Positions 1 to 64,000 of a stretch of DNA of 64,000 bases are shown here, in pieces. Below the pieces are notes generated by a model. The model saw nothing but the letters and a program-made list of their open reading frames with translations, had not been told where the DNA came from and searched no databases. How positions within the stretch are numbered: the stretch's first letter is position 1; every line of letters starts with the position of its first letter. Where the stretch lies: contig JANXOF010000095.1 of the NCBI GenBank assembly GCA_025353725.1, positions 124,001 through 188,000 on the forward strand, read 5' to 3'. The position numbers and the translations under genes were made by a program. The stretch is from Polyangiaceae bacterium. Its GTDB lineage: Bacteria; Myxococcota_A; Polyangia; Polyangiales; Polyangiaceae.

Positions 1-475
1 TCTTGAGGTAGTCCTCGAGCATGATCGGCATGCCGTAGAGGTGGTCGAACGGGATGTTGAAAAATCCCTGAATCTGCCCTGCGTGAAGGTCGATGGAGAC
101 CACACGGTCGATCCCCGACGATTCGATAAGGTCGGCGACAAGCTTCGACGTAATCGGCGTGCGTGGCGCGACCTTCCGGTCCTGACGCGCGTACCCGTAG
201 TACGGCATCACGGCCGTGATCGTTCCCGCGGAGGCGCGGCGCAACGTGTCCGCAATAATCAGGAGCTCCATCACGTGGTCGTTGACGGGACTACACGTCG
301 GCTGAATGACGAAAGCGTCGACTCCGCGCACGTTCTCGTTAATTTCGACGAAGGTTTCGCCGTCGCTGAATCGCTGAACCTTGATTTTTCCCAGCGGCGT
401 TTCAAGGTAAGCAGCAATGTCGCGCGCCAACTCCGGGTTGGCGTTGCCGGAAAAGAGGCAGACCTTCTTAAACAA
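1..475 (-). CDS. prs: Ribose-phosphate pyrophosphokinase (partial, N-terminal part)
   Basis: Makes PRPP from ribose-5-phosphate and ATP for nucleotide, histidine and tryptophan synthesis. The reverse strand reads [20 protein letters not shown] at the N-terminus, then [17 protein letters not shown], a [11 protein letters not shown] segment and [13 protein letters not shown], all hallmark Prs segments. About 158 of the usual ~310 residues are present; the C-terminal half lies left of the window. The start chosen is TTG at 475, giving the canonical LFKKV opening, with AGAGG about 10 bases upstream. An in-frame GTG at 493 is an alternative. Family assignment is essentially certain; only the start is in doubt. 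Confidence 0.96.
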
Positions 476-493
476 GCGAGCGCCGCCTCTCAC

Positions 494-828
494 TCGGCAT
501 CAGCCGACGAAAACGAGGAAATGTACCGCGTGAGACTTAGCTTCCGTCACCAAGACTGTCAATCAACTGTCCGTTTGAGCGGAGTTGACCCGAGCTTTAA
601 GTCCACGCTCGGTCGCGTCGGCGAACGTTGATGAAGGGAGAGGACGGGGCCCAGGTCGAAAGGATCTCGACGCGTTGCGGCCGAGAAGGCGGCGGGCTAG
701 GAGCGCCTGACTTAGCCGTGAATACACGCCCGCGTCGAACGCCCCCAAAAGTCCCTCAGGCCCTTCCCGTCCAACGAAACGCGCGGAGTCAGGGAAGGCC
801 AGACGCTTCGCATCTCGCGAACACTCAC
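494..828. other. Intergenic region between divergent prs and rlmI-like gene
   Basis: About 335 bases with no convincing gene. Short open frames here have no recognisable motifs. It must hold the promoters for prs (leftward) and the methyltransferase gene (rightward). I see no clear -35/-10 pair, tRNA or terminator. Confidence 0.5.
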
Positions 829-2064
829 ATGTCCTCGCAAACGCCCTCGCAAGGGAACAGGTCGGGGTTACCTAAAGTCGCCGTCAATCGTCACGGCGTC
901 GAGGCCGTCCGTCGAGGCCACCCGTGGATCTTTAAAGATGCGGTCAACGTTCGGCCTGCGCCGCCTCGCGAAGCCTCCGTGGTACAGCTCGTTTCGGAGG
1001 GCGACGAGCCCGTCGGCTGCGGCGTTTTCGACCCCGATTCGCCCATCGCCGTGCGTGTGTGGGTCGTCGGCGCAGACGCGCGGCTTGACGCAAACGCGTT
1101 CACTGAAAGGCTCACACGTGCGCTTGCGATGCGTCGAGAGCTCTTCGGCGACGGTGCGACCACGGCATATCGACTGCTCAACGGCGAAGGGGATCGAACG
1201 CCTGGATTCGTCCTCGACCGCTACGACGACGTCGCGGTCCTGCGCGTCGACGGCGAGGCCGCGCGGGCGCTTTCCGCGGTGCTCACGCGTGACCTTGAAC
1301 GCCTCCTGCGCGACGCGGGAATCACCACGCTCATCGAGCGAACGTCCCAGCGGACGGGAAAAAGCGAGACCAAGAGCGTCGATGTACGATTCGGTCCCCC
1401 ACGGGCGTCCGTTAGGGTGAGCGAGCACGGCGTGCCCTTCGTGGTCGACCTCATCCGCGGGCAAAAGACCGGCGCGTTCCTCGACCAGCGAGAAAACCGC
1501 CGTCGCGTCGGCGAGCTCGTCGCGCGTCGGAGGCAGGCAGGGCTCGGAGTTCGAGTCCTCAACTTGTTTTCCTACACCGGAGGTTTTTCGCAACGTGCGG
1601 CGCTCGCCGGCGGCACTGTTACGAGCGTCGACGTCGCGACGAACGCCCACGGCACGGCACAGGAGAGCTTCAAGCTCGCCGGGGTAGACCTGACCGCCCA
1701 CGCGTTCGTGACCGCCGACGCCTTTGCGTGGCTCGCGGAGCAAAAGAAGAAGGGCAACCGCTGGGACGTCGTCATTAGTGACCCTCCAAGCTTTGCTCCG
1801 AGCGAACGCGCCAAGCCAAACGCCATTAGCGCCTACCGCGGGCTGCATCGCGCTTGTGCGGATGTTCTCGCGCCCGCAGGAATGTTTGTCGCGGCCTCAT
1901 GCTCAAGCCACGTTTCGGCCGAAGACTTCCTCACCACGCTCGATGACTCCGCACTTGGGCGAAGTGACCTGAGGCTCCTTGATTTGTTCGGCCCCCCTGC
2001 CGACCATCCGACGCTGCCAAGCTTTCCAGAAGGCCGGTACCTGAAGCTCGCTGTGCTCGCCTAG
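829..2064 (+). CDS. rlmI: RlmI-type class I SAM-dependent rRNA methyltransferase
   Basis: Predicted to make 5-methylcytosine in 23S rRNA (E. coli RlmI modifies C1962). The 411-residue protein has an N-terminal PUA-like part (GHPWIFKDAV), an EEHAD-like middle domain (GQKTGAFLDQRENR), then the Rossmann methyltransferase: NLFSYTGGFSQRAALAGG as SAM motif I, SDPPSFAPSE as motif IV and SCSSHVS carrying the catalytic cysteine. The open frame continues upstream to 628, but that extension is low-complexity and unlike the family, so the ATG at 829 (MSSQTPSQ) is preferred. It transcribes away from prs and converges with the next gene. Whether the target is exactly C1962 is inferred from the family. Confidence 0.9.
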   Translation: MSSQTPSQGNRSGLPKVAVNRHGVEAVRRGHPWIFKDAVNVRPAPPREASVVQLVSEGDEPVGCGVFDPDSPIAVRVWVVGADARLDANAFTERLTRALAMRRELFGDGATTAYRLLNGEGDRTPGFVLDRYDDVAVLRVDGEAARALSAVLTRDLERLLRDAGITTLIERTSQRTGKSETKSVDVRFGPPRASVRVSEHGVPFVVDLIRGQKTGAFLDQRENRRRVGELVARRRQAGLGVRVLNLFSYTGGFSQRAALAGGTVTSVDVATNAHGTAQESFKLAGVDLTAHAFVTADAFAWLAEQKKKGNRWDVVISDPPSFAPSERAKPNAISAYRGLHRACADVLAPAGMFVAASCSSHVSAEDFLTTLDDSALGRSDLRLLDLFGPPADHPTLPSFPEGRYLKLAVLA

Positions 2065-2085
2065 GCGCCGGCTCAACCGGTGAGG

Positions 2086-2673
2086 TTATCGCCTCTCAAG
2101 TTCGTAAAAGAGCATTGAGGCGTCTTTCTTTGACCATAAGCCGCAACCGAGCTCCGTATAATGCTTGGCCAGGCGCGTGCGGTACCATGCAGCCGTGCGG
2201 CCGTGAACCCTTGTGTCTGTCAACGCGTTGTCAACGACCTCGCGGAGGTCACGCTTCGTGATGGCTTCGAGGTATAGGAAGCCCGCGGTCATCGCGCCAA
2301 GATTTTCGATAGCCTGGGCGCAGCCGGCGTCGTCGAGGTACGGAAGAACACCTTGGCAAACGACGAGATCGAACGTGGTACCTGCACGCCATTGAGTGAT
2401 GTCACGCAGCTCGTGTCCGTACTCGGCGCACGCATACGGACTTACTTCCGTCGTTCTGTAAGCTACGTCGGGTCGATGCTTTTTAAACCAGTCTCGCCAC
2501 AAACCGACGCCGGCTCCGACGTCGAGCACCGTTTCGAGCGGAGCGCCCCACCACTCGAGTAGCGAGGAGACCGCGCGGCAGAGCCGCGCAATTTCTTTCG
2601 GCCCGTGCACACGCGTTCGCGCACTCCCGTAGTACGTGCCGTAGTAGGTCGCATCAAAGCTCGCACTTGCCAT
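2086..2673 (-). CDS. Small class I SAM-dependent methyltransferase
   Basis: A 195-residue Rossmann methyltransferase with motif I VLDVGAGVGLWRDW near residues 49-62, an acidic motif II region (TTEVSPYACAEYG) and a post-II strand FDLVVCQGVLPYLDD typical of small-molecule methyltransferases. The substrate cannot be told from sequence. It converges with the rlmI-like gene 21 bases away. Its ATG overlaps the ATG of the divergent kinase gene inside one CCATGG, so at least one of the two starts may be misplaced. There is no signal peptide, so it is probably cytosolic. Confidence 0.85.
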   Translation of the reverse strand: MASASFDATYYGTYYGSARTRVHGPKEIARLCRAVSSLLEWWGAPLETVLDVGAGVGLWRDWFKKHRPDVAYRTTEVSPYACAEYGHELRDITQWRAGTTFDLVVCQGVLPYLDDAGCAQAIENLGAMTAGFLYLEAITKRDLREVVDNALTDTRVHGRTAAWYRTRLAKHYTELGCGLWSKKDASMLFYELERR

Positions 2674-3907
2674 GGCCTCGGCCTATACCCCAGAGAACGG
2701 CGGGCGATCGACATGGTGTGCAAGCCCTAACGCGCGTACGCTTTGGTTCGTGAGCGAATCGCGATCGAGGGGGCCAGCAGAGCCTCGCGAGCTTAGCGAG
2801 GCTGTCCGCGAAGGGGACACGCAACGGCTACCGCGGCTTGCCGTACCCGTTCTTCCTCGAAACGACTCGCCGACTTATGGTCTTCCAGCGCCTACGCCGG
2901 CCACGCACGAACCGCCATCGTGGGCAATGCCGACGGCGAACCCCTACCAGAACCAAGTCGGCGCGTCGCACGCTCAGTTTCCGAGCGGCAGTGCGACTCA
3001 GGCCACCACGTCTCCGTGGCAGACTGGCGCCACGGCCGCGTCCACACAACGCATTACAGTCCAGTACCCGCAGGTCGGCGGCGTATTGACCGGCCAGCGT
3101 GGAAACTACGTCGTACGTGACACGCTCGGTTCAGGTGAGTTCGGCGCCGTCTACGAATGTACAGGGCCGTTCGATCAAATCTACGCGCTCAAGATGGTAC
3201 GTCCTTCAAATCGCCCCTACGCCGAGGTTCAAGCAGAATGGTCGCGCGAGCAATCCCGTCTCTTCTCGCTGCGTCATCCGAACGTGGTCTACATTTATGA
3301 CTCGTTCGAATACGACCATATTTTTTACCTCGCCCTCGAGCGCTGCGATCACGCGCTAAAGGCTATGCTCGGGACACCGATGCAAGAGGGGCTCATTCTC
3401 GAAATGACGCGCCAGCTCCTATCCGCCGTGCAGTTCCTCCATGACAACGACGTGGTTCACGACGATATTCACGCCGGAAACGTTCTTATCACCCACACCG
3501 ACCGACCCATCGTCAAGATTTCGGACTTCGGAATAAGCCACGAGCTTCGCGGAATGACCGCCGTCCGGCCTAACGTCGTACACCACGCCATCATGGCGCC
3601 TGAAATCCTTGCTACGGGGTATACGAGCCGCCAGAGCGATCTCTACCAAGTAGGACTTTTGCTCTACTGGATGCTGACCGGCGGCCCTGCCATACAGATG
3701 GACGTGCCTTACCAAGAGCTCGTGCGTCAAGTCGGGGACGGTGAGCCACGACGACGCGCTTCGATGCTCGGAACTCCGTTTGGCGACCTCATCGCGAAGA
3801 TGCTGCGGAGGCGCGAGGCTTTTAGGTACGCAAGCGCCCGTGAGGTCTGGGCGGAGTTGCGAGAGCTCGAAGCTTGGAAGCAACGCGACCTGTTCCCGGT
3901 GAAGTGA
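2672..3907 (+). CDS. Ser/Thr protein kinase, non-RD type (HDD catalytic loop)
   Basis: Hanks-type kinase with a proline/glutamine-rich N-terminal region of about 140 residues. The kinase domain shows glycine loop GSGEFG (153-158), ATP lysine in YALKM (174), catalytic loop VHDDIHAGN with Asp265, DFG at 285-287 and APE at 309-311. The arginine of HRD is replaced by Asp, so activation-loop control may differ from RD kinases, but the catalytic Asp, metal-binding Asn and Lys are all present and activity is likely. I see no transmembrane segment. The start is uncertain: ATG 2672 abuts the divergent gene, and GTG 2750 or ATG 2927 would remove only low-complexity sequence. It is first of three kinase-like genes in a row. 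Confidence 0.85.
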   Translation: MASAYTPENGGRSTWCASPNARTLWFVSESRSRGPAEPRELSEAVREGDTQRLPRLAVPVLPRNDSPTYGLPAPTPATHEPPSWAMPTANPYQNQVGASHAQFPSGSATQATTSPWQTGATAASTQRITVQYPQVGGVLTGQRGNYVVRDTLGSGEFGAVYECTGPFDQIYALKMVRPSNRPYAEVQAEWSREQSRLFSLRHPNVVYIYDSFEYDHIFYLALERCDHALKAMLGTPMQEGLILEMTRQLLSAVQFLHDNDVVHDDIHAGNVLITHTDRPIVKISDFGISHELRGMTAVRPNVVHHAIMAPEILATGYTSRQSDLYQVGLLLYWMLTGGPAIQMDVPYQELVRQVGDGEPRRRASMLGTPFGDLIAKMLRRREAFRYASAREVWAELRELEAWKQRDLFPVK

Positions 3908-4033
3908 ACTCGGCCCCCAAGCGTGAGAGGACCGCACGAGTGACGCCGCTCTCCGACAGGACCCCCGCGAAGTGAACGCTCGGTCGTAGAGAGCAAGCTC
4001 CGTAGGCGCCTTGGCGGTAAGCTTCAGGAAGTC

Positions 4034-5632
4034 ATGTCGAACGGCGCGCAAAGAGCAGCGTCTCGCAGCACGACGTATCGGATGTTGCGTGAGCTCGGGT
4101 CACGTTCGCAGCACCTTTACGCGGCGATCCGCGAGCCCCATGAGCTCGTCGTCGCTCAGCGCTACGTGCGTCGGCGCGGAGGAGACAGTGGCGCTTCGGC
4201 GTGCGTAGAGGACGGAGGAAACGCCACGGCACTCGACGGCGAGTCGATGGCGTTGATGCTCCGCGATGCCCGGTCTCTTGCAAAAAACTGGCACCCCAAC
4301 CTCGCGCGCGTACGTCACGTCGACCTCGGAGGACCCGACAGACCCGAGCTCACGCTGGCCACGGAGTGGCTCGACGGTGCGACGCTCTCGGACCTCTTCG
4401 CGCAGGCACGCCTCCATCGGCCAAGCCTCCGCGGCCCGCCGCTGCCCCTGCCCGTACTCCTGCGGATTCTTCTCGACGTGCTCACGGGACTGCACGCCTT
4501 GCATCATCTCCCAGACGGAATGAACGCGGTCATAGGCGCGATTCACGGCGAGCTTTGCCCGGCCAACATCGTCGTCGCCACAGACGGCTGTGCGCGTCTC
4601 GTGAATGCACTAAGGCCGCGTCCCGTTCACGTGAGCGAGCGCTCCGAAGCGCTAGGTTATGCGGCCCCGGAGGCCCGCGACGCCGCAGGGACAGAGGACC
4701 CCCGCGCAGATCTTTACGCCGTTGGCGTGATGCTTTGGGAAGGCGTGGCGGGCGAGGCGTTCTTCAAGGATACACACCCCGCTCGGAGGCTCGCGCGCCA
4801 ACGGCAGGGCGAACGGTCGCCGGTCCCGATCGACCCGTCCTCGACGTTCGCGCCTCTCGCAGCCGTTACGATGCGCGCGCTCGCGGTGGACCCTGCGCAA
4901 CGCTTTCAAAACGCAGTCGACATGGCGGCCGAGCTTCGAAAAGCCGCGGGGAGCTCGCTCGCCTCTGGAAGCGCGGTCGCAGCGTGCGTAGGCGAACTTG
5001 CCGCGGAGCACATTCGACGGAGGCGCAATCGGCTCGATCCCGCGGTGTCCGGTACGCGCATGCGCGCGAGCGAGCCCTCCATCAAGGACGGCGACCTCCC
5101 AGGTCCTCGTGACAGTGCCCCCGATCTCGCGCACTACGCAAACCTCGGGCAGCCCGCGGTCAGAGCGACACGTGACGAGAACACGCGGCCAAAAATAGCC
5201 TTTTTAGCTGCTGAAACACCGGGCGACTTCGAGGTTCCCATCCATGCGGGGGAGGCTCCCTCCGCATGCTCTACGCAGCGACGACGTCGCAACCTCACGA
5301 TCCCGATCGTGGTGGTTCTTCTCGGCGGGGCGACGTTTGCGGCGATTCTTTCTGGCCGAACCACACGAGAAGTGGAAGCGCCGTCCATGCGTATGGACGA
5401 CCCGCCCAGAGAACCGCGTGCGGGGTCGGGCACGAACGTCGCCGCGGACTCACCTTTGGCCTCCCCCACACCGCCACCGGCGCTCGTTGCCGTCTCGCCT
5501 CCTTCAACGTCGGAACCGAGTGTGCCCGTGGGTTCGGCGTCGCCGACTGCGCGCGCTCTCTTCGCTCCTTTGGCCAGCCCTCGCGCGGCGAAGAAACCTA
5601 AAAAATCGCTCTACGATCCCGACGGTCACTGA
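4034..5632 (+). CDS. Membrane-anchored pseudokinase (degenerate kinase fold)
   Basis: A 532-residue protein that keeps the kinase layout (lobe linker ATEWLDGATLSDL, GYAAPEARD, DLYAVGVMLWEG, DPAQRF) but lacks the catalytic residues. The glycine loop is lost (LGSRSQHLY), the VAIK lysine is replaced (VVAQRY), HRD reads HGE at 171-173 and no DFG follows (LVNALRP). A single transmembrane helix lies near 420-441 (IPIVVVLLGGATFAAIL), followed by about 90 Pro/Ser/Ala-rich residues probably outside the cytoplasmic membrane. It sits between two kinase genes, 126 bases after the first and 29 before the next. A role as scaffold or allosteric partner is inference. Confidence 0.85.
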   Translation: MSNGAQRAASRSTTYRMLRELGSRSQHLYAAIREPHELVVAQRYVRRRGGDSGASACVEDGGNATALDGESMALMLRDARSLAKNWHPNLARVRHVDLGGPDRPELTLATEWLDGATLSDLFAQARLHRPSLRGPPLPLPVLLRILLDVLTGLHALHHLPDGMNAVIGAIHGELCPANIVVATDGCARLVNALRPRPVHVSERSEALGYAAPEARDAAGTEDPRADLYAVGVMLWEGVAGEAFFKDTHPARRLARQRQGERSPVPIDPSSTFAPLAAVTMRALAVDPAQRFQNAVDMAAELRKAAGSSLASGSAVAACVGELAAEHIRRRRNRLDPAVSGTRMRASEPSIKDGDLPGPRDSAPDLAHYANLGQPAVRATRDENTRPKIAFLAAETPGDFEVPIHAGEAPSACSTQRRRRNLTIPIVVVLLGGATFAAILSGRTTREVEAPSMRMDDPPREPRAGSGTNVAADSPLASPTPPPALVAVSPPSTSEPSVPVGSASPTARALFAPLASPRAAKKPKKSLYDPDGH

Positions 5633-5661
5633 CCAGGGCTTACTGATAGGCTTCGTCCATT

Positions 5662-6930
5662 GTGAGATCCGAGCCGGCGCTTAGAGCCCCCCGCTCGTCC
5701 CTTCTTCTTACCGCTCACGCTGCCGCGGCTCCTCGGCAGCTCGGGAAATACGAGGTGGGTGCGAAAATAGGGGGCGGTGGAATGGCGACCGTTTACATCG
5801 GGCGGGCGACGCTCGTCGACGGTACCGAAGAGCGCGTGGCACTCAAAGTGATCCGTGACGAGTTCGCTCAAGATGAACAGTTCCGAAGCATGTTTATCGA
5901 TGAGGCGAAGATCCTCGCCCAACTGTCTCACCCGAACGTCATTCGTACGCTCGAGTACGGAACGACCGGTGAGCACCGGTTCATCGCGATGGAACTCTTG
6001 TCTGGACGCACATACTCAGACGTCTGGGATCTGCTCGCGTCAAAGGGTGAGGCGATGTCGCCTCCGCTCGCCGCATGGATCTGCGCGCGCGTCGCGGCGG
6101 GCCTCCACTCGGCGCACGAGCTCGTCGACGATCAGGGCGTTTCTCTCGGCGTCATCCACCGCGATGTAAACCCGAGCAATATTTTTCTTACCCACGCCGG
6201 AGATGCGAAACTCATCGACTTTGGGCTCGCCAAGGCCCGCGTTCGTCTCTCGAAAAGCGCGGACGGAATCGTGAAGGGCAAGATCCCGTATCTCGCACCC
6301 GAGCAAGCTCACGGCAGGCCCATCGATAGACGTATCGATGTCTACGCGCTCGGCGCGACGCTTTGGGAGTCGGTCACGATGAAGCGACTGTTCAAGCGTC
6401 AAACCGACATCGACACCCTGCGCGCCATCCGCGAAGCCAAAGTCCCTGACGTGCGAACCGTGGCAAGCCACCTACCTCTCGACCTCTGGCTGATCATTGA
6501 AAAGGCGCTTCGCGAAGACCCAAACGACCGTTACGAAACCGCCGACGCCTTCCGCGAAGCCCTCGACAGGTTCGTTCACTCAACTCCGCGTGCGGAGGAG
6601 GTCCAAACCGAGCTCGCGTCGCTACTAACGCGCCTTTTTCCAGGCCAGCAGGCAGAACAGGCAACGTGGGAGCACGCGGCGGTCTCCGTACGCAGTCCCA
6701 TCCACACCATGCCACCGCCGGCCCCCGTCCCGATCGCGTCCACCGGGCTTCGTGACGTCGCCGGTGAACCAAAGCCCAAGCAGGTGGCGCAGGCGGAATC
6801 GACGGGTAGAAAAACCGCCGTTGCCATCGACGATACCCGCGGTATTCGACCGATGTGGGTCTCGGCGATCGCGCTTGCGGCGGGGCTCTTCGTGATGGCC
6901 GTCGTCACCGGCTGGCTCCCGCTTCCCTGA
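5662..6930 (+). CDS. Ser/Thr protein kinase with C-terminal membrane anchor
   Basis: Complete Hanks-type kinase: glycine loop IGGGGMATVY (36-45), ATP lysine in VALKV (62), HRDVNPSN (166-173), DFG (186-188), then YLAPEQ and DVYALG. The domain ends near residue 310 and is followed by a linker and one transmembrane helix at about 398-419, close to the C-terminus (tail-anchored). The start is GTG 5662, 29 bases after the pseudokinase stop, suggesting co-transcription. The catalytic loop HRDVNPSN is typical of myxobacterial kinases. It is probably the active partner of the upstream pseudokinase, but that pairing is inferred from neighbourhood only. Confidence 0.92.
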   Translation: MRSEPALRAPRSSLLLTAHAAAAPRQLGKYEVGAKIGGGGMATVYIGRATLVDGTEERVALKVIRDEFAQDEQFRSMFIDEAKILAQLSHPNVIRTLEYGTTGEHRFIAMELLSGRTYSDVWDLLASKGEAMSPPLAAWICARVAAGLHSAHELVDDQGVSLGVIHRDVNPSNIFLTHAGDAKLIDFGLAKARVRLSKSADGIVKGKIPYLAPEQAHGRPIDRRIDVYALGATLWESVTMKRLFKRQTDIDTLRAIREAKVPDVRTVASHLPLDLWLIIEKALREDPNDRYETADAFREALDRFVHSTPRAEEVQTELASLLTRLFPGQQAEQATWEHAAVSVRSPIHTMPPPAPVPIASTGLRDVAGEPKPKQVAQAESTGRKTAVAIDDTRGIRPMWVSAIALAAGLFVMAVVTGWLPLP

Positions 6931-7092
6931 GGCATCGATCGAGACCTCGAGTCCTCATCTTATGGACCAGCGACGTCTCAGGGGTACCCGTGTTCGGCGT
7001 TAGCCCGTCCGATTTTGTTGCGGTTTTTCGACTTCGCTCGAAGGGAGTCGCCAGGTCACGGTTCTTGCATATCCCTTGCTCGGTCTCTCTCC

Positions 7093-8049
7093 ATGGACGT
7101 TTCCTGCCCAGCCTGCGCCGCTCGCTATACAGCGGACCCGCAAAAGCTTCGTGGGAAGATCGCGCGCATGCGTTGCCCAGCCTGCAACGCCGTCTGGTTG
7201 GTCTCCGGACCCGAGGAAAAGATGAGCAATGCGAGACGTGCGGCGGTAGTCAAACGCGGTGACGAACGCGAGCGGCGCGATATGTTCGCGAGTAAACCCG
7301 CTGAACCTGGATTCGTCAAACAGACGCTGCGTCCGCCGCCACCCGATTTTTGCGGTGTCGCGGCGCGCAACGAGACGTCCGTGCTCTTCACGGTCGACGC
7401 GCTCAACGATCTTGCACGGCGAGCCGGCTCGGAGCCAAGTCCAAGCCTTCGAGACAGCACCATCGAAGCCTCCGACGACGAGGGGATGATCGACCTCAAG
7501 TCGCTCACCTCGTCGCGTCCGAAAGCCCTCGGAGCGTCGATGTCTCCGCTCTTCAGTGATCCGCCTCCAGACGCGTTTGTCGCCGACGTCGGAGATTCCA
7601 CCGCGGCGCGAAGAGAACCACCGCCCCACGGGATGGCGTTTAGCAAGCGGGCGGCCTTTGGAGGTGTAGCGGCCATCGTGGCTGTCCTTCTTTGCGGCGT
7701 CGGGATCGCAACGATGTTCAAGAGTGAGGAACCGGTGGCGCGTACAGCCGCATCGCTTATTCCGATAAGCCCCATTGTAAACGCACTGCCTCCCCCTCCC
7801 GCTCCTCCGCCCGTCCTGGCGCCGACTCCGGCTGCGAGCACGGACGCCCCTGTCGACGACGACGCGAAATCGGCTGCGGCCTCCACGAAAGGCAAGAAAC
7901 GAAAAGGAAAAGGCAGGGGAAAAGCGTCAGCGACAGGCGCCAAAGCCTTACCCAATGGCGAAGCTAAGGCAGCTCCTAAGGCGGCAGACAAGTGCGGCTG
8001 CAAGGGTAACTTCGACTGCGTGCTTCGTTGCGCGGCAAACGGCAATTAG
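7093..8049 (+). CDS. Zinc-ribbon (MJ0042-type) single-pass membrane protein
   Basis: Starts with a zinc-ribbon of the MJ0042/zinc_ribbon_5 type: CPACAARYTADPQKL, then MRCPACNAVW, supplying two CxxC pairs in the first 40 residues. A central Ser/Asp-rich region follows, then one transmembrane helix (AAIVAVLLCGVGIATMF, about residues 196-212), a proline-rich stretch and a very Lys/Ala-rich tail ending with four cysteines (KCGCKGNFDCVLRCAANGN). ATG 7093 is chosen because the ribbon starts right after it; the frame extends to 7015. Such proteins often accompany kinases in Myxococcota, and here the gene lies just behind three kinase-like genes. Function is unknown; it may be a kinase substrate or receptor. 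Confidence 0.82.
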   Translation: MDVSCPACAARYTADPQKLRGKIARMRCPACNAVWLVSGPEEKMSNARRAAVVKRGDERERRDMFASKPAEPGFVKQTLRPPPPDFCGVAARNETSVLFTVDALNDLARRAGSEPSPSLRDSTIEASDDEGMIDLKSLTSSRPKALGASMSPLFSDPPPDAFVADVGDSTAARREPPPHGMAFSKRAAFGGVAAIVAVLLCGVGIATMFKSEEPVARTAASLIPISPIVNALPPPPAPPPVLAPTPAASTDAPVDDDAKSAAASTKGKKRKGKGRGKASATGAKALPNGEAKAAPKAADKCGCKGNFDCVLRCAANGN

Positions 8050-8082
8050 GCTTATCCAGACGATTCGTGCAAACCTTCGTAG

Positions 8083-8934
8083 TCAATTTCGTCCAACGCG
8101 AGATATTAAACCTGACGTGGCATAAAGGGCAATACCGCTCGCGACCGCGACGTTGAGCGAGTCGAGGGTTGGGCTCATCTCGATCCGGACACGACGCGTC
8201 CGCGCCAAGATGCTCGAGGGAAGGCCCTCGCCTTCCGCGCCGAGGAGCAACACCCGCCCAGGCGTCGACGAACACTCGCGAACCACCGCCTCGAGAGTCT
8301 CGTCGCCCTGACCCGAAAGCGAGATCGGTTCCCATCCCGCGGCCTCAATCGTAGCGAGCATCGCTTCAGCGGACGTACATCGCGCGAAAGGAACGAGCAG
8401 CGCGGCGCCCACCGAGACGCGAATCGACTTTCGGTAGAGCGGATCGCACGTGGCGGGGTCCAGAAGAACCCCGCACGCCCCAAAGGCCGCGGCGTTGCGA
8501 AAAATTCCCCCCACGTTGTCGTGATTCGCGAGGCCGAGCAGGCCGAGCGCCAAGGGAATACGCCCTGCGAGCTCAACGCGAGTCTGCCCCGTGAGCACGG
8601 CCGTCGGTGTGAGTGCGGGCCCGCGCTCGCCGAGGGCCAGAACTCCGCGATGAATCGCGAAGCCTACCACCGCATCCATCACGGACTGGTCGACGACGTA
8701 CGCTGGCACGTCGTCGGCGAGTGCGCTGAGGACATCGCGGAGGGCCTCGACCCGACGTCGCTCGAGGAGGAGCGAGCGCACACGGAATCGGGACTGCGGC
8801 GCCGACGCCAGCACGCGAACCACGACCTCTCCTTCGGCCACGAACAGCCCGTCATGGCCTTCAGTGTCACGCTCGCGCGATCCTTTGTCGGAACGAGCAA
8901 GATCGCGATCGCGCAAGCGAGCGTACGGATGCAT
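8083..8934 (-). CDS. TrmH/SpoU-family RNA methyltransferase
   Basis: SPOUT-class RNA 2'-O-methyltransferase, which binds SAM in a trefoil knot. Motif 1 is NHDNVGGIFRNAAAFG, motif 2 LLGAEGEGLP and motif 3 MSPTLDSLNVAVASGIALY, all intact. The N-terminal part (FVAEGEVVVRVL) matches the substrate-binding region of the family. The start at ATG 8934 (MHPYARLRDRDL) fits the family; the frame continues to a TTG at 9057 that would overlap the repeat next to the divergent prsW-like gene. Whether tRNA or rRNA is modified cannot be decided. It converges with the zinc-ribbon gene 33 bases away. Confidence 0.9.
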   Translation of the reverse strand: MHPYARLRDRDLARSDKGSRERDTEGHDGLFVAEGEVVVRVLASAPQSRFRVRSLLLERRRVEALRDVLSALADDVPAYVVDQSVMDAVVGFAIHRGVLALGERGPALTPTAVLTGQTRVELAGRIPLALGLLGLANHDNVGGIFRNAAAFGACGVLLDPATCDPLYRKSIRVSVGAALLVPFARCTSAEAMLATIEAAGWEPISLSGQGDETLEAVVRECSSTPGRVLLLGAEGEGLPSSILARTRRVRIEMSPTLDSLNVAVASGIALYATSGLISRVGRN

Positions 8935-9053
8935 TTCGGGCGTATCTGCAGACTGCAGGGAGATGAGGTGAGCAGGCACGAAGGCTTTGTACCAGGCGCG
9001 AAGAGACGCCGCATCCTTGCTCGCGGCGATGGTGCTTCGCGACGCATTCCGCG

Positions 9054-9077
9054 ACAATGAGACAATGAGACGATGAG
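9054..9077 (+). repeat. Three 8-base tandem repeats making ATGA-linked mini-ORFs
   Basis: The sequence holds ACAATGAG, ACAATGAG and ACGATGAG in tandem. The first ATG (9057) opens a three-codon ORF (Met-Arg-Gln-stop), whose stop overlaps the next ATG (9065). That one reads Met-Arg-Arg-stop and its stop overlaps the ATG of the prsW-like gene (9073). Each step is a classical ATGA overlap. Confidence 0.75.
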
Positions 9078-10707
9078 GGTGCTCTTGAACTTCCGCGCGC
9101 TCTTCTTCAAGTCTCAGGGACAGCCGCGACTTCTTCTTCCGGCGTTTGCTACCATCCTGCTCACGTTTGGCGTGGGATTAGGAGCCACCCGTGGGCTCGA
9201 ACGCTCGCGGACAGAAGAGCAACGCGCGCGAGCGCTCGCGCGGACGGGAAATTTCGCGGCCGCAGAAGCCTTGTACGTCAAGCTGTTCGTCGCAACGCCC
9301 AGTGCGACAACCGCCATCGCGCTCATGCAAAACCACGAACGCGGGCTCGCGGGAACGGATACGAACGATCGCGGAGATCGTGTCGAGAACGACAGACTCC
9401 TGCCCGAAGATGCCCTCGACGATGTTCTCGAGCGAAGCCTGCCCACCGACGTAGCCGTCGTGATGCGCTTTTGGCGCGCGGTCGACAAGGAGCCAAAAGA
9501 GCCGATCCCTGCCGAGCTGCGCGACGCCATTAGGGTGTCCGCGATGGCGTCGCCGCCGCGCCCGTGGAGCAACCACGCGCTCGCTCGCGAAGCGATGAAG
9601 AACAAAGACCTCGCCGAGGCCGCGACGCGTTTCGAGCGCGAAGGCCTTGCCTTCCCAGAACGGAACGAAGACGTCGACCTCGCGCTTTCCCTCTGGATGG
9701 CGAACGAGGCTTGGGAGCACGTACGCGGACTTATGGCGGACCCGCGCGTCGCATCGAACGCAGATCCGATGACGGCGTATCGCTTTGCCGTCCACGAGCG
9801 TGACTGGAAACGAGCGGCAGCATCGCTCGCGCTGACATGGGGAACGCGGTTCACGGTACCGAGCCTCGCCATGACCAGCGTCTCCGCGCTCGCGTGGTTT
9901 TTCTTCTGCGCACGGCTCGGCAAGCTCCGTGAGCGACCCATAAAAAGAACGCTGTTCTATGTCGCGGCGTTCGGCCTCGGGACGGTGAGCGTCATTCCAA
10001 CGGTCTGTCTTATCGCGGTCGAAGAAGCGTTGCTAAACCTCGTCGAGACCGGGGACGCGACGCGCGACCTCCTGTTTTTCATTTTTGGTGTTGCCCTTCG
10101 CGAAGAGGCATCGAAGCTGCTGTTGTTCGTTCCGCTCCTGCTCGCTCTCCGTAAATGGGGAGAAAAGCTCGACATTTTGGTCGCCGGCGCGATGCTCGGG
10201 CTTGGGTTCGCGGCGGAGGAAAACCTCGGATACCTCGCAAGCGGCGACTTACACACTGGACTCGGTCGCTTTCTCACGGCCAACTTCATGCACATGGCAA
10301 TGACGGCGATCCTGGCTTCGGCACTCGACGATTTCGTGCGCGATAGCGAGTCGTATGCGGCCGACTTTTCGCGCATCACCCTGACGGTCGTTTTGATGCA
10401 CGGCGCGTACGATTTTTTGCTCTCACACGAGGAGTTTGGGGGGTCGTACTTGGCCATGGGCGTGTTTTTCATCCTGGTTCGTATGTTTTTGACGGCCGTA
10501 GACCACGCCAAAGCACGACGCGAAAGAGATCGCGGCCTTACACTCACCCAAACCTTTATTTTGGCCGTCTCCGTAGTGACGGGAACGAGCGCGGTCTACG
10601 CCGTGGCGGCGGTCGGCCTCGGGCAAGGCGCGCGAGTGATGTCCGAAGGCATGCTCGGCGTCGCTATTCTGGTGTACGCGTTCGGGCGCACGCTGCACGA
10701 AAGGTAA
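9073..10707 (+). CDS. PrsW-family intramembrane metalloprotease with N-terminal extension
   Basis: The C-terminal two-thirds is a multi-pass membrane protein with the PrsW signature: an EExxK motif (REEASK, about residue 343), a second acidic motif (FAAEEN, about 379), then histidines in NFMHMAMT (about 406) and an HxxxD motif (HGAYD, about 442). PrsW of Bacillus cleaves an anti-sigma factor; the family also includes bacteriocin-related proteases. The N-terminus has one membrane helix (about 18-35) and roughly 230 soluble residues rich in Ala/Glu/Arg, TPR-like in texture, not usual for minimal PrsW. ATG 9073 is reached through two overlapping mini-ORFs. The substrate is unknown; no obvious anti-sigma gene is adjacent. 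Confidence 0.85.
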   Translation: MRVLLNFRALFFKSQGQPRLLLPAFATILLTFGVGLGATRGLERSRTEEQRARALARTGNFAAAEALYVKLFVATPSATTAIALMQNHERGLAGTDTNDRGDRVENDRLLPEDALDDVLERSLPTDVAVVMRFWRAVDKEPKEPIPAELRDAIRVSAMASPPRPWSNHALAREAMKNKDLAEAATRFEREGLAFPERNEDVDLALSLWMANEAWEHVRGLMADPRVASNADPMTAYRFAVHERDWKRAAASLALTWGTRFTVPSLAMTSVSALAWFFFCARLGKLRERPIKRTLFYVAAFGLGTVSVIPTVCLIAVEEALLNLVETGDATRDLLFFIFGVALREEASKLLLFVPLLLALRKWGEKLDILVAGAMLGLGFAAEENLGYLASGDLHTGLGRFLTANFMHMAMTAILASALDDFVRDSESYAADFSRITLTVVLMHGAYDFLLSHEEFGGSYLAMGVFFILVRMFLTAVDHAKARRERDRGLTLTQTFILAVSVVTGTSAVYAVAAVGLGQGARVMSEGMLGVAILVYAFGRTLHER

Positions 10708-10742
10708 CACGGAAGAGCTACATCACGAATGGGCGTGCGGCT

Positions 10743-10764
10743 CAAGGCGTGGACTAACGCCTTG
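10743..10764. terminator. Candidate bidirectional terminator hairpin
   Basis: A perfect 8-base stem (CAAGGCGT and ACGCCTTG) around a 6-base loop lies between the convergent prsW-like and lipoprotein genes. There is no immediate T-run, though the plus strand becomes T-rich about 20 bases later. Position supports a terminator. Confidence 0.45.
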
Positions 10765-10787
10765 TGCGGTCGCTCATCCATCTTGCT

Positions 10788-11948
10788 TTACTTTTTGGTT
10801 GAAGTTGCCGGCGGCGCGAGTGAGGAAGCCGCGAGGAGAGGTTTCAGTTTTAGAATGGCACTCTCCTTGGTCAGACGCGCGCTGTCGGATGCGCCGGGTG
10901 CACGAAGTGCGTATTCCTCGTCGCCGATGCCCCAGATGGCGTTTCCTTTGCGGGCCATCACGAACTCGACTTTCGGTTCATTGCCGTGCCCCGCGATGAC
11001 GACGTGCGCGGCCTCGTCACCCACGCCTGCGACGGGCAACGTCCCCGGCTTCGACGTCATCGCTTTGAACGCGCCCTTCGCCTGGGCAACGTCGTCTTTG
11101 ACGATGGAAAGCAAACGCCAACGCCTGTCTCCCTCTTGGTAAAACCCAAAAGCTGCGGGACCGACACCGACCGCACCGAGCACGTCTTTCGTTTGAAACA
11201 CGATACCGTTTGGAATTCGATTCTCCGCCGGTAGCGCCTGAGCAGCCGGAGGTAGCGCAAGCGAACCTGGCAGCTTCTGTCCGATGTCTTTGCCGACCAA
11301 CTCGAGAATCGCCGCGCTCGATTTGGCGAGCTCGGCCGGCGACTCCTGCTCATTTACGTATTGCAGTTCGACCAGATGCGGCCCGCGCCACACATACGCT
11401 CGGCCCGTGCCGATAGCCCCTGCGCCACCCGCCGCGAGCACCTTGGGTGTCGAAGGCTCTTTGGGGTCGCCGGCGACCACGCGAAGCGTGTACATTCCAT
11501 AGGCGCCTGCAACGTCGGCAAACTGAGAAACGTTCACCTCGACGGTGCCTCCTTTGCCTCCGCCATCGACATAGTGCATGGCGACGACGCGCTTGAGGCC
11601 AAATCGTTTGTAAACTTCACACTCACCATCGAACGCCGTCGTACACACCTCGTCCATCGTAAGTTTGCCTTTTTCGCCATAGGTCTTCACCTCCCCCTGT
11701 GGGTCGACGCAATACCCGGCAACGCGCTTCGAAAGCCACGCGGCCGAAATGGCATCTGTCAGCTCACCGCCTCCATTCGTGCAAGCGGAGGCGCTCGCCA
11801 CCGACGTGCTCGGGGGAGGCGCAGGCGGAGGCTCACCTCCCTTCCGCTCCTCTTTTGAGCAGCCCGAGCAGACACTCTGAAGCGCGACGGCTAGCAGGAG
11901 TAAAGCAGAGCGTGCGAAGGGTGACGGGAAGCGGGCGAAGTTCGGCAT
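10788..11948 (-). CDS. Secreted lipoprotein, DUF6599-like
   Basis: 386 residues with a signal peptide (SALLLLAVALQSVCSGC) ending at a lipobox-like cysteine pair, then a Gly/Pro/Ser linker. The body has YKRFGLKRVV, a MHYVDGGG segment, FADVAGAYGMY, an AYVWRGPHLVELQY strand and a second half beginning FQTKDVLG. This resembles the DUF6599 type, where paired domains of unknown function are exported; that family match is by eye only. The ATG at 11948 is preferred over an upstream extension because AGGAGGT lies immediately before it and the signal peptide begins there. It is probably anchored in the outer or inner membrane, and stands alone between a convergent protease and the divergent pilin operon. 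Confidence 0.78.
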   Translation of the reverse strand: MPNFARFPSPFARSALLLLAVALQSVCSGCSKEERKGGEPPPAPPPSTSVASASACTNGGGELTDAISAAWLSKRVAGYCVDPQGEVKTYGEKGKLTMDEVCTTAFDGECEVYKRFGLKRVVAMHYVDGGGKGGTVEVNVSQFADVAGAYGMYTLRVVAGDPKEPSTPKVLAAGGAGAIGTGRAYVWRGPHLVELQYVNEQESPAELAKSSAAILELVGKDIGQKLPGSLALPPAAQALPAENRIPNGIVFQTKDVLGAVGVGPAAFGFYQEGDRRWRLLSIVKDDVAQAKGAFKAMTSKPGTLPVAGVGDEAAHVVIAGHGNEPKVEFVMARKGNAIWGIGDEEYALRAPGASDSARLTKESAILKLKPLLAASSLAPPATSTKK

Positions 11949-11951
11949 ACG

Positions 11952-11958
11952 ACCTCCT
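11952..11958 (-). promoter_or_regulatory. Strong Shine-Dalgarno for the DUF6599-like lipoprotein
   Basis: The minus strand reads AGGAGGT three bases before ATG 11948. This fixes the start against the longer open frame reaching 12113. Confidence 0.8.
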
Positions 11959-12163
11959 ACCTCGGCCTTCTTTGCGAGAGAACAGCCACCGCGCGCCGTA
12001 GCTTTTGCCGACGGAGGTAGGCCGCACCTTTTTTCGCATTCCCGCAAAGCGTTGCACTCCTCGCGGCTCGGACAGGCGTGAGATCGTCGCGGATTCGACG
12101 CGACATCGCACAATCACGCGAGGCATGCGCTTTGCTGAGCGGTGAGACTTGCGGGATGGATCG

Positions 12164-12898
12164 ATGAGCGAGACGACAGGCCGAATGCCGGTGCCCGGGC
12201 GCGCGCTGCGCCGGCGTGGGCTCCAAGCAGGATTCACGCTTATCGAGCTCATGGTCGTCGTCGTTCTCATTGCCGTACTTGCCCTCATCGCCTCACCTAC
12301 CCTCCGCACGGCGCGCGACGATCGTTTGGTCTTCGACTACGCTCGCCAGGCGCAGCAGATGGTCCACCGAACGCGCGTGCGCGCGGCGGGAACCGGAGGC
12401 GCCCACCTCTTTGTCGCGAGCCTCGGTGCGGGTCGCGGCGTATTCCGGCTCTTCGAAGGTCTCGACAACGTTGCGGGTCCCGCACCCGCCGGACCAAACC
12501 CCGTCAGTAGCTGCAAAACAGTCGGCCAGTGGGCGCCGGTTCCCGCGTTCGTACCTGGCGTGGTGAGCAACCTCGCGCGGGTTGTCGACGGTCTCGATCT
12601 GGACACGCTTGGCGTGAACGTCGACGCCGACGTCGTGTCATCGTTTCTCATCACTCCCGCGACGGCTCCGGACGCCCTCGCCATGACCACGGCGCTGGCC
12701 ATCTGCGTGACCGGAAACGGAACGACGTACGCGTCGGGAGGGACGAGCGTGACCGATGCCATAGCAAAGATGATGATTGCTCCGCCATTCAACGGGATCG
12801 CCGAAATTGATATTCAGCGCGGCGGCGCCGTCGGGGTTGGGTTGAGACGCCGGATTCTTCTCGCGGGTGCGGCCGCGCCAAGGGTGACGTCGCGATGA
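12164..12898 (+). CDS. GspH/FimT-like minor pseudopilin
   Basis: 244-residue protein with a type III (prepilin) signal: a basic leader, the cleavage site QAG/FTLIEL with Glu5 of the mature chain, then a hydrophobic helix MVVVVLIAVLALIA. The globular part has two to three Cys and a FimT-like profile (RVRAAGTGG). It would be processed by PilD and incorporated as a minor pilin in a type IV pilus. ATG 12164 was chosen over TTG 12149; a GGATGG run precedes it. It is the first gene of a plus-strand operon, and its stop overlaps the next start by four bases (ATGA). Confidence 0.88.
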   Translation: MSETTGRMPVPGRALRRRGLQAGFTLIELMVVVVLIAVLALIASPTLRTARDDRLVFDYARQAQQMVHRTRVRAAGTGGAHLFVASLGAGRGVFRLFEGLDNVAGPAPAGPNPVSSCKTVGQWAPVPAFVPGVVSNLARVVDGLDLDTLGVNVDADVVSSFLITPATAPDALAMTTALAICVTGNGTTYASGGTSVTDAIAKMMIAPPFNGIAEIDIQRGGAVGVGLRRRILLAGAAAPRVTSR

Positions 12899-13551
12899 CT
12901 CTCGATACGCGACAGGCAACGCCGCGCCGCGCGGCGCGAACGAGACGTACGCGCGGCTACACGGCCGTCGAAGTACTGATGGCGATGACCCTTTTCGCTA
13001 TCGGAGCTTCCGGTGTCATCGGCATGCAGCGCGTGACGATCCAAGGCGGCGAAGACGCCAGACGAGCCGACATGGCGAACAACATTGCCAACGAATGGCT
13101 TGGGCGCTTACAGCGAGACTCCTCGTTTTGGACTACACCGAGTTCAGATACGCCGACGACCATCAATCTCGCGACGAACACGAAGTGGCTGGGCCAGATT
13201 ACGGCGTGTGCAGGTGTATTTTGCAACCCTCCGATGCCCACGGCGGCGACAGGCGTGGAGGGCCATAGTCCGGCGTTTGATGGCTTCGGTCGCGACCTGC
13301 CTCTCGGCACGACCGAGGCGCGCTACTGCGTGCAATACCGACTCACATGGATTGCGCCACCAGGCGTCGCGCCCAGGCTAAGCTTGACGAGCTTGATGCG
13401 TGCCGAGGTGCGCGTCTACTGGACGAGGCTCGAGGCTCGCCCCGTCGAAGACTGCTCCTCGCCCCCGCCCGAGGTCATTCCCACTGCGACGGCTTCCCCG
13501 TGGCATATGGTTTACGCGACAACCGCCATCCGCTCGAATCCACGCCGATGA
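12895..13551 (+). CDS. PilV-like minor pilin
   Basis: 218 residues. The prepilin leader ends RTRG/YTAVEVLMAMTLFAIG, a class III signal with Tyr in place of Phe and the conserved Glu at position +5. The body contains IANEWLGRLQRD and a late YCVQYRLTW strand, typical of PilV-type modification pilins. The start (ATGA) overlaps the stop of the FimT-like gene, and its own stop overlaps the PilW-like ATG. It is probably part of the priming complex at the pilus tip with the neighbouring PilW/PilX/PilY1 homologues. Confidence 0.85.
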   Translation: MTLDTRQATPRRAARTRRTRGYTAVEVLMAMTLFAIGASGVIGMQRVTIQGGEDARRADMANNIANEWLGRLQRDSSFWTTPSSDTPTTINLATNTKWLGQITACAGVFCNPPMPTAATGVEGHSPAFDGFGRDLPLGTTEARYCVQYRLTWIAPPGVAPRLSLTSLMRAEVRVYWTRLEARPVEDCSSPPPEVIPTATASPWHMVYATTAIRSNPRR

Positions 13552-14852
13552 AATCAAGGTCCTTACGCCGTCGTGGCTTCACGCTCGTGGAGCTTATGGT
13601 CTCGCTCCTCGCCGGACTTATCGTCACGACCGCCGTCGTTGGACTTGCGCGTACGGCGACGACGACCTTCTACGAGCAAGCCCGCCTTTCGACGACAGAG
13701 GCCACGGTGCGCTCGGGCGCCGAGCGCCTACGGCAGGATCTCGCGCGCGCCTCTTTTATGTCGACAGGCAATATCTTCCTTGCGCGGAACGACAGCGGCA
13801 CCGTGCCTTTCTCGCAAAAGATATCGCACATGCCCGGCGCTTTGACTCCGTCGCGCTACGGGGCATTGAACGATCTCCAAGGCTTACGCATCAACGTTGG
13901 CGGTTCAGCCCTCGCCGCTCCGCTTTCGGTCGCCAACGGCCTGAGTCCGGACAGCATCGAGCTTACGGGCAACTTTACGACGGATGACTCCTACAGAGGT
14001 ACGCTTAATGGCAATACCATTGTCCTCAGAGCAACCTCCGACGTCGCCGTGGCGAGGCTGATTGCAGGCGCGGATCCGAACATGGCCGTGCACAACGCGT
14101 TCTGCCCGGGCACGATACCGCCGGCAGCGCCGCCGCCTCATATGGCGCGAGTGGTTGACCTGCGCGGCTGCCAGCACTTCGTCCTGATAAGCACCGTGGT
14201 GGGGAATGCGCTCGGTGCGACCGTCACGTTCGCAGCTCCGACCGGCGGAGGACAACCTGTCCTGACGCCCGCGGAGGATCAGAGCACGTGCGGCGCGAAC
14301 GACATGGAAGAAGTAACGATCTCGCCCCTGCAGCGCGTGCGCTGGTACGTCGGTGCGACGGCAACTTCACTTCAGGCGGACCCGTTGGTCGAAGCCGTCG
14401 ACCGCAAGTACGACCTGTATCGCGAGATCCTCGACGGCACCGGCGCGCGTATCCCAGCTCCCGGAGGCCCCCAGGTTGTCGCCGAGTATGCCGTCGATCT
14501 CAAATTCGGAATCAGCGTGGATGATCCCGCCGTTGGGCTGATTCCTCCTGCAAACCACAAAAGCTTCGACATGGATGCAAATCCTTCAGAAATCACCCAA
14601 TGGACGCGCGCGGCCTCGAGCACACTCGCAGGCGGCCCGGGGCCACAACGGGTGCGCGCCGTGCGGTTCCGCCTTGCCACGCGCGCCGCTCTCAACGACC
14701 GCCGCGAAGACCTGAAACTCATACCCGCGCAGCCGCAGTTTATCTCTCGCTACTGCACCGAGCTACCGCTCGCGGGTTGCGGGAAGTGGGCTCGCGTCCG
14801 GACGATCATGTCCGAGGTAACGCTGATGAATCAACTCGGGATGGCGTACTGA
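13548..14852 (+). CDS. PilW-like minor pilin
   Basis: 434 residues starting KSRSLRRRG/FTLVELMVSLLAG, a classical prepilin peptidase site. It is longer than most pilins, as PilW proteins are; it has SGAERLRQDLARAS after the helix and several Cys in the globular domain. The frame is open upstream to 13347, but the ATG at 13548 places the pilin signal at the N-terminus and makes the ATGA overlap with the PilV-like gene. The stop overlaps the next start by one base (TGATG). Confidence 0.87.
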   Translation: MKSRSLRRRGFTLVELMVSLLAGLIVTTAVVGLARTATTTFYEQARLSTTEATVRSGAERLRQDLARASFMSTGNIFLARNDSGTVPFSQKISHMPGALTPSRYGALNDLQGLRINVGGSALAAPLSVANGLSPDSIELTGNFTTDDSYRGTLNGNTIVLRATSDVAVARLIAGADPNMAVHNAFCPGTIPPAAPPPHMARVVDLRGCQHFVLISTVVGNALGATVTFAAPTGGGQPVLTPAEDQSTCGANDMEEVTISPLQRVRWYVGATATSLQADPLVEAVDRKYDLYREILDGTGARIPAPGGPQVVAEYAVDLKFGISVDDPAVGLIPPANHKSFDMDANPSEITQWTRAASSTLAGGPGPQRVRAVRFRLATRAALNDRREDLKLIPAQPQFISRYCTELPLAGCGKWARVRTIMSEVTLMNQLGMAY

Positions 14853-15553
14853 TGAAGCGCTCCAAACGACTGCGATGGCCGCGAGATGTTTCGAGCTCGC
14901 GTGGTTCTGTGTTCGCCCGCGCTCGGGCACGCAAGGAGAGCGATGGGGCGGTGATGTTCATCGTCGTCATTACGCTTGGTCTACTCGCAGCGATGGGCGT
15001 TTACGGCATGACTTCGGCCTCGTCCGACATCAAAGCCGCGGGGCACATGAGGGACGCTCTTCAGGGCCAGAAAGCCGGCGAGCACGCGCTCATCATGACG
15101 GCCGAAGCTCTCAATCCAGCCAGCGTCCAAGCGCTCGTCGCAAACATGTCTGACGAGAACAATCGGACGAAAAACTGCAAGACGGCCGCGCCTTTTACGG
15201 GAACAGGAGCCGTTCCGGCCGCCTCGGCATGTTTACGCCTCACGGAAGCCGAGATGCGCAATGCTTATTACGTTGGCTCACCCCTCCCGCCCGTGATCGA
15301 CGGGTTCGCAAGTGACAGTTTTGGCGCACTTAATACAAAGCCTTATGTCGAAGTCGAGCTCTCCAATCCACTCGACGTGCCGCCTCCTCCAGGAAGCGGC
15401 TATGACCCGAGTACGACCAAGTTTACGCAAGTGACTGCGACGGTGTTCGTCAACGTCAGGACCGCCCCGACAGCCGCGGCGCAAGCCGTCGTTGCTGGCC
15501 GTGGCAGGTTGACGGTGGGACCTATTCAGGGTCGCCCGCCGCGTTACCCGTAG
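14852..15553 (+). CDS. PilX-like pilus assembly protein
   Basis: 233 residues with a basic N-terminus of about 34 residues, then GAVMFIVVITLGLLAAMGVYG and SASSDIKAAGHMRDALQGQKAGEHAL, matching the PilX N-terminal pattern in which the membrane helix is followed by a Gln/Ala-rich amphipathic segment. There is no prepilin G/F-x4-E site, as is common in PilX-type proteins. ATG 14852 is coupled to the PilW-like stop (TGATG). The PilY1 gene follows after 8 bases. Proposed role: minor subunit that works with PilY1 at the pilus tip. Confidence 0.82.
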   Translation: MKRSKRLRWPRDVSSSRGSVFARARARKESDGAVMFIVVITLGLLAAMGVYGMTSASSDIKAAGHMRDALQGQKAGEHALIMTAEALNPASVQALVANMSDENNRTKNCKTAAPFTGTGAVPAASACLRLTEAEMRNAYYVGSPLPPVIDGFASDSFGALNTKPYVEVELSNPLDVPPPPGSGYDPSTTKFTQVTATVFVNVRTAPTAAAQAVVAGRGRLTVGPIQGRPPRYP

Positions 15554-15557
15554 GAGG
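15552..15557 (+). promoter_or_regulatory. Shine-Dalgarno of pilY1 overlapping the pilX stop
   Basis: AGGAGG overlaps the TAG stop of the PilX-like gene and sits four bases before ATG 15562. A second in-frame ATG at 15568 has a more usual 10-base spacing, so either may be used. Confidence 0.75.
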
Positions 15558-15561
15558 AAGG

Positions 15562-18500
15562 ATGCCGATGTCCAGAATTTCGAGGTTCGGTCGAGCGCGC
15601 TTCATCCGCGGCGCGCTACTCGCGTTAGGGCCGCTGGCGCTCGTGTGCGCTTCGCGCGACGCGAAAGCGCAGGTGGCAGGAAGCACGGCTCGTCCGCTTC
15701 CGAACGTCCTTTTGCTGGTCGATACTTCCGGGTCGATGGAGCGGATGGGCGACAGCTCATTACCGAGCGCCAACAAAGGCGCACCCTCGCCCCCCAATAA
15801 GTGCGCGCCCGGTTCCGCAACGAACCCCAACCGCTGGGGTATGCTCTTACAGGCGCTCACCGGAAACCTGCAACCCTATTACAGTTGCGACGAGGTCGAC
15901 CGCTCGGCAGCGGCCTTCAGAAACGAGTTTAAGATCAACGGCAAGACCGTCTATGACGCGGACTATTTTTTGCCCTATCACCGCCCGCTCACGGGAACGA
16001 CCGCCGCGACATCGTGCACGCTAGCGCCCTACTCGCTACCAGGGGCTACGTCCGGTACGGGCATAGGCCCCCTCGGGTTGGGTTCCGGGGGCGACGCGCG
16101 CGACATGCCCACCAATGCGTTCACGCAAGTCTTCAACGGCCACCTCAAGACACAGTACGCCGCGAATAGCGGCCTTACGCTGCCAACCAATGCTTGCACG
16201 TTTGAACAAGCACTCGATGGGCAGCTCGATGCGGCGCGCGATTATATACGCTTTGGGCTCATGACGTTTGACAACGACACCGATGCCGGTACAGGCGTGC
16301 TTGCCGCGTCGCCGCCGAGCGGATTCATCAACTCCGTCAATCCGTTCTTGGGTCAATGGTCGTACGTCAAGAGCCCGACCAACGGCCTTCAATCGAGCAC
16401 TTTGTCACCGCTCGCCTTCGGTCAACCTGCCGGCTGTACAGACCCCGCGGCCCCCTACGCTTTTGAAGTCGGCGCTCGCCACGCCGCAGCGCCGCCGTGG
16501 GAAGGAAGACTCGTTGGCTTCCCGCCCCCCGACGGGAGTCTCTATGACATCGCGCGTGTGAACGAGGATATTCAAAAAGTCCTTCTCGCCAGTCGCCCGT
16601 ACGGCGCGACACCGATCGACGGAATGCTCGAAGATGCACGCGATTACCTTTGGTACAACAGTGACGGCCCAAACGGTACCGGGGCAAATAAGGACCTGTA
16701 CGTCGACGTAGGTTGCCGCGAGCAGTTTATTATCTTGCTCACGGACGGAGCGCCTAACCTCGACTTGCGACCAAGCTGTACTGGGGTTGGAGGAAAGTGC
16801 CCGTTTAATACCTCAGCGAAAATCGCCCAGACGCTCTCCGAAGCAACCGGGAAGCAGAAGGTAAAAACGTTGGTCATTGGGTTCTCTGTCAACGGTGCTG
16901 GCAATACCACGTTTACAAACGACGGATTCCCCTCAGGCGTAAACAACTGCAAAGCTTGGTACGCAGGCGGCGGCGCAAACACTCCTACGGGGATGCAAAC
17001 GGAATGCGCGAGCGTAAAACCGCCAAAGGGGTCGACGGCCGATGCTTGCTGTCAGCTTAACGAGGTCGCGTACTGGGGGACGCAGGCCCACGACGTTGGC
17101 CCCTACTTCGCCGAAACTCAAGCCGATCTCGTGCTCTCGTTCGGCCGCATTCTCGGCGGCGTAACGAAGTCTGCAACGACTCGAACGGTGCCGGGTTACG
17201 CGCCGGCCGTGACGATCGCCGGTGTGGGCAATACGGCGTCGTACATTGCTTCGTTCATCCCAAACGCACGGAAAGTTTGGTCAGGCGAGATCGACCGCAC
17301 GCGCTCTGTCTGTGTCGGAACTGTGCCCACCGCGCAGACTCAGTCCGTCGTTCAAGGCGATTCATTCGCCGCAAACGTCGCGGCACAAGCCGTGGCAGGC
17401 AAGCGGCTCTTCCTCAGCGCTATGGCTCCGGCGACTACCGCCGTACCTTCAGGCGTAGCCATAGATTCGGCGAGAACCATTCGCCCGTATGCCGCGACGG
17501 TTCCGGCCGACGGTATCCCGGCCTTTGCAGGCGCGGAAGTCTCGGGCTTTGACGACACGCTAAAGACCAAGACTAACTGGGCGGAAGCCCTCGAAATCGA
17601 GGCAACGACGTGCAAGCGCTCGAAGGCAGTCACGCCCGGCACGAAAGTCACGGTGACGGTGCCCGCGCTCACGAAGTCCGAGTGCACCGAGTCCACTTGG
17701 GACTTCGCGACGGCAAAGTACGGGCCGGTCAAGCCTGGGGGCTCGGCGTACGATTTTAACGTTCGCTGTACAGGAAGCACGGGAGGGCTTTCAACGGGCT
17801 TCTGCTCCGTCAGCGGCGGGGCCTGCACGCTGACCACGAGCTCCTGCTCGGTACCTGGCGAAGTGTGCGTACCGTCGTGCGCCGCCCTGGGGGCGGTGTT
17901 CCGCTCATCGCCCACGCTCGTGGGTCCGCCGAATCAATTTCTTCGCGATGACTCCTATCTTGCCTTCTCGAACGCTCGCGCAAGCCGTCGTACGGTGATG
18001 TATGTCGCGAGTGCGGACGGCGTGCTCCACGCCTTCAAGGCACTCTCAAATGCCAGCTTCGACCCCAATGAGTTTGAACTTTGGGCGTTCGTTCCTCCCG
18101 CAGTCCTCCCGAAGCTCGCGGCGAACTACCCGACCGGCCAACAGATTCTTCTCGACGGTACGCCGGTGGTCAAAGACACCGTGTGGGATCGCAGGTCGAC
18201 GGACGTCGTCGATTCAAACCAGTTTCACTCGACGCTCGTAGCCGGCATGGGCGCCGCAGGGCCGGGCTACTACGCGCTCAACGTGAGCGATCCGGACTGC
18301 GGCGGCATCGGAGTAACGACCGCGTGTCAGGGCTCGAACTTTGTCGCTGCTACCAACAAGGCACAAGCCTCCGGCGGCATCGCCGGGCCGCACTTTCTTT
18401 GGCAACTTACGGACTTTGAAAAGGCAAGCTCAGGGGTCGACCCGGCGAAACAAACGCGCACGGCGCGCGACGGAGCGCCGATGGTTGCGCTCTTCGGCAA

Positions 18501-19773
18501 AGAGAGCGGAACACCTGCGATAACGACGTTGCAAGTCGATCCCGACGGGGGCGGAGTTCGTCAAATTGGCGTCGCGATACTTCCCGGCGGCACCGACGGA
18601 TCGCCTGTCAAAGGAGGGTCATGTTCCCGTGCCATTGGCGGTACGGGTCCGACGACATTCCTCGACGCCACTTATGACTTCAGCGATAGCGTGATGAGGC
18701 GGAGGACGTCCGTTCGGCAGTGGGGCGCGACATGCAGCTCACCTGTGCCGGGCCGCGGCGTGACGATCGTTCGGCTCGACACGGGCGAGGTGCTCCGCCA
18801 CTTCGGTCGTACAGCCCAAGACGTCCCTCTCCGGCTCGCAGGCAAGACGACAGATTCTCCGTTCGACTCGCCCGTGATCGGTACGCCGATTGTCTACCCC
18901 AACCTGGTGGGTGCGACAGCGCAGAGGGCCTTCGTAGGGGACGCCGACGGCACGGTATGGCGAATCGACCTCAGCTCCTCTGACCCAACAAAGTGGAAGG
19001 TCGCGCTGTTTCAAGACTTGCTGAGTCGCGATTTGCCGGCGCCTGCGCCTACGGCGGCGTCGAGCGAGCCCATCCATGTGCCGATGATTCTCTCGCTCGA
19101 TCCGACCGGTAACGTCGTGCTCAACGCGGCCACGGGCGACCAAGAAAACCTCGTCGTTACGACCGAGAAAAACTACGTGTATTCGATCCAAGAAGAGCGG
19201 CCGAGTGCCACGCGAGCTGGGTCTGCCAAGGTCCGCTGGTACCGCGCGCTCGAGAATGCGGAGCGCGTCACCGGTCCGATGACGGTCTTCGATAGAACGC
19301 TTTACTTCGCAACCTACAAGCCCGTGGTCCCGACCGCGGGAACGTGCACCGAGGGTGGAAATCCGAAACTGTGGGGGATGGACTTTTTCAACGCCGACGC
19401 GGCGGGCATCGGGGCGGGCGGAGCGCCTCGTTGGTGCGGGCTTGGGAAGGTCGACCCCGCGAGTGGTGCGTGCCAAGACGCGCTCACGCAAGGCGAAGAC
19501 CCCACCGTGCTCGATCCGACGCTCAAGGGAGCTATCATCCCGGGTGTAACGATTCGAGCGGCACAGTCGTGCGCGACGTTTGACGCCACCGCGTACGACC
19601 CCGCGCTCACGGGCTTGAGCTCAACGAAATACGACATCTTCTTCGGTGCCACGAACGCGCGGACCGGCGGCGGCACGGGTACGCCGCAGGCCGCGCGGCC
19701 CGAGGTGCCGATCACCCGACCCCTTCCGCGCACAACGGCTAGGGTCGATGCATGGGCACTCGTCGTCGACTGA
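15562..19773 (+). CDS. pilY1: PilY1-like type IV pilus tip protein with vWA domain
   Basis: 1403-residue exported protein. A Sec signal peptide ends near DAKAQ (residue 37). A von Willebrand A-type domain follows: MIDAS motif DTSGSM (54-59) and the later strand IILLTDGAPN (about 391). Cys-rich segments lie between 440 and 520 and near 770-830. The C-terminal half is a PilC/PilY beta-propeller (LYVASADGVLHAF type repeat as MYVASADGVLHAF, AFVGDADGTVWRIDL). In Pseudomonas and Myxococcus, PilY1 primes pilus assembly and acts as adhesin or mechanosensor. The gene is the core of the minor-pilin operon and its end overlaps the next gene by 22 bases. Confidence 0.9.
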   Translation: MPMSRISRFGRARFIRGALLALGPLALVCASRDAKAQVAGSTARPLPNVLLLVDTSGSMERMGDSSLPSANKGAPSPPNKCAPGSATNPNRWGMLLQALTGNLQPYYSCDEVDRSAAAFRNEFKINGKTVYDADYFLPYHRPLTGTTAATSCTLAPYSLPGATSGTGIGPLGLGSGGDARDMPTNAFTQVFNGHLKTQYAANSGLTLPTNACTFEQALDGQLDAARDYIRFGLMTFDNDTDAGTGVLAASPPSGFINSVNPFLGQWSYVKSPTNGLQSSTLSPLAFGQPAGCTDPAAPYAFEVGARHAAAPPWEGRLVGFPPPDGSLYDIARVNEDIQKVLLASRPYGATPIDGMLEDARDYLWYNSDGPNGTGANKDLYVDVGCREQFIILLTDGAPNLDLRPSCTGVGGKCPFNTSAKIAQTLSEATGKQKVKTLVIGFSVNGAGNTTFTNDGFPSGVNNCKAWYAGGGANTPTGMQTECASVKPPKGSTADACCQLNEVAYWGTQAHDVGPYFAETQADLVLSFGRILGGVTKSATTRTVPGYAPAVTIAGVGNTASYIASFIPNARKVWSGEIDRTRSVCVGTVPTAQTQSVVQGDSFAANVAAQAVAGKRLFLSAMAPATTAVPSGVAIDSARTIRPYAATVPADGIPAFAGAEVSGFDDTLKTKTNWAEALEIEATTCKRSKAVTPGTKVTVTVPALTKSECTESTWDFATAKYGPVKPGGSAYDFNVRCTGSTGGLSTGFCSVSGGACTLTTSSCSVPGEVCVPSCAALGAVFRSSPTLVGPPNQFLRDDSYLAFSNARASRRTVMYVASADGVLHAFKALSNASFDPNEFELWAFVPPAVLPKLAANYPTGQQILLDGTPVVKDTVWDRRSTDVVDSNQFHSTLVAGMGAAGPGYYALNVSDPDCGGIGVTTACQGSNFVAATNKAQASGGIAGPHFLWQLTDFEKASSGVDPAKQTRTARDGAPMVALFGKESGTPAITTLQVDPDGGGVRQIGVAILPGGTDGSPVKGGSCSRAIGGTGPTTFLDATYDFSDSVMRRRTSVRQWGATCSSPVPGRGVTIVRLDTGEVLRHFGRTAQDVPLRLAGKTTDSPFDSPVIGTPIVYPNLVGATAQRAFVGDADGTVWRIDLSSSDPTKWKVALFQDLLSRDLPAPAPTAASSEPIHVPMILSLDPTGNVVLNAATGDQENLVVTTEKNYVYSIQEERPSATRAGSAKVRWYRALENAERVTGPMTVFDRTLYFATYKPVVPTAGTCTEGGNPKLWGMDFFNADAAGIGAGGAPRWCGLGKVDPASGACQDALTQGEDPTVLDPTLKGAIIPGVTIRAAQSCATFDATAYDPALTGLSSTKYDIFFGATNARTGGGTGTPQAARPEVPITRPLPRTTARVDAWALVVD

Positions 19774-20273
19774 TTCTCGGAACCGCGCTAGCCCTTCTGG
19801 CGTGGGTTTCGGGATGTGGGTCGTGCACGCGTAAACAAGACGACGCTCCTGCCCCCGCGCCGCCAGACAAGCTCGCGGCGAACGAGGTCGTGGAGGGAAA
19901 GGAGCGCGCATTCGGCCTGCCGCTGCCACGTGCGGCTCGCGTCAACGTGCGCTTCGATACCACCGTCCACGTCGTTCTGGCGATCGAACGCGAAGACGTC
20001 GCCGCCTTCGTTCGAGCACGCGTCAACGACGGGAGCGTCGTCGTCGGCCCGAGCATCACCACGCTCGCAAACGTGGTTCCACGGCTTGATCCCGCGAGAG
20101 TCCTCACGGTCGAAGTTCGCAGCGTCAAGCTTGCGGACGGCACACGCAGCGAGATGGTAGTGCGCGACGTCACGCCGCTCGCGCCAGAGCCTGGGCTCAC
20201 CAACGAACAGCGCTGGCAAAAAGCCGGTTTGACTTCACAGGGCAAAGTCTCCGACCCTTCGCACCTCCAATGA
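19752..20273 (+). CDS. Small lipoprotein downstream of pilY1
   Basis: 173 residues with signal ILGTALALLAWVSGCGSC and a lipobox at VSGC. The mature part has a Pro/Ala linker and a single domain containing RVNVRFDTTVHVVLAIE and VVGPSITTLANVVPRLDP, which I do not recognise. Its start lies inside the end of pilY1 (22-base overlap), and its stop overlaps the next ATG (ATGA). Tight coupling suggests a pilus-linked role, for example as a periplasmic or outer-membrane accessory, but this is inference. Confidence 0.75.
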   Translation: MGTRRRLILGTALALLAWVSGCGSCTRKQDDAPAPAPPDKLAANEVVEGKERAFGLPLPRAARVNVRFDTTVHVVLAIEREDVAAFVRARVNDGSVVVGPSITTLANVVPRLDPARVLTVEVRSVKLADGTRSEMVVRDVTPLAPEPGLTNEQRWQKAGLTSQGKVSDPSHLQ

Positions 20274-21421
20274 CAAATTCGCGTCTCTTGTCAGGTTGCG
20301 TACTTGGAATGGCCGCGTGCGCGTCACGACCCGATGCGCCCAGCCCTGCGACCGGGTGTGAAGGGGCGGAGATCGTTGTCGCCGCAAGTGATATCTCGTC
20401 AGCCTTGATTTGCGGCGCGCCGCGATGCGAGGCCGGCCCGCGGACCACGGGCACGGACCTCGGACGCGATCCCGCCCTTTCGTCGTCCAACGGTCGCACG
20501 TTCTTTCTCGCGCGCGAGAACGCGGTGATCTTTGAGGTCGACCCAAGTTGCGGCGTTCCCGTCGCGCGCCATTTCCTCTACGATGCCATGCACGAGGGTT
20601 CGTCGAACCCGCACGACGTTGCCGTGGCCCCGGATGGCTCGCTTTTCGTAGCCCTCTACGACCAAGCGCGCATTGCCATTCTCAAAGACGGCAAGGCTTC
20701 AGGGTCCGTCGACCTCTCGACGTTTGATCCGGACGGAAACCCGCAAGCAGAATCGATTCGTATCGTGCAGGTCGACGGAAAACCGAAGGCCTTCGTGGCT
20801 CTCGAACGTCTCGACGACAACAGCGCTCCCATGCGCTTCGCCTCGAAGCTTCCTTCGTTTATGCTGCGTATCGACGTCGCGACGCAAGCTGTCGAGCAAA
20901 CCATCGAACTTGCCGGGCGGAACCCCTTTAATCCAATGGTCGAGTACGAAAGCGCGCTCTTTTTGGCCGAGCCGCGCGACTTCGACTCGGCGAGCGAGTC
21001 TCTCGCCGGCATCGAGCGCTTCGATACCGCGACGTCCACAACGCGTTTACTTGTCGGCGAGGCCGCATTCGGCGGAAGCGTCGTCGAAGTTGCAGTGACG
21101 AACGGGTGCGGAGTTGCTCTCGCCGCAGGCCCCGCGCATGGCGTCAATCCGACGTCTCTCGTTACGTTCGACCCGACGACCGGCGCGGCCCTGACAACGA
21201 CCAGCCAGCCGGTCTACGGTCCTACAGAGGGCTTTGACCTAAGGGGACTCGCGTGGAAGGGGCAATCGCTCTTCGTGGGCGATCGTCGCCGAGGCCCGTC
21301 GGGCTACCCTATCCACGTGTTCGAGCGCTCGGCAGACTCATGCGTTCTGCATGCAAATCCGACACGCGACCTGGTCGTTCCGCTTCCTCCTGTGGCGCTA
21401 AGGCCAGCGGCAACGCGATGA
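20270..21421 (+). CDS. Predicted beta-propeller lipoprotein
   Basis: 383 residues. The signal has a lipobox-like LGMAAC, followed by a Pro-rich linker. The body has propeller-like blades: NPHDVAVAPDGSLFVALYDQ, RTFFLARENAVIFEVDP, a MLRIDVATQAVEQTIEL blade and FDLRGLAWKGQSLFVGDR. The pattern matches YncE/SMP-30-like six- or seven-bladed propellers, without recognisable active-site residues. It is coupled at both ends by ATGA overlaps, to the small lipoprotein before and the flippase after. Function is unknown; a surface or periplasmic binding role in the pilus operon is a guess. Confidence 0.78.
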   Translation: MTNSRLLSGCVLGMAACASRPDAPSPATGCEGAEIVVAASDISSALICGAPRCEAGPRTTGTDLGRDPALSSSNGRTFFLARENAVIFEVDPSCGVPVARHFLYDAMHEGSSNPHDVAVAPDGSLFVALYDQARIAILKDGKASGSVDLSTFDPDGNPQAESIRIVQVDGKPKAFVALERLDDNSAPMRFASKLPSFMLRIDVATQAVEQTIELAGRNPFNPMVEYESALFLAEPRDFDSASESLAGIERFDTATSTTRLLVGEAAFGGSVVEVAVTNGCGVALAAGPAHGVNPTSLVTFDPTTGAALTTTSQPVYGPTEGFDLRGLAWKGQSLFVGDRRRGPSGYPIHVFERSADSCVLHANPTRDLVVPLPPVALRPAATR

Positions 21422-23019
21422 CGGCACCTGCACATCGGCCTGCGGGCGACGAGACCTCAGAGGCGCCGCAGGAGACGCGCAATGCGGCGCGTGGGGGCGT
21501 CGCCGTGCTCGGCGCAAAGGTCTTCTTTATCGCGACGGGTCTCCTCCAGCAGGCGCTCTTACCTCGCGCGGTAGGCCTCGCGGACTACGGCGCACTCTCG
21601 CGCGTTCTCGCCGTCTCAAATGTGTTCAACAACGTCGTCGTCGCGAGTTCAACGCAAGGCGTAAGCCGGGCCGTCGCCGCAGCGGGTGCGAACCCGCTCG
21701 AAACGCTTCGGGCAACGTTGCGCATCCACGCGGGAGTCGCTCTCGCGGCGGGCCTGCTGCTAGGCCTAAGCGCGCCTTTCGTCGCGCACTTCGAGCACGC
21801 GCCAGAGGTCCTTGCGCCGCTCCTCGTGATGACAGGCGTGCTCGTTGTCTACGGAGTCTACGCGCCGCTCGTCGGATACCTCAACGGCCGAGGGCTTTTC
21901 AGTCGTCAAGCGGCGCTCGACGTCGTCGCGGCAACGCTGCGAACGACGCTCATCCTGACGCTCGGAACCCTATTCACGCGGCGTGGAGGCGCGCTCGCAC
22001 ACGCTCTCGGAACGTCGCCCGGAGTCTTAGGTGCGACGGTCGGAATGGTCGTGGCCGCTGTCGGGGTGATCCTCGTCGCGTTGCGCTGGACCGGTACGGG
22101 GAGTGCCTCGCATGGGGTTGGCTCTGAGGGCGTTCCTCGGCTTCGCGTGTATCTCGCGCTCCTTTGGCCCGTCATGCTGGCGCAGCTTTTCACGAACGGG
22201 CTCATGCAGGCCGATATTTTGGTCCTTGGCCGCTATCTCTCTCTCGCGGCGCCGGCGACTGGGGCTCAGAGCGCCAACGAGTGGGTAGCGGTCTATCGGG
22301 CGTGCCAGCTCTTCGCGTTCTTGCCTTACCAAATGCTGTTTAGCGTTAGCCAAATTCTTTTCCCGATGGTGGCGCGCGCCCGAGTCGAAGACGGAGACGC
22401 GCGCGTCGCCGAACTCGTACGGCGAGGCTGCCGAATCGGGGCCATCGTTTGCGGAATGCTGGTGGTCGTCGTGCTCGTACTTCCTGGCTCGCTCATCAAC
22501 TTCGCCTATGGCGGCGAGGTGGCCTTCCGAGGCGCAGAAACATTGCGCATTCTCGCGCTCGGGCAGGCGGCCTTCGCGATGCTCGGACTCGCCACGACGA
22601 TTTTGGTGAGCCTCGGGCGAGCGCGTGACGCGATGAAAGTGACGTTGAGCGCCCTTTGCCTTCTCGGTGCGGCCTGTGTCGTCATGATTCCGCGCGCCAC
22701 CTTCGGCGCCGGACAGCTGCACGCGACGGCTTTGGCGACGACGACCGCGCTCGTGCTCGCGCTCGCACTCGGAGTTCAACGCGTCCGTCGTGTGGCAGGC
22801 GCGTTTGTTCCTTGGAGAACGGCGCTTCGTGTCGCCGCGTGCGTGGCTTGCGCCTTCGTGCTGGGCGGCGTGATGCCTAGGGTGTCAGAACTGCTCACGC
22901 CCGTCGCCGCCGGGGCTGTCGTTCTAGCTTATCTCGTGATTCTCTTCGTTACCGGCGAACTAAGCAAAAGCGATGTCGCGCTTGTCACGTCAGTCATCGC
23001 CCGACGTACCAAAAGGTGA
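21418..23019 (+). CDS. Oligosaccharide flippase / polysaccharide biosynthesis protein (MOP superfamily)
   Basis: 533-residue integral membrane protein with about 14 hydrophobic segments. The opening GGVAVLGAKVFFIATGLLQQALLPR and following GLADYGALSRVLAVSN match Wzx/MurJ-like exporters. It probably flips undecaprenyl-linked saccharides across the inner membrane. ATG 21418 overlaps the propeller lipoprotein stop; an open frame further upstream (to 21253) lies inside that gene and is rejected. Finding a flippase coupled to minor-pilin genes hints that the operon links pili with surface polysaccharide. The 3' end overlaps the convergent regulator by 30 bases. Confidence 0.85.
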   Translation: MTAPAHRPAGDETSEAPQETRNAARGGVAVLGAKVFFIATGLLQQALLPRAVGLADYGALSRVLAVSNVFNNVVVASSTQGVSRAVAAAGANPLETLRATLRIHAGVALAAGLLLGLSAPFVAHFEHAPEVLAPLLVMTGVLVVYGVYAPLVGYLNGRGLFSRQAALDVVAATLRTTLILTLGTLFTRRGGALAHALGTSPGVLGATVGMVVAAVGVILVALRWTGTGSASHGVGSEGVPRLRVYLALLWPVMLAQLFTNGLMQADILVLGRYLSLAAPATGAQSANEWVAVYRACQLFAFLPYQMLFSVSQILFPMVARARVEDGDARVAELVRRGCRIGAIVCGMLVVVVLVLPGSLINFAYGGEVAFRGAETLRILALGQAAFAMLGLATTILVSLGRARDAMKVTLSALCLLGAACVVMIPRATFGAGQLHATALATTTALVLALALGVQRVRRVAGAFVPWRTALRVAACVACAFVLGGVMPRVSELLTPVAAGAVVLAYLVILFVTGELSKSDVALVTSVIARRTKR

Positions 23020-24591
23020 GGCTTTAATCGCGTCGGACTTGCCACTTCGCAATCCGTGCTTTTGCACCAATCGGTGCAGATACATGCGATCCATACCGGC
23101 CATGCGTGATGCCTTGCTCATGTTGCCACCGGCGGCCTCAAGAAGCTGCGAAAGGTATCCGCGCTCAAACGAGTCGATGACGGCGTCCTTCGCGAGGCGA
23201 AAGGGAACCTCGAGATCAACGCCGTTCGCGTGGCGTTGCGTCGACGTGACGCCTCCGGCTCCACGGCGAAGCGTGATGTTCGCCGATTGGAGGACAACGC
23301 TTCGCTCGACGTAGTTTCGGAGCTCGCGCACATTTCCTGGCCAGTCGTGTTTGGCCATGCCCGCAAGGACGGACGGCGGAAACAAACGCTCCTCTTCCAC
23401 GACACCGAGGTGAGCCAGAAACGTACGAACGAGGATGAGAAGGTCATCCAGCCGCTCGCGAAGGGGCGGTACGCGCGCGCTGATCACCGCGAGCCGAAAG
23501 TAGAGATCTTCGCGAAATCGCCCCTTGTTGACCTCTCGGTCGAGATCGCGATTCGTGGCGGAGATGACGCGAACGTCAACGTGCCGAGCCTTGGATTCTC
23601 CAACGCGGCGGATCTCACGCGCTTCGAGGGCGCGCAGAAGCTTGGGCTGGAGGTCGAGTGGAAGTTCGCCTATCTCATCGAGAAAAACGGTTCCGCCTTC
23701 CGCCGCTTCGAAGGCGCCCGTGCGGTCGCGATCTGCGCCCGTAAAGGCACCGCGCACATGGCCAAAAAGTTCGCTTTCGACGAGGCTCGGACTTATCGCT
23801 CCGCAATCCACGACGACGAACGGCTTGTTGGCCCGTGCACTGCGTTGCATGATCTCGGTCGCGACAAGCTCCTTCCCCGTACCGCTCTCGCCCTCAATCA
23901 AGACGTTGATCTCGCTTTGCGCAATTTTGTCGAGCAGCGCGAACATTCGGCGCATCGGAAGGCTTGTGCCGACAAGCGAGCCGAACGACGGCAACATCGG
24001 AACGAGGTCTTCTTTCACCGGCGCTCCCGACCGAACGCGCACCACCGAGTCGCCGAGGGTAAGAACGCTCTCGCTACCAAGGTCACCATCGCGCAGACGG
24101 ACACCATTGAGCGCCGTGCCGTTCATCGATCCCGAGTCGCGTACGGTCCAGTGGCCTGCCTCACGTACGAGGCGGCAGTGAAAGCGCGACACCATGGGGT
24201 CGCGAAGGACTACGTCGTTCGAGGCGTGTGACCCAATCTTGCAAATATCGCCGTCGTGGACGGCGGCGCGCTGGGCACTCATCCCGCCTTCGCGTTCGAC
24301 ATGGAGCGTGAGCCGAGGAACTGAAACAGTCTCGACGAGCTGGCGGACCGCGTGCAGGGTTTGCGCGGGCGCACGCATGGGCGGCAAGGACTCGACGGGG
24401 TTCATAACGCCCGTGGGGAGAGGGGGCGGCTTCGGTACCGAGGGCATAACCGCGGACTGAGGCGTACGAGGTGCGATGCCCGAGCCTTGCCGCGCGACCG
24501 CAGGCGGTGGCGACGCAGACGGCCGCTCGGAGGCCGACGCATGCTGCGCCGGCAGCGGAGGACGCGGTAGAGGGCTTTTGGGTTGCATCAT
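22990..24591 (-). CDS. FHA-domain sigma-54-dependent activator (Fis family)
   Basis: 533 residues. The first 90 are Pro/Ala-rich. An FHA domain (about 92-190) has IGSHASNDVVLRDPMVSRFHCRL and SMNGTALNG, the phosphothreonine-binding layout. The AAA+ core has Walker A GESGTGKE (234-241), an intact sigma-54-contacting loop GAFTGA (281-286) and VFLDEIGEL as Walker B. The C-terminal Fis-type helix-turn-helix ends the protein (NMSKASRMAGMDRMYLHRL). FHA-EBPs are a myxobacterial speciality linking Ser/Thr kinases to RpoN promoters. It converges with the pilus/flippase operon, a plausible target; that is inference. Confidence 0.92.
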   Translation of the reverse strand: MMQPKSPLPRPPLPAQHASASERPSASPPPAVARQGSGIAPRTPQSAVMPSVPKPPPLPTGVMNPVESLPPMRAPAQTLHAVRQLVETVSVPRLTLHVEREGGMSAQRAAVHDGDICKIGSHASNDVVLRDPMVSRFHCRLVREAGHWTVRDSGSMNGTALNGVRLRDGDLGSESVLTLGDSVVRVRSGAPVKEDLVPMLPSFGSLVGTSLPMRRMFALLDKIAQSEINVLIEGESGTGKELVATEIMQRSARANKPFVVVDCGAISPSLVESELFGHVRGAFTGADRDRTGAFEAAEGGTVFLDEIGELPLDLQPKLLRALEAREIRRVGESKARHVDVRVISATNRDLDREVNKGRFREDLYFRLAVISARVPPLRERLDDLLILVRTFLAHLGVVEEERLFPPSVLAGMAKHDWPGNVRELRNYVERSVVLQSANITLRRGAGGVTSTQRHANGVDLEVPFRLAKDAVIDSFERGYLSQLLEAAGGNMSKASRMAGMDRMYLHRLVQKHGLRSGKSDAIKASPFGTSGDD

Positions 24592-24786
24592 GATGAGTTG
24601 AAAGGTGGGCAGCGACCAGGGCGCCTACTCACAAGCAGCAAGACTGATGCCGGAAAGCATTTTCCCAATCGGTACGCAAAAATTCGGACTTGATCGCTGA
24701 GCGGTGCTCTCCTGAAGAGCCGTTGTGGTGAGTGATCGGTCCATCACCCCTGCTTAGGGATCGCCTCAGCGAGCACGTAACACACG

Positions 24787-25824
24787 ATGAAGCCATCGAA
24801 TCTGCGCCATCCTGCAGCCCTGCAAAAGTATTCTCTACTTGTATTTTGCACAATTTTGGCCGCGTCAATCCCGACGTCTTTGGCGTGCTCCAACCACCGC
24901 CCACCGCCTGTCCGCGCGGTTGACGCGAGCGACAGGGCACCACGCGAGCCAGTCATCGAAGCGACCGCCCCCGCAGCGCCCACGCTTAGCCCGGAGCCGG
25001 CACCCGTGGCGGAGCCTTACCGCGCGAAGCTCGGTCACGGTGCCGAGCTCTATCTGCCCAGTTGGTTCTCTGCCCGCGAAGGAGGCTACGACCTCATCGT
25101 ACACTTTCATGGACTCGGAAAGCTCCAGGAAGCGAACCTCGACCGCTCACCGATCAACGCGGCCGTCGTCACGGTCAACTTAGGCGTGGGCACTGACCCT
25201 TACGCGCATGCCTTTCGCGACGCCCGTGCGTTTCAAAAGCTGCTCGGCGCAACGGAGGCGGAAATAGAAAAGAGTGGCCGAGCGAAGGGCGCTACGAACC
25301 GGAGAATTGCGCTCTCGGCCTGGAGCGCAGGATTCGTGTCTATCGCGCGCATCTTAAGCGACCCGACGAACGCTTCAAAGGTAGACGCCGTCTTACTCGC
25401 GGACGGATTCTTCACTTCGTTCACCAATGTAAAAAAACGGTCCATCAACACGGCATCGCTCGATCGATTTGCAGCCCTCGCGGCAGAGGCGGGAAAGACT
25501 GAGAAGCTTTTCGCCATTACGCATAGTGCGATCCCGACCCTCGACTACCCAAGCGTCGAGGAAACGGTAACCAAACTCCTCCTGATGACGGCGAATCCGA
25601 AAAGGCCGTCAAAAGCGATAGGCCCGCGCGAAATGCGTGAACGGTACGTCGTCGACCGCGGCGCGTTTCATGTGAAGGGTTATGCGGGAGTGACCGCGAA
25701 GGACCACGTTAAGCAAATTCTAGCGATGGGAGAGACGCTCTACCCGTATCTCAAGGAGCGCTGGGACGCGCCCGAGCCGGATAGGTCGGCGGCGCACGCG
25801 AACGCCGTCGCTCACTCGCCGTAG
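24787..25824 (+). CDS. Secreted alpha/beta-hydrolase-like lipoprotein
   Basis: 345 residues. The N-terminal signal ends at ASIPTSLAC, a lipobox, followed by a Pro/Ala-rich linker to about residue 75. The body has LIVHFHGLGK (oxyanion region), ALSAWSAGFVSIAR (nucleophile elbow with Ser in AWSAG, where the usual first Gly is Ala) and a late GAFHVKGY that could provide the catalytic His. This fits an exported esterase or peptidase of the alpha/beta fold; the substrate is unknown. It is divergent from the FHA activator with a 195-base gap, and followed by another hydrolase gene after 117 bases. Confidence 0.75.
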   Translation: MKPSNLRHPAALQKYSLLVFCTILAASIPTSLACSNHRPPPVRAVDASDRAPREPVIEATAPAAPTLSPEPAPVAEPYRAKLGHGAELYLPSWFSAREGGYDLIVHFHGLGKLQEANLDRSPINAAVVTVNLGVGTDPYAHAFRDARAFQKLLGATEAEIEKSGRAKGATNRRIALSAWSAGFVSIARILSDPTNASKVDAVLLADGFFTSFTNVKKRSINTASLDRFAALAAEAGKTEKLFAITHSAIPTLDYPSVEETVTKLLLMTANPKRPSKAIGPREMRERYVVDRGAFHVKGYAGVTAKDHVKQILAMGETLYPYLKERWDAPEPDRSAAHANAVAHSP

Positions 25825-25941
25825 TCGAGCACCGCCCGCCGTGCTTCGGGGCTGAATTCGTACTATGGTGTTCCGAAATGGCGTGCAAGCGCCCGTCCGC
25901 AGCCCAACGAAGAACGCCCATGCGCGACCTTAAAGCAACGG

Positions 25942-26931
25942 ATGAATACGCGTAGAATTACCCTCCTAAGCGCGATCTTGATTCTGGCGATGCTAGGCTC
26001 GAGCTACTACGCGATTCCCAACCTTTGGGCGCCTGTTCTCCTAAGCGCTGAGCACTGGAGAAGCGGCATGCGCGTCGGTCGCGCGTACGCGGTTTCGCGC
26101 GAATTCATTTTCCTTGAAGGCGGTCGCGGCGAAGAAACGATCGTCATGATTCACGGCTTCACGGCGAACAAGGACCACTGGACGCGGTTTGCGGCACCTG
26201 TCGGCAAGCGTTACCGCGTTCTCGCCGTGGATGTTCCGGGACACGGTGGCACCCCCAACGTCCCCGGCGAGGACCTTGGTTTTGAGGAGCAAGCGGAGCG
26301 TATTCATGCCTTTATCGCTGCCCGTGGGCTCGCCCGCTATCACCTCATCGGAAATTCGATGGGAGGTCACCTCGCGGGTACAGTCGCGTCGAGACATCAA
26401 AATGAGGTTATCTCGCTAGCGATGATTGAGCCGCACGGAATGGCCCATCGCGCGCCTAGCCAGTTCGATGAACTCCGCGCACGTGGCGCCGAGCCAATTC
26501 TTACGCGCTCTTCGAGTGATTATAAGCGGCTCGTGTCAATGACGTTCGTCGAGCCTCCGTTTATCCCCTACCCCGTCGCGAAAATATTCGAGCTTGATGC
26601 CATTGCCCGCGCCGACGGTTATGCGAACTTTCTCCCCGTCCTCTTTGGGCGTGATGTGGCACACCTTGAAGCCATCGCGCCGACCATCACGGCGCCCACA
26701 TTAGTCATTTGGGGCGACTCGAACCGGTTTTTGAATATTGATATGATGGCACCGCTTCAACGCCTCATACCTCATTCGAGTGGTCACGTGATGCGCGGGT
26801 GCGGTCATACCGCCATGGTCGAGCGCCCCGCAGAGACCGCGGAGGTCTATCTCGCGTTTCTTAGCTACATCAGTTCACTGGAGGCGGTGCGCCGTGAGGT
26901 TCACGATGCAGCACCGGCTTCGTCGCGCTAA
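25942..26931 (+). CDS. Membrane-anchored alpha/beta hydrolase
   Basis: 329 residues with an N-terminal membrane anchor (ITLLSAILILAMLGSSYYAI). The hydrolase fold is complete: MIHGFTANKDHW (oxyanion loop), HLIGNSMGGHLAG with nucleophile Ser, LVIWGDSNRF for the acid strand, and GCGHTAMVERP with catalytic His. It resembles monoacylglycerol lipase or haloalkane-dehalogenase-like esterases. It probably acts on the periplasmic side. Its 3' end overlaps the convergent methyltransferase gene by 62 bases. With the operon opposite, it may belong to one lipid- or metabolite-modifying locus, but no direct proof exists. Confidence 0.85.
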   Translation: MNTRRITLLSAILILAMLGSSYYAIPNLWAPVLLSAEHWRSGMRVGRAYAVSREFIFLEGGRGEETIVMIHGFTANKDHWTRFAAPVGKRYRVLAVDVPGHGGTPNVPGEDLGFEEQAERIHAFIAARGLARYHLIGNSMGGHLAGTVASRHQNEVISLAMIEPHGMAHRAPSQFDELRARGAEPILTRSSSDYKRLVSMTFVEPPFIPYPVAKIFELDAIARADGYANFLPVLFGRDVAHLEAIAPTITAPTLVIWGDSNRFLNIDMMAPLQRLIPHSSGHVMRGCGHTAMVERPAETAEVYLAFLSYISSLEAVRREVHDAAPASSR

Positions 26932-27574
26932 TCGTTCGGTACCGGAGGACTCGAAGGCCGAAGACATTAAAGTCGCGCGTCGCATCAAGGCTCAATCCGA
27001 GTTCGTCAAGGTGAACCCGGTAGTCGTAGATCGCATGAACGGGATTCTTCGCAAGAAGGTGGAAGGACATAACAGCCGCCCCCCAATACGCATTTTGCGC
27101 AGCGCGTGCCAGCGATCCGCCTTCCGGTGGCGCAAAGTCGGAGACTAGGACTTTGCCGCCAGGCTTTGCCTGATCGACGAGATGTTCGAGGATCACGCGC
27201 ATCGTGTCTGCGGGAAAAACGTTCAAAAAAAAGTTCGCGACGACCGCGTCGTAGTGGCCTGGACGCCTGTGGTCCAGAACGCTTCCGCAAATGACCTCAA
27301 CCTTCGCCCCGACGCCGGCTTTGTCGAACCGACGACGTGCCTCGGCAACCATGGCCGGTGAGAGCTCCACCACCGTGACCTGCGCGCCCATGGCCGCTGC
27401 GAGAGTGGCGTCTTCCCCGCCGCCGGCACCGGCGTAGAGAACGCGATCGCCGCGTCGGAAGGCCTCGAGTTGCGACCGCTTACATGCCAGGATCTGGCCC
27501 CCGCTGTAAATATTACTCAGCAATTCGTAGAAGTTCGCGACTGTGCTGTAGTTGTTGGCTGTCGTATCGTCCAT
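26870..27574 (-). CDS. Class I SAM-dependent methyltransferase
   Basis: 234 residues with motif I RVLYAGAGGGEDATLA, acidic motif II VTVVELSPAMVAEARRRF and post-motif YDAVVANFFLNVFP, then GGKVLVSDFAPPEGG. It is most like ubiquinone/menaquinone or small-molecule methyltransferases. The start at ATG 27574 is preferred because AAGGA lies seven bases upstream; the frame continues to 27751 inside the upstream gene. It is last of a three-gene minus-strand operon, 10 bases after the MprF-like gene. The tail overlaps the convergent hydrolase by 62 bases. Confidence 0.87.
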   Translation of the reverse strand: MDDTTANNYSTVANFYELLSNIYSGGQILACKRSQLEAFRRGDRVLYAGAGGGEDATLAAAMGAQVTVVELSPAMVAEARRRFDKAGVGAKVEVICGSVLDHRRPGHYDAVVANFFLNVFPADTMRVILEHLVDQAKPGGKVLVSDFAPPEGGSLARAAQNAYWGAAVMSFHLLAKNPVHAIYDYRVHLDELGLSLDATRDFNVFGLRVLRYRTISATKPVLHREPHGAPPPVN

Positions 27575-27584
27575 TTTGAGGTCC

Positions 27585-28673
27585 TTAGAGCGTGTTGGTG
27601 GCCCGAAGCCCAGCCCACGTGGTGAGGAGGTCGTTTGAATCCCGCGCAACGCATCCGTAGAGTTTGGTCTCGCGCGCTCGGTAGCGAGTTTTGTGAAACG
27701 CAAGGTCTTTGAAGCTGTAGAGAGCGTTTCCTCGCTCGTGGGCGAATTCAAGGATTTGCCTTAGACGCGGCCGCTCGTGAGGATGGGGCTGGATGTCATG
27801 AAGAGGGGCGAGACCGAGAGACACGAACTCGACTCCTTCTTCCCTGAACGTTTCCATCGCGGTGAGGATGCAGAAGTCGAGGATTCCGCGCGGCTTAACG
27901 TCGGGCTCGCTTCGTAGGATATTCGCCGTGTACCCAACCGTGCGACCATCTTTGAAAAAGGGGTCGAAAAAGACAAAACCTACGAGTCTCCCGTCTTTAA
28001 AACAGTAAAACTTGCGTACGGCCCACTCGTCGCGAAATTGCGGCGGGCGGGTGAGGAGCTTGAGTTCGCGCTTCTTGACCGCTTTTGTACCGCGCCATGC
28101 GCTGCTTATGCGCTCGACCTCCGGACCATCGACCTCGTCCCACCGAAGTTCCCGAATCGCGATACCCTTCTTCGCGTTGTTGAGAACGGTTCGGAGGTAC
28201 TTCATTTCCTTGCCTTGGATAACGTATCCAGACAGTGGAATCGTAAAATCGACGCCGAACTCGTTGATACAGAAGCCGCGAACACGAAGTATTTCTGCTA
28301 CCTTTGCCTCCATACCCGCAAAGATAAAGCGTCCTTTCACCTCGGAGAGAAACGCGTCCAACAGCGGGCCCATGTCCGCGTCCGAACAGACCGGCTTAGC
28401 GAATACAACATGCGTACGCGAAACGAGACCCGGTTGAGTAAAGTAAGTAAGAAAACCGACTCCGGGAACGCTGAAGTGATTCACGCCTGCTTGGAGATGA
28501 AAATAAGAGTTGGGCTGGTCCCCGAACTGGGTGAGATACTTTTGCCGCCAACCCGCCGTCGTGGTCCTGGCCGAAATGAGAGGTCCAGAGTAGGCTTGCT
28601 CAGAGGTTGCCGAGAGGTCGCGACCCAGGCCAGCGACGATGGGCGACGAGCTGCCGTTCATGACCATTGTCAT
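27585..28673 (-). CDS. MprF C-terminal-like (DUF2156/LPG synthase C) acyl/aminoacyltransferase
   Basis: 362 residues. The GNAT-like double domain resembles the C-terminal soluble part of MprF lysylphosphatidylglycerol synthase: a NYLRT-like core read as EMKYLRTVLNNAKKG, FYCFKDGRLVGFVFFDP, GILDFCILTAMETFREEG and EFVSLGLAPL. There is no transmembrane flippase domain, so it is a stand-alone cytosolic transferase. Such enzymes move aminoacyl groups from tRNA to lipids or small molecules. The ATG overlaps the flavoprotein stop (ATGA). The substrate here is unknown; a role in making an amino-acylated lipid or metabolite with its operon partners is inference. Confidence 0.8.
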   Translation of the reverse strand: MTMVMNGSSSPIVAGLGRDLSATSEQAYSGPLISARTTTAGWRQKYLTQFGDQPNSYFHLQAGVNHFSVPGVGFLTYFTQPGLVSRTHVVFAKPVCSDADMGPLLDAFLSEVKGRFIFAGMEAKVAEILRVRGFCINEFGVDFTIPLSGYVIQGKEMKYLRTVLNNAKKGIAIRELRWDEVDGPEVERISSAWRGTKAVKKRELKLLTRPPQFRDEWAVRKFYCFKDGRLVGFVFFDPFFKDGRTVGYTANILRSEPDVKPRGILDFCILTAMETFREEGVEFVSLGLAPLHDIQPHPHERPRLRQILEFAHERGNALYSFKDLAFHKTRYRARETKLYGCVARDSNDLLTTWAGLRATNTL

Positions 28674-30070
28674 GACGGCCTCGGTGCTTCGTTTTGACGA
28701 GGCGAGGCGGCGGGACGGCGGACGGTCGAAACGAGCAGCTGACCGAGAATCCTGGGGTGCAGGAGCGCAGCAGGCGACTTCACCATGTTCGCGACGGAAA
28801 GAAACGCTTCGACGACCTCCGAACTTGTGAGGCTAAGCGGCGTCAGAAGGTCGATATAGCGGTAAGAGAGGCGGGTTAGCCAATCAGGCTTTCCACCGAC
28901 CGTGCTGGGCCATCGGAAGTCGTCGCTCGTTGCGAGTAACCACGCGGGACCGATGTTTTTATTGAGCTTTGCGTGAAATGGACGGGCGAGGTTCGCGAGC
29001 TCGTGATCGCCAGCGCGCAAAGCGCGGAACAAGGTGTCATTCAAGGCCTCCGCGCCCATGGCGGCGAGCGTCATTCCCTGTCCGTAGATGGGATTGAAGG
29101 CGCACACGCCGTCGCCCATGACGACGAGTCCTTTCGGAAACCTTTGAAGGCGCTCGTAGTGACGCCATCGGTTCTCCGTGCCGCGGTGGCCATGAATCGA
29201 TGAGAGCGGCTCGGCACTCCGAACTGACTCATAGATGAGCGGGTCGGAGAGACTCCGCGCGAACTCGAGAAACCCAGACTCGTCCGTGGGGGGGTACTCC
29301 TTCGCCGCACCGATGAGCGTGAGAAGCCATCGTTCTCCCTCGACCTCCCAAAGCCCGGCGGCGCGCGGGTTATGAGGAGGCTGCGACGCCACTTCAACCG
29401 CACGGAATTTACCCTTGAAGTTCGCAGGCTTCTTGTAAAGGCGTGAAGCGTAACCGATGAAAGAGTTGACGACTTGCTCGTCAGGAGCCGCGTATCCAAG
29501 GGACTTTAGCCACTCGGGCGTGCGCGACGTGCGGCCCGACGCGTCAACCACGAGGTCCGCCAAGAGCGTAGTCGGACACGCGCCGTCGGCGCCGACCCCC
29601 TCGAGCTTGACGCCCAAAACGCGCGCGTTGCTCGCATCGGTGACCCATTGGCTAACCCGCGTAGACTCGAGGAACGTGATGTTGGTCATCGCAAGCAGGC
29701 GACCGCGCACGACCCAGTCAATCAGCGTCCGGCGACACGGTCGTATTTTGAGATTCGACGGAAAACGCGGAACCTGACCGGCGGGTGCAATGAGCGCGCA
29801 ATCGTTCGTATAATCCACGAGTGGCGCGCCGAGAGCCGCAAGCTCTGCGTCGAATCCGGGAAAGAACTCTTCCATCAAGTCACGGCCGCGAACCAGCATG
29901 ATGTGATGGTGATGAGATTGTGGCACCCCCTTCCTGAACTCCGGGCGCTCGGTAGGAAATCGGTCACGTTCTACAACCGTCACACGCTCGAAATGGCGAG
30001 CCAGAACGCGCGCGGCAAGAAGGCCAGACATGCTACCGCCGATCACAATCGCATGCTTTGGCAATGTCAA
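28670..30070 (-). CDS. FAD-dependent monooxygenase/halogenase-like oxidoreductase
   Basis: 466 residues. The Rossmann FAD motif AIVIGGSMSGLLAARVL opens the protein, RRTLIDWVVRGRLL is the RxxL helix, and GDGVCAFNPIYGQGMTLAAMGA is the GD motif contacting the flavin ribityl. This is the group A flavin monooxygenase/geranylgeranyl-reductase-like layout. An HHHH stretch (QSHHHHIM) and no tryptophan-halogenase WxWxIP motif are seen, so halogenation is not supported. It probably oxidises or reduces a polyprenyl or aromatic substrate. It is first gene of the operon; the region upstream is 401 bases without genes. Confidence 0.87.
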   Translation of the reverse strand: MTLPKHAIVIGGSMSGLLAARVLARHFERVTVVERDRFPTERPEFRKGVPQSHHHHIMLVRGRDLMEEFFPGFDAELAALGAPLVDYTNDCALIAPAGQVPRFPSNLKIRPCRRTLIDWVVRGRLLAMTNITFLESTRVSQWVTDASNARVLGVKLEGVGADGACPTTLLADLVVDASGRTSRTPEWLKSLGYAAPDEQVVNSFIGYASRLYKKPANFKGKFRAVEVASQPPHNPRAAGLWEVEGERWLLTLIGAAKEYPPTDESGFLEFARSLSDPLIYESVRSAEPLSSIHGHRGTENRWRHYERLQRFPKGLVVMGDGVCAFNPIYGQGMTLAAMGAEALNDTLFRALRAGDHELANLARPFHAKLNKNIGPAWLLATSDDFRWPSTVGGKPDWLTRLSYRYIDLLTPLSLTSSEVVEAFLSVANMVKSPAALLHPRILGQLLVSTVRRPAASPRQNEAPRPS

Positions 30071-30226
30071 AACTCCCTCTTAGATGGCAGGCCGTGGCAG
30101 CGCGAGTTTCACGCGAAGCCGGTCACAGCAGTGAGTACGGGTTACGGGTAGGACACCCGACCCCTTGGTAGGGCTAACCTGACGCGCAACCAGCCCGCGC
30201 GCTAGACAATTCACGAAAAAGAAGCA

Positions 30227-30242
30227 TAAAGCTGAAGCTTTA
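30227..30242. repeat. Perfect palindrome TAAAGCT-GA-AGCTTTA
   Basis: Seven-base arms around GA, about 157 bases upstream of the flavoprotein start. It is AT-rich compared with its surroundings and could be an operator or a weak hairpin. No partner regulator is adjacent. Confidence 0.45.
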
Positions 30243-30434
30243 GAATGCTCGCTCGTGTCCGACCTGCGGCATCCTTCGTCGCGAACGGCGGTCCGAGACT
30301 CTAGGTCGAAAGACGTTCACGGGCGTACCCGTTGGGCCGTGCACGCGGTCGTTAGATAACGATAAAAGCGGCGCACTAGTGGTGATTGAGCCGCAGGTGA
30401 CTCGGTGCTTGTGACCGATCAAGCACACGCCGTT

Positions 30435-30455
30435 ACGGGTCCTGACGTTACCCGT
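30435..30455 (-). terminator. Possible hairpin after the secreted-paralog operon
   Basis: Six-base stem (ACGGGT and ACCCGT) with a nine-base loop, 17-37 bases beyond the stop of the last DUF4360-like gene on the minus strand. There is no T-run, so a terminator role is weak. Confidence 0.3.
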
Positions 30456-30471
30456 CGAGAACCCGCGACTT

Positions 30472-31152
30472 CTACGGGCCGCAGCTGCGCCACGTCGTAG
30501 TGAATTCGTACTTGAGCCCAAGTCCGTTGACGAAGAGGACAATGCTGTCGGCCGGCGTAGCAAGCGTAGCCCGAGCACGAAAGCTCGCCATAAGCACTCC
30601 GTTTGCCGGTCGCGCGACCGCGCACCACTTCGCAGCCCACGTCGATGGCGCGTCGAATGTATCCGTGCGGCTCGCCGTTTGCGCGGGGCCCGAGGCGCTC
30701 ACGGTAAGAGGAACGGAGTTCACGGTGAAACCCATGAAGCGTATCGCCGTGGAGAGAGTACCCGTCGCGCCGGAGGTACGATTGGCGCCGTACTCGAACG
30801 TCTGCTTGACGGAAGAAGGGTAGACACCGGAGGCGACGCTAGCGGGAACCTGAACCGTACAAGCCCCCTCGCCCTCCTGCGGAGTTCCGCCACCGAGGGC
30901 GACTCCAAGGTTCGAAAAAACCATGGAGACATCCGCCCCGTTCGTCATGATGAACGCGTCAACGCCATTCGAACACGCCGACCCTCCGGCCACGCCGGCC
31001 GCCACATCCCAGGACACACCATCCGCAAAGGCCCTGGACGGCGCCGCAACGGCCGCAACGAATACAACCACAGCTGTCGCCAGAGTTGAAGACGTGTGCC
31101 GGTCGCGCCTGGCCTTGCACTGTGCACGTCTACCGAAATTCAAAGTCTTCAT
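30472..31152 (-). CDS. DUF4360-like secreted protein, paralog 1
   Basis: 226 residues, one of five related secreted proteins in the region. Signal peptide up to RAFADG, then GGSACSN, FIMTNGADVSMVFSNLGVAL, CTVQVPASVASGVYPSSVKQ and TFEYGANRTSG, closing with VLFVNGLGLKYEFTTTW and a final Cys. The shared scheme (early Cys, NG-D-S-V-F strand, central Cys plus P-ASG-Y strand, FG-like aromatic strand, GL-L-Y end) resembles DUF4360 exported proteins. That domain name is assigned by eye. The start ATGA overlaps the upstream paralog. Function is unknown; the two to four Cys suggest extracytoplasmic disulfides. Confidence 0.72.
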   Translation of the reverse strand: MKTLNFGRRAQCKARRDRHTSSTLATAVVVFVAAVAAPSRAFADGVSWDVAAGVAGGSACSNGVDAFIMTNGADVSMVFSNLGVALGGGTPQEGEGACTVQVPASVASGVYPSSVKQTFEYGANRTSGATGTLSTAIRFMGFTVNSVPLTVSASGPAQTASRTDTFDAPSTWAAKWCAVARPANGVLMASFRARATLATPADSIVLFVNGLGLKYEFTTTWRSCGP

Positions 31153-31937
31153 GGCGTTTCCGGGCAGGGCTGTACGTCGGCGGCGAGGTCGACGCGAGCG
31201 TCTAATCCGTCAATCGCGAGGATAACCGGAGGTGCGTCGTCGGCTGTTCGCTCGGACCACGTATAAGCTCCACCGACGAAGGTGACGTCGCGATCGCGAC
31301 CTTGTCGACACGCTTGCCTGCGCCATTGCTGATGCCTGGGCCTCTCCGGATCAAGGAGAAAATCGGAAGCCGCTACTTCGAGCGCGCTATCGGTGGCCAC
31401 CTCGCGAGGAAACCGCACGTCGATGCCAGGCAAAGCCAAAGCCGCCGGCGTCGCCGTCGATTCGAGCGCAGATTCGAGCGCAGATTTGAGGCCGAGACCT
31501 GCCGCTACCCCGACGGGCTTGACCGCGCCGTAGTTTAGCGTCTGGTGCCAGCCCGCAATGTAGGAACCCGAAGGAACGCCGACCGGAACTTCAAAGTTGC
31601 AGACGCTCCATACGCGCCTTCCAGCAGGCCCAAGCTTGGTCGCTGCACCGAGACGGGTAAACACTATGGAAATATCTTCTCCGTTGGAGATAACAAACGA
31701 GTCCGCCGGACCGCTCGCGTCCGCCTCAAACTTGCATGCACCGCCACGCTTCCGAATTTGGCGCCAACGCGTGCGGCTAAGCGCAGAGCTGGCCGAGTCG
31801 ACCGGTTCGCTCTCTTCAAGCCGCGACGTGCACCCGAACGCACCCACGGACGTTGTCGCTAGGGCAAGGATACAAAACTTCGCGACCCAAGCACGGACTT
31901 GGGCAGCTTCGCGGAGCGAGGGGTACATCATGGGCAT
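31149..31937 (-). CDS. DUF4360-like lipoprotein, paralog 2
   Basis: 262 residues. A signal peptide ends at the lipobox VGAFGC. The body keeps the paralog pattern: GGACKFE, SFVISNGEDISIVFTRLG, CNFEVPVGVPSGSYIAGWHQTL, NYGAVKPVG, then an unusual Ala/Leu/Ser-rich insertion encoded by a 12-base tandem repeat, and an ILAIDGLDARVDL end. ATG 31937 or 31931 is preferred; the frame continues to 32159 but that part has no signal. It is coupled by ATGA to paralog 1 and lies 80 bases after the Cys-rich propeller gene, so it may be the fourth gene of the kinase operon. Confidence 0.72.
   Translation of the reverse strand: MPMMYPSLREAAQVRAWVAKFCILALATTSVGAFGCTSRLEESEPVDSASSALSRTRWRQIRKRGGACKFEADASGPADSFVISNGEDISIVFTRLGAATKLGPAGRRVWSVCNFEVPVGVPSGSYIAGWHQTLNYGAVKPVGVAAGLGLKSALESALESTATPAALALPGIDVRFPREVATDSALEVAASDFLLDPERPRHQQWRRQACRQGRDRDVTFVGGAYTWSERTADDAPPVILAIDGLDARVDLAADVQPCPETP
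31459..31491. repeat. 12-base tandem repeat inside paralog 2
   Basis: GATTCGAGCGCA occurs twice in tandem with a third degenerate partial copy. It encodes repeated Ser-Ala-Leu-Glu on the minus strand and explains the extra segment in this paralog. Twelve bases keep the frame. Confidence 0.7.
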
Positions 31938-32017
31938 TCGGTGAGCAGCCGGGCGTTGTCCGGCGCGATAGCACGAAAAACCGAGCACGCCAGGAGTCGC
32001 CGGTGAGAGCCATTGGT

Positions 32018-33538
32018 TTACTTGGCGATACGCCACACGATGCCCGTCCGAGGCGGGCCGCTCGAGCGCGTGGTAAAGTAGAGCGCTTTCGCGTCTTGGG
32101 TAAGCCCGAACACCTGCCCGAGCGGCGGTGTCATGGATTGGCAGCCCACGCCTCGGCACGCGTTGAACACCGACGTGCGACGAATCGTGCCGCCACCGGC
32201 GGCGTTCGCCCAGTAGACATTCGAGTCATCGGCCACAATCGATTGCGCGTCGGTCTGCCCCTCAGCGAGGACCATAACGACGCACGGTTCAGCGCCGCAA
32301 GATTTAGCAATACGACGTATTTTATCGTCGTCGCTTGTCCAGAAAACATACTGGTGGTTGATGGCTATCGAACGCGCTTTCGTTCCCGCAACCACGACGT
32401 CCGAACGGCACGTTCCAGCGCTCTCACAGGGGTTGTCAATGGACGTTTTGAGGAGGGCGCCCACTTCGTTCTCGCCGGCGCCATCTACGCCCGGGTAGCT
32501 GCGCGGACCGAAAAAGACATGCTCTGCATCGACCGCAAGGGCCGCGACGTCCGCGCCGAGCGGGCCGAGTGCCCGAGAGAGCGGGGCGAGACTTCCGTCC
32601 TCAAGGACCTTGCCCAACGACTGCGCGTCACGGCGCGCCGTGAAGTACACGACGCCGCCGCGGACGGCGAGCCCCCACAAGCTTTGCCCGGTCGTCAGCG
32701 TCGACATGCCTTCGGAGGTCCATGGCTCTTTTTTCACGGCCACCAAGTTGCCGAGACCACCACCCGCGTGGTTCGTGATGTAAACACGGCGCCCTCCGTC
32801 CTGCGTCGCCACCCCCACGGGTTCGTTGAGCAGTGGGCTTGCAAGGAGTGAACAGCGATTGCCCGCGCAGGGCGTCGGTGAGTCTTTCGATAGCCTGCCT
32901 ATCGTCCCGCCCGATTTATTTGCGAAGTACACATAGTTTTCATCGACGGCTATACCCGTCGGTTCGAGTTGCTGGATGGCCATGGGCACGGCTTGACAGG
33001 CTTGACCGAGGCAGAGGCCGCCGAGGCATGAATGAGTGCACGCGCCGCAGTGATTCGGGTCCGACATAAAGTCGATGCACACGTTCGCGACGCAGGCCTG
33101 ATCGGGAAAGAGACCGCCACACGCGCACTGGCCCTCCTCGCATACTTGGTTGCTCGGACACGGATTGCCGCACGTTCCGCAGTGAATCGCGTCTGTGGTC
33201 GTGTCCGTGCAGCGGCCGTTGCAACACTCGAAACTCGACCCCGGGCAGTCCTGTTTCGTGATGCACGTGCAGCCGTTTTTCAGCCAGCAGGTGGGATCAT
33301 GCGCATCGGGCTGCGCGTCGGCGTTCGCATCGCGACCGGACTCCGCATCGGAAGAGCCGGCGCCAGCCTCCGGTGTGCGTGAGACGGCACGGCTTGTGTC
33401 TTGATTTCCCCCGTCGTTGGCGCTTTCGCCGTCGACCGGAACGGCTGGCTCGAGGGCGTCGAGTCCGGCGAGGGACGTACAGCCCGCGACAAGGCAAAGC
33501 CAGGCGGCGAGGATCCGTTTCTCGGTCGTGGCGCTCAC
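32018..33538 (-). CDS. Cys-rich lipoprotein with beta-propeller
   Basis: 506 residues. The signal ends at LCLVAGC (lipobox), followed by an Asp/Ala/Ser-rich linker. A Cys-rich module spans about residues 80-165 with repeated CNGRCTD, HCGTCGNPCP, CEEGQCACG and HCGACTHSC units, often seen in myxobacterial surface proteins. The rest is a propeller with YVYFANKSGGTIGRL, VYFTARRD and NVYWANAAGGGTIRR blades. GTG 33538 lies four bases after the stop of the TPR gene and is preferred over a longer frame. It is third gene of a kinase-led operon and probably surface-exposed; its ligand is unknown. Confidence 0.82.
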   Translation of the reverse strand: MSATTEKRILAAWLCLVAGCTSLAGLDALEPAVPVDGESANDGGNQDTSRAVSRTPEAGAGSSDAESGRDANADAQPDAHDPTCWLKNGCTCITKQDCPGSSFECCNGRCTDTTTDAIHCGTCGNPCPSNQVCEEGQCACGGLFPDQACVANVCIDFMSDPNHCGACTHSCLGGLCLGQACQAVPMAIQQLEPTGIAVDENYVYFANKSGGTIGRLSKDSPTPCAGNRCSLLASPLLNEPVGVATQDGGRRVYITNHAGGGLGNLVAVKKEPWTSEGMSTLTTGQSLWGLAVRGGVVYFTARRDAQSLGKVLEDGSLAPLSRALGPLGADVAALAVDAEHVFFGPRSYPGVDGAGENEVGALLKTSIDNPCESAGTCRSDVVVAGTKARSIAINHQYVFWTSDDDKIRRIAKSCGAEPCVVMVLAEGQTDAQSIVADDSNVYWANAAGGGTIRRTSVFNACRGVGCQSMTPPLGQVFGLTQDAKALYFTTRSSGPPRTGIVWRIAK

Positions 33539-33542
33539 GAGG

Positions 33543-34775
33543 TCAAAACTCCGCACTCGCGTGGATGCCACCGAGCGCTGGGATGACGACGACGCGCTTG
33601 ACAAACGTGGGCGATGGCGTCGCGTCTTTGGTTCTGTGATCGAAGTAAAATCCCATCGCCGCGGCGAGCGCCCCGCCCGCCCCTACCGTAAAGGCGACAG
33701 TCGATAGGGTTCCGAGGGTGCGCGCGCGAGCGACCTCCGCCATCACTGCAGGAGGACATCGGCCCTCGGGACACTCGTTTTTGAGTCCCGCCTTCCCAAG
33801 GGTCAGGGCGCCTGTCACGGCGCCGGTCACGATGCCCGCGGAGGCCACACCGACGCCCGACCAGAACAGCACCGATGCCGGCGTGGTGTCACGACCGGAC
33901 CGTGATTCGAGGGATATCGAAGAGGCGCGCGGAGATCGCGGAGGTGCGGGGGCAATCAAGAGTCGCCCAGTCGGGGCCGCGGGGCGGAGAGCCTCGACGG
34001 ACGCGGCGGGGGCTATGAGGCGCTCGCCCGGAAGGGCGACGATCTCGAGGTGCTCCCCGGGCGCGATCTCGAGAGCCATTGACCGAGCGGCATAGCCTTT
34101 GGCCTCCACGACAATCCGGTGCATTCCCGGGTCGATAGGAAGCGGGCGGCCAAGAGCTTCGGGCGGTACGCGCACGTCATCTCGAAGGAGGCTTAGGTCG
34201 CTTGGAGCTCCTTGCGTAAGCTTCAGAGTCAGGCGAGGCATCCGCGACTCAAGCGCTTGGAGGCGTGCGGACGCCTCCGAAGCAAGCGCCCGAAGGCTCT
34301 GGTCGCGCGCGAGGTCTCGAGCCGTCACCCAATGTCGAAGAGCGTCGCCGAAGTGAAGCGACTCTTCCTCGCACCGGGCGAGGTTCAAGTAAGTCTTTGG
34401 CTGCGGATCGAAGTCTGCGCTGCGCGCGAATAGCGGAACGGCCTCGGCGCAATGCGACGCGCGCGCGAGATCGTAGCCCTCTTTCAACAAAACACGCGCC
34501 ATCGCAGGATCGACGGACTCCGGCCGTGTACCGACGCTTTGTGCCGCAGGCGAATCGGCATGGGCTCGCGACGAGAGGGACACAACAAACACCGTCGCAA
34601 CGCCTAGCGACCAGGAACAGAAGCGATGCCGACGACGCGACGATGCGATCGAGCCGCTGCGCGCGCGAGCCCGAGGCCGGTCAAGAGCTACACCTTTTTG
34701 GATCGCCATTCCGTGCGCCCCCCCCCACGTGTGTGCGCGGGCACTTAGCACGGAAGCTCCCTTGGGGAAGGTCAC
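33543..34775 (-). CDS. TPR/PEGA-like secreted or membrane protein in kinase operon
   Basis: 410 residues. A long basic N-terminus leads to a hydrophobic signal or anchor (WSLGVATVFVVSLSSRAHA). Then a TPR-like region (ARVLLKEGYDLARASHC, KTYLNLARCEEES), an Ig-like PEGA-type segment (HRIVVEAKGYAARSMALEI) and two C-terminal membrane helices (VLFWSGVGVASAGIVTGAV and LSTVAFTVGAGGALAAAMG). This architecture is frequent next to myxobacterial kinases. The start may be GTG 34775 (GTGA overlap with the kinase stop) or ATG 34709; a run of nine C lies between them. Confidence 0.8.
   Translation of the reverse strand: MTFPKGASVLSARAHTWGGAHGMAIQKGVALDRPRARARSGSIASSRRRHRFCSWSLGVATVFVVSLSSRAHADSPAAQSVGTRPESVDPAMARVLLKEGYDLARASHCAEAVPLFARSADFDPQPKTYLNLARCEEESLHFGDALRHWVTARDLARDQSLRALASEASARLQALESRMPRLTLKLTQGAPSDLSLLRDDVRVPPEALGRPLPIDPGMHRIVVEAKGYAARSMALEIAPGEHLEIVALPGERLIAPAASVEALRPAAPTGRLLIAPAPPRSPRASSISLESRSGRDTTPASVLFWSGVGVASAGIVTGAVTGALTLGKAGLKNECPEGRCPPAVMAEVARARTLGTLSTVAFTVGAGGALAAAMGFYFDHRTKDATPSPTFVKRVVVIPALGGIHASAEF
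34718..34726. repeat. Homopolymer of nine C between alternative starts
   Basis: The C9 run (G9 on the coding strand) lies between GTG 34775 and ATG 34709 of the TPR gene. If the upstream start is used, slippage here would shift the frame. Confidence 0.7.
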
Positions 34776-36271
34776 GGCGCATAAACCTCTTCAGAAACGA
34801 CCACCGGAACCGCAGGCGTTCGTTTGTGGGGCTCTCGCCGAGCCGAAGCGCCACTCACGGTTCGCTCGACATGCGCATCGCCAGCGTCCTGCGCCGAACC
34901 GGACCTCACGCCGGTGCGCGTGTCGTGCTCAGCGACCGAGGCTTCCAGACGTGCCGCTGGGGAGGCCGATGGCACCGACGGAGGGGGAAGCACGGAACGC
35001 CGCACGTCTGTCTCCACCGACCGAGGGTAGGCGACGGCTTGAGCGACTTCTTTCTCCCTCAAGAGCCGTTTCGGCGATCGGAGGGCCACCGCGGAGAGCA
35101 GGAGGAACGCGCCACCGGCCAACGCCACAGACCCCGACATCCACCAGCGACGGGTCGCGTGACGCGAGCTCTCGTTGCCCGTCACGACACCGGCGCGATC
35201 GGATGCGCGCGCCATGAGCGGCCGGCCGCCTCCCGAATCGGTCGCGGTTTGCCGCGCCAACCTATCGAGCTCGGTAGGGCTGGGCGCAGGAGATGCGGCC
35301 GCGACCTCCAAAGCCGTTCGCGTCTCCCCGTCCGAGACAGGCACAACCGCGTCCCATGAAATCGCGTCGGCGCACGCAGGATCGATTTCGTAAAGTGCTT
35401 GAAGGAGCTCCTCCGCGCTCTGCCAGCGTTCGTCGCGTGATTTGGCCATGGCGCGATGGACAACGGACGAAAGCCGTGGGCACACCCATGGGGCCCAGGC
35501 CCACACCGGGCGAACCGGCTCTGAGCAGATCGAGAGAATGATCTGACCGAGCGGAAGTCCTTCACCGAACGGCAGATGCCCGGTCAAAGCCTCGTACATG
35601 ACGACGCCGAGCGACCAGACGTCTGTCCGTGCGTCGAGGTCTGATTCTCCGCGCGCTTGCTCTGGCGACATGTAGGCCGGTGACCCGATCATGCTGCCGT
35701 CGATTGAGACGCTGGTGTTGTCGTAGGCGAGCGCGGCTTTGTCGAACTTCGACACGCCAAAGTCGAGGACCTTCAGGACGCACCCGGTCACCGCCGCGCC
35801 GGCGACCTCGTTCGTGTCGGCCCCAGCAGAAGAGTCGAGAAAGAGATTCGCGGGCTTTACATCGCGATGGACAATCCCAGCGGCGTGCGCCGCGCGGAGC
35901 CCAACCGCCGCATGCGCCGCGAGGCGGACCACCAGCGCCGGTGCAAGGCACTTGAGGTCTGAGAACAGCTGCTTCAGGTCCCGCCCGTGAAGGCGTTCCA
36001 TAACGAAGAACGGAGTCTCGCGTTCGGCATCGAAGCCGGAATCGAGCAGCCGCACGATGTTGGGAACAGCCAGCGCTCGAACGGCGCGAGCCTCACGCTC
36101 GAAACGCCGACTCGCGTGGGAGGCCGGCCCAAGGAGCTCGGAGCGAACGAGCTTCACCGCCACGGTCAGACGCGTGACAAGATCCGTCGCCTCGTACACG
36201 GTACCCATGCCACCTGCGCCAAGGCGCGAGCCGAGTTTGTAGCGCCCGCCGATGATCTCTTCTTCGACCAT
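34772..36271 (-). CDS. Ser/Thr protein kinase, transmembrane
   Basis: 499 residues. The kinase domain is complete: RLGAGGMGTVYEA (17-29), ATP lysine in VAVK (40), VHRDVKPAN (HRD at 135-137), DFG at 170-172, MSPEQARGE and DVWSLGVVMYEALTG. Its catalytic loop reads KPAN as in PknB-type kinases. One transmembrane helix lies near 374-395, followed by a Pro/Ser-rich external tail of about 100 residues. The stop overlaps the next start (GTGA), so kinase, TPR protein and Cys-rich propeller form an operon. It probably senses envelope signals and phosphorylates cytosolic FHA proteins, which is inference from family. Confidence 0.93.
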   Translation of the reverse strand: MVEEEIIGGRYKLGSRLGAGGMGTVYEATDLVTRLTVAVKLVRSELLGPASHASRRFEREARAVRALAVPNIVRLLDSGFDAERETPFFVMERLHGRDLKQLFSDLKCLAPALVVRLAAHAAVGLRAAHAAGIVHRDVKPANLFLDSSAGADTNEVAGAAVTGCVLKVLDFGVSKFDKAALAYDNTSVSIDGSMIGSPAYMSPEQARGESDLDARTDVWSLGVVMYEALTGHLPFGEGLPLGQIILSICSEPVRPVWAWAPWVCPRLSSVVHRAMAKSRDERWQSAEELLQALYEIDPACADAISWDAVVPVSDGETRTALEVAAASPAPSPTELDRLARQTATDSGGGRPLMARASDRAGVVTGNESSRHATRRWWMSGSVALAGGAFLLLSAVALRSPKRLLREKEVAQAVAYPRSVETDVRRSVLPPPSVPSASPAARLEASVAEHDTRTGVRSGSAQDAGDAHVERTVSGASARREPHKRTPAVPVVVSEEVYAP

Positions 36272-36389
36272 GCTGACCGCAGATGGGCATGACCGATGTG
36301 TCGGGCGGATTCAAGCCACACGTCGCAGTTCCGTTTACACTGTAACAGGATGAGGGCCGTCACCCTCACGTGCACCATGTTAGCTCGCG

Positions 36390-36413
36390 CGCATCAGCAG
36401 GCCGCATCAGCAG
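36390..36413. repeat. 11-base direct repeat at the stop of the Cys-rich gene
   Basis: CGCATCAGCAG occurs at 36390-36400 and 36403-36413. The stop codon of the Cys-rich repeat protein falls inside the second copy. Confidence 0.65.
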
Positions 36414-37030
36414 TCGAGAAGGCCGCTGCAGCCGTCGCTGAACCGCCCAGACTTTAGATCTCGCTCACTGCACGTGTGCGGACGACAGGTCCCTTGGCCG
36501 CACGTGTTGGGGACTCCGCCGGCGCCGCACGTTTTACCACTGGGGCATGTACCGCAGGAAAGCGGCTGTCCGCAGCCGTCGTCGACCTGACCGCACTCCG
36601 CAAGGAGATCGCTGCACTTGAGAGGCTCGCACTTAAAAACGCACTTGCCTGCAACGCATTCGTCGACGTCGAGACAGCCACCGCAATCGAGGGTGCCACC
36701 GCAACCGTCGACCGCGGGGCCGCATTCTTTTCGCTGACCGATGCATGAGGTAGGCACGCATACCCGCGGCGCTACAAGAGCGAGCCGGCGAGCCCCGACG
36801 GGGACCGCAGCCGCGACCGCGGGTTCCACCGCGTCACCTCCGCGTGTCAAAGGCGGAGGCGTTCGAGCTGCGGACGGGGCTCCCGCCGTGGCGTGACGCG
36901 TCGTTCCGACGACTTCGGCGAGGATCAGGGCGACGCACGCCGAACCGGCCGCCAGAAAGGCTGCCGCCCATCGCCCGAAGCTCTTGGCCTTCGGAAACGT
37001 CTTCGAGGCACGTGTCGCACGCGACGGCAT
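36407..37030 (-). CDS. Secreted Cys-rich repeat protein
   Basis: 207 residues. The N-terminal hydrophobic segment WAAAFLAAGSACVALILAEVV is a signal or anchor. After an Ala/Pro linker come three repeats of the form CxPxxC...ECGxxxDGCGxxLxCGxC: ECGPAVDGCGGTLDCGGC, ECGQVDDGCGQPLSCGTC and a final SGRFSDGCSGLLDC that stops before its last GxC. The pattern is common in myxobacterial extracellular proteins and should form disulfides. The stop occurs inside an 11-base direct repeat, so the last repeat may be truncated. It lies 12 bases after a DUF4360-like gene on the same strand. Function is unknown. Confidence 0.78.
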   Translation of the reverse strand: MPSRATRASKTFPKAKSFGRWAAAFLAAGSACVALILAEVVGTTRHATAGAPSAARTPPPLTRGGDAVEPAVAAAVPVGARRLALVAPRVCVPTSCIGQRKECGPAVDGCGGTLDCGGCLDVDECVAGKCVFKCEPLKCSDLLAECGQVDDGCGQPLSCGTCPSGKTCGAGGVPNTCGQGTCRPHTCSERDLKSGRFSDGCSGLLDC

Positions 37031-37042
37031 GCGATGGACTTC

Positions 37043-37909
37043 CTACGGGCAAGGCGAGAGTTCGATTTCAACGCCCTCGCGCACGAGAATGGGTTCCATC
37101 CGCACAGTGACAAAGTCGCCTGCGTCACGTTGGGCGGTCAGCGCAACATTGACGGCGATAAACCCAGACGTTGATCGTGCGCCGCACATCGAAACCACGT
37201 CTGGCGAGTCTGCAGCCATGTGGTCGGTCCGGAGCGCGACGCCGCTCAGTATGTTCTCCGCAATGGCATCGGTGTGGCGGACGGTAAGCGGGTTGAGAGT
37301 GCTTCCGAAGTAACCTATCGCCGTGGCGAGCGTGGCCGAAGTGCCCGAGCTGCGTGACAAAGAGTAGCCGAGTCGGTGATCGACGCGGGAGACGTAGTGG
37401 CCTAGCGGAATTTCAACGGGAATCCGAACCGCGCAGGCTCGCCGATCCGACAGCGCTGTCCCCGGTTTGAGGTCAGTCGCCATCGCGGCGAGCACGATAC
37501 GCGTGCCTCCTGGCTCGGCGATCACGCTGCCTCCCTCCATGCAGCCGCTTCCCGCCAGCGTGGCGCCGGCGATGTTCCACGCGATCGTTGTGGCGACTGG
37601 AGCTAAACCACCATCACCCTCGGGGTCAGCTTTCGGCGAAGCGTCATCGGGAAGGGCGGTCGCGTCAGCCCTCGAAACCGACGCATCAGCGACGTTTTCA
37701 GGCAGCGGCTCATGCGGTCCTGGTTCGCTGGCCTTTGAACCTGCGGGGGTGGAGGCCCCCGTGTCCTTCGCGCGCTCTTGCTCCGCTTCCGACGCCGACT
37801 TCGCCTGCGGCAACTGCGCACTCGCGGTCGATTCGGTCGTTGTCGTCGAACATCCAAACGCCGTTGCACCGAGCGCGAATCCGATCACTGAAAGCTTAAG
37901 AATTTTCAT
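37043..37909 (-). CDS. DUF4360-like lipoprotein, paralog 3
   Basis: 288 residues with lipobox GATAFGC after a short signal, then a long Asp/Ala/Pro/Glu-rich linker (about 21-100). The domain has LAGSGCMEGG, IVLAAMATDLKPG, CAVRIPVEIPLGHYVSRV, LGYSLSRSSGTSATLATAIGYFG and a C-terminal ELSPCP. The match to paralog 5 is clearest around CAVRIP and the TSA-LAT-I-YFG strand. It may be co-transcribed with the Cys-rich repeat gene 12 bases downstream. No catalytic residues are apparent; function unknown. Confidence 0.72.
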   Translation of the reverse strand: MKILKLSVIGFALGATAFGCSTTTTESTASAQLPQAKSASEAEQERAKDTGASTPAGSKASEPGPHEPLPENVADASVSRADATALPDDASPKADPEGDGGLAPVATTIAWNIAGATLAGSGCMEGGSVIAEPGGTRIVLAAMATDLKPGTALSDRRACAVRIPVEIPLGHYVSRVDHRLGYSLSRSSGTSATLATAIGYFGSTLNPLTVRHTDAIAENILSGVALRTDHMAADSPDVVSMCGARSTSGFIAVNVALTAQRDAGDFVTVRMEPILVREGVEIELSPCP

Positions 37910-37996
37910 CTGTCCCCCGACTTTACAAAGAAGGCTAAAATTACACTTACCGCCACGCGTTCGACGCGCTCGCGCCGCAATCCACTGCGAACGTAA

Positions 37997-38728
37997 TTAC
38001 GGACACGCGGACAGTTCGGCTTCGATATCGAGCGTTTTTGCACCAGACAGCTGCACGTCGAGCGTTGACGATGCCTGGGTACGCTCACCCAGCCAGGTAT
38101 AATTGAAGCCGATAATCTTCGGCTCTGCACAAGAAAGTACTGGAAACGGCTCGTCGAGCCTGGTCCCCGGCACCAGCGAAACACTCTTCGCTTTTTCGCT
38201 CACGGACTCGTCGTTCATAAACGTGGCTTCGTGGCGACCGAGAGTTGAGTTCCCGATCTTGAGCTCATTCAGGATCGTCACTTTGGCGCCCGCCGGCTTG
38301 TCGACGGCGTAGCCCGTAGTTGCGGTCACCTTGGTGATCTTTTTCCCAGGTGGCGGATTGATGTTTAACCGTATCGAACACTCGCGGGCGAACTTAAGGA
38401 GAGTTTTATCGCTCAGTTCGGCAGGGGCTAGTCGTAAGCTACCGAGGTGAAATCGAGCCCTAAACGAATTAGGCTGGGCGGACTCTGGAGGCAAAAGTTC
38501 CATAGTGACATCACCCGGCAGGTCATCTTTCGCACGGCAACCCGACCCCAACGCGAACCATCGGTTCAAGACGGGCACCGACGCCGCTCCACCCGAGACC
38601 CCAAACGCAGAGACCGACGCAGGATCGGCAGCCTGCGCCTCACTCGAACTCGCCGGACTTCGCAGATTCGCGAAAAGAAGGCCGCCGATGAGGGTGAAGG
38701 CAACGGGAAGTATCACGCGTTTTGACAT
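37997..38728 (-). CDS. DUF4360-like secreted protein, paralog 4 (divergent)
   Basis: 243 residues with an N-terminal signal or anchor (VILPVAFTLIGGLLFANL). The body has FALGSGCRAKDD, a SFRARFHLGSLRLA strand, CSIRLNINPPPGKKITKV, TATTGYAVDKPAG and ends LSACP, the same ending as paralog 3 (ELSPCP). It is the most divergent of the five paralogs but keeps GSGC, the central Cys before a Pro-Gly turn, and the terminal Cys-Pro. It lies 87 bases upstream of paralog 3. Function unknown. Confidence 0.65.
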   Translation of the reverse strand: MSKRVILPVAFTLIGGLLFANLRSPASSSEAQAADPASVSAFGVSGGAASVPVLNRWFALGSGCRAKDDLPGDVTMELLPPESAQPNSFRARFHLGSLRLAPAELSDKTLLKFARECSIRLNINPPPGKKITKVTATTGYAVDKPAGAKVTILNELKIGNSTLGRHEATFMNDESVSEKAKSVSLVPGTRLDEPFPVLSCAEPKIIGFNYTWLGERTQASSTLDVQLSGAKTLDIEAELSACP

Positions 38729-38968
38729 GAAGATGACTCGGTGATTCGGAGAAGTGATGCAAGAAATGAGCAGTGACTTGTGAGAGACCCAAACGAGACC
38801 AGAATGTGGCGAAACAAAACGGCGATTGGCGAACAGGTATCGGCGCGGTACTCAAGCACACAAGCCTGTCGTCGCAAGGCGAGACGTCGCGACCAGACGC
38901 GACAAGGCCGGGGGGGACCCCAATGCGCGTCTGGCCGAACCGTTAGCGCTGCCGAGGCAGCGCTATTC

Positions 38969-39631
38969 TCAACACGTGTAGAACGACGCAAGGACCTCGT
39001 ACTTTAGGTCGAGGCCGTCGACGAACACGATGAGATCTTCGAACTTGTTGTTACGCTGTCCAGAGACCGCGATGTTGGCCTGGTAGAGGCCTTCGAGGGG
39101 GCGGTTCGGGCTGCACCAGCCTTGGTACCACGGCGTGTTCACGAGGAAGTTGTCGTCACGGCGCTGCGTGAGGAGCGGCTCGTTGACCTCTTCGCCTTGG
39201 CCGACGCTCCAAGCGTAGGGGCTGACGTTGAAGCCGAAGAACGTGCTGCGCGTCGCGACAGACGCGTTCGAGCCCGCCGTCTTCGTGACGCCGTACGTGA
39301 ACTGCTGCGTGAGCTTGCCGATGTAAACGCCGCGTGCGATCGACGCGGGAATGCGAACGGCGCAGTTTTTGCGGTCCGCGAGCTGGTTCGTGGAGCCGCT
39401 GCCGGGGAGGTTCACGCCGAGGTTCGTGAAAACGATGGCGAGGTCGTTGCCGTTGGTCGCGGCGAACGCGTCAACGTCCTTCTGGCAGCCAGAACCGGCG
39501 ATGACGAAGTTATTGGAGTTGAGTTGCCACTGAACGGCGGGCGTCGCCGCAGAGACCGTACCAGCGAACGAAAACGTGGCGAGAGAAGCGACGGTAGCGA
39601 GGGCGAGGCCCAGCGTAGACTTGAGATTCAT
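38969..39631 (-). CDS. DUF4360-like secreted protein, paralog 5 (clearest copy)
   Basis: 220 residues. A clean Sec signal peptide ends TVSAA. The mature chain has VIAGSGCQKDVDAF, NGNDLAIVFTNLGVNLPG, NCAVRIPASIARGVYIGK, QFTYGVTKTAGSNAS and STFFGF, then ends DGLDLKYEVLASFYTC, closely matching paralog 1 at both ends (NGLGLKYEF there). AGGAG seven bases before ATG 39631 fixes the start; the frame runs on to 39883. It lies at the right end of the array, divergent from the FHA AAA+ regulator over 368 bases, and looks abundantly translatable. Function unknown. Confidence 0.76.
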   Translation of the reverse strand: MNLKSTLGLALATVASLATFSFAGTVSAATPAVQWQLNSNNFVIAGSGCQKDVDAFAATNGNDLAIVFTNLGVNLPGSGSTNQLADRKNCAVRIPASIARGVYIGKLTQQFTYGVTKTAGSNASVATRSTFFGFNVSPYAWSVGQGEEVNEPLLTQRRDDNFLVNTPWYQGWCSPNRPLEGLYQANIAVSGQRNNKFEDLIVFVDGLDLKYEVLASFYTC

Positions 39632-39999
39632 TTGAGGCTCCTGAGAATCAAAGAGAAAGGCGCCCGACCGGAAGCGGCGAAGGACTCGTACCGAGCGAAC
39701 GGGACAGGACGATCTGGCGTGATTCCGACGCGGTTCCGGTGGGCGGCGTGTCTCCACGGTAAGCGAAGGGCGTGCCAACGACCGACCGCACTTACGAAGC
39801 CGCAGATCCCCATACTTTTCCCAATTTTTGTGGGGAGTATCGTTCCCCTTCGCATGCACCCTCCGGTGGGTGGCAGGTTGCACGCTGCGGGTTGCACCCG
39901 ATCGTTACAGACGCGCCTTGCCGCTTCCGAGTCACAGGCTCCTATGTTTTTCGCAGGTCGCGTGCGCGAGGGCGTTGACGGCGCTATACGCCGGTCGCC
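39632..39999. other. Divergent intergenic region upstream of paralog 5 and the FHA AAA+ gene
   Basis: 368 bases with no supported gene. It holds two copies of GGTTGCAC (39876-39883 and 39890-39897) and, overlapping the first, TGGCAGG with GC placed at the sigma-54 -24/-12 spacing (39871-39885) but with a poor -12 box. A GGGGA/TCCCC hairpin lies near 39830-39848. Confidence 0.4.
39876..39897 (+). repeat. GGTTGCAC direct repeat, candidate operator
   Basis: Two identical 8-base words whose starts are 14 bases apart, about 103-124 bases before the FHA regulator start. This could be a regulator-binding site; the spacing is not a full helical turn pair, so support is weak. Confidence 0.3.
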
Positions 40000-41496
40000 A
40001 TGGTTGATGACCTGCTGACCCGAACAAGCGAGGCTCCGGGCGCAGGGCGCCGCGCGCGAGTGACAGGCCCGTACCTGTACCTCGTGCTTCAATGCGAGCG
40101 ACTCGAGCTTCTTGGCGCCCGGTGCTCACTCGCGGACGCCGCGCGCGTCGAAATTGGTCGCGGCGCTGCGCGCTCGTGGTCGACCAAGCCCCTTCACGGG
40201 GACGGTGCGCGCCTGGACATCCCCGATCGTTTCCTGTCTCAGCGACACGCCGAGGTCGTTCATGTCGACGGCGCGTGGCGCGTCCGAGACCTCGGCTCGA
40301 AGAATGGGTCGTTCATCGGAGGTACCGCGGTGACGGACGCCGCTCTGAGCGACGGCGACATCGTCGAACTCGGGCATACGTTCTTTCTGTTCCGGGTCGA
40401 GCCTATGGCCGTCCGCGGACGGAGCATCGTCGAGGCGACGTCGCTCGCCGGTCCCCGGGGATTGCGGACGCTAGTTCCGTCGCTTGAACAGTCATTTTCT
40501 AGCCTAAGCGCGCTTGCGAGCGCCGCTTCGCCGCTTGTGATCCTTGGAGAAACCGGAACAGGGAAAGAGGTTATCGCGAAGGCTATCCACGAGCTCTCTG
40601 GCCGTTCCGGCGCATTTGTTGGCGTCAATTGCGGTGCGCTTCCTGCGTCGCTCGTCGAAAGCGAGCTATTTGGTTCAAAAAAAGGCGCGTTTTCAGGGTC
40701 AACCGAGGACCGCGTCGGGCTCATTCGCGGGGCAGACCAGGGCACGCTCCTCCTCGACGAGATCGGCGACCTGCCGCTCGAAGCACAAACGGTCCTGTTG
40801 CGTACCCTCCAAGAGGGCGAAGTGCGCGCCGTCGGGGCCGCGCGCGCGGTGCCTGTCGATTTACGCGTTCTCGCGGCCACGCATCACGATCTTGAGAAGC
40901 TTGTCGAGAGAGGGCGATTTCGCGCCGACTTGCTGGCGCGCCTGAGTGGCTTCACTGTTCGCCTGCCGCCGTTACGCGAACGCATCGCCGATCTCGGGTT
41001 GCTCCTCATCGCGCTTTCGCAAGAGCGGGGGAGCTCGTCAGAGGGGTCGGATAGCCGGTTCGCGCTCTCCGTCGACGCGGCCCGCGCGATGCTTCGGCAC
41101 AACTGGCCCATGAACATCCGTGAACTCGAACAAGTCCTTAGGGCGGCACTCGTACTGGCGCGCGCGAGCCAAGTCCCGGGTGAGCCGCTAGTCATAAGCG
41201 TGGACCACCTGCCACGCACCGTACGTCTCGACCGTTCGCCACGAGTGTCACCGACGCAGCACCGGCAAAAACCACCTCCAGAGGGCTTTGACGATCGCCG
41301 CGCAGCATTCGTAACTGCCATGGTGGCTCACCGCGGCAACGTGAGTGCCATCGCCCGCGCCCTCGGGATCGCACGTATGCAAGTTCATCGTTGGATTCGC
41401 CGGTACGAAGTCGACCCACAAGACTACCGAACGGGAGAAAAGAAGTCGGACGGAGCGAGCGAAAAAAGCGACGATCAACGCCTCGAGCAGACGTAA
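40000..41496 (+). CDS. FHA-AAA+ Fis-family regulator with altered GAFTGA loop
   Basis: 498 residues. An FHA domain (about 48-135) has EIGRGAARSW, FLSQRHAEV and GSKNGSFIGG. The AAA+ core has Walker A GETGTGKE (183-190), LLLDEIGDLP as Walker B and arginine-finger region RFRADLLARL. The loop that contacts sigma-54 reads GAFSGS (229-234) instead of GAFTGA. A Fis-type helix-turn-helix follows (NVSAIARALGIARMQVHRWI). The FHA part suggests control by a Ser/Thr kinase. The changed loop could weaken or remove sigma-54 activation. It is divergent from the secreted paralog array and convergent with recA. Confidence 0.9.
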   Translation: MVDDLLTRTSEAPGAGRRARVTGPYLYLVLQCERLELLGARCSLADAARVEIGRGAARSWSTKPLHGDGARLDIPDRFLSQRHAEVVHVDGAWRVRDLGSKNGSFIGGTAVTDAALSDGDIVELGHTFFLFRVEPMAVRGRSIVEATSLAGPRGLRTLVPSLEQSFSSLSALASAASPLVILGETGTGKEVIAKAIHELSGRSGAFVGVNCGALPASLVESELFGSKKGAFSGSTEDRVGLIRGADQGTLLLDEIGDLPLEAQTVLLRTLQEGEVRAVGAARAVPVDLRVLAATHHDLEKLVERGRFRADLLARLSGFTVRLPPLRERIADLGLLLIALSQERGSSSEGSDSRFALSVDAARAMLRHNWPMNIRELEQVLRAALVLARASQVPGEPLVISVDHLPRTVRLDRSPRVSPTQHRQKPPPEGFDDRRAAFVTAMVAHRGNVSAIARALGIARMQVHRWIRRYEVDPQDYRTGEKKSDGASEKSDDQRLEQT

Positions 41497-41607
41497 AGCG
41501 AGCTTCGTACGTCAAGCGCATCGACGAAAACGAAAGACCGTATCTCGATTGGAACTTCAAAGCCTGCGAGCGCGATAGCGAAAGTTCGCGGCGCGAGCAG
41601 ACGCGGA

Positions 41608-41622
41608 GTCGAGAGTCTCGAC
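41608..41622. terminator. Palindrome between convergent FHA regulator and recA
   Basis: GTCGAGA-G-TCTCGAC, seven-base arms around a single base. The loop is too short for an ideal RNA hairpin and there is no T-run, but its place between two convergent genes allows a termination role. Confidence 0.3.
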
Positions 41623-41632
41623 CGCGCGCCTG

Positions 41633-41641
41633 CCCCCCCCC
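41633..41641. repeat. Homopolymer of nine C just beyond the recA stop
   Basis: C9 run ten bases from the recA stop codon, intergenic. It has no coding consequence. Confidence 0.6.
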
Positions 41642-41650
41642 GCGAGCGGG

Positions 41651-42679
41651 TTAGGCCGCAGCGTCCGTACGGCGACCGGGGCGTACAGGCCCGGAGGCGA
41701 AGATCGCCTGCCGGAGCGTGCTTTGCAGCTCCGGGCTTTGCGCAAGGGCCTCGCGCGACCGCTCGCGACCGTTGCCGAGGGGCGACCCCGCGAACGAGAG
41801 GTGATTGCCACTCTTGTCAACGAGCCCTCGAGCCAGTCCGAGGTCGAGCAGCTCAGCAAGCGTGTCGACACCGGTACCGTAGCGGATTTCGAACTCGGCC
41901 TCGGTGAACGGGGGAGCACACTTATTTTTTGCGAGCTTCACACGCGTGCGACCTCCGACGAGCTCGTCGCCCACTTTTACCTGACCGATGCGGCGTACAT
42001 CGAGGCGCATGGATGCATAGAACTTCAATGCATTTCCGCCGGTAGTTGTCTCCGGATTGCCAAAGGTGACACCAATTTTTTGCCTCAGCTGATTGATGAA
42101 CATAAGCGTCGTTCCGCTGCGATGCGCAATTCCCGTTAGCTTCCTGAGCGCTTGGCTCATGAGGCGTGCTTGCAATCCCATATGGGCATCACCCATTTCG
42201 CCTTCCAGTTCCGCCCGAGGCGTAAGCGCCGCGACGGAGTCGACCACAATGAGGTCGACCGCTCCGCTCCGAACCAGCATCTCCGCGATGTCGAGAGCTT
42301 GCTCGCCCGTGTCGGGCTGAGACACGAGCAACTTATCGATTTCAACGCCTACGGCGCGCGCATAGTTGATGTCGATCGCGTGCTCTGCGTCGATAAAGGC
42401 ACACACACCACCGCTGCGCTGCGCCTGCGCTATCGCATGCAACGCGAGCGTCGTCTTACCGCTAGACTCAGGCCCGTAAACTTCGATAATGCGCCCGCGA
42501 GGGTAGCCGCCCACCCCCGTCGCCAGGTCGAGGGCAAGCGACCCTGTGCCGATGGTAGCCACCGGATCCATCCCTTCTTCGTCGCCAAGCGACATGATGG
42601 CTCCTTTTCCGAATTGCTTTTCGACACTGGCGACGACGCCTTTTAGAACCTTCATCTTCTCAACGATTTGCTCAAGCAT
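41651..42679 (-). CDS. recA: Recombinase RecA
   Basis: 342 residues. RecA polymerises on single-stranded DNA, drives strand exchange and stimulates LexA cleavage. Walker A GPESSGKT is at 69-76; other signature parts are [17 protein letters not shown], a [10 protein letters not shown] Walker [35 protein letters not shown] and KNKCAPPF. The sequence is full length and intact. No CTGT-N8-ACAG type LexA box is visible in the 76-base gap upstream, which separates it from the ComM-like gene on the same strand. GC-rich codon use matches its neighbours. Confidence 0.98.
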
Positions 42680-42755
42680 GACTCTCTCCTTGGAACCTCG
42701 CCTCTTGATTTTCGTGACTGCGCGTTAGCGGCGAGCAAATACCGCGCACATGAAG

Positions 42756-44321
42756 TCATGCGGCGTGGGCCGCGAGCGCGCGATCACCGCGATCAAGCAC
42801 GCGCATCCCAATAGCTTCGGCGATGTGGACCGCCTGGAGGGCGGTCGCCCCGTCGAGATCAGCTATCGTACGCGCGACGCGCAGCACTTTCCCGTACGCG
42901 CGCGCAGAGAGTCCGAGCCGCCGGACCGCGCTCTCGATAAGTTTCGCCCCCGCATCGTCGAGACTACACACACGTTCGGCGTCCTTCGCACAGAGGTGCG
43001 CATTCGTCGACGCCAACGTCTCGCCCGCGTTCTTACGGGCCCTCTGGACGGCGCGCGCCTTCTCGACACGTGCGCGAACGACCGCGCTCCGCTCGCCCGC
43101 CGCCTTTCCGCGCAGAGAGAGGACATCGACCGGCGGCAGGACCACGTGGATGTCGAGTCGATCGACGAGTGGACCACTCAGCCGCGAGTGGTACGCACGA
43201 AGGGAATCCGGACGACAATGACACCGCGGCGAGCCGTCACCTAGGTAGCCGCACGGGCAAGGATTGGTCGCCCCGACGAGCATCGGACGCGCCGGAAACG
43301 TCGCCGTCATCTGCGCACGCGAAATCGTTATAAAGCCGTCTTCGAGCGGTTGGCGCAGCGACTCGAGCGTTCCACGGCGAAACTCGGAGAGTTCATCGAG
43401 GAAGAGCACCCCATTGTGCGCGAGGCTCACTTCTCCGGGGCGCGACCACTCCCCTCCCCCCACGAGCGCGACATCGCTCGCCGTGTGGTGCGGGGCTCGA
43501 AACGGACGCACGCCCATCAGCTCCGAGGGCCGCGAGCTGCTAAAAAAGCCCGCGACACTTTGAACCGCCATCACCTCGAGGGTCTCGTCACGCGAGAGCG
43601 CCGGAAGGATCCCCGGCAATCGGCGAGCGAGCATCGTTTTTCCTCCACCGGGAGGTCCCATAAAAAGAAGGTTGTGAGCTCCCGCTGACGCGATTTCGAG
43701 CGCACGGCGAGCGCTCGACTGCCCTCGGACGTCCGCAAGGTCATCGAGCGCGAGGGGCGGAGCCGATTCCGGTATGGCCCTTGTTCTCGCGAGAGAGCGC
43801 TCGCCACGAAGCGCCGCGACCAAATCGCTCAACGTCTCTGCAATACACACTTCAATGCCGTCCACCAAGGACGCCTCTCGCTCGTTCGCCGCAGGCACGA
43901 CGGCGCGAACTACGAGCCTGTCGCGGGCGCCGAGCAGATGCGCAACCACCCCACGGAGTGGATGAAGCGTACCGTCGAGCGAGAGCTCCCCAAGAAAGAG
44001 AACGTCACCCAAAGCGCCTGGTGGCAACGCGCCAAGCGAAACAAGCATCGCCAAAGCAATCGCGAGGTCAAAGGCGCTACCGCGCTTCTTTACGTCCGCA
44101 GGAGCAAGATTCACAACAAGTCGGTATTCGCTAATATCGATACCGAGCTGGGAGAGAGCGCTTTTCACGCGGACTCGACTCTCGCGGACGGCCACCTCGG
44201 CAAGACCGACAAGCTCAAACGCGGGAACGCCGCGCGTCGCCTGCACCTCTACCCGAACAGGATGGGCGGCGAGTCCGACGAGAACGGCGCTATGTGCAGT
44301 CGCGAGCATGGTCGACGTCAA
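42756..44321 (-). CDS. comM: ComM/YifB-family Mg-chelatase-like AAA+ ATPase
   Basis: 521 residues with the three parts of the family: N-terminal ChlI-like domain (VEVQATRGVPAFELVGLAE, NLAPADVKKRGSAFDLAIA), the AAA+ core with Walker A MGPPGGGKTMLARRLPGIL and FRAPHHTASDVALVGG, and a C-terminal lid with a four-cysteine zinc site (NPCPCGYLGD ... RCHCRP). ComM is a helicase promoting branch migration during natural transformation. Placement directly upstream of recA (76 bases) fits a recombination pair, and comEA-like and pilus genes also lie in the window. The start could also be Met5 (44309). Confidence 0.93.
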   Translation of the reverse strand: MTSTMLATAHSAVLVGLAAHPVRVEVQATRGVPAFELVGLAEVAVRESRVRVKSALSQLGIDISEYRLVVNLAPADVKKRGSAFDLAIALAMLVSLGALPPGALGDVLFLGELSLDGTLHPLRGVVAHLLGARDRLVVRAVVPAANEREASLVDGIEVCIAETLSDLVAALRGERSLARTRAIPESAPPLALDDLADVRGQSSARRALEIASAGAHNLLFMGPPGGGKTMLARRLPGILPALSRDETLEVMAVQSVAGFFSSSRPSELMGVRPFRAPHHTASDVALVGGGEWSRPGEVSLAHNGVLFLDELSEFRRGTLESLRQPLEDGFITISRAQMTATFPARPMLVGATNPCPCGYLGDGSPRCHCRPDSLRAYHSRLSGPLVDRLDIHVVLPPVDVLSLRGKAAGERSAVVRARVEKARAVQRARKNAGETLASTNAHLCAKDAERVCSLDDAGAKLIESAVRRLGLSARAYGKVLRVARTIADLDGATALQAVHIAEAIGMRVLDRGDRALAAHAA

Positions 44322-44592
44322 CTGCGAGCGCCGTGCCGTCTGGAAACCCCTCGCTTCTCTTGCCTTTTAGGCGAAGCCGTAGTGTCTATGACGGCGGACC
44401 AGGTGTCCGTGGCCACCGAAGATGCAGACGAGCTCCGTCTCGCGGTCGAGAGTGCGACGCTACCCGCCGACCACGCCGTCTGCATACCGCACTCCATCGT
44501 ACGGCAGTGCAGTGGGCGAGAGTGTTCCTTCGGACATTAATACGAGCGCAAAGCGCACGTAGAGGCGGCTCGACGAAAGCCCCACGCGCGAG

Positions 44593-45279
44593 CTATTGGG
44601 CAGCCGCGAGTTTCGCCAACACGTCAAGCAGTTCGTCAATGTTTTCAACATAGAGTTTTCCACCGCCCTGGCACGCGTAGAAAGCGTCTTCGTAGGTCAT
44701 TGCACCGCGTGGCGTCTTTACGCTTACCGTATAGCGCGGCTTATCTGTGCCGCATGCGGTCTTGTCCACGACCGACGTGAGCCCACGCATAGCCGTATCC
44801 ACCGTCGCGAACTCCGCCGGGCTCAGGGTGCGATCACCTTTCACGAGTTGAAACGGCGCGGCCCCTGTCGCCATACATCGTTCGAAGTGAAGTGTTTTTG
44901 CGCTCACGGCGACCGCGTATCGAGCGACACCCAAAATACAGGTCGAGCCCGGAGGCGGTGGTGGAGCGAAGCCGCCGCCCTCACTCGTAGCCACCACCTC
45001 CTCCGCGTCCACCGGCCACAGGGCAGCAGGGCCTGGAGGACCGGCGTCGTTCAACCCGGTATCTAGGCCTGCATCGCTGGACGCTCCGGCGTCAGAGCGC
45101 GGGCCCTCAATAGGCGCGGTCGCCGCAGTCGAACACGCGCCAATCCCTGCGACTGCCGCAACCGTGAAGATGCGCGAAAGCCAAGCAAGCGCAAGTGGGG
45201 GGCTCCCAGCGCGCGTGGGCAACGTCCAGCGAGTTGAGGAGCTCGAATGGCAAACCGGAAACCGAGAATGTGCACGCAT
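44593..45279 (-). CDS. Predicted lipoprotein
   Basis: 228 residues with a long basic N-terminus and signal SRIFTVAAVAGIGAC, a lipobox, followed by an Asp/Ala/Pro-rich linker. The C-terminal domain (about 115-228) has HFERCMATG, PFQLVKGDRTLSPAEF, a Cys-Gly pair in KTACGTDKP and TYEDAFYACQGGGKLYVEN; at least four Cys may pair outside the cytoplasm. No known family recognised. It is divergent from the aminopeptidase gene. The start may lie further downstream, since about 35 residues precede the hydrophobic core. Confidence 0.7.
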   Translation of the reverse strand: MRAHSRFPVCHSSSSTRWTLPTRAGSPPLALAWLSRIFTVAAVAGIGACSTAATAPIEGPRSDAGASSDAGLDTGLNDAGPPGPAALWPVDAEEVVATSEGGGFAPPPPPGSTCILGVARYAVAVSAKTLHFERCMATGAAPFQLVKGDRTLSPAEFATVDTAMRGLTSVVDKTACGTDKPRYTVSVKTPRGAMTYEDAFYACQGGGKLYVENIDELLDVLAKLAAAQ

Positions 45280-45503
45280 AGGAGCGGCACGTTACGGCGA
45301 GCGCGCGGAAACGCCAAGCGAGTCGGTTGAGCCCTCAGTCCGACGCGAAGGGCCCTGCGAAGCTTAGGGATGGAGCTCGCGCAACTCGGTCCGGGGGCGT
45401 TCAAGGGAAAGCGCTTAATAACCTTCCCACGGAGACGCCGAAGACGCGTAAAACAAGACGGAAGCGAGGAGCCGACCCCCTCCAGCGGAAAGATGAAACG
45501 ACG

Positions 45504-46814
45504 TTGATAGATCCCGTGCTCGACGACCTACTCGCGTTCCTTCGCGAGTCGCCCACCCCATTTCACGCCGTGGCGTGCGCGACAGCCCGTCTTCGGGCGG
45601 CTGGCTTCCGCGAGGTTGCCGAGGCCGACGACTGGTCGAGTCTCGCGCCCGGCGGCTACGCTTTTGCGCACGGCGGCTCAAGTCTCCTCGCGTTCGTGAT
45701 CCCGGAAGGGAAAAAAATCGCTGGCTTTCGACTCGTTGGAGCACACACAGATAGCCCAAATCTAAGGCTAAAACCCTCGCCCGAGTATAGGAAGGAGGGT
45801 TACGCGCAACTCGGAGTCGAAGTCTATGGTGGAGCTCTTCTAAACTCGTGGCTCGACCGAGATCTTTCCCTCGCCGGGCGCGTGCTGCTTACTACAGACT
45901 CAACGGCGCTCGAGATTCAACTCGTCAGATTCACCAGACCCATGTTGCGCGTCGCGCAACTCGCGATTCACCTCGATCGCGATGTGAACGAGAAGGGCTT
46001 AGTCCTCAACCGACAAGAACACCTCGCACCGATTTTCGGCCTCGATCGCGAGGGCTCCGGAAGTCTCTACGCCTTGATCGCGGACCATCTGGGCCTTGCG
46101 AGTTCACGCATCAAGGGCAGTGAACTCATGCTGTATGACGTCAACCCGGCAACGCTCGGCGGGAGGGATGACGAGATGATTTTTTCCGCGCGGCTCGACA
46201 ATCTCGCGATGTCGCACGCCGCGATCTGGAGCCTCATCGAAGCGTCAAAAAAGCCTGACCGCGACGACCTCGTACCCGTCGCCGCACTTTTCGACCACGA
46301 AGAAGTCGGGAGCGAGACCGCGTACGGCGCGCACTCGAGTTTTTTGCCGCGTGCGCTCGAGCGGATCGTCACGGGTCGTGGGGGATCGCGCGAAGCGTTT
46401 CACCGTGCGCTCGCGGGATCGCTCTGCGTCTCGGCGGATATGGCTCACGCGGTACACCCGAACTACGAGTCACGTCACGAAGCGCGTCACAAGCCCGCGC
46501 TCAATGGAGGGCCCGTGATCAAGGTCAATAGCCAACAGCGCTATGCCACGTCAGGTGCGACGGCAGCCCTCTTCCGCTCTCTCTGCGGACGCGTCGGAGT
46601 TCCCGTTCAGCATTACGCCCACCGCACGGATCTTCCGTGCGGATCCACGATAGGCCCCATTGCGTCAACGCTTCTCGGCATCCGCACCGTCGACGTCGGA
46701 AACCCGATGCTGAGCATGCACTCGATTCGTGAACTGAGCGGCGCGCAAGACCCCGCGATGATGACCCGCGTGCTCACGGAGTTCTACGGGTGCGACGATC
46801 TGATTCCCCACTAA
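45504..46814 (+). CDS. M18-family aminopeptidase
   Basis: Zinc aminopeptidase (DAP/ApeB type) that removes N-terminal, often acidic, residues in the cytosol. Zinc-ligand regions are seen: VGAHTDSPNLRLKP, SARLDNLAMS, LFDHEEVGSETAYGA with the catalytic Glu pair, VSADMAHAVHPNY and a final MLSMHSIRELSG. A 436-residue product from TTG 45504 matches family length (about 430-450). The frame extends to another TTG at 45327 but the extra 59 residues are basic and unlike the family; no ATG or GTG start is available between them. Fold and zinc motifs make the call strong. Confidence 0.93.
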   Translation: MIDPVLDDLLAFLRESPTPFHAVACATARLRAAGFREVAEADDWSSLAPGGYAFAHGGSSLLAFVIPEGKKIAGFRLVGAHTDSPNLRLKPSPEYRKEGYAQLGVEVYGGALLNSWLDRDLSLAGRVLLTTDSTALEIQLVRFTRPMLRVAQLAIHLDRDVNEKGLVLNRQEHLAPIFGLDREGSGSLYALIADHLGLASSRIKGSELMLYDVNPATLGGRDDEMIFSARLDNLAMSHAAIWSLIEASKKPDRDDLVPVAALFDHEEVGSETAYGAHSSFLPRALERIVTGRGGSREAFHRALAGSLCVSADMAHAVHPNYESRHEARHKPALNGGPVIKVNSQQRYATSGATAALFRSLCGRVGVPVQHYAHRTDLPCGSTIGPIASTLLGIRTVDVGNPMLSMHSIRELSGAQDPAMMTRVLTEFYGCDDLIPH

Positions 46815-46889
46815 ATTAGTCCACGATGACCGGGCTCCACCGACGGCCGCAACGAGTTTGCAGACGTTCGGAAGGGGCTGCCTCGGCTC

Positions 46890-47711
46890 TCACCGAGCGT
46901 CTGCGCAGCAGCGAAAGCCCGTTGAGTAATCGTGGTAATCGACGTCATGCGCTGCGGTGCGATACCCACATCCGTCGCCATTGAGGTGTGTATCTTGGTA
47001 GTAGCCACCTCGAAACGTGCCCTTCGAGCTCCCGTGCACGTCGGCAATCCATTCGTGGAGATTGCCGACCATATCAAACACGCCGAATCCGTTTTTGCAC
47101 TTGGAGAAACTCCCGGTTGGCGCCACCGTGTTCGGGGATTCGTTTATCCGAGGGTCGTTCATGGCCGAGCAAGAAGCGTAAACCGCGTCGCCCGCAAGCT
47201 CGGGATGAAGAGCGGCGAGCGGCGCACGCCCGCTGTCATTGCAGTAGCCGGTCTTCCGTTCGTCACCGTACGGAAACGTGGTTGGCGTCTTGCCCTTACA
47301 CGCTCGTTCCCACTCTTCACCCGTACACAGTCGCTTACGCGCAGCCTTGCAAGCGGTCTCCGCCTCGGACTTTGAAATATACCCCTGTGGCGTCACACCC
47401 GAATGGGTAATAGCCTTCACCTTTAGATGAGTGACCGGTTGGGTCGGTGGATGGGCAACTTCACCTCTCCCGCGAATTTCGACGACTTGGGCCTCCCACC
47501 GGTCGATGCAATACGCTTGACCGTCGCGGGCCCCTCCGCCGTAAGCAATCTGCGCCATGCCGGCAGGACACGCTCCACTTTTGCCCTCGGATTCCTTCGG
47601 TGCCGCCATCATCGATATCGCACCGAAAAAGGCCCCACTGACCAGTACGATGGAGAACCGTCGAAGCCTTCTCAAGCATTCAGAGTTAGCCCAAGCGCGG
47701 CCGCGCTGCAA
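46890..47711 (-). CDS. SUMF1/formylglycine-generating-enzyme-like secreted protein
   Basis: 273 residues. An N-terminal signal or anchor (FSIVLVSGAFFGAISMM) is followed by a SUMF1 (C-type-lectin-like) fold: CPAGMAQI, AYCIDRWEA, ACKAARKRLCTGEEWERAC, GFGVFDMVGNLHEWIAD, FRGGYYQD and the terminal GFRCC. These are core FGE-sulfatase motifs. True sulfatase activation needs the paired active-site cysteines of aerobic FGE, which I cannot place here, so a binding or other oxidoreductase role is equally possible. It converges with the aminopeptidase gene and lies downstream of the kinase gene on the same strand (69 bases). Confidence 0.85.
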   Translation of the reverse strand: MQRGRAWANSECLRRLRRFSIVLVSGAFFGAISMMAAPKESEGKSGACPAGMAQIAYGGGARDGQAYCIDRWEAQVVEIRGRGEVAHPPTQPVTHLKVKAITHSGVTPQGYISKSEAETACKAARKRLCTGEEWERACKGKTPTTFPYGDERKTGYCNDSGRAPLAALHPELAGDAVYASCSAMNDPRINESPNTVAPTGSFSKCKNGFGVFDMVGNLHEWIADVHGSSKGTFRGGYYQDTHLNGDGCGYRTAAHDVDYHDYSTGFRCCADAR

Positions 47712-47780
47712 ATGGCCCAGCGACAGCGTCCACGTGCGAGCTCGAAAGTGAGCGATGGGCGGTAGCTCATGCAGACAAGA

Positions 47781-49229
47781 TTAGCGGTGTGGAATCAGGC
47801 CAGTGAACCAAGCCGCACCCACCGCGGCTAGGGCAACGACCACGAAAACCCCACTTATCAGGGCGATTCCAGGACCACCGCCGCCAGACCGAGCGGCTTG
47901 CGAGTCTATCGGCTGAGTGGGAAGCCGGCCCGAGCTCGGGCGAGAGCGCGGTGCAAGCGCGCCAGGCGGAGAAAACCTCGAGGGGTAATTTTCGCCATTC
48001 GGCGCCTGAAGCAGTTCACGCGAAGAAGGCATGGGCTCTGAGTCCTCGAGCGCCGAGAGGTTGCCTTGCTCGAACGCCTGAGGAGGTAACGAAGCCCGAA
48101 CCGGGTCAAATCTCGAACGCGCGACCTCTCCTATCGCGATCTCATTCGCCCAGTCGGTCGAGTCTACGAATGCGTCGGCGTTCAGTGGCGCGGCGGAGCT
48201 CATCGCGCCAGACGCAGGAGCGCCGTCCTCCTTGAGCGACGTGAACTCGAAGAGCGCCTCTTCGATGAGCTTGTCGATGATCGACCCCTGCGGCGGGCGG
48301 ACACGCTGCTTCTCGCGCATCGTGCCCTGCACAATCGCCGCGATATCATAACTGCTTACCGGATGACCGAACGAAAACATGAATCGAGAAAGGTCTTCGC
48401 CTAGCTCCCGCGCCGTGCTGTAGCGGGCGTGCATGTCTTTCGCGAGAGCCTTATTGACGATTCGCTCGAGTTCCGGCGGAACCTTCCTATTGATTCGAGA
48501 GATGGGCGGGACTTGAGCCACCTGAACCCGCTTGACTGTCTGAAAGTCGGTGTCGCCGAGGAACAAACGGTCCCCCGCAAGGAGCTCCCAAAGGATGATT
48601 CCGACGGCAAAAATGTCGGTCCTCTTATCGACCTCCTGGCCAAGAGCAGCCTCGGGTGACAGGTAGGAGAACTTTCCCTTGATGATCCCTGGCTCGCTTT
48701 TTTCGAGCTGTGAGCTTGCCTTCGCGAGCCCGAAGTCCACGATTTTCACCTCGCCGTACTTCGTCACGAGTACGTTCGGAGGAGACATGTCACGATGAAC
48801 GAGGTTCATCGGCATTCCGTTTTGGTCAGCTAGTTCATGAGCATAGCTAAGACCTTTGCATATTTCGTGTGCGACCCACGCCGCCGCTTGCACCGGAAAG
48901 TCTTTGCCCTGCTTCTTGACGGAATCTGCGATGCCTTTAAGGTTCGCGCCGTCGACGTACTCCATGACGATGAAGTAGGCGTTGTCGCCGACGCCAATGT
49001 CGAACACTTGCACGCAGTTCGAGTGAGAGAGCTGCGCCGAGAGGCGCGCCTCATCCAAGAACATCGCAATAAACTTCTTCTTTTCGCTCAGGTGCGGCAG
49101 GACTCGCTTGATGGCGACCTGCTTACGAAATCCTTGAAGGCCTTCGCTTTCGGCGCGAAACACCTCCGCCATGCCGCCCGACTCGAGCTTCTCGACGACG
49201 CGGTACCTTTGCTGTGCAGATTCCGTCAT
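47781..49229 (-). CDS. Ser/Thr protein kinase with C-terminal membrane anchor
   Basis: 482 residues. Glycine loop LESGGMAEVF (15-24, first Gly of GxGxxG replaced by Glu), ATP lysine in VAIK (41), LVHRDMSPPNVL (HRD 145-147), DFG 165-167, YLSPEAALG and DIFAVGIILWELL. A Ser/Pro-rich linker then leads to a single helix near 457-478, leaving a short external end. The architecture equals the 5662-6930 kinase. The SUMF1-type protein gene follows on the same strand, possibly in the same transcript. Activity is expected because Lys, HRD and DFG are intact. Confidence 0.92.
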   Translation of the reverse strand: MTESAQQRYRVVEKLESGGMAEVFRAESEGLQGFRKQVAIKRVLPHLSEKKKFIAMFLDEARLSAQLSHSNCVQVFDIGVGDNAYFIVMEYVDGANLKGIADSVKKQGKDFPVQAAAWVAHEICKGLSYAHELADQNGMPMNLVHRDMSPPNVLVTKYGEVKIVDFGLAKASSQLEKSEPGIIKGKFSYLSPEAALGQEVDKRTDIFAVGIILWELLAGDRLFLGDTDFQTVKRVQVAQVPPISRINRKVPPELERIVNKALAKDMHARYSTARELGEDLSRFMFSFGHPVSSYDIAAIVQGTMREKQRVRPPQGSIIDKLIEEALFEFTSLKEDGAPASGAMSSAAPLNADAFVDSTDWANEIAIGEVARSRFDPVRASLPPQAFEQGNLSALEDSEPMPSSRELLQAPNGENYPSRFSPPGALAPRSRPSSGRLPTQPIDSQAARSGGGGPGIALISGVFVVVALAAVGAAWFTGLIPHR

Positions 49230-49396
49230 CGCCGCTTGTACAAACCTGAGCGAGAGGGTGCCACTTGCGCTAGCAACGCGTCAAGAATCCGAGTTGGGAG
49301 TCTCCAGTTCCTTCTCGATTCGTGCAGGTTCGAGCCCGCCTCGAGCCACGAAAAAGCGTGAGCCGCCCGGGTTGACAGAGGCGCATCGTTTCCCGG

Positions 49397-50971
49397 ATGC
49401 TGCGCGGCGCGCTTTCAACACGCATGCGGTCAAAACGCACCTACCCCCCACCCTTTCCTGTCCTGTGGCTCGCCGCAGGAGGCCTCGCATCGATCTCGCT
49501 TGCGGACGCCACGGCGTCGGCTTCCCCGCCCGAGCTCCTCACGGAGACGGCTGCGCAGTTCTACGATGTTCGCAGCCCGTCGGGTCAGAGTGTCCTCGCG
49601 CGGCGACGACTGATGACCACCCTCGGAGTCGGTGTCAACGACCTCTTGGTGGCGGACCGTTCCGCCAACCCAAACGGTGCGACTCTCTCGTTTCGCGCCC
49701 GCCTTCGCTACGACGCAGACTACGGCGGAACAGCGGGTGAGACCGATCAGGCGAACGCTGGGAGCGTCATCCCCGGGTTCGAACGGGGTCCGGTGGACAT
49801 CATGTACGGTTACGTCGAGGGTCGCCGGTTTCTCGGAGGGTGGCTCGGGTTCAAGGTCGGTCGTCAGTACGTGGTCGACGCACTGGGCTGGTGGTCCTTC
49901 GACGGTGGTCAAATCAAGATCACGACGCCGTACTATGTGGCCGCGGAGGTGTACGGAGGCCTCGAGCAGCGGAGCGGCATGCCGCTTTCGACACCGCGCT
50001 ACGAGCGCGATGGAGTGTGGCGAGGCGATCGAACGGGCTACGACCCGTCACTTTATCCGTCGTTTCAACCGAGTGACGTAGCTCCGGCTTACGGCGCGGC
50101 GCTCGAGAGCGCGGGTTCGACGTGGTGGCACGCGCGCCTTGCGTACCGCCGCGTTGACACGACCGGACCTTCAAACGTTTCGTCGTTCGCGAACGGCACC
50201 CGCGCGGCGGCGAGCTATGACAGGACTCGGCTCTCGCAGGAGCGAATCGGTGTTGGAATCGACGCGACGTTTGGTGAGTTTGGCGGACTAAAGGCAGGGG
50301 TCGCCTACGACGGGTATCGAGGACACGTCGCAAACGCCTTTGCATCGTTAGATACTTATGTATCGACCGCGCTCACGGTTAGCCTCGACTATGAGTACGA
50401 CGTTCCGACGTTCGACGCCGATTCAATATGGAACTTTTTCCTTGCCATGCCGCTGAATGACCTAGGTCTGCGAGCAAACTGGGACGCCACCTCTCGCTTC
50501 TCGTTGTCGACCAGCGCTCGGGCGCGCGCGTTCGCGGTTCAGACAGCGAACGAAAGTGCCAATCAAGCGCCAAATAACAACGACCTTTCAAAGGCCAACT
50601 TTTTCCCGAAAAGTAGCCTCGATGTAATGGGCGGCGCAAACGCGAGCGCCCGCTACCGATTCGGGGATGGCGCATTCGGTGCGCGCGGCAGTGCTGACTT
50701 TGCGAGTACCGGTCAGCGGCTAGGCTTGGATATTTACGGTGAGCGCACACTCGAATCGCGCTACGTCGTGAATGCACGCGCCGGAATCTGGCAGTGGGAT
50801 GACCAGCAACGGCTCGATCGGGACGCCGTTAGCTTTCAATACGTGGCCGGTGCTGGCTACAAGGTTGCGCCACGCTCTCTCCTGTTCGTCGACTTTGAAC
50901 ACGACATCAACAGACTCGTCGGGCACCGCTTTCGCGGAATGCTTTGGCTCTCGCTCGCGGTGACAAAGTGA
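49397..50971 (+). CDS. Outer-membrane beta-barrel (porin-like) protein
   Basis: 524 residues. The signal peptide ends near ATASA (about residue 42); an in-frame ATG at 49424 would give a tighter signal. The mature chain alternates aromatic and polar residues in many short strands (SFRARLRYDADYGG, GWLGFKVGRQYVVD, AYRRVDTTG, TALTVSLDYEYDV, MLWLSLAVTK at the end), the signature of a 16-or-more-stranded barrel. The GTGA overlap with a 13-heme cytochrome gene strongly suggests an outer-membrane porin-cytochrome conduit analogous to MtrB-MtrA, though at 524 residues it is shorter than MtrB. It is divergent from the kinase over 167 bases. Confidence 0.85.
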   Translation: MLRGALSTRMRSKRTYPPPFPVLWLAAGGLASISLADATASASPPELLTETAAQFYDVRSPSGQSVLARRRLMTTLGVGVNDLLVADRSANPNGATLSFRARLRYDADYGGTAGETDQANAGSVIPGFERGPVDIMYGYVEGRRFLGGWLGFKVGRQYVVDALGWWSFDGGQIKITTPYYVAAEVYGGLEQRSGMPLSTPRYERDGVWRGDRTGYDPSLYPSFQPSDVAPAYGAALESAGSTWWHARLAYRRVDTTGPSNVSSFANGTRAAASYDRTRLSQERIGVGIDATFGEFGGLKAGVAYDGYRGHVANAFASLDTYVSTALTVSLDYEYDVPTFDADSIWNFFLAMPLNDLGLRANWDATSRFSLSTSARARAFAVQTANESANQAPNNNDLSKANFFPKSSLDVMGGANASARYRFGDGAFGARGSADFASTGQRLGLDIYGERTLESRYVVNARAGIWQWDDQQRLDRDAVSFQYVAGAGYKVAPRSLLFVDFEHDINRLVGHRFRGMLWLSLAVTK

Positions 50972-52341
50972 ACACGAAGCGCAAACCGCTGTCCCTTCGG
51001 AACGCGCGAAGTGCCTGCGCGCTTGTATCGATGATCGTTCTCGCCGCGTGTACCGCGTTCGCTCAGGATCTGCCGGCACCTGCGGGGCCGCCTGCTCCAC
51101 GTTTTGACGGTGCGCTCGGCGACACCGCATCGGGTCTGGCTTTGATGTCGAGTGACGACCAAGTTCCCCTCAAATGGCTGCCTCCCGGGGCGGTGGGCCA
51201 AGGGCAGGACCGCGGGCCGAGTGAGGCGATCTTCCCCCCGCAAAGGCTTACCCTTCACTTCAATCATAACACGCATACCAAAGGCCAACACCTCCCCTGT
51301 ACGGCGTGCCACGACCGCGCGCGAACGAGCGAGTCCGTCGCGGACATTCTCACGCCCAAAGCCGCGACGTGCGATTCCTGTCACGGAACCGACCACGCGG
51401 ACCTCAACGCCGTGCGAGCTGCGACGGGAGCCGAAGCTCCCACGTCGTGCGGCTTTTGCCATGTCGGCTATCGCGAGACCGACGGAAATCGTGTGGCGAA
51501 GTTTGAACTCCCTCGCGCAAACATGGTTTTCAATCATAAAGCCCACGCCGCACGCAATATCGGCTGTCAGCAATGCCACGGTCAGGTGGAGGAGCTCGAG
51601 CTCGCTACGCGCGATCAAATGCCTCGCATGCTCGGCTGCGTCAGATGCCACCAACACCCGGATCCGGATGCGCGCGGCGAAGCGAAAGCAACGTGCGACA
51701 CGTGTCATCTCAAGAGCACGGCAGGCGACGGAGGAAGGATTCGCACGACGTTTCCGAGCGGCACGATGCACCCACAGCGATGGCTAAGGAACGCAGAACA
51801 CACGCCTGACTTCGTGCAGCGCCACAAGTACGTCGCCGCCAACGACTCGCAGTTTTGCGCGAACTGCCACAAGGAAGACTTTTGCACGAACTGCCACGAC
51901 GGTCGCGTGCGGCCGCGCAGCATTCACCCCAACGACTATTTGAGCATGCACGCCATCGAAGGGCGACTTGCCACGCAGAAGTGTACGAGCTGCCACCGCG
52001 AACAGAGCTTTTGTCTCGGCTGCCACCAGCGCACGGGTGTCTCAATGAGCGGGCCCGTGAAAGACGCGGGGAGGTTTCACCCGCCCAAGGCTGAGTGGAG
52101 TGATCCGCCCCGGCGGCCCGGACACCATTCGTTCGAGGCCAACCGCAACCTGAATGCCTGCGTGAGTTGCCACATCGAGCGCGACTGCGTGACGTGCCAC
52201 GGGGGACAGGGCATCGGCGGAGGGTTCAACCCACACCCCGGAACCTTCGCCAGCGGGTGCGGCTCGCTTCTGCGGCGAAACCCTAGGCCTTGTTACGTCT
52301 GTCACGACCCGGGTGCTCAAGCTCTAGAGCGCTGCCGATGA
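50968..52341 (+). CDS. Multiheme (13 CXXCH) c-type cytochrome
   Basis: 457 residues. The signal (SMIVLAACTAFAQ) may be cleaved at AFAQ or lipidated at LAAC. Thirteen CXXCH heme sites can be counted: CTACH, CDSCH, CGFCH, CQQCH, CVRCH, CDTCH, CANCH, CTNCH, CTSCH, CLGCH, CVSCH, CVTCH and CYVCH. Extra His residues (HFNHNTHT, FNHKAHAARN) can serve as distal ligands, as in cytochrome c3/c7-like proteins. The start GTG 50968 overlaps the barrel stop (GTGA). It is predicted to sit in or near the outer membrane and pass electrons between periplasm and surface; the direction is unknown. Confidence 0.93.
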   Translation: MNTKRKPLSLRNARSACALVSMIVLAACTAFAQDLPAPAGPPAPRFDGALGDTASGLALMSSDDQVPLKWLPPGAVGQGQDRGPSEAIFPPQRLTLHFNHNTHTKGQHLPCTACHDRARTSESVADILTPKAATCDSCHGTDHADLNAVRAATGAEAPTSCGFCHVGYRETDGNRVAKFELPRANMVFNHKAHAARNIGCQQCHGQVEELELATRDQMPRMLGCVRCHQHPDPDARGEAKATCDTCHLKSTAGDGGRIRTTFPSGTMHPQRWLRNAEHTPDFVQRHKYVAANDSQFCANCHKEDFCTNCHDGRVRPRSIHPNDYLSMHAIEGRLATQKCTSCHREQSFCLGCHQRTGVSMSGPVKDAGRFHPPKAEWSDPPRRPGHHSFEANRNLNACVSCHIERDCVTCHGGQGIGGGFNPHPGTFASGCGSLLRRNPRPCYVCHDPGAQALERCR

Positions 52342-52506
52342 CGAAGCGCGATTCAAAAGCCAACGCTCGTCGCCGAGTCCCATGCGCATTTCGGAAACGC
52401 AGGCCGATTCAGTGTTGCGCCCAGCGGCGCGCGACGACTATACCGGTAGACCGCAAGCCAGTCAGGCGGTTCTTTCTTAGAGCTTCCAACCCGAGCGCCG
52501 CGCGTT

Positions 52507-52524
52507 CTCACGTGCCTACGTGAG
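52507..52524. promoter_or_regulatory. Inverted repeat CTCACGT-GCCT-ACGTGAG
   Basis: Perfect seven-base arms with a four-base loop, 165 bases after the cytochrome stop and 63 before the 84-residue gene. It may be a rho-independent-like hairpin for the cytochrome operon or an operator for the next gene; no T-run follows. Confidence 0.4.
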
Positions 52525-52573
52525 CATAAATCTCCTGTCTCGGATTCTTAACTACCTACGCTTCAGCCCTTTT

Positions 52574-52580
52574 AAGGAGG
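52574..52580 (+). promoter_or_regulatory. Near-perfect Shine-Dalgarno for the 84-residue gene
   Basis: AAGGAGG six bases before GTG 52587. It is among the best ribosome-binding sites in the window and decides between this frame and the longer frame that overlaps it. Confidence 0.85.
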
Positions 52581-52586
52581 CTCCCC

Positions 52587-52841
52587 GTGAAAGACCTCGT
52601 GCGGTACCTCTTGGACAACCTCTACCTGGACTTCCAGGGGGAGATCTCCCTCGACACCGTACGCCAGTTCCTCCGAGGGGACGACAGTCGGGAGGCAAAG
52701 GCGCTCTTGCAGAAGATGATCGAAGACAAGGGAGTCGACGATCTCCTGATCGCGTTGGCAGACGTCCTCAAAGAACACCTCCGAACGGGTGTGAACGAGC
52801 AGGTCGTTCGCGAACAGCTTTCGATGTACTCGGACAGCTGA
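52587..52841 (+). CDS. Small conserved-looking helical protein, 84 residues
   Basis: 84 residues, strongly helical and charged: KDLVRYLLDNLYLDFQGEIS, RQFLRGDDSREAKALLQKM, VDDLLIALADVLKEHL. It has no signal peptide, Cys or membrane helix, so it is a cytosolic helical bundle or coiled coil. A near-perfect AAGGAGG site precedes GTG 52587, which makes it a real and probably well-translated gene. A much longer frame (52520-53956) overlaps it in another register; its first 100 residues look like an artefact. I do not recognise the family. It lies between the cytochrome gene and a cytochrome-like lipoprotein. Confidence 0.8.
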   Translation: MKDLVRYLLDNLYLDFQGEISLDTVRQFLRGDDSREAKALLQKMIEDKGVDDLLIALADVLKEHLRTGVNEQVVREQLSMYSDS

Positions 52842-52909
52842 GGTCAATTCTCGGTGCTGCTCCGAACTTTCGGAAGAGCACCGTACTTCTCTGGCGGTCT
52901 CTCTCGGGT

Positions 52910-53956
52910 GTGTCGTCGATTTTCTGGGTCCTTAGTTGTGACGTACCTCCTACGGGGCGCGAGTCGCAATTTAGGACGGGGCAACTACGTCACTCATTAG
53001 CGATCACGGCGGCAAGCGTAGGTCCTCTAAACCCGCTGCCGTTTAATGGCGACATCAAAGTATCCTTCAATCGATACCTTCTGCCATCGACCGTGAATCG
53101 TCAGTCCTTTTTTCTTTTAGACAGCCTGAATAAGCCACTTCCAGCTTCGAAAGCGCCCCGCGTAATCTACGATCCGGTCGGGCGAACCGTGACGCTTAGC
53201 CGTCCTTCCGACGACTGGCTGGCAGAGGGTCTTTCTTACAAGTTACGTCTGCCTCGCCCTGAAGGCGACACCGAGCAGAGTGGTGTGCGCGCGATAGATG
53301 GGACTCCCTTGGGAGCCGACCAGCTGACCGACGTCGCGTTTCAGGTCGGGCCACCCGTTGTCTCGCCTCCGGACGTCCCGGTGAGTTTTTGCCGGGATGT
53401 GCTCCCGGTGTTTGCCTCAAAGTGTAGCCGTTCCGCATGTCACGGGAGCGGACGAGACTCCGCTGCCGGCCTTGTCCTCGAAACGAGTACCGGCGTCGCT
53501 CTCACTGCGCTCAACCGCATTGCCCAAGGGTCGAATACGGGGCCGCGCGCAACGAGCCCGCCTGCCCCCGGTCGCGTCTTCGGTGTTGATATGCCAATTA
53601 TCGACCGCGGCGATCCCGGCAATTCGTGGCTCGTCTACAAGATGGAGCTTGTGCGGCCGCCGGTGGTGCCGTCTCCAAGTCCGGGTTACGTGTGCGACCT
53701 CAGCCTAGGACAGAGTGCGAAGCGGTCCGCTTACACGAGTCTTGCGTCTGAAATTCTTTTGACAGAGGGGCCGGAAGAGCGGTCGATTCTTGGAGACATG
53801 ATTCTCGGCCGAGAAATGCCTTTCCCGATGGCCGTCCCGAGCGGATACGTAGATGAGCCGCTCACGTTTGAAGAGCGAGAGACTGTGCGCTTGTGGATCC
53901 GAGACCTCGCGCCAGGCGATTCTGTGCCCGAATGCGGCCGGTGCAGCCCGCGTTGA
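52910..53956 (+). CDS. Secreted cytochrome-like lipoprotein (CX4CH) with Ig-like domain
   Basis: About 348 residues from GTG 52910; a longer frame continues upstream but overlaps the 84-residue gene. The N-terminus SSIFWVLSCDVPP holds a short hydrophobic segment and a lipobox-like LSC. An Ig-like domain follows (GDIKVSFNRYLLPSTVN, VTLSRPSDDWLAEGLSYKL), then FCRDVLPVFASKCSRSACHG, where CX4CH resembles the heme-binding region of the CSSAACHG-type proteins of Myxococcota and planctomycetes. The C-terminal part has two to three further Cys. A start problem is likely: no good ATG precedes the signal. It may be an outer-surface partner of the cytochrome conduit. Confidence 0.68.
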   Translation: MSSIFWVLSCDVPPTGRESQFRTGQLRHSLAITAASVGPLNPLPFNGDIKVSFNRYLLPSTVNRQSFFLLDSLNKPLPASKAPRVIYDPVGRTVTLSRPSDDWLAEGLSYKLRLPRPEGDTEQSGVRAIDGTPLGADQLTDVAFQVGPPVVSPPDVPVSFCRDVLPVFASKCSRSACHGSGRDSAAGLVLETSTGVALTALNRIAQGSNTGPRATSPPAPGRVFGVDMPIIDRGDPGNSWLVYKMELVRPPVVPSPSPGYVCDLSLGQSAKRSAYTSLASEILLTEGPEERSILGDMILGREMPFPMAVPSGYVDEPLTFEERETVRLWIRDLAPGDSVPECGRCSPR

Positions 53957-54005
53957 GTGGTTTCCGTGAGGTGCCGTTTTTGGCAAGTCGAAGCGCGCTC
54001 GAAGT

Positions 54006-54962
54006 TCAACCGACCACACGGTTCCGGCCAGCATTCTTTGCGGCATACAAGTTTTTGTCGGCCATCTCATAGAGCATCTGCGGGGACGTGACACTCGCGT
54101 CAAAGGAGATGACGCCAACGCTTACCGTGCAGCCGAACTCCTTGGTCTCGACGAGAAACCGCGCAGACTCAACAATCGCGCGAACCTTGTCTGCGGCGAT
54201 GCGCGCACCGGTGCTCTCAACTTCCGGCAAAAGCACGGCAAACTCCTCGCCGCCGACGCGCGCGAGGCAATCTTGCTGACGCAAGCGAGGCTTCACGACA
54301 AGCGCGAGTTGCCGCAGCACGCTGTCTCCCGCCACGTGACCGTACGTGTCGTTGACAACCTTGAAGTGGTCGATATCGAAGAGAATGAGTGAGAGCGCGC
54401 GCCGATAGCGAAGACTTCGGTTGTACTCGCGTTCGAGCGCTTCGTTGAAGTAACGCCGATTGTGAGTCTGCGTGAGGGCATCCATCGTCATGAGTCGATA
54501 GATTTCTTCGTGGTAGTTCGCCTCGATATTGTCGCCCGACATGTACTTGAGAATCGAGCGCCCTACCTTCACCTGATCACCATCGACGAGGGCCTGGCGC
54601 TTCGTACTCACATCGTTGACGAACGTGCCGTTCGTCGAGCCCAGGTCTTCGATCACGTGGCGTTCCCCGTCGAACGTAATGCGCGCGTGGTTACGGCTGA
54701 TGCTCTCTTGATCGATGGGTAGGTCCGAGCGAGAAGAGCGCCCAATCTCGAACGTCGCCTGCGCCAGCGGTGCTCGCTTACCGAGCTCAGGCCCGTAAAT
54801 GACCACGAGGCACGCGCGCCCTTCGCTCTTCGAAACCTGGCTTATCCTGGCCAAGTCGACGGCAGTAACCCGCTCGAACATCGCATCGGGCGTGAGGCGG
54901 CCGTCAGGCTTTTCACTGATCGCAACAGGCGGACGGACAAGCCGTGGGTCTTTCGGGTCCAA
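54006..54962 (-). CDS. FHA-GGDEF diguanylate cyclase
   Basis: 318 residues. An FHA domain (about 48-140) has FEIGRSSRSDLPIDQESISRNHARI split over GRSSRSD and SISRNHARI, and LGSTNGTFVND. The GGDEF domain has MDALTQTHNRRYF, LILFDIDHFKVVNDTYGH, active site GGEEF preceded by I-site RQQD five residues upstream, and ADKNLYAAKNAGRNRV. All key residues are present, so it should make cyclic di-GMP and be product-inhibited. The FHA part implies control by a Ser/Thr kinase. It converges with the cytochrome-like lipoprotein gene (49 bases). Targets such as pili or exopolysaccharide are plausible but not shown. Confidence 0.94.
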   Translation of the reverse strand: MDPKDPRLVRPPVAISEKPDGRLTPDAMFERVTAVDLARISQVSKSEGRACLVVIYGPELGKRAPLAQATFEIGRSSRSDLPIDQESISRNHARITFDGERHVIEDLGSTNGTFVNDVSTKRQALVDGDQVKVGRSILKYMSGDNIEANYHEEIYRLMTMDALTQTHNRRYFNEALEREYNRSLRYRRALSLILFDIDHFKVVNDTYGHVAGDSVLRQLALVVKPRLRQQDCLARVGGEEFAVLLPEVESTGARIAADKVRAIVESARFLVETKEFGCTVSVGVISFDASVTSPQMLYEMADKNLYAAKNAGRNRVVG

Positions 54963-55000
54963 GCGCTGGCGATTGTACCTGGTTTCAGAGCGCTAACGAG

Positions 55001-56107
55001 TCAGATCGCAACTTCTGTAAGCGTGATCTTCGTCCGGTCGCTCACTCCGAGGCCGAGGTCAGACGCCGCGCGAATGTATGCCGGCTCGCGCCCCGCTTCG
55101 GTCAGCGTCTTGAGCTTGAGTTCCGCGCGGAGTTTCTCCACAACCTCCCACCCGATCGTGTCCATCGCGACCGCGTCAGTACTCGCGTAAACGGCCTCGT
55201 GTGGCTTGACCATTTCGGGCCGCTTCCAGAGTGGGCCGCCGTCGGCCATGACCTTGAAGCCGTCCGCAATGTTTAGTCGAACGCGACTCTTGATGACGTC
55301 TTGGGCATACATCTGTGCGATCTGCGGGCTCGCGTGATGCACGTGAAAGTCATGCGGGTTGATGCTGCAGCCGTGGGTCATGTTCTTGAGCTGGCCCGTG
55401 TACCCACAAATGGAGTGATCTTTGATGAGCGCAAAGTTTATCGCGCACGTGGCCTCGGTCAGGTATCTCGTGAACTTGGTACTCGTTCCGGTGCCTGGAA
55501 TGAGACGGTAGTCCATCGTCGCATTGCCATTGCCGTGCGTGACAACTTTGATTCCCGCGGGGACGTTCCCGGCGTTGATTCGTGTTCCGGCGAGAAATTC
55601 GCCATATTGCTCGAGCACAGTGATGTTTGCGGCAGGCACCCCCGCCGCGATGAGCGCCTCGAGAAACGGAAGAACGAGCTCCTTGTTGGTGCCCATATTC
55701 TGCTTGGCAATGCCATTGACCTTGACGCAGACAATATCGTCCTTGTGAACGAACTGCTGAACGGCCGTGACAAGGTCGGGCTTTCCCGTGAGTTCCGTCA
55801 GAGCTTTGGTCAGCATCTCCCTCGCCGCATCGGGCTTCGGGTACAGCTGATTGGCTTGAAGGCAATCCTTCTTCGTGACTTTGACGACTTTGCCGGGAGC
55901 CGCGAACGGCGCAAAGCCCGCTGGTGGCGAAGCGGCGAGATTCTTCGGCGGAGCCCCTGCAAACGCGTCTCGTGAAACGAGCGAAGCTGCCGCGGTCGCG
56001 GCGGCCGCTTGACCGAGATGACCGAGGAAAGCGCGCCGCCCAAGTCCTGGGGTGAGCTCTTGCTCGATACGTGCAATGTGCAGTTTTTCGTCGCGACGAT
56101 CGGCCAT
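55001..56107 (-). CDS. Tat-exported DUF362-domain protein
   Basis: 368 residues. A twin-arginine signal (GRRAFLGHLGQAAAATAAASL) lies near residues 22-42. The DUF362 domain shows VCVKVNGIAKQNMGTN, VLPFLEALIAAGVPAANI, LIKDHSICGYTGQLKNMTHG, IADGFKVMADGGP and STDAVAMDTIGWEVVEK. DUF362 proteins are often ferredoxin-linked and lie in electron-transfer loci. No CxxCxxC cluster is seen here, so it does not carry its own FeS centres. The start at ATG 56107 has GGAGAG six bases upstream; the frame continues to 56197. It is divergent from the comEA-like gene. Confidence 0.88.
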   Translation of the reverse strand: MADRRDEKLHIARIEQELTPGLGRRAFLGHLGQAAAATAAASLVSRDAFAGAPPKNLAASPPAGFAPFAAPGKVVKVTKKDCLQANQLYPKPDAAREMLTKALTELTGKPDLVTAVQQFVHKDDIVCVKVNGIAKQNMGTNKELVLPFLEALIAAGVPAANITVLEQYGEFLAGTRINAGNVPAGIKVVTHGNGNATMDYRLIPGTGTSTKFTRYLTEATCAINFALIKDHSICGYTGQLKNMTHGCSINPHDFHVHHASPQIAQMYAQDVIKSRVRLNIADGFKVMADGGPLWKRPEMVKPHEAVYASTDAVAMDTIGWEVVEKLRAELKLKTLTEAGREPAYIRAASDLGLGVSDRTKITLTEVAI

Positions 56108-56318
56108 GAGAACTCTCCGCTTCGGTGTCTGCCAGCCTGTAGGCCTAGCACGTGCCCGCGCGGGTAGACAAACGAGGCCGAGGGGTCTCGGATGCACGGG
56201 CAGAACTCAAACGTCCCAGGACAGGGGAGGCGATGTACTCGACATGGGGACACGCGGGCAAAACGCCAAGATTTCAGGCCGATTCGTGTTGGCTCGAAGG
56301 TCGCATTCGACGAGAGCA

Positions 56319-56936
56319 ATGTCGCTACCCATTGAGCCTGATTCCTCGCGTTACTTAGCTCTGCCCTTCCCTGTCGCTTCGAGGCGGCCTCCACTTGTGT
56401 CGCGCGCGCTCGCCCGCATGCGAGCGTCGGTGTGGATCGCTGTGGCCATCAAATGTGGCGCAGTTGTCGCAGCGCTGGTCGTCCTTGGTTGGATAGGGCG
56501 AACGGCCGCGGCGGGCTCGAACCAAGCGCCGATAGCGACCTCCGAGAGTGACGCGTCGGCGTCGGCCGATTCCGACGCGCGGTTCAGTGACGCCGGCGCA
56601 CAACCGGTGACGATGAATCCCGTAGCGCTATCGGCTGCGATAGCCTCGGTGCTTTCGACGCCCCCAGGCTCCGTCGGCGCGCCAAGCTCCCCGGGGGTGC
56701 GTGGGCGCGCGACTGCCGACGAGCCCGTCTTCCTCAATCACGCGAGCGTGGACGAATTGCGACGCTTGCCGGGCGTTGGACCAAAGCGCGCCGAGGCCAT
56801 CTTGGTGCTTCGCCAGCGACTCGGCCACTTTCAGCGTGTCGAAGACTTGCTTCGGACCAAAGGGATTGGGCGCGCTGCCGTGAAAAAATGGCGTCCTCTC
56901 GTTAGGCTCGATACGCCCGAGGCGGGAACGCCTTGA
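56319..56936 (+). CDS. ComEA-like helix-hairpin-helix DNA-binding protein
   Basis: 205 residues. A membrane helix (ALVVLGWIGRTAAAG) at about 43-60, an Asp/Ala/Ser-rich linker, then a C-terminal ComEA-type helix-hairpin-helix pair: FLNHASVDELRRLPGVGPKRAEAIL and FQRVEDLLRTKGIGRAAVKKW. ComEA binds incoming DNA in the periplasm for transformation. The membrane anchor and C-terminal HhH match ComEA, but the linker is longer than in minimal proteins. ATG 56319 is preferred; the frame extends to 56052 with no useful signal there. ComM, RecA and pilus genes in the same window support a competence role, though the core comEC/pilQ genes are not here. Confidence 0.8.
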   Translation: MSLPIEPDSSRYLALPFPVASRRPPLVSRALARMRASVWIAVAIKCGAVVAALVVLGWIGRTAAAGSNQAPIATSESDASASADSDARFSDAGAQPVTMNPVALSAAIASVLSTPPGSVGAPSSPGVRGRATADEPVFLNHASVDELRRLPGVGPKRAEAILVLRQRLGHFQRVEDLLRTKGIGRAAVKKWRPLVRLDTPEAGTP

Positions 56937-57001
56937 GCCGCGAAGAGGCGCGCCATCGGTGGACGGGTCGAACGCACTCGGACGAGCGACCTGCCATGCG
57001 A

Positions 57002-57784
57002 CTACGGGAGAGCGGAAGCCAGGGCCTCGCGCAACGCATGGATAAACGGCGCGATAGCGGCCGTACGGAGCTTGTACGAGGCACGGTTCGCGATGAGGAC
57101 CGAGGAGACGAAGGAGATTTCCTCCTTCACCTCGAGACCGTTTTCGACAAGCGTGCTTCCGGTCTCGACAAGGTCGACGATGACGTCCGAAAGACCGAGC
57201 AACGGGGCAAGCTCCACAGACCCGTGAACATCGATAATCTCGACTTGCACGCCACGACGCGCAAAGTGAGCCGCGGCAATGCGCGGAAACTTCGTGGCGA
57301 CACGTGGCATGCGCCCCTCGTGCGACGCGTCAACATCGACGCCTACCCGGCCTGCGACGACGAGACGACAGCGCGCGATAGCAAGGTCGACGGGCTGGTA
57401 CACATCTACTTCCCGCTCGACAAGCACGTCGCGTCCGCAAACCCCGAGGTCCGCCGTGCCGTATTCGACGTACGTAGGCACGTCATCGGGTTTGAGGAGG
57501 AGGAGATTGAGCGGTTGGCCGAGAAAGCGAGCCGTTCGCACGAGCGCTCGACTGGCATCCGACAGCGCTTCCGGAAGTGGGGCGCTCGACATCGTCGACA
57601 GCACCCCGGCGCGCGCAAGGAGCGTCGCCACGGGCTTCAGAGAACGACCCTTAGGAAGCGCTATGGTGAGCGGAAGCACAACCTCGGCGCTCACTTGGCC
57701 AGCTGCCGACGTCATCACACTGGGGTTGGTTGCGGTGCTTTCGAACTGCTCAGACAGTTGGGGCGCACGAACATCGCGGCTCAC
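57002..57784 (-). CDS. hisG: ATP phosphoribosyltransferase (short form), histidine biosynthesis
   Basis: 260 residues. First step of histidine synthesis: ATP plus PRPP to phosphoribosyl-ATP. Motifs [74 protein letters not shown] are all present. The C-terminal regulatory ACT-like domain of long HisG is absent, so a HisZ partner is expected elsewhere. GTG 57784 overlaps the murA stop (GTGA); ATG 57715 would give the family's usual N-terminus. The convergent ComEA-like gene ends 65 bases away. Confidence 0.95.
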
Positions 57785-59070
57785 GCTTCGGCTCCCTTCA
57801 CGCGCTCAACGTCTACGCCGAGACCCTGGAGCTTTTCTTCGATTCTTTCGTAGCCGCGATCGAGATGGTAAATCCGACGAACCTCGGTTTCTTCGTCGGC
57901 CACGATGCCCGCGATCACGAGCGACGCGCTCGCGCGCAAGTCAGTCGCCATCACCGCTGCCCCGTAGAGGCGCGATACCCCCTGAACGACCGCAGTATTC
58001 CCGCGAAGCGCAACACTCGCTCCCATCCGCTGGAGCTCCGGCACGTGCATGAAGCGATTTTCGAAGATCGTCTCGCTGATGACGCTTTCGCCGCGCGCTG
58101 TCGCCATGAGCGCCAAGAACTGAGCCTGCATGTCGGTTGGAAATCCCGGGTGGGGGGCCGTCGTGATGTTGACTCCGCGAAGTTCACCAAGACGCCTGAC
58201 GCGGATGTTGTGGCCCTCGCTCTCGATCTCGACGCCCGCGGACCGAAGCTTCATGGCGAGCACCTCGAGGTCGTGAAGCTCTGCGCCCTCGACGAGAACG
58301 TCTCCGCCCTCCGTCATGGCCGCGGCGATCATGTACGTGCCCGCTTCGATGCGGTCAGGGATAATCGCATGATCGAACGGAGCGAGCTCGCCGCGATCGG
58401 CTCCGACAATATGGATGACGTCGGTACCGGCTCCGTTCACTTCCGCGCCCATTTTATTGAGAATGCGACCGAGCTCCTCGACTTCAGGCTCGCGCGCGCA
58501 ATTCACGAGCGTCGAACGTCCTTTGGCAAGCGCGGCAGCCATCATGAGGTTCTCCGTGCCGCCGACGGTCGGAACGTCGAACATGATCTCCGCTCCTTTG
58601 AGGCGGCCACCCCCGCCTGGCCCCTCCGCGAGCACGTAGCCACGCTCAAGGCGAATGCTGCATCCGAGGGCTTCAAGCCCCTTGAGGTGCTGATCGATCG
58701 GCCGCGCCCCGATAGCGCAACCCCCTGGCAACGAAACTTTCGCACGACCAAAACGGGCGACGAGCGGACCGAGAACGAGCACGCTCGCGCGCATCTGCTT
58801 GACGAGCTCGTAGGGCGCCTCGGGCCTTACGTCCGAACCTGCGGCGACATGCACCTCTGGAGCGTTGACGGTGACGTCGCGACCGAGAAAGCGCAGCAGT
58901 GCAGAGGTCGTCTCGATGTCACGCAGACGCGGGACATTGCGCAACCGGCTCGCGCCGTCGGAGAGAAGCGTCGCGCAAAGAATAGGTAGCGCCGCGTTCT
59001 TCGCGCCGCTGATCCGAACCCTACCGTTGAGCGGCTTACCTCGACCGCCGCGAATTCGGAGCGCATCCAT
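57781..59070 (-). CDS. murA: UDP-N-acetylglucosamine 1-carboxyvinyltransferase
   Basis: 429 residues. Adds enolpyruvate to UDP-GlcNAc, the first committed step of peptidoglycan synthesis. Key parts are [17 protein letters not shown], the fosfomycin-reactive Cys118 in [37 protein letters not shown] and [17 protein letters not shown]. Length and motifs are normal; catalytic Cys is present. It lies 69 bases after glmU on the same strand and overlaps hisG by GTGA. GlmU makes its substrate, so this is a functional pair. Confidence 0.97.
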
Positions 59071-59139
59071 CGTCCGCGCGTCTTGCCCGAATCGCGGGCT
59101 GGCGCCAAGCCGCGCGTCGCGAAGGTCACGCCCCGCGTG

Positions 59140-60618
59140 CTACGCGATAGACTTCTTCGAAGCGGTTGCCGCCAGCTTTTGAGCCTCGAGCCGCGAGCGC
59201 AAGCGCGTGGCGTAACCCTCCTTGTTTTCCTGTTTCACGCGCCCAATCGCGAGCGCACCGTCCGGGACGTCGCGGGTGACGGTTGTGCCGGTCCCAACGT
59301 ACGCTCCGTCGCCAATAGTGACCGGCGCCACAAGCTGCGAATCGGAGCCAATGAACGCGTCTTTGCCGACCCGCGTGACGTGCTTTTGGAAGCCGTCGTA
59401 ATTGCAGAAGATCGTGCCGGCACCGATGTTGGCGTTCTCGCCGACGACACCGTCACCAAGGTAAGCTAGGTGATTCGCCTTCGCGCCTCGGCCGAGACGC
59501 GTCTTTTTCGTTTCGACAAAATTACCGACGTGAGCGCCTTCGCCAATATCGCTTGCCGGCCGAAGATGCGAAAACGGCCCCACCTGCGCTCGCGCACGTA
59601 CGACGGAGTCGGTCACCACGCTATAGGGCTTGAGCGAAACGCCTTCTCCGATGTCCGCGTTGGTGAGCACGCACCCCACGTCGACGCACGCGCCCGAACC
59701 GACGCGCGTATGGCCGCGGAGCACGGCAAAGCTTTCGATCGTCGCGTCTTTTGCTATTTCGACGCCGTCTTCAATCCGCGCCCCCTCGCGCACCGTTACG
59801 CCGTTCATGCGGTGTGCTGCAACCAAGCGTTCGAGCATCGCGCGCTCGCCGCGGGCGAGTTGCGCGCGATCGTTGATTCCGTCCATGACGTCGGGGTTGG
59901 ACGGCACGCCGACGACCCGCTTTCCGAGCGAAACAGCAAACCCCACGATGTCCGTGAGGTAGTACTCGCCCTGAGCGTTGTTTGGCTTGAGCGACGCGAG
60001 AGCGTCTTTCAGAAAATCGCAATTCGACGCATAAATGCCTGGATTCCACTCGGTAATCGCGCGCTCCTCGGCCGAGCGAAGGTCTTTCTGCTCGCGGATT
60101 TCGACGATCTGTCCCTGCGTATCGCGCATGATCCGCCCGTATCCGGACGCGTCAGCGGTCGTGCAGGTCGCAAGGGACACGGCGGCGTCGGGATAGTTCG
60201 CGAGCCCCCTCACCACAGCGGCGACGTCCGTGGCCGTAAGCAGTGGAACATCGCCGTAGAAGATCAGCACGCGCGACGCATCTGCACGCACCGCGTCGAG
60301 CCCCGCGCGCGCCGCGTCTCCGGTACCAAGTTGCTCGTGCTGGACGGCCGTTTTGACACGACCACGCCACGCTTCGGGTACGTGAGCGCTGGCGCCGAAG
60401 GCCTCGGACACGTACGCTTCAAGAAGTCCTCGACCGTGGCCGATCACCACGATCACTTCCTCACACCCCGCCTCGAGAGCCGCGCGAATAGGAAAGTAAA
60501 CGAGCGGTCGACCCGCCACGGTGTGAAGCACTTTAGGCAGCGCGCTTTTCATTCGGGTGCCTTGCCCGGCGGCGAGAATCACTGCGGTCGTCTTCGTGAT
60601 ACGGAGAGCTTCGGCCAT
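59140..60618 (-). CDS. glmU: Bifunctional GlmU (uridyltransferase / glucosamine-1-phosphate acetyltransferase)
   Basis: 492 residues. N-terminal pyrophosphorylase (1 to about 245) has VILAAGQGTRMKSALPKVLH and FYGDVPLLT, plus GEYYLTD; the C-terminal half is a left-handed beta-helix of hexapeptide repeats (IEDGVEIAKDATIES, GPFSHLRPASDIGEGAHVGN, NHLAYLGDGVVGENANIGAG) with the acetyltransferase residues. It makes UDP-GlcNAc for murein and lipopolysaccharide; murA downstream uses the product. The ATG lies 59 bases from the divergent giant gene, with an inverted repeat between. Confidence 0.97.
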   Translation of the reverse strand: MAEALRITKTTAVILAAGQGTRMKSALPKVLHTVAGRPLVYFPIRAALEAGCEEVIVVIGHGRGLLEAYVSEAFGASAHVPEAWRGRVKTAVQHEQLGTGDAARAGLDAVRADASRVLIFYGDVPLLTATDVAAVVRGLANYPDAAVSLATCTTADASGYGRIMRDTQGQIVEIREQKDLRSAEERAITEWNPGIYASNCDFLKDALASLKPNNAQGEYYLTDIVGFAVSLGKRVVGVPSNPDVMDGINDRAQLARGERAMLERLVAAHRMNGVTVREGARIEDGVEIAKDATIESFAVLRGHTRVGSGACVDVGCVLTNADIGEGVSLKPYSVVTDSVVRARAQVGPFSHLRPASDIGEGAHVGNFVETKKTRLGRGAKANHLAYLGDGVVGENANIGAGTIFCNYDGFQKHVTRVGKDAFIGSDSQLVAPVTIGDGAYVGTGTTVTRDVPDGALAIGRVKQENKEGYATRLRSRLEAQKLAATASKKSIA

Positions 60619-60642
60619 GCCCCACTTTATGCAGCAGTGTGC

Positions 60643-60660
60643 GTAACGTAGAAGCGTTAC
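60643..60660. promoter_or_regulatory. Inverted repeat GTAACG-TAGAAG-CGTTAC between divergent genes
   Basis: Perfect six-base arms with a six-base spacer, 25 bases from glmU and 17 from the next gene. Its placement in a 59-base divergent spacer fits an operator controlling one or both genes. Confidence 0.4.
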
Positions 60661-60677
60661 TTCGCGAGGAGCCTGTT

Positions 60678-63600
60678 ATGCGTCGCGTCAATCTCTTTTG
60701 CCCTCTTACGCTCACGGCGCTTGTCGGCGTCGCGGTGCTTGGCCCGGCCTGCGCACAGGACCTAGATACGAGGCGCTTGCAGCTGACGCGCGGGTCCGTC
60801 GGAGAAGAAATTTACGGGGTTGTCTGCGATCGCATAGGCGCCCAAGCCCTCCGCGAGGACCTCACCGGCGACTCGTTTCGCGCCGTTTGTCACCGTCCCA
60901 ACGACGGCGCCTTCAACGACGACGTGGACCTCTCCAAGCTACCCGAAATCGCCCCAAGCGCGGTCGACGGTAAAGGAGCGCAAATCAGCGTTGACCAGCA
61001 GCGAAGGAACCGCGCCCTCGCCATCGGTCGCCTGGAGGCCCTCGCGCGGCGCCGCGTGGACTTGATTCGCGCCCTTGATGCGGTCTTGCCCGAAACGCCT
61101 ATTCCGATCAAAAATCTCGATAGTGCCGACGAAACCAAGTCGTGCGAATCCCCGGAGGCAGAGGCGGGCGGCGAGGGTCTGCTGACCGCGCAGGTTGCCG
61201 ACATGCTCGGGCGCATGGGAGCGCTCTACCAGGACGGGACGCTCCCGCAGTCCACCCAGTCGCTCGCGCGCGTCATCGAAGCGTTCAAGAGTTCGGACGA
61301 GGCGCAAGCGGCATGGGCACGCCTAAACGGGCGACAGGGTTACCGACCGATAGAGACTGGACTCGGCGTGATTCGCCCGATCGTCGCCTACCCGCGTCTG
61401 CGCGACCTCTCGAACGCAAGCCTTCGCCTCCTGTCTGCAGACTCGATTCCGTACGAGGTCGACCCGAAGCGTGACGCGGAAGGGCGTCGAATCAACGTAC
61501 CGGGGCCCGCGAACGCCGCACTCAATACAATGCTCGCGGCGGCTCACGAAGAGCTGCTCGACGTGAAGGTCGACCCGAAGCTCGCGCCGCTTGTCGTGAG
61601 CTCTGACGTGGCCGGACGGATTGTGCTTTCACGCCCGCGCGGGACCCTCGAACTCATACAGGAGCTGCTTTTTACCTCCGACGCGAGCTTTGGGAGCGGA
61701 AGCCCTACGTTCATCGTGAAACGCGACGCACGCGGATACGCGAGCGTCGTGCGTGACGCGAACCTTTCCGTCATGGCCCCCTTTGTCGACGCGAACGGGG
61801 ACGGGCTTCCGGACATTGACGCCGCGGGACGCTTTACGACCGTTACGGGCGCGCTCGCACCGTCTCCCTTCTCCTTCCCTGGCTCCCCCTCGAGCGCGCG
61901 CGACGAGAACGGCCGCGCACTCGCAGGCACCGCGCTTGTCTACGACTACCTCGAGACGAACCGCACGTTTGCCGCGCGGACGCTTGACGATCTCAAGCCA
62001 CTCGTTAATCCGGATCCTGCGGCCAACCACGAAACGTTGATGGACATGCTCGGCGGCGTGCAGGTTGCACTCGGGCCTCGCGTGGCGTCGTCGAAGGTCT
62101 TTGCGAGCGGCAAAAGGCTTGAGTTCAGCGGCGTGTCGAACGACTCGCCGGTCCTCGATCTCGTTCACGCGGCGAGCGTCATTCTCAGCGACAAAACGAC
62201 CGATTCGACGCTCGCCCTCGGACGCGCACTCCTCACCACGAAGCCGACGGAGTTGGCGCGCTTCACGGGAGCGATGAACGCCGCGTTCGACACCGCACAG
62301 AAACACGACGAGGCGAAGATCCCTCGTGACGCGACATTCTGGGATGAGATTCTCGGCACTCTCGGCAAAGTCGCGCAGGAACCCAAGCTCTTGGAAGACC
62401 TATTAGCTGCGCTCGCGGCTCCGGAAACCGCGGAACTCGGTTCCATTTTCTCGCGCTTTGCCAATCTCAAAGACGAAATCGACTACGACCGAAACGATAT
62501 CAACGGATCTCCGTGGAACGTGACGACCAACGCCAAAGCCGAAATGAGTACGCCGGTCGACAGGACGCAGCCCGAAACGGGGAAAAACCGCAGCGGATTA
62601 TACCGATTTTTGCAACTGATTCACGACACCACCGGAGTGACGGCCTGCAACAAACCGGGCGCAAAAGTGCACGCTAGATTGGCAGGCGTTGGAATCGACA
62701 TGCCTCTCTCGGGTGGCAGTTATGCCGAATGCGAAGTTTTCAAAGTCGAGAATCTTGCCGGATTTTACCTTGATTCCCTGGCGAATGGCGCGCAGTTCGA
62801 CACGAGCGACAAGCCGAATAAACGAGGCCTCTTCTACCTCCGCGACGGTGCGCTCCGAGACGGTGTCCTGTTTGGCCTCGGCGCCGCCACCGTCGGACTC
62901 ATGCAAGACTCGAGCGAGCTCACCGGCTTCTGGACCGACAGCGGGTCGAGAACGCTCGCACCGAAACCTGAATGGCTCAATCGCCTGCTCTTTTTCGACC
63001 TCAAAAGCGACACGGCGCACGCCCGCACGAATGCCTTTATCAAGGACCTTCAGGGCGACTTTGTCGGCACGAGCGTGTGCCCGGAACGGGTCATCAACGA
63101 CCCGTCGCCCAACGCGGTCGACGCCTCGTCCGACGGGAAAGTTCATGGCCTTCGCGCCTGTCCTGACGGTCAATGGCTCAATCAGCGCGGCGCAAAGACG
63201 ATCTTCACGTGGGAGAACTTTGGCTTTTACGACGCGATGAGGCCTGTCGTCTCCGCCTTCGTGAAGCACGGTCGCGAAGACTTGTTCCTCGAGTTTTCGA
63301 ACGCGATGTTCAAGCACTGGCCAGGCAAGGAGGCCACGGTCGAGGAGTGTCGCCTTGCAGATAGCAAAGCATGCCCGCGTTCGGGCATGAATACCTACGA
63401 GCCGCTCGTTTCAGAGGCTCTCGCTGGCGATCTCTTCCGCGCTTTGAGCGAACTGTCTGCGGCACTGCCCACGCTGTCAGTCGAACGATGCGACGCGGTC
63501 GACACTACGACGAAAGCCTGCCGCAAAACGACATCCGTACGCGGTATCGACGTCGCCGCCGCCGCAACGCGCGCGATGCTCGACCCCGACTACGCGAAGA

Positions 63601-64000
63601 CGACGCTCAAGCTCGCGGATCGCAAGGGCGTCACCACCACGACACGAAACGACGGAACCGTCGTGCCGCAGGTAACTCCGGCGTACCTTTTCGCCAACGC
63701 GCTGCGCGCTATCGACATCGCTTTCGACACCTTCGAGGAGAAATCTCCCGAAGGTAAAGGACGGAGGGTCACCAGCCGACGCGCGCGATCCCAACTGATC
63801 GATCAATTCTTGGGCGTCACGGGTGCGAAGTCGACCTCGACATTCGCGAACCCGAGCGTGACAAAGGTAGGTCCGGTTGCCATCGACTTGCTTCGTTCAC
63901 AACTTGCAGCTCACTGCCCGACCTCGTTCGTGCCTCCCTACGATGCATGCGCGTGGGCACGCGACGAGCTCACGAAAAAGGCGACGGAAACACTCTCAGG
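60678..64000 (+). CDS. Very large secreted protein of unknown function (partial)
   Basis: At least 1107 residues, still open at the window edge. The N-terminus has a signal peptide (LTALVGVAVLGPACAQD); lipidation at PAC is possible but the lipobox is poor. GAGGAG lies nine bases before ATG 60678. Charged Asp/Arg-rich sequence with scattered Cys continues throughout. Notable pieces are VDANGDGLPDIDAAG, a calcium-binding-like Asp loop, and NRTFAARTLDDL. I see no enzyme motif, repeat or membrane helix. It is transcribed away from glmU across a 59-base spacer with an inverted repeat. The family is not recognised; it is likely a periplasmic or outer-membrane structural protein. Confidence 0.8.
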   Translation, partial: MRRVNLFCPLTLTALVGVAVLGPACAQDLDTRRLQLTRGSVGEEIYGVVCDRIGAQALREDLTGDSFRAVCHRPNDGAFNDDVDLSKLPEIAPSAVDGKGAQISVDQQRRNRALAIGRLEALARRRVDLIRALDAVLPETPIPIKNLDSADETKSCESPEAEAGGEGLLTAQVADMLGRMGALYQDGTLPQSTQSLARVIEAFKSSDEAQAAWARLNGRQGYRPIETGLGVIRPIVAYPRLRDLSNASLRLLSADSIPYEVDPKRDAEGRRINVPGPANAALNTMLAAAHEELLDVKVDPKLAPLVVSSDVAGRIVLSRPRGTLELIQELLFTSDASFGSGSPTFIVKRDARGYASVVRDANLSVMAPFVDANGDGLPDIDAAGRFTTVTGALAPSPFSFPGSPSSARDENGRALAGTALVYDYLETNRTFAARTLDDLKPLVNPDPAANHETLMDMLGGVQVALGPRVASSKVFASGKRLEFSGVSNDSPVLDLVHAASVILSDKTTDSTLALGRALLTTKPTELARFTGAMNAAFDTAQKHDEAKIPRDATFWDEILGTLGKVAQEPKLLEDLLAALAAPETAELGSIFSRFANLKDEIDYDRNDINGSPWNVTTNAKAEMSTPVDRTQPETGKNRSGLYRFLQLIHDTTGVTACNKPGAKVHARLAGVGIDMPLSGGSYAECEVFKVENLAGFYLDSLANGAQFDTSDKPNKRGLFYLRDGALRDGVLFGLGAATVGLMQDSSELTGFWTDSGSRTLAPKPEWLNRLLFFDLKSDTAHARTNAFIKDLQGDFVGTSVCPERVINDPSPNAVDASSDGKVHGLRACPDGQWLNQRGAKTIFTWENFGFYDAMRPVVSAFVKHGREDLFLEFSNAMFKHWPGKEATVEECRLADSKACPRSGMNTYEPLVSEALAGDLFRALSELSAALPTLSVERCDAVDTTTKACRKTTSVRGIDVAAAATRAMLDPDYAKTTLKLADRKGVTTTTRNDGTVVPQVTPAYLFANALRAIDIAFDTFEEKSPEGKGRRVTSRRARSQLIDQFLGVTGAKSTSTFANPSVTKVGPVAIDLLRSQLAAHCPTSFVPPYDACAWARDELTKKATETLS

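Follow-up and report, generated by a model that had tools for sequence, protein, structure and literature searches.

We analysed a window of 64,000 nucleotides from a Polyangiaceae genome (contig JANXOF010000095.1, positions 124,001 to 188,000) and found that positions 49,397 to 53,956 carried a gene for a predicted outer-membrane barrel overlapping a multiheme cytochrome gene, followed by a small open reading frame (ORF) and a lipoprotein gene. The features are as follows.

49397–50971, + strand: predicted outer-membrane beta-barrel gene (524 aa; signal peptide; no Pfam or NCBIfam family)
50968–50971, + strand: GTGA shared by the barrel stop and the cytochrome start (an overlap of four bases occurs in 73 of 79 named loci)
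50968–52341, + strand: c-type cytochrome gene (457 aa; 13 CXXCH; Sec signal peptide)
51256–51717, + strand: N-terminal hexaheme module of the cytochrome (ActA-related; motifs at residues 111, 135, 161, 200, 224 and 243)
51718–52338, + strand: C-terminal heptaheme module of the cytochrome (motifs at residues 297, 306, 339, 349, 398, 407 and 442; proposed barrel insert)
52587–52841, + strand: conserved 84-aa ORF between cytochrome and lipoprotein (present in 52 of 58 genomes, including this one)
about 52910–53956, + strand: monoheme lipoprotein (GTG start, uncertain; lipobox ..VLSC-D; cytochrome c-like end)
53423–53443, + strand: CX4CH motif of the lipoprotein (CXXCH instead in about a third of relatives)

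The barrel ORF, which has an alternative ATG start at 49424, ended in GTG ACA AAG TGA and allowed a cytochrome start at GTG 50968. The GTGA overlap reported by the first-pass annotation was thus confirmed at 50968–50971, suggesting that translation of the two genes is coupled. The same annotation had placed the third gene near 52520; the lipoprotein instead reads from about 52910. The 84-aa ORF was absent from that earlier gene list.

The first protein had been proposed from sequence to be an outer-membrane barrel, with a non-barrel model named as the outcome that would speak against it. AlphaFold2 returned a barrel of 22 strands spanning residues 37–512 with no plug domain (mean pLDDT 84.8, pTM 0.79), and its best solved structural matches were outer-membrane barrels (VIA, Z 17.2, rmsd 4.3, 390 aligned). 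Judged from the strand count, such a barrel would be wide enough to hold a cytochrome. When lumen and lipid sides were assigned by hydrophobicity, conservation was 0.681 on the lumen side versus 0.584 on the lipid side, a level reached in 0 of 5,000 label swaps, and the lumen was charged (19 Arg, 15 Asp and 9 Glu). Lumen conservation and charge are also compatible with an ordinary porin. Searches of Pfam and NCBIfam assigned the barrel to no family; MtrB_PioB (PF11854) matched neither the barrel nor any of 68 relatives, and NCBIfam likewise gave none. Among the matches listed by the fold search, MtrB was absent for the barrel and MtrA for the cytochrome, which is neutral either way.

The second gene contained exactly the thirteen CXXCH motifs that had been counted before, in a 457-residue protein with a signal peptide that by eye reads ..TAFA|Q. 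An alignment of 25 orthologues, the most distant at 38% identity, preserved all 13 motifs, the sole deviation being one CX3CH in L051, indicating that they are not there by chance. Among named loci, 76 of 79 cytochromes had 13 motifs and three had 12. Outside the motifs, 12 histidines were invariant in 59 orthologues and H143 was kept in at least 90%, so computation finds enough conserved histidines for 13 heme motifs in close orthologues; only 10 outer histidines were invariant in the wider 25-row alignment. An LAAC in the signal peptide raised the question of a lipoprotein, and this was ruled out for the window's branch, where inspection by eye showed a conserved AxA site and no conserved Cys; a lipobox was read by eye in 9 of the 14 heptaheme-only forms described below.

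The cytochrome was found to be modular. Its hexaheme half matched four ActA chains of alternative complex III (ACIII; phmmer E 7e-14 to 7.2e-8) and was 30% identical over 149 columns to the ActA copy of its own genome. This hexaheme domain is homologous to ActA, and the matched ActA chains differ in having no heptaheme half. Furthermore, the own genome's ActA copy is encoded with ACIII-type subunits and not with a barrel, in an operon on contig G000:C13, away from the conduit. The heptaheme half occurred alone, beside the barrel, in 14 of 37 distant loci, suggesting that it is the likely barrel insert; the heptaheme-only label needs four changes on the tree, three of them forced by well-supported branches. 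We infer from its retention beside the barrel that the heptaheme half would sit in the barrel lumen. Against this, it modelled poorly when folded alone (block means 41–62 over residues 271–420).

We found no exception to the pairing of the two genes among informative places. Each of the 79 informative named loci had the barrel gene immediately before the cytochrome gene, and in 73 of them the two shared exactly four bases. A sample of 377 genomes from the phylum gave 120 informative places, and in all 120 the barrel adjoined the cytochrome. The 128 cytochrome places of that sample (matches with E up to 4.3e-39) were all compared with the barrel match list, which put a barrel directly upstream in 110, on another contig in five and nowhere listed in 13. 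Of the remaining 18, six had an adjoining barrel (G252, G088, G332, G107, G134 as L143, and G189 as L179), two had a piece of barrel at a contig end next to the cytochrome (G302 and G390), two had the barrel together with the cytochrome start on the other contig (G396 and G129), and the other eight stopped at a contig end (G165, G208, G240, G242, G125, G180, G306 and G050). The barrel and cytochrome matches of G242 lie on different contigs. Consistent separation of homologues, which had been named as evidence against a functional pair, was therefore seen in none of the 79 named and 120 phylum-sample informative places. Barrel and cytochrome distances correlated at 0.85 over 69 loci, and at 0.76 after 84-aa ORF distances were removed, a step that takes out shared ancestry only in part. 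In a sister clade of cytochromes, all 16 loci likewise had a barrel gene ahead of the cytochrome.

The downstream genes were then distinguished by the company they keep. The 84-aa ORF and the lipoprotein each stood beside the pair in 63 of 64 named loci, and other gene families in at most 31. The ORF was retained by 10 of 15 genomes without the cytochrome, which argues against its being a conduit part; it is probably a neighbour. In a genome-wide search with a profile built from conduit-linked copies, all 43 cytochrome-bearing genomes had the lipoprotein and, apart from two weak partial matches, none of the 15 without the cytochrome did, a soft absence given that at most 40 candidates were scored per genome and 8 of the 15 had more. 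Four of the 15 were less than 85% complete, and G027 has a barrel at a contig end. The partial matches, in G006 (4.3e-9) and G013 (2.7e-8), had values near that of the weakest lipoprotein among the 43 carriers (G052, 1.6e-9, beside the 84-aa ORF), but were discounted, since they are located elsewhere and align with no more than a part of the profile. The lipoprotein is unlikely to be merely a neighbour of the ORF. None of the 10 ORF loci without cytochrome had it, 0 of 7 when three that end too close to the ORF (L203, L204 and L210) are left out as uninformative, versus 4 of 4 ORF loci in genomes whose conduit lies on a different contig.

The description of the third gene as a lipoprotein with CX4CH stood, while its Ig-like domain did not reach the Pfam cut-off (Big_5, E 0.03, 15.5 versus 23.6 bits). 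Residues C172, C177 and H178 were invariant in 34 relatives; of 72 relatives examined, 68 bore a heme motif, CX4CH in 47 and CX2CH in 21. The lipobox had a conserved Asp at +2, which tips the balance slightly towards a periplasm-facing anchor in the inner membrane over a surface position and hints that the lipoprotein may be an inner-membrane electron donor. The own genome contained no NapC/NirT (CymA-type) donor, and no multiheme surface cytochrome adjoined the pair, which has only a monoheme lipoprotein in its place. Both absences weigh against a conduit.

Collectively, the barrel model, the 13 hemes and the unbroken pairing at all 79 named and 120 phylum-sample informative places supported the earlier proposal of a porin–cytochrome conduit, and we put the probability that the overlapping gene pair makes an outer-membrane electron conduit of the form proposed here at about 80%. 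The barrel would be a wide 22-strand tube without a plug of its own. The C-terminal heptaheme half of the exported cytochrome would occupy the tube as both plug and heme wire, the ActA-related hexaheme half would reach into the periplasm and exchange electrons there, and the monoheme lipoprotein would be a dedicated partner. Complex formation, electron transfer, its direction and any extracellular partners are what we infer from these observations. That several carriers are known as aerobes speaks against the conduit.

The pair was compared with known conduits. It resembles MtrAB, MtrDE and PioAB, in which a barrel holds a periplasmic multiheme cytochrome, and differs from them in having no MtrB_PioB match, 22 strands and not the 26 described for MtrB (PMC12133095), and 13 hemes and not 10. 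These three differences agree with the first-pass view of a lineage apart from MtrAB. The profile search against known families that had been suggested as a check also placed the cytochrome far below the curated cut-off of the MtrA/DmsE decaheme family (TIGR03508, 18.8 versus 192.2 bits). Across whole genomes MtrB_PioB had no match in the window's own and one elsewhere among the 58 (G014:C25, E 3.6e-5; the conduit of G014 is on C129). Closer in layout are the two-gene pcc clusters of Anaeromyxobacter, a member of the same phylum, and Kuenenia, described by Shi et al. 2014 (PMC4245776) as a porin-like barrel predicted to have 18–22 strands and one periplasmic cytochrome of 12 or 14 hemes, with no outer-membrane multiheme partner; by that description their cytochromes have 338–344 residues and ours 457. 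By size only, our sister clade (for example L169, a 360-aa frame with 13 motifs) looks closer to these clusters. The Geobacter clusters OmbB–OmaB–OmcB, ExtABCD, ExtEFG and ExtHIJKL each have a barrel and a periplasmic multiheme cytochrome according to PMC6148476 and PMC7399161, which give 12 hemes for ExtA and ExtG and 21 strands for ExtE; as described there they differ in adding outer-membrane lipoprotein cytochromes with several hemes, where our locus has a monoheme lipoprotein only. Of the features that define porin–cytochrome systems, the locus has the barrel and the adjacent secreted multiheme cytochrome kept in relatives, and lacks the outer-membrane multiheme cytochrome. The last is also missing from some accepted two-gene clusters. 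The pair is thus probably of the porin–cytochrome kind, and by sequence its barrel is not MtrB; relative to OmbB/Ext and the Anaeromyxobacter pcc, the differences are those of published size and gene content named above. In the titles, abstract beginnings and some passages of open-licence PMC papers we recognised no description of the pair, and by title and abstract beginning the open-licence literature on 'Sorangium' and 'extracellular electron transfer' held none on such a Sorangium system.

Other readings share much of this evidence. The conduit may be real and run inward, carrying electrons from outside Fe(II), Mn(II) or reduced organics to the periplasm as proposed for Mto/Pio. The carriers are mostly aerobes. 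The window's pair has no surface multiheme partner, and iron oxidisers are described as having conduits that lack one too (PMC7096707). We nevertheless regard inward flow as a doubtful, minority possibility, since 23- to 34-heme frames accompany 14 of the 16 sister-clade loci and are taken as more typical of export, although sequence cannot tell direction. A conduit that serves a specific extracellular enzyme and not minerals, in the way that DmsEF feeds a surface DMSO reductase, would suit the polymer degraders among the carrier taxa, and in the window this branch has no giant surface cytochrome next to it. It is distinctly improbable, as no neighbours other than the 84-aa ORF and the lipoprotein recur across most named loci; an enzyme partner, if there is one, would be a rarer neighbour.

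Still less probable is that the cytochrome stores electrons in the periplasm or assists ACIII, while the barrel is an ordinary porin merely co-transcribed with it. The ActA relationship of the N-terminal half and the similarity of the barrel to many ordinary barrels point that way; against them stand the pairing in every informative place, the 4-base overlap, a plug-free barrel of 22 strands and the fact that the heptaheme-only form stays with the barrel. Returning to the conduit, we also considered a complete chain in which electrons would pass from ACIII to the inner-membrane lipoprotein (+2 Asp), to the ActA-like hexaheme head and through the barrel along the heptaheme tail to the cell surface, the head being an ActA-type domain that was fused and then lost more than once. 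In this full form the chain is unlikely; if true, it would equip aerobic myxobacteria with an intrinsic route for electrons out of or into the cell, coupled to their normal quinol oxidation.

Most work on porin–cytochrome conduits concerns metal-reducing and iron-oxidising bacteria, and myxobacteria are mostly regarded as aerobic. We found that the pair is widespread in Myxococcota, including named strains of Sorangium, Polyangium and Minicystis. Near named relatives were metagenome-assembled genomes called Myxococcales, Labilithrix and Polyangiaceae, followed by those three genera, in line with the myxobacterium-like origin first suspected. If the conduit works as proposed, it would add a redox route to predatory, polymer-degrading soil bacteria. 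Natural variation separates a seven-heme segment that is always with the barrel from a dispensable extension, and this modularity makes the number of hemes needed to cross the outer membrane directly testable. In the matches of several paralogous cytochromes one in-frame TGA or TAG was flagged; readthrough or selenocysteine was rejected for L165, the one examined, in which the stop is the natural gene end and the match overruns it by a few bases. A plasmid search using the cytochrome as query returned 15 records, each of which matched its first half only (residues 46–270).

The genome carrying the window is a 6.6-Mb draft of 98 contigs, with the window at G000:C90:124001-188000. The gene description of the first-pass annotation held apart from two points: the start of the third gene had been misplaced, and an 84-aa ORF had been overlooked. 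The features are as follows.

49397-50971, + strand: barrel ORF, 524 aa (515 aa if started at 49424)
50968-50971, + strand: GTGA overlap of barrel end and cytochrome start, from ORF reading
From 50968, + strand: cytochrome ORF, 457 aa, exactly 13 CXXCH motifs, secretion signal
52587-52841: small ORF of 84 aa, downstream of the cytochrome
About 52910 to 53956: lipoprotein with CX4CH, downstream of the 84-aa ORF
54006-54962: FHA-GGDEF diguanylate cyclase
55001-56197: DUF362 protein with twin-arginine-like leader

By architecture, the barrel and cytochrome genes have the layout of porin-cytochrome conduits, and we found this pairing at every informative locus of the relatives examined. A cytochrome scan of sequence contigs confirmed 139 relatives, of which 80 were retained; the record titles of these were all myxobacterial or 'deltaproteobacterial', and the carriers included Labilithrix, Polyangium fumosum, Minicystis rosea and Sorangium cellulosum (So ce26, So0157-2, So ceGT47 and So0008-312). 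A barrel gene lay immediately upstream on the same strand in all 79 retained relatives having upstream sequence (four of these barrels were cut by a contig end), with a 4-base overlap in 73 of 79 loci and 13 CXXCH motifs in 76 cytochromes and 12 in the other 3. When 58 genomes (our own and relatives) were compared, 43 had a strong cytochrome orthologue (E 9e-50 or better), and the top match in the remaining 15 was E 2.3e-19 or worse. Furthermore, the barrel profile matched 121 of 377 genomes spread over the phylum. With a cut-off of E up to 4.3e-39, 128 cytochrome places were listed in these 377 genomes; the barrel adjoined 120 and a contig end intervened at 8, so that no counter-example to the pairing occurred among the 128.

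The barrel protein of the window had no family match in Pfam or NCBIfam. Among 69 barrels (the window's and 68 from relatives), weak Pfam matches were to the general family OMP_b-brl (5), Alginate_exp (1) and Phage_tube_2 (1), and none matched NCBIfam. An AlphaFold2 model from a 69-row alignment predicted 22 strands spanning residues 37-512 without a plug domain (mean pLDDT 84.8). Foldseek matches of this model to solved structures were mostly outer-membrane barrels (E from 2e-9), and VIA comparison gave Z up to 17.2 (rmsd 4.3 across 390 residues); these matches support the predicted barrel fold and are silent on function. When residues were divided by strand alternation, with the sides set by hydrophobicity, conservation was 0.681 on the lumen side versus 0.584 on the lipid side, a difference attained by none of 5000 per-strand label swaps. 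Residues on the lumen side included 19 Arg, 15 Asp and 9 Glu.

The cytochrome consists of two distinct halves. The six motifs of the N-terminal half lie in a region related by sequence to ActA, a subunit of alternative complex III (ACIII) (6lod, E 7e-14). This kinship was also found by profile search, and identity to our genome's own ActA copy is 30%. The C-terminal half, with seven motifs, matched the general family Paired_CXXCH_1 and, under its cut-off, Cytochrome_C7, and no others. When the cytochrome was modelled alone, the first half was largely confident and the second mostly poor. Across 59 orthologues, 12 histidines outside CXXCH were invariant (100, 103, 190, 193, 278, 286, 320, 328, 371, 386, 387 and 423) and H143 was kept in at least 90%, together enough for bis-His ligation of all 13 hemes. 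Only 10 remained invariant when a broader alignment of 25 cytochromes was used.

Forty distant loci were read in detail. All 37 with upstream sequence had a same-strand upstream barrel, separated from the cytochrome by 186 bases in locus L161 and broken across two frames in L186. The 13-heme form was present in 23 (two with one CX3-4CH replacing CXXCH) and the heptaheme half alone in 14 (L142, L144, L161, L178-L186, L192 and L193). Since a lipobox was seen by eye in 9 of these 14, cytochromes lacking the hexaheme half may be anchored to a membrane. When the heptaheme-only state was mapped on a tree built from the heptaheme region, it required 4 changes, 3 of them forced by well-supported branches, and some of the 3 may be gains. 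Although the tree has no fixed root, the hexaheme half was more likely lost than gained, because paralogues in a sister clade also match both halves. As the barrel occurs with seven hemes alone, the part of the cytochrome most likely to sit within the barrel is the heptaheme half.

Most likely, a 22-strand tube would be plugged by the heptaheme tail, the ActA-like head would give or take electrons in the periplasm, and the monoheme lipoprotein would assist this exchange. Our genome carries an operon (L212:898-7877, contig G000:C13) encoding QrcA-, QrcB/QrcC- and DsrP-like subunits and then a cytochrome c domain protein; these subunit matches all lie under curated cut-offs, and the operon was named ACIII-type by its architecture. 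Because this operon is present and no NapC/NirT protein was found in the genome, electrons may come from ACIII or its acceptors.

Of 64 loci with enough sequence beyond the cytochrome, 63 had the lipoprotein gene no more than 1.5 kb downstream. All 43 cytochrome-carrying genomes had the lipoprotein, on a separate contig from the conduit in four. Using a profile of conduit-linked copies and scoring at most 40 candidates per genome (8 of the 15 cytochrome-less genomes had more), we did not find it in any of those 15, barring two weak partial hits; 4 of them were under 85% complete, and G027 had a barrel at a contig end. C172, C177 and H178 were invariant in 34 relatives. Four of 72 copies examined lacked a heme motif; the other 68 had either CX4CH (47) or CX2CH (21), an exchange that supports a genuine heme site. 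Met-Pro and Trp-Ile are conserved toward the C-terminus, which we take to be reminiscent of class I cytochrome c. Family matches among 34 lipoproteins were PSCyt1 (4) and Big_5 (6). For the lipoprotein gene of the L061-L140 series, a lipobox was detectable in 64 of 72 loci, with Asp at +2 in 61. When every ORF called in these loci was considered, perhaps including copies of the lipoprotein gene, the figure was 4 of 67; the Asp may thus reflect a sorting rule in myxobacteria. The 84-aa ORF, which matched no Pfam family and nothing above NCBIfam cut-off, was present in 52 of 58 genomes (52-92% identity in relatives). Unlike the lipoprotein, it was retained by 10 of the 15 cytochrome-less genomes, and it is independent of the conduit. 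The FHA-GGDEF and DUF362 genes also adjoin the conduit elsewhere, for the most part in close relatives.

Porin-cytochrome systems are described with 5-14 hemes and with barrels predicted to have 18-22 strands. Clusters of only two genes, with 12 or 14 hemes, were published from Anaeromyxobacter and Kuenenia, whose cytochromes are shorter than the window's (PMC4245776). In a published conduit survey (PMC7399161) the bait barrels were MtrB, OmbB, ExtB/E and ExtI. The window's barrel is not MtrB by sequence and is unassigned in the libraries searched. An activated-sludge secretome survey reports multiheme proteins in Myxococcota generally, in passages that do not describe the present pair (PMC11495043). 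What is distinctive is the make-up of ActA-like hexaheme and heptaheme halves, together with the lipoprotein.

The sister-clade paralogues, none of which was seen in our genome, were 34-38% identical to the cytochrome over most matches and formed one clade (support 100/99). An upstream barrel was present in all 16 sister loci read (L162-L177); it is distantly related and was picked up with a profile built from three of the sister barrels. Examples pairing a barrel with a 12- to 13-heme cytochrome are L163:4313-6939 and L169:3904-6499. Frames with 23 to 34 CXXCH were found in 14 of the 16, and these loci look like a second conduit in Myxococcota, resembling a full extracellular electron transfer cluster.
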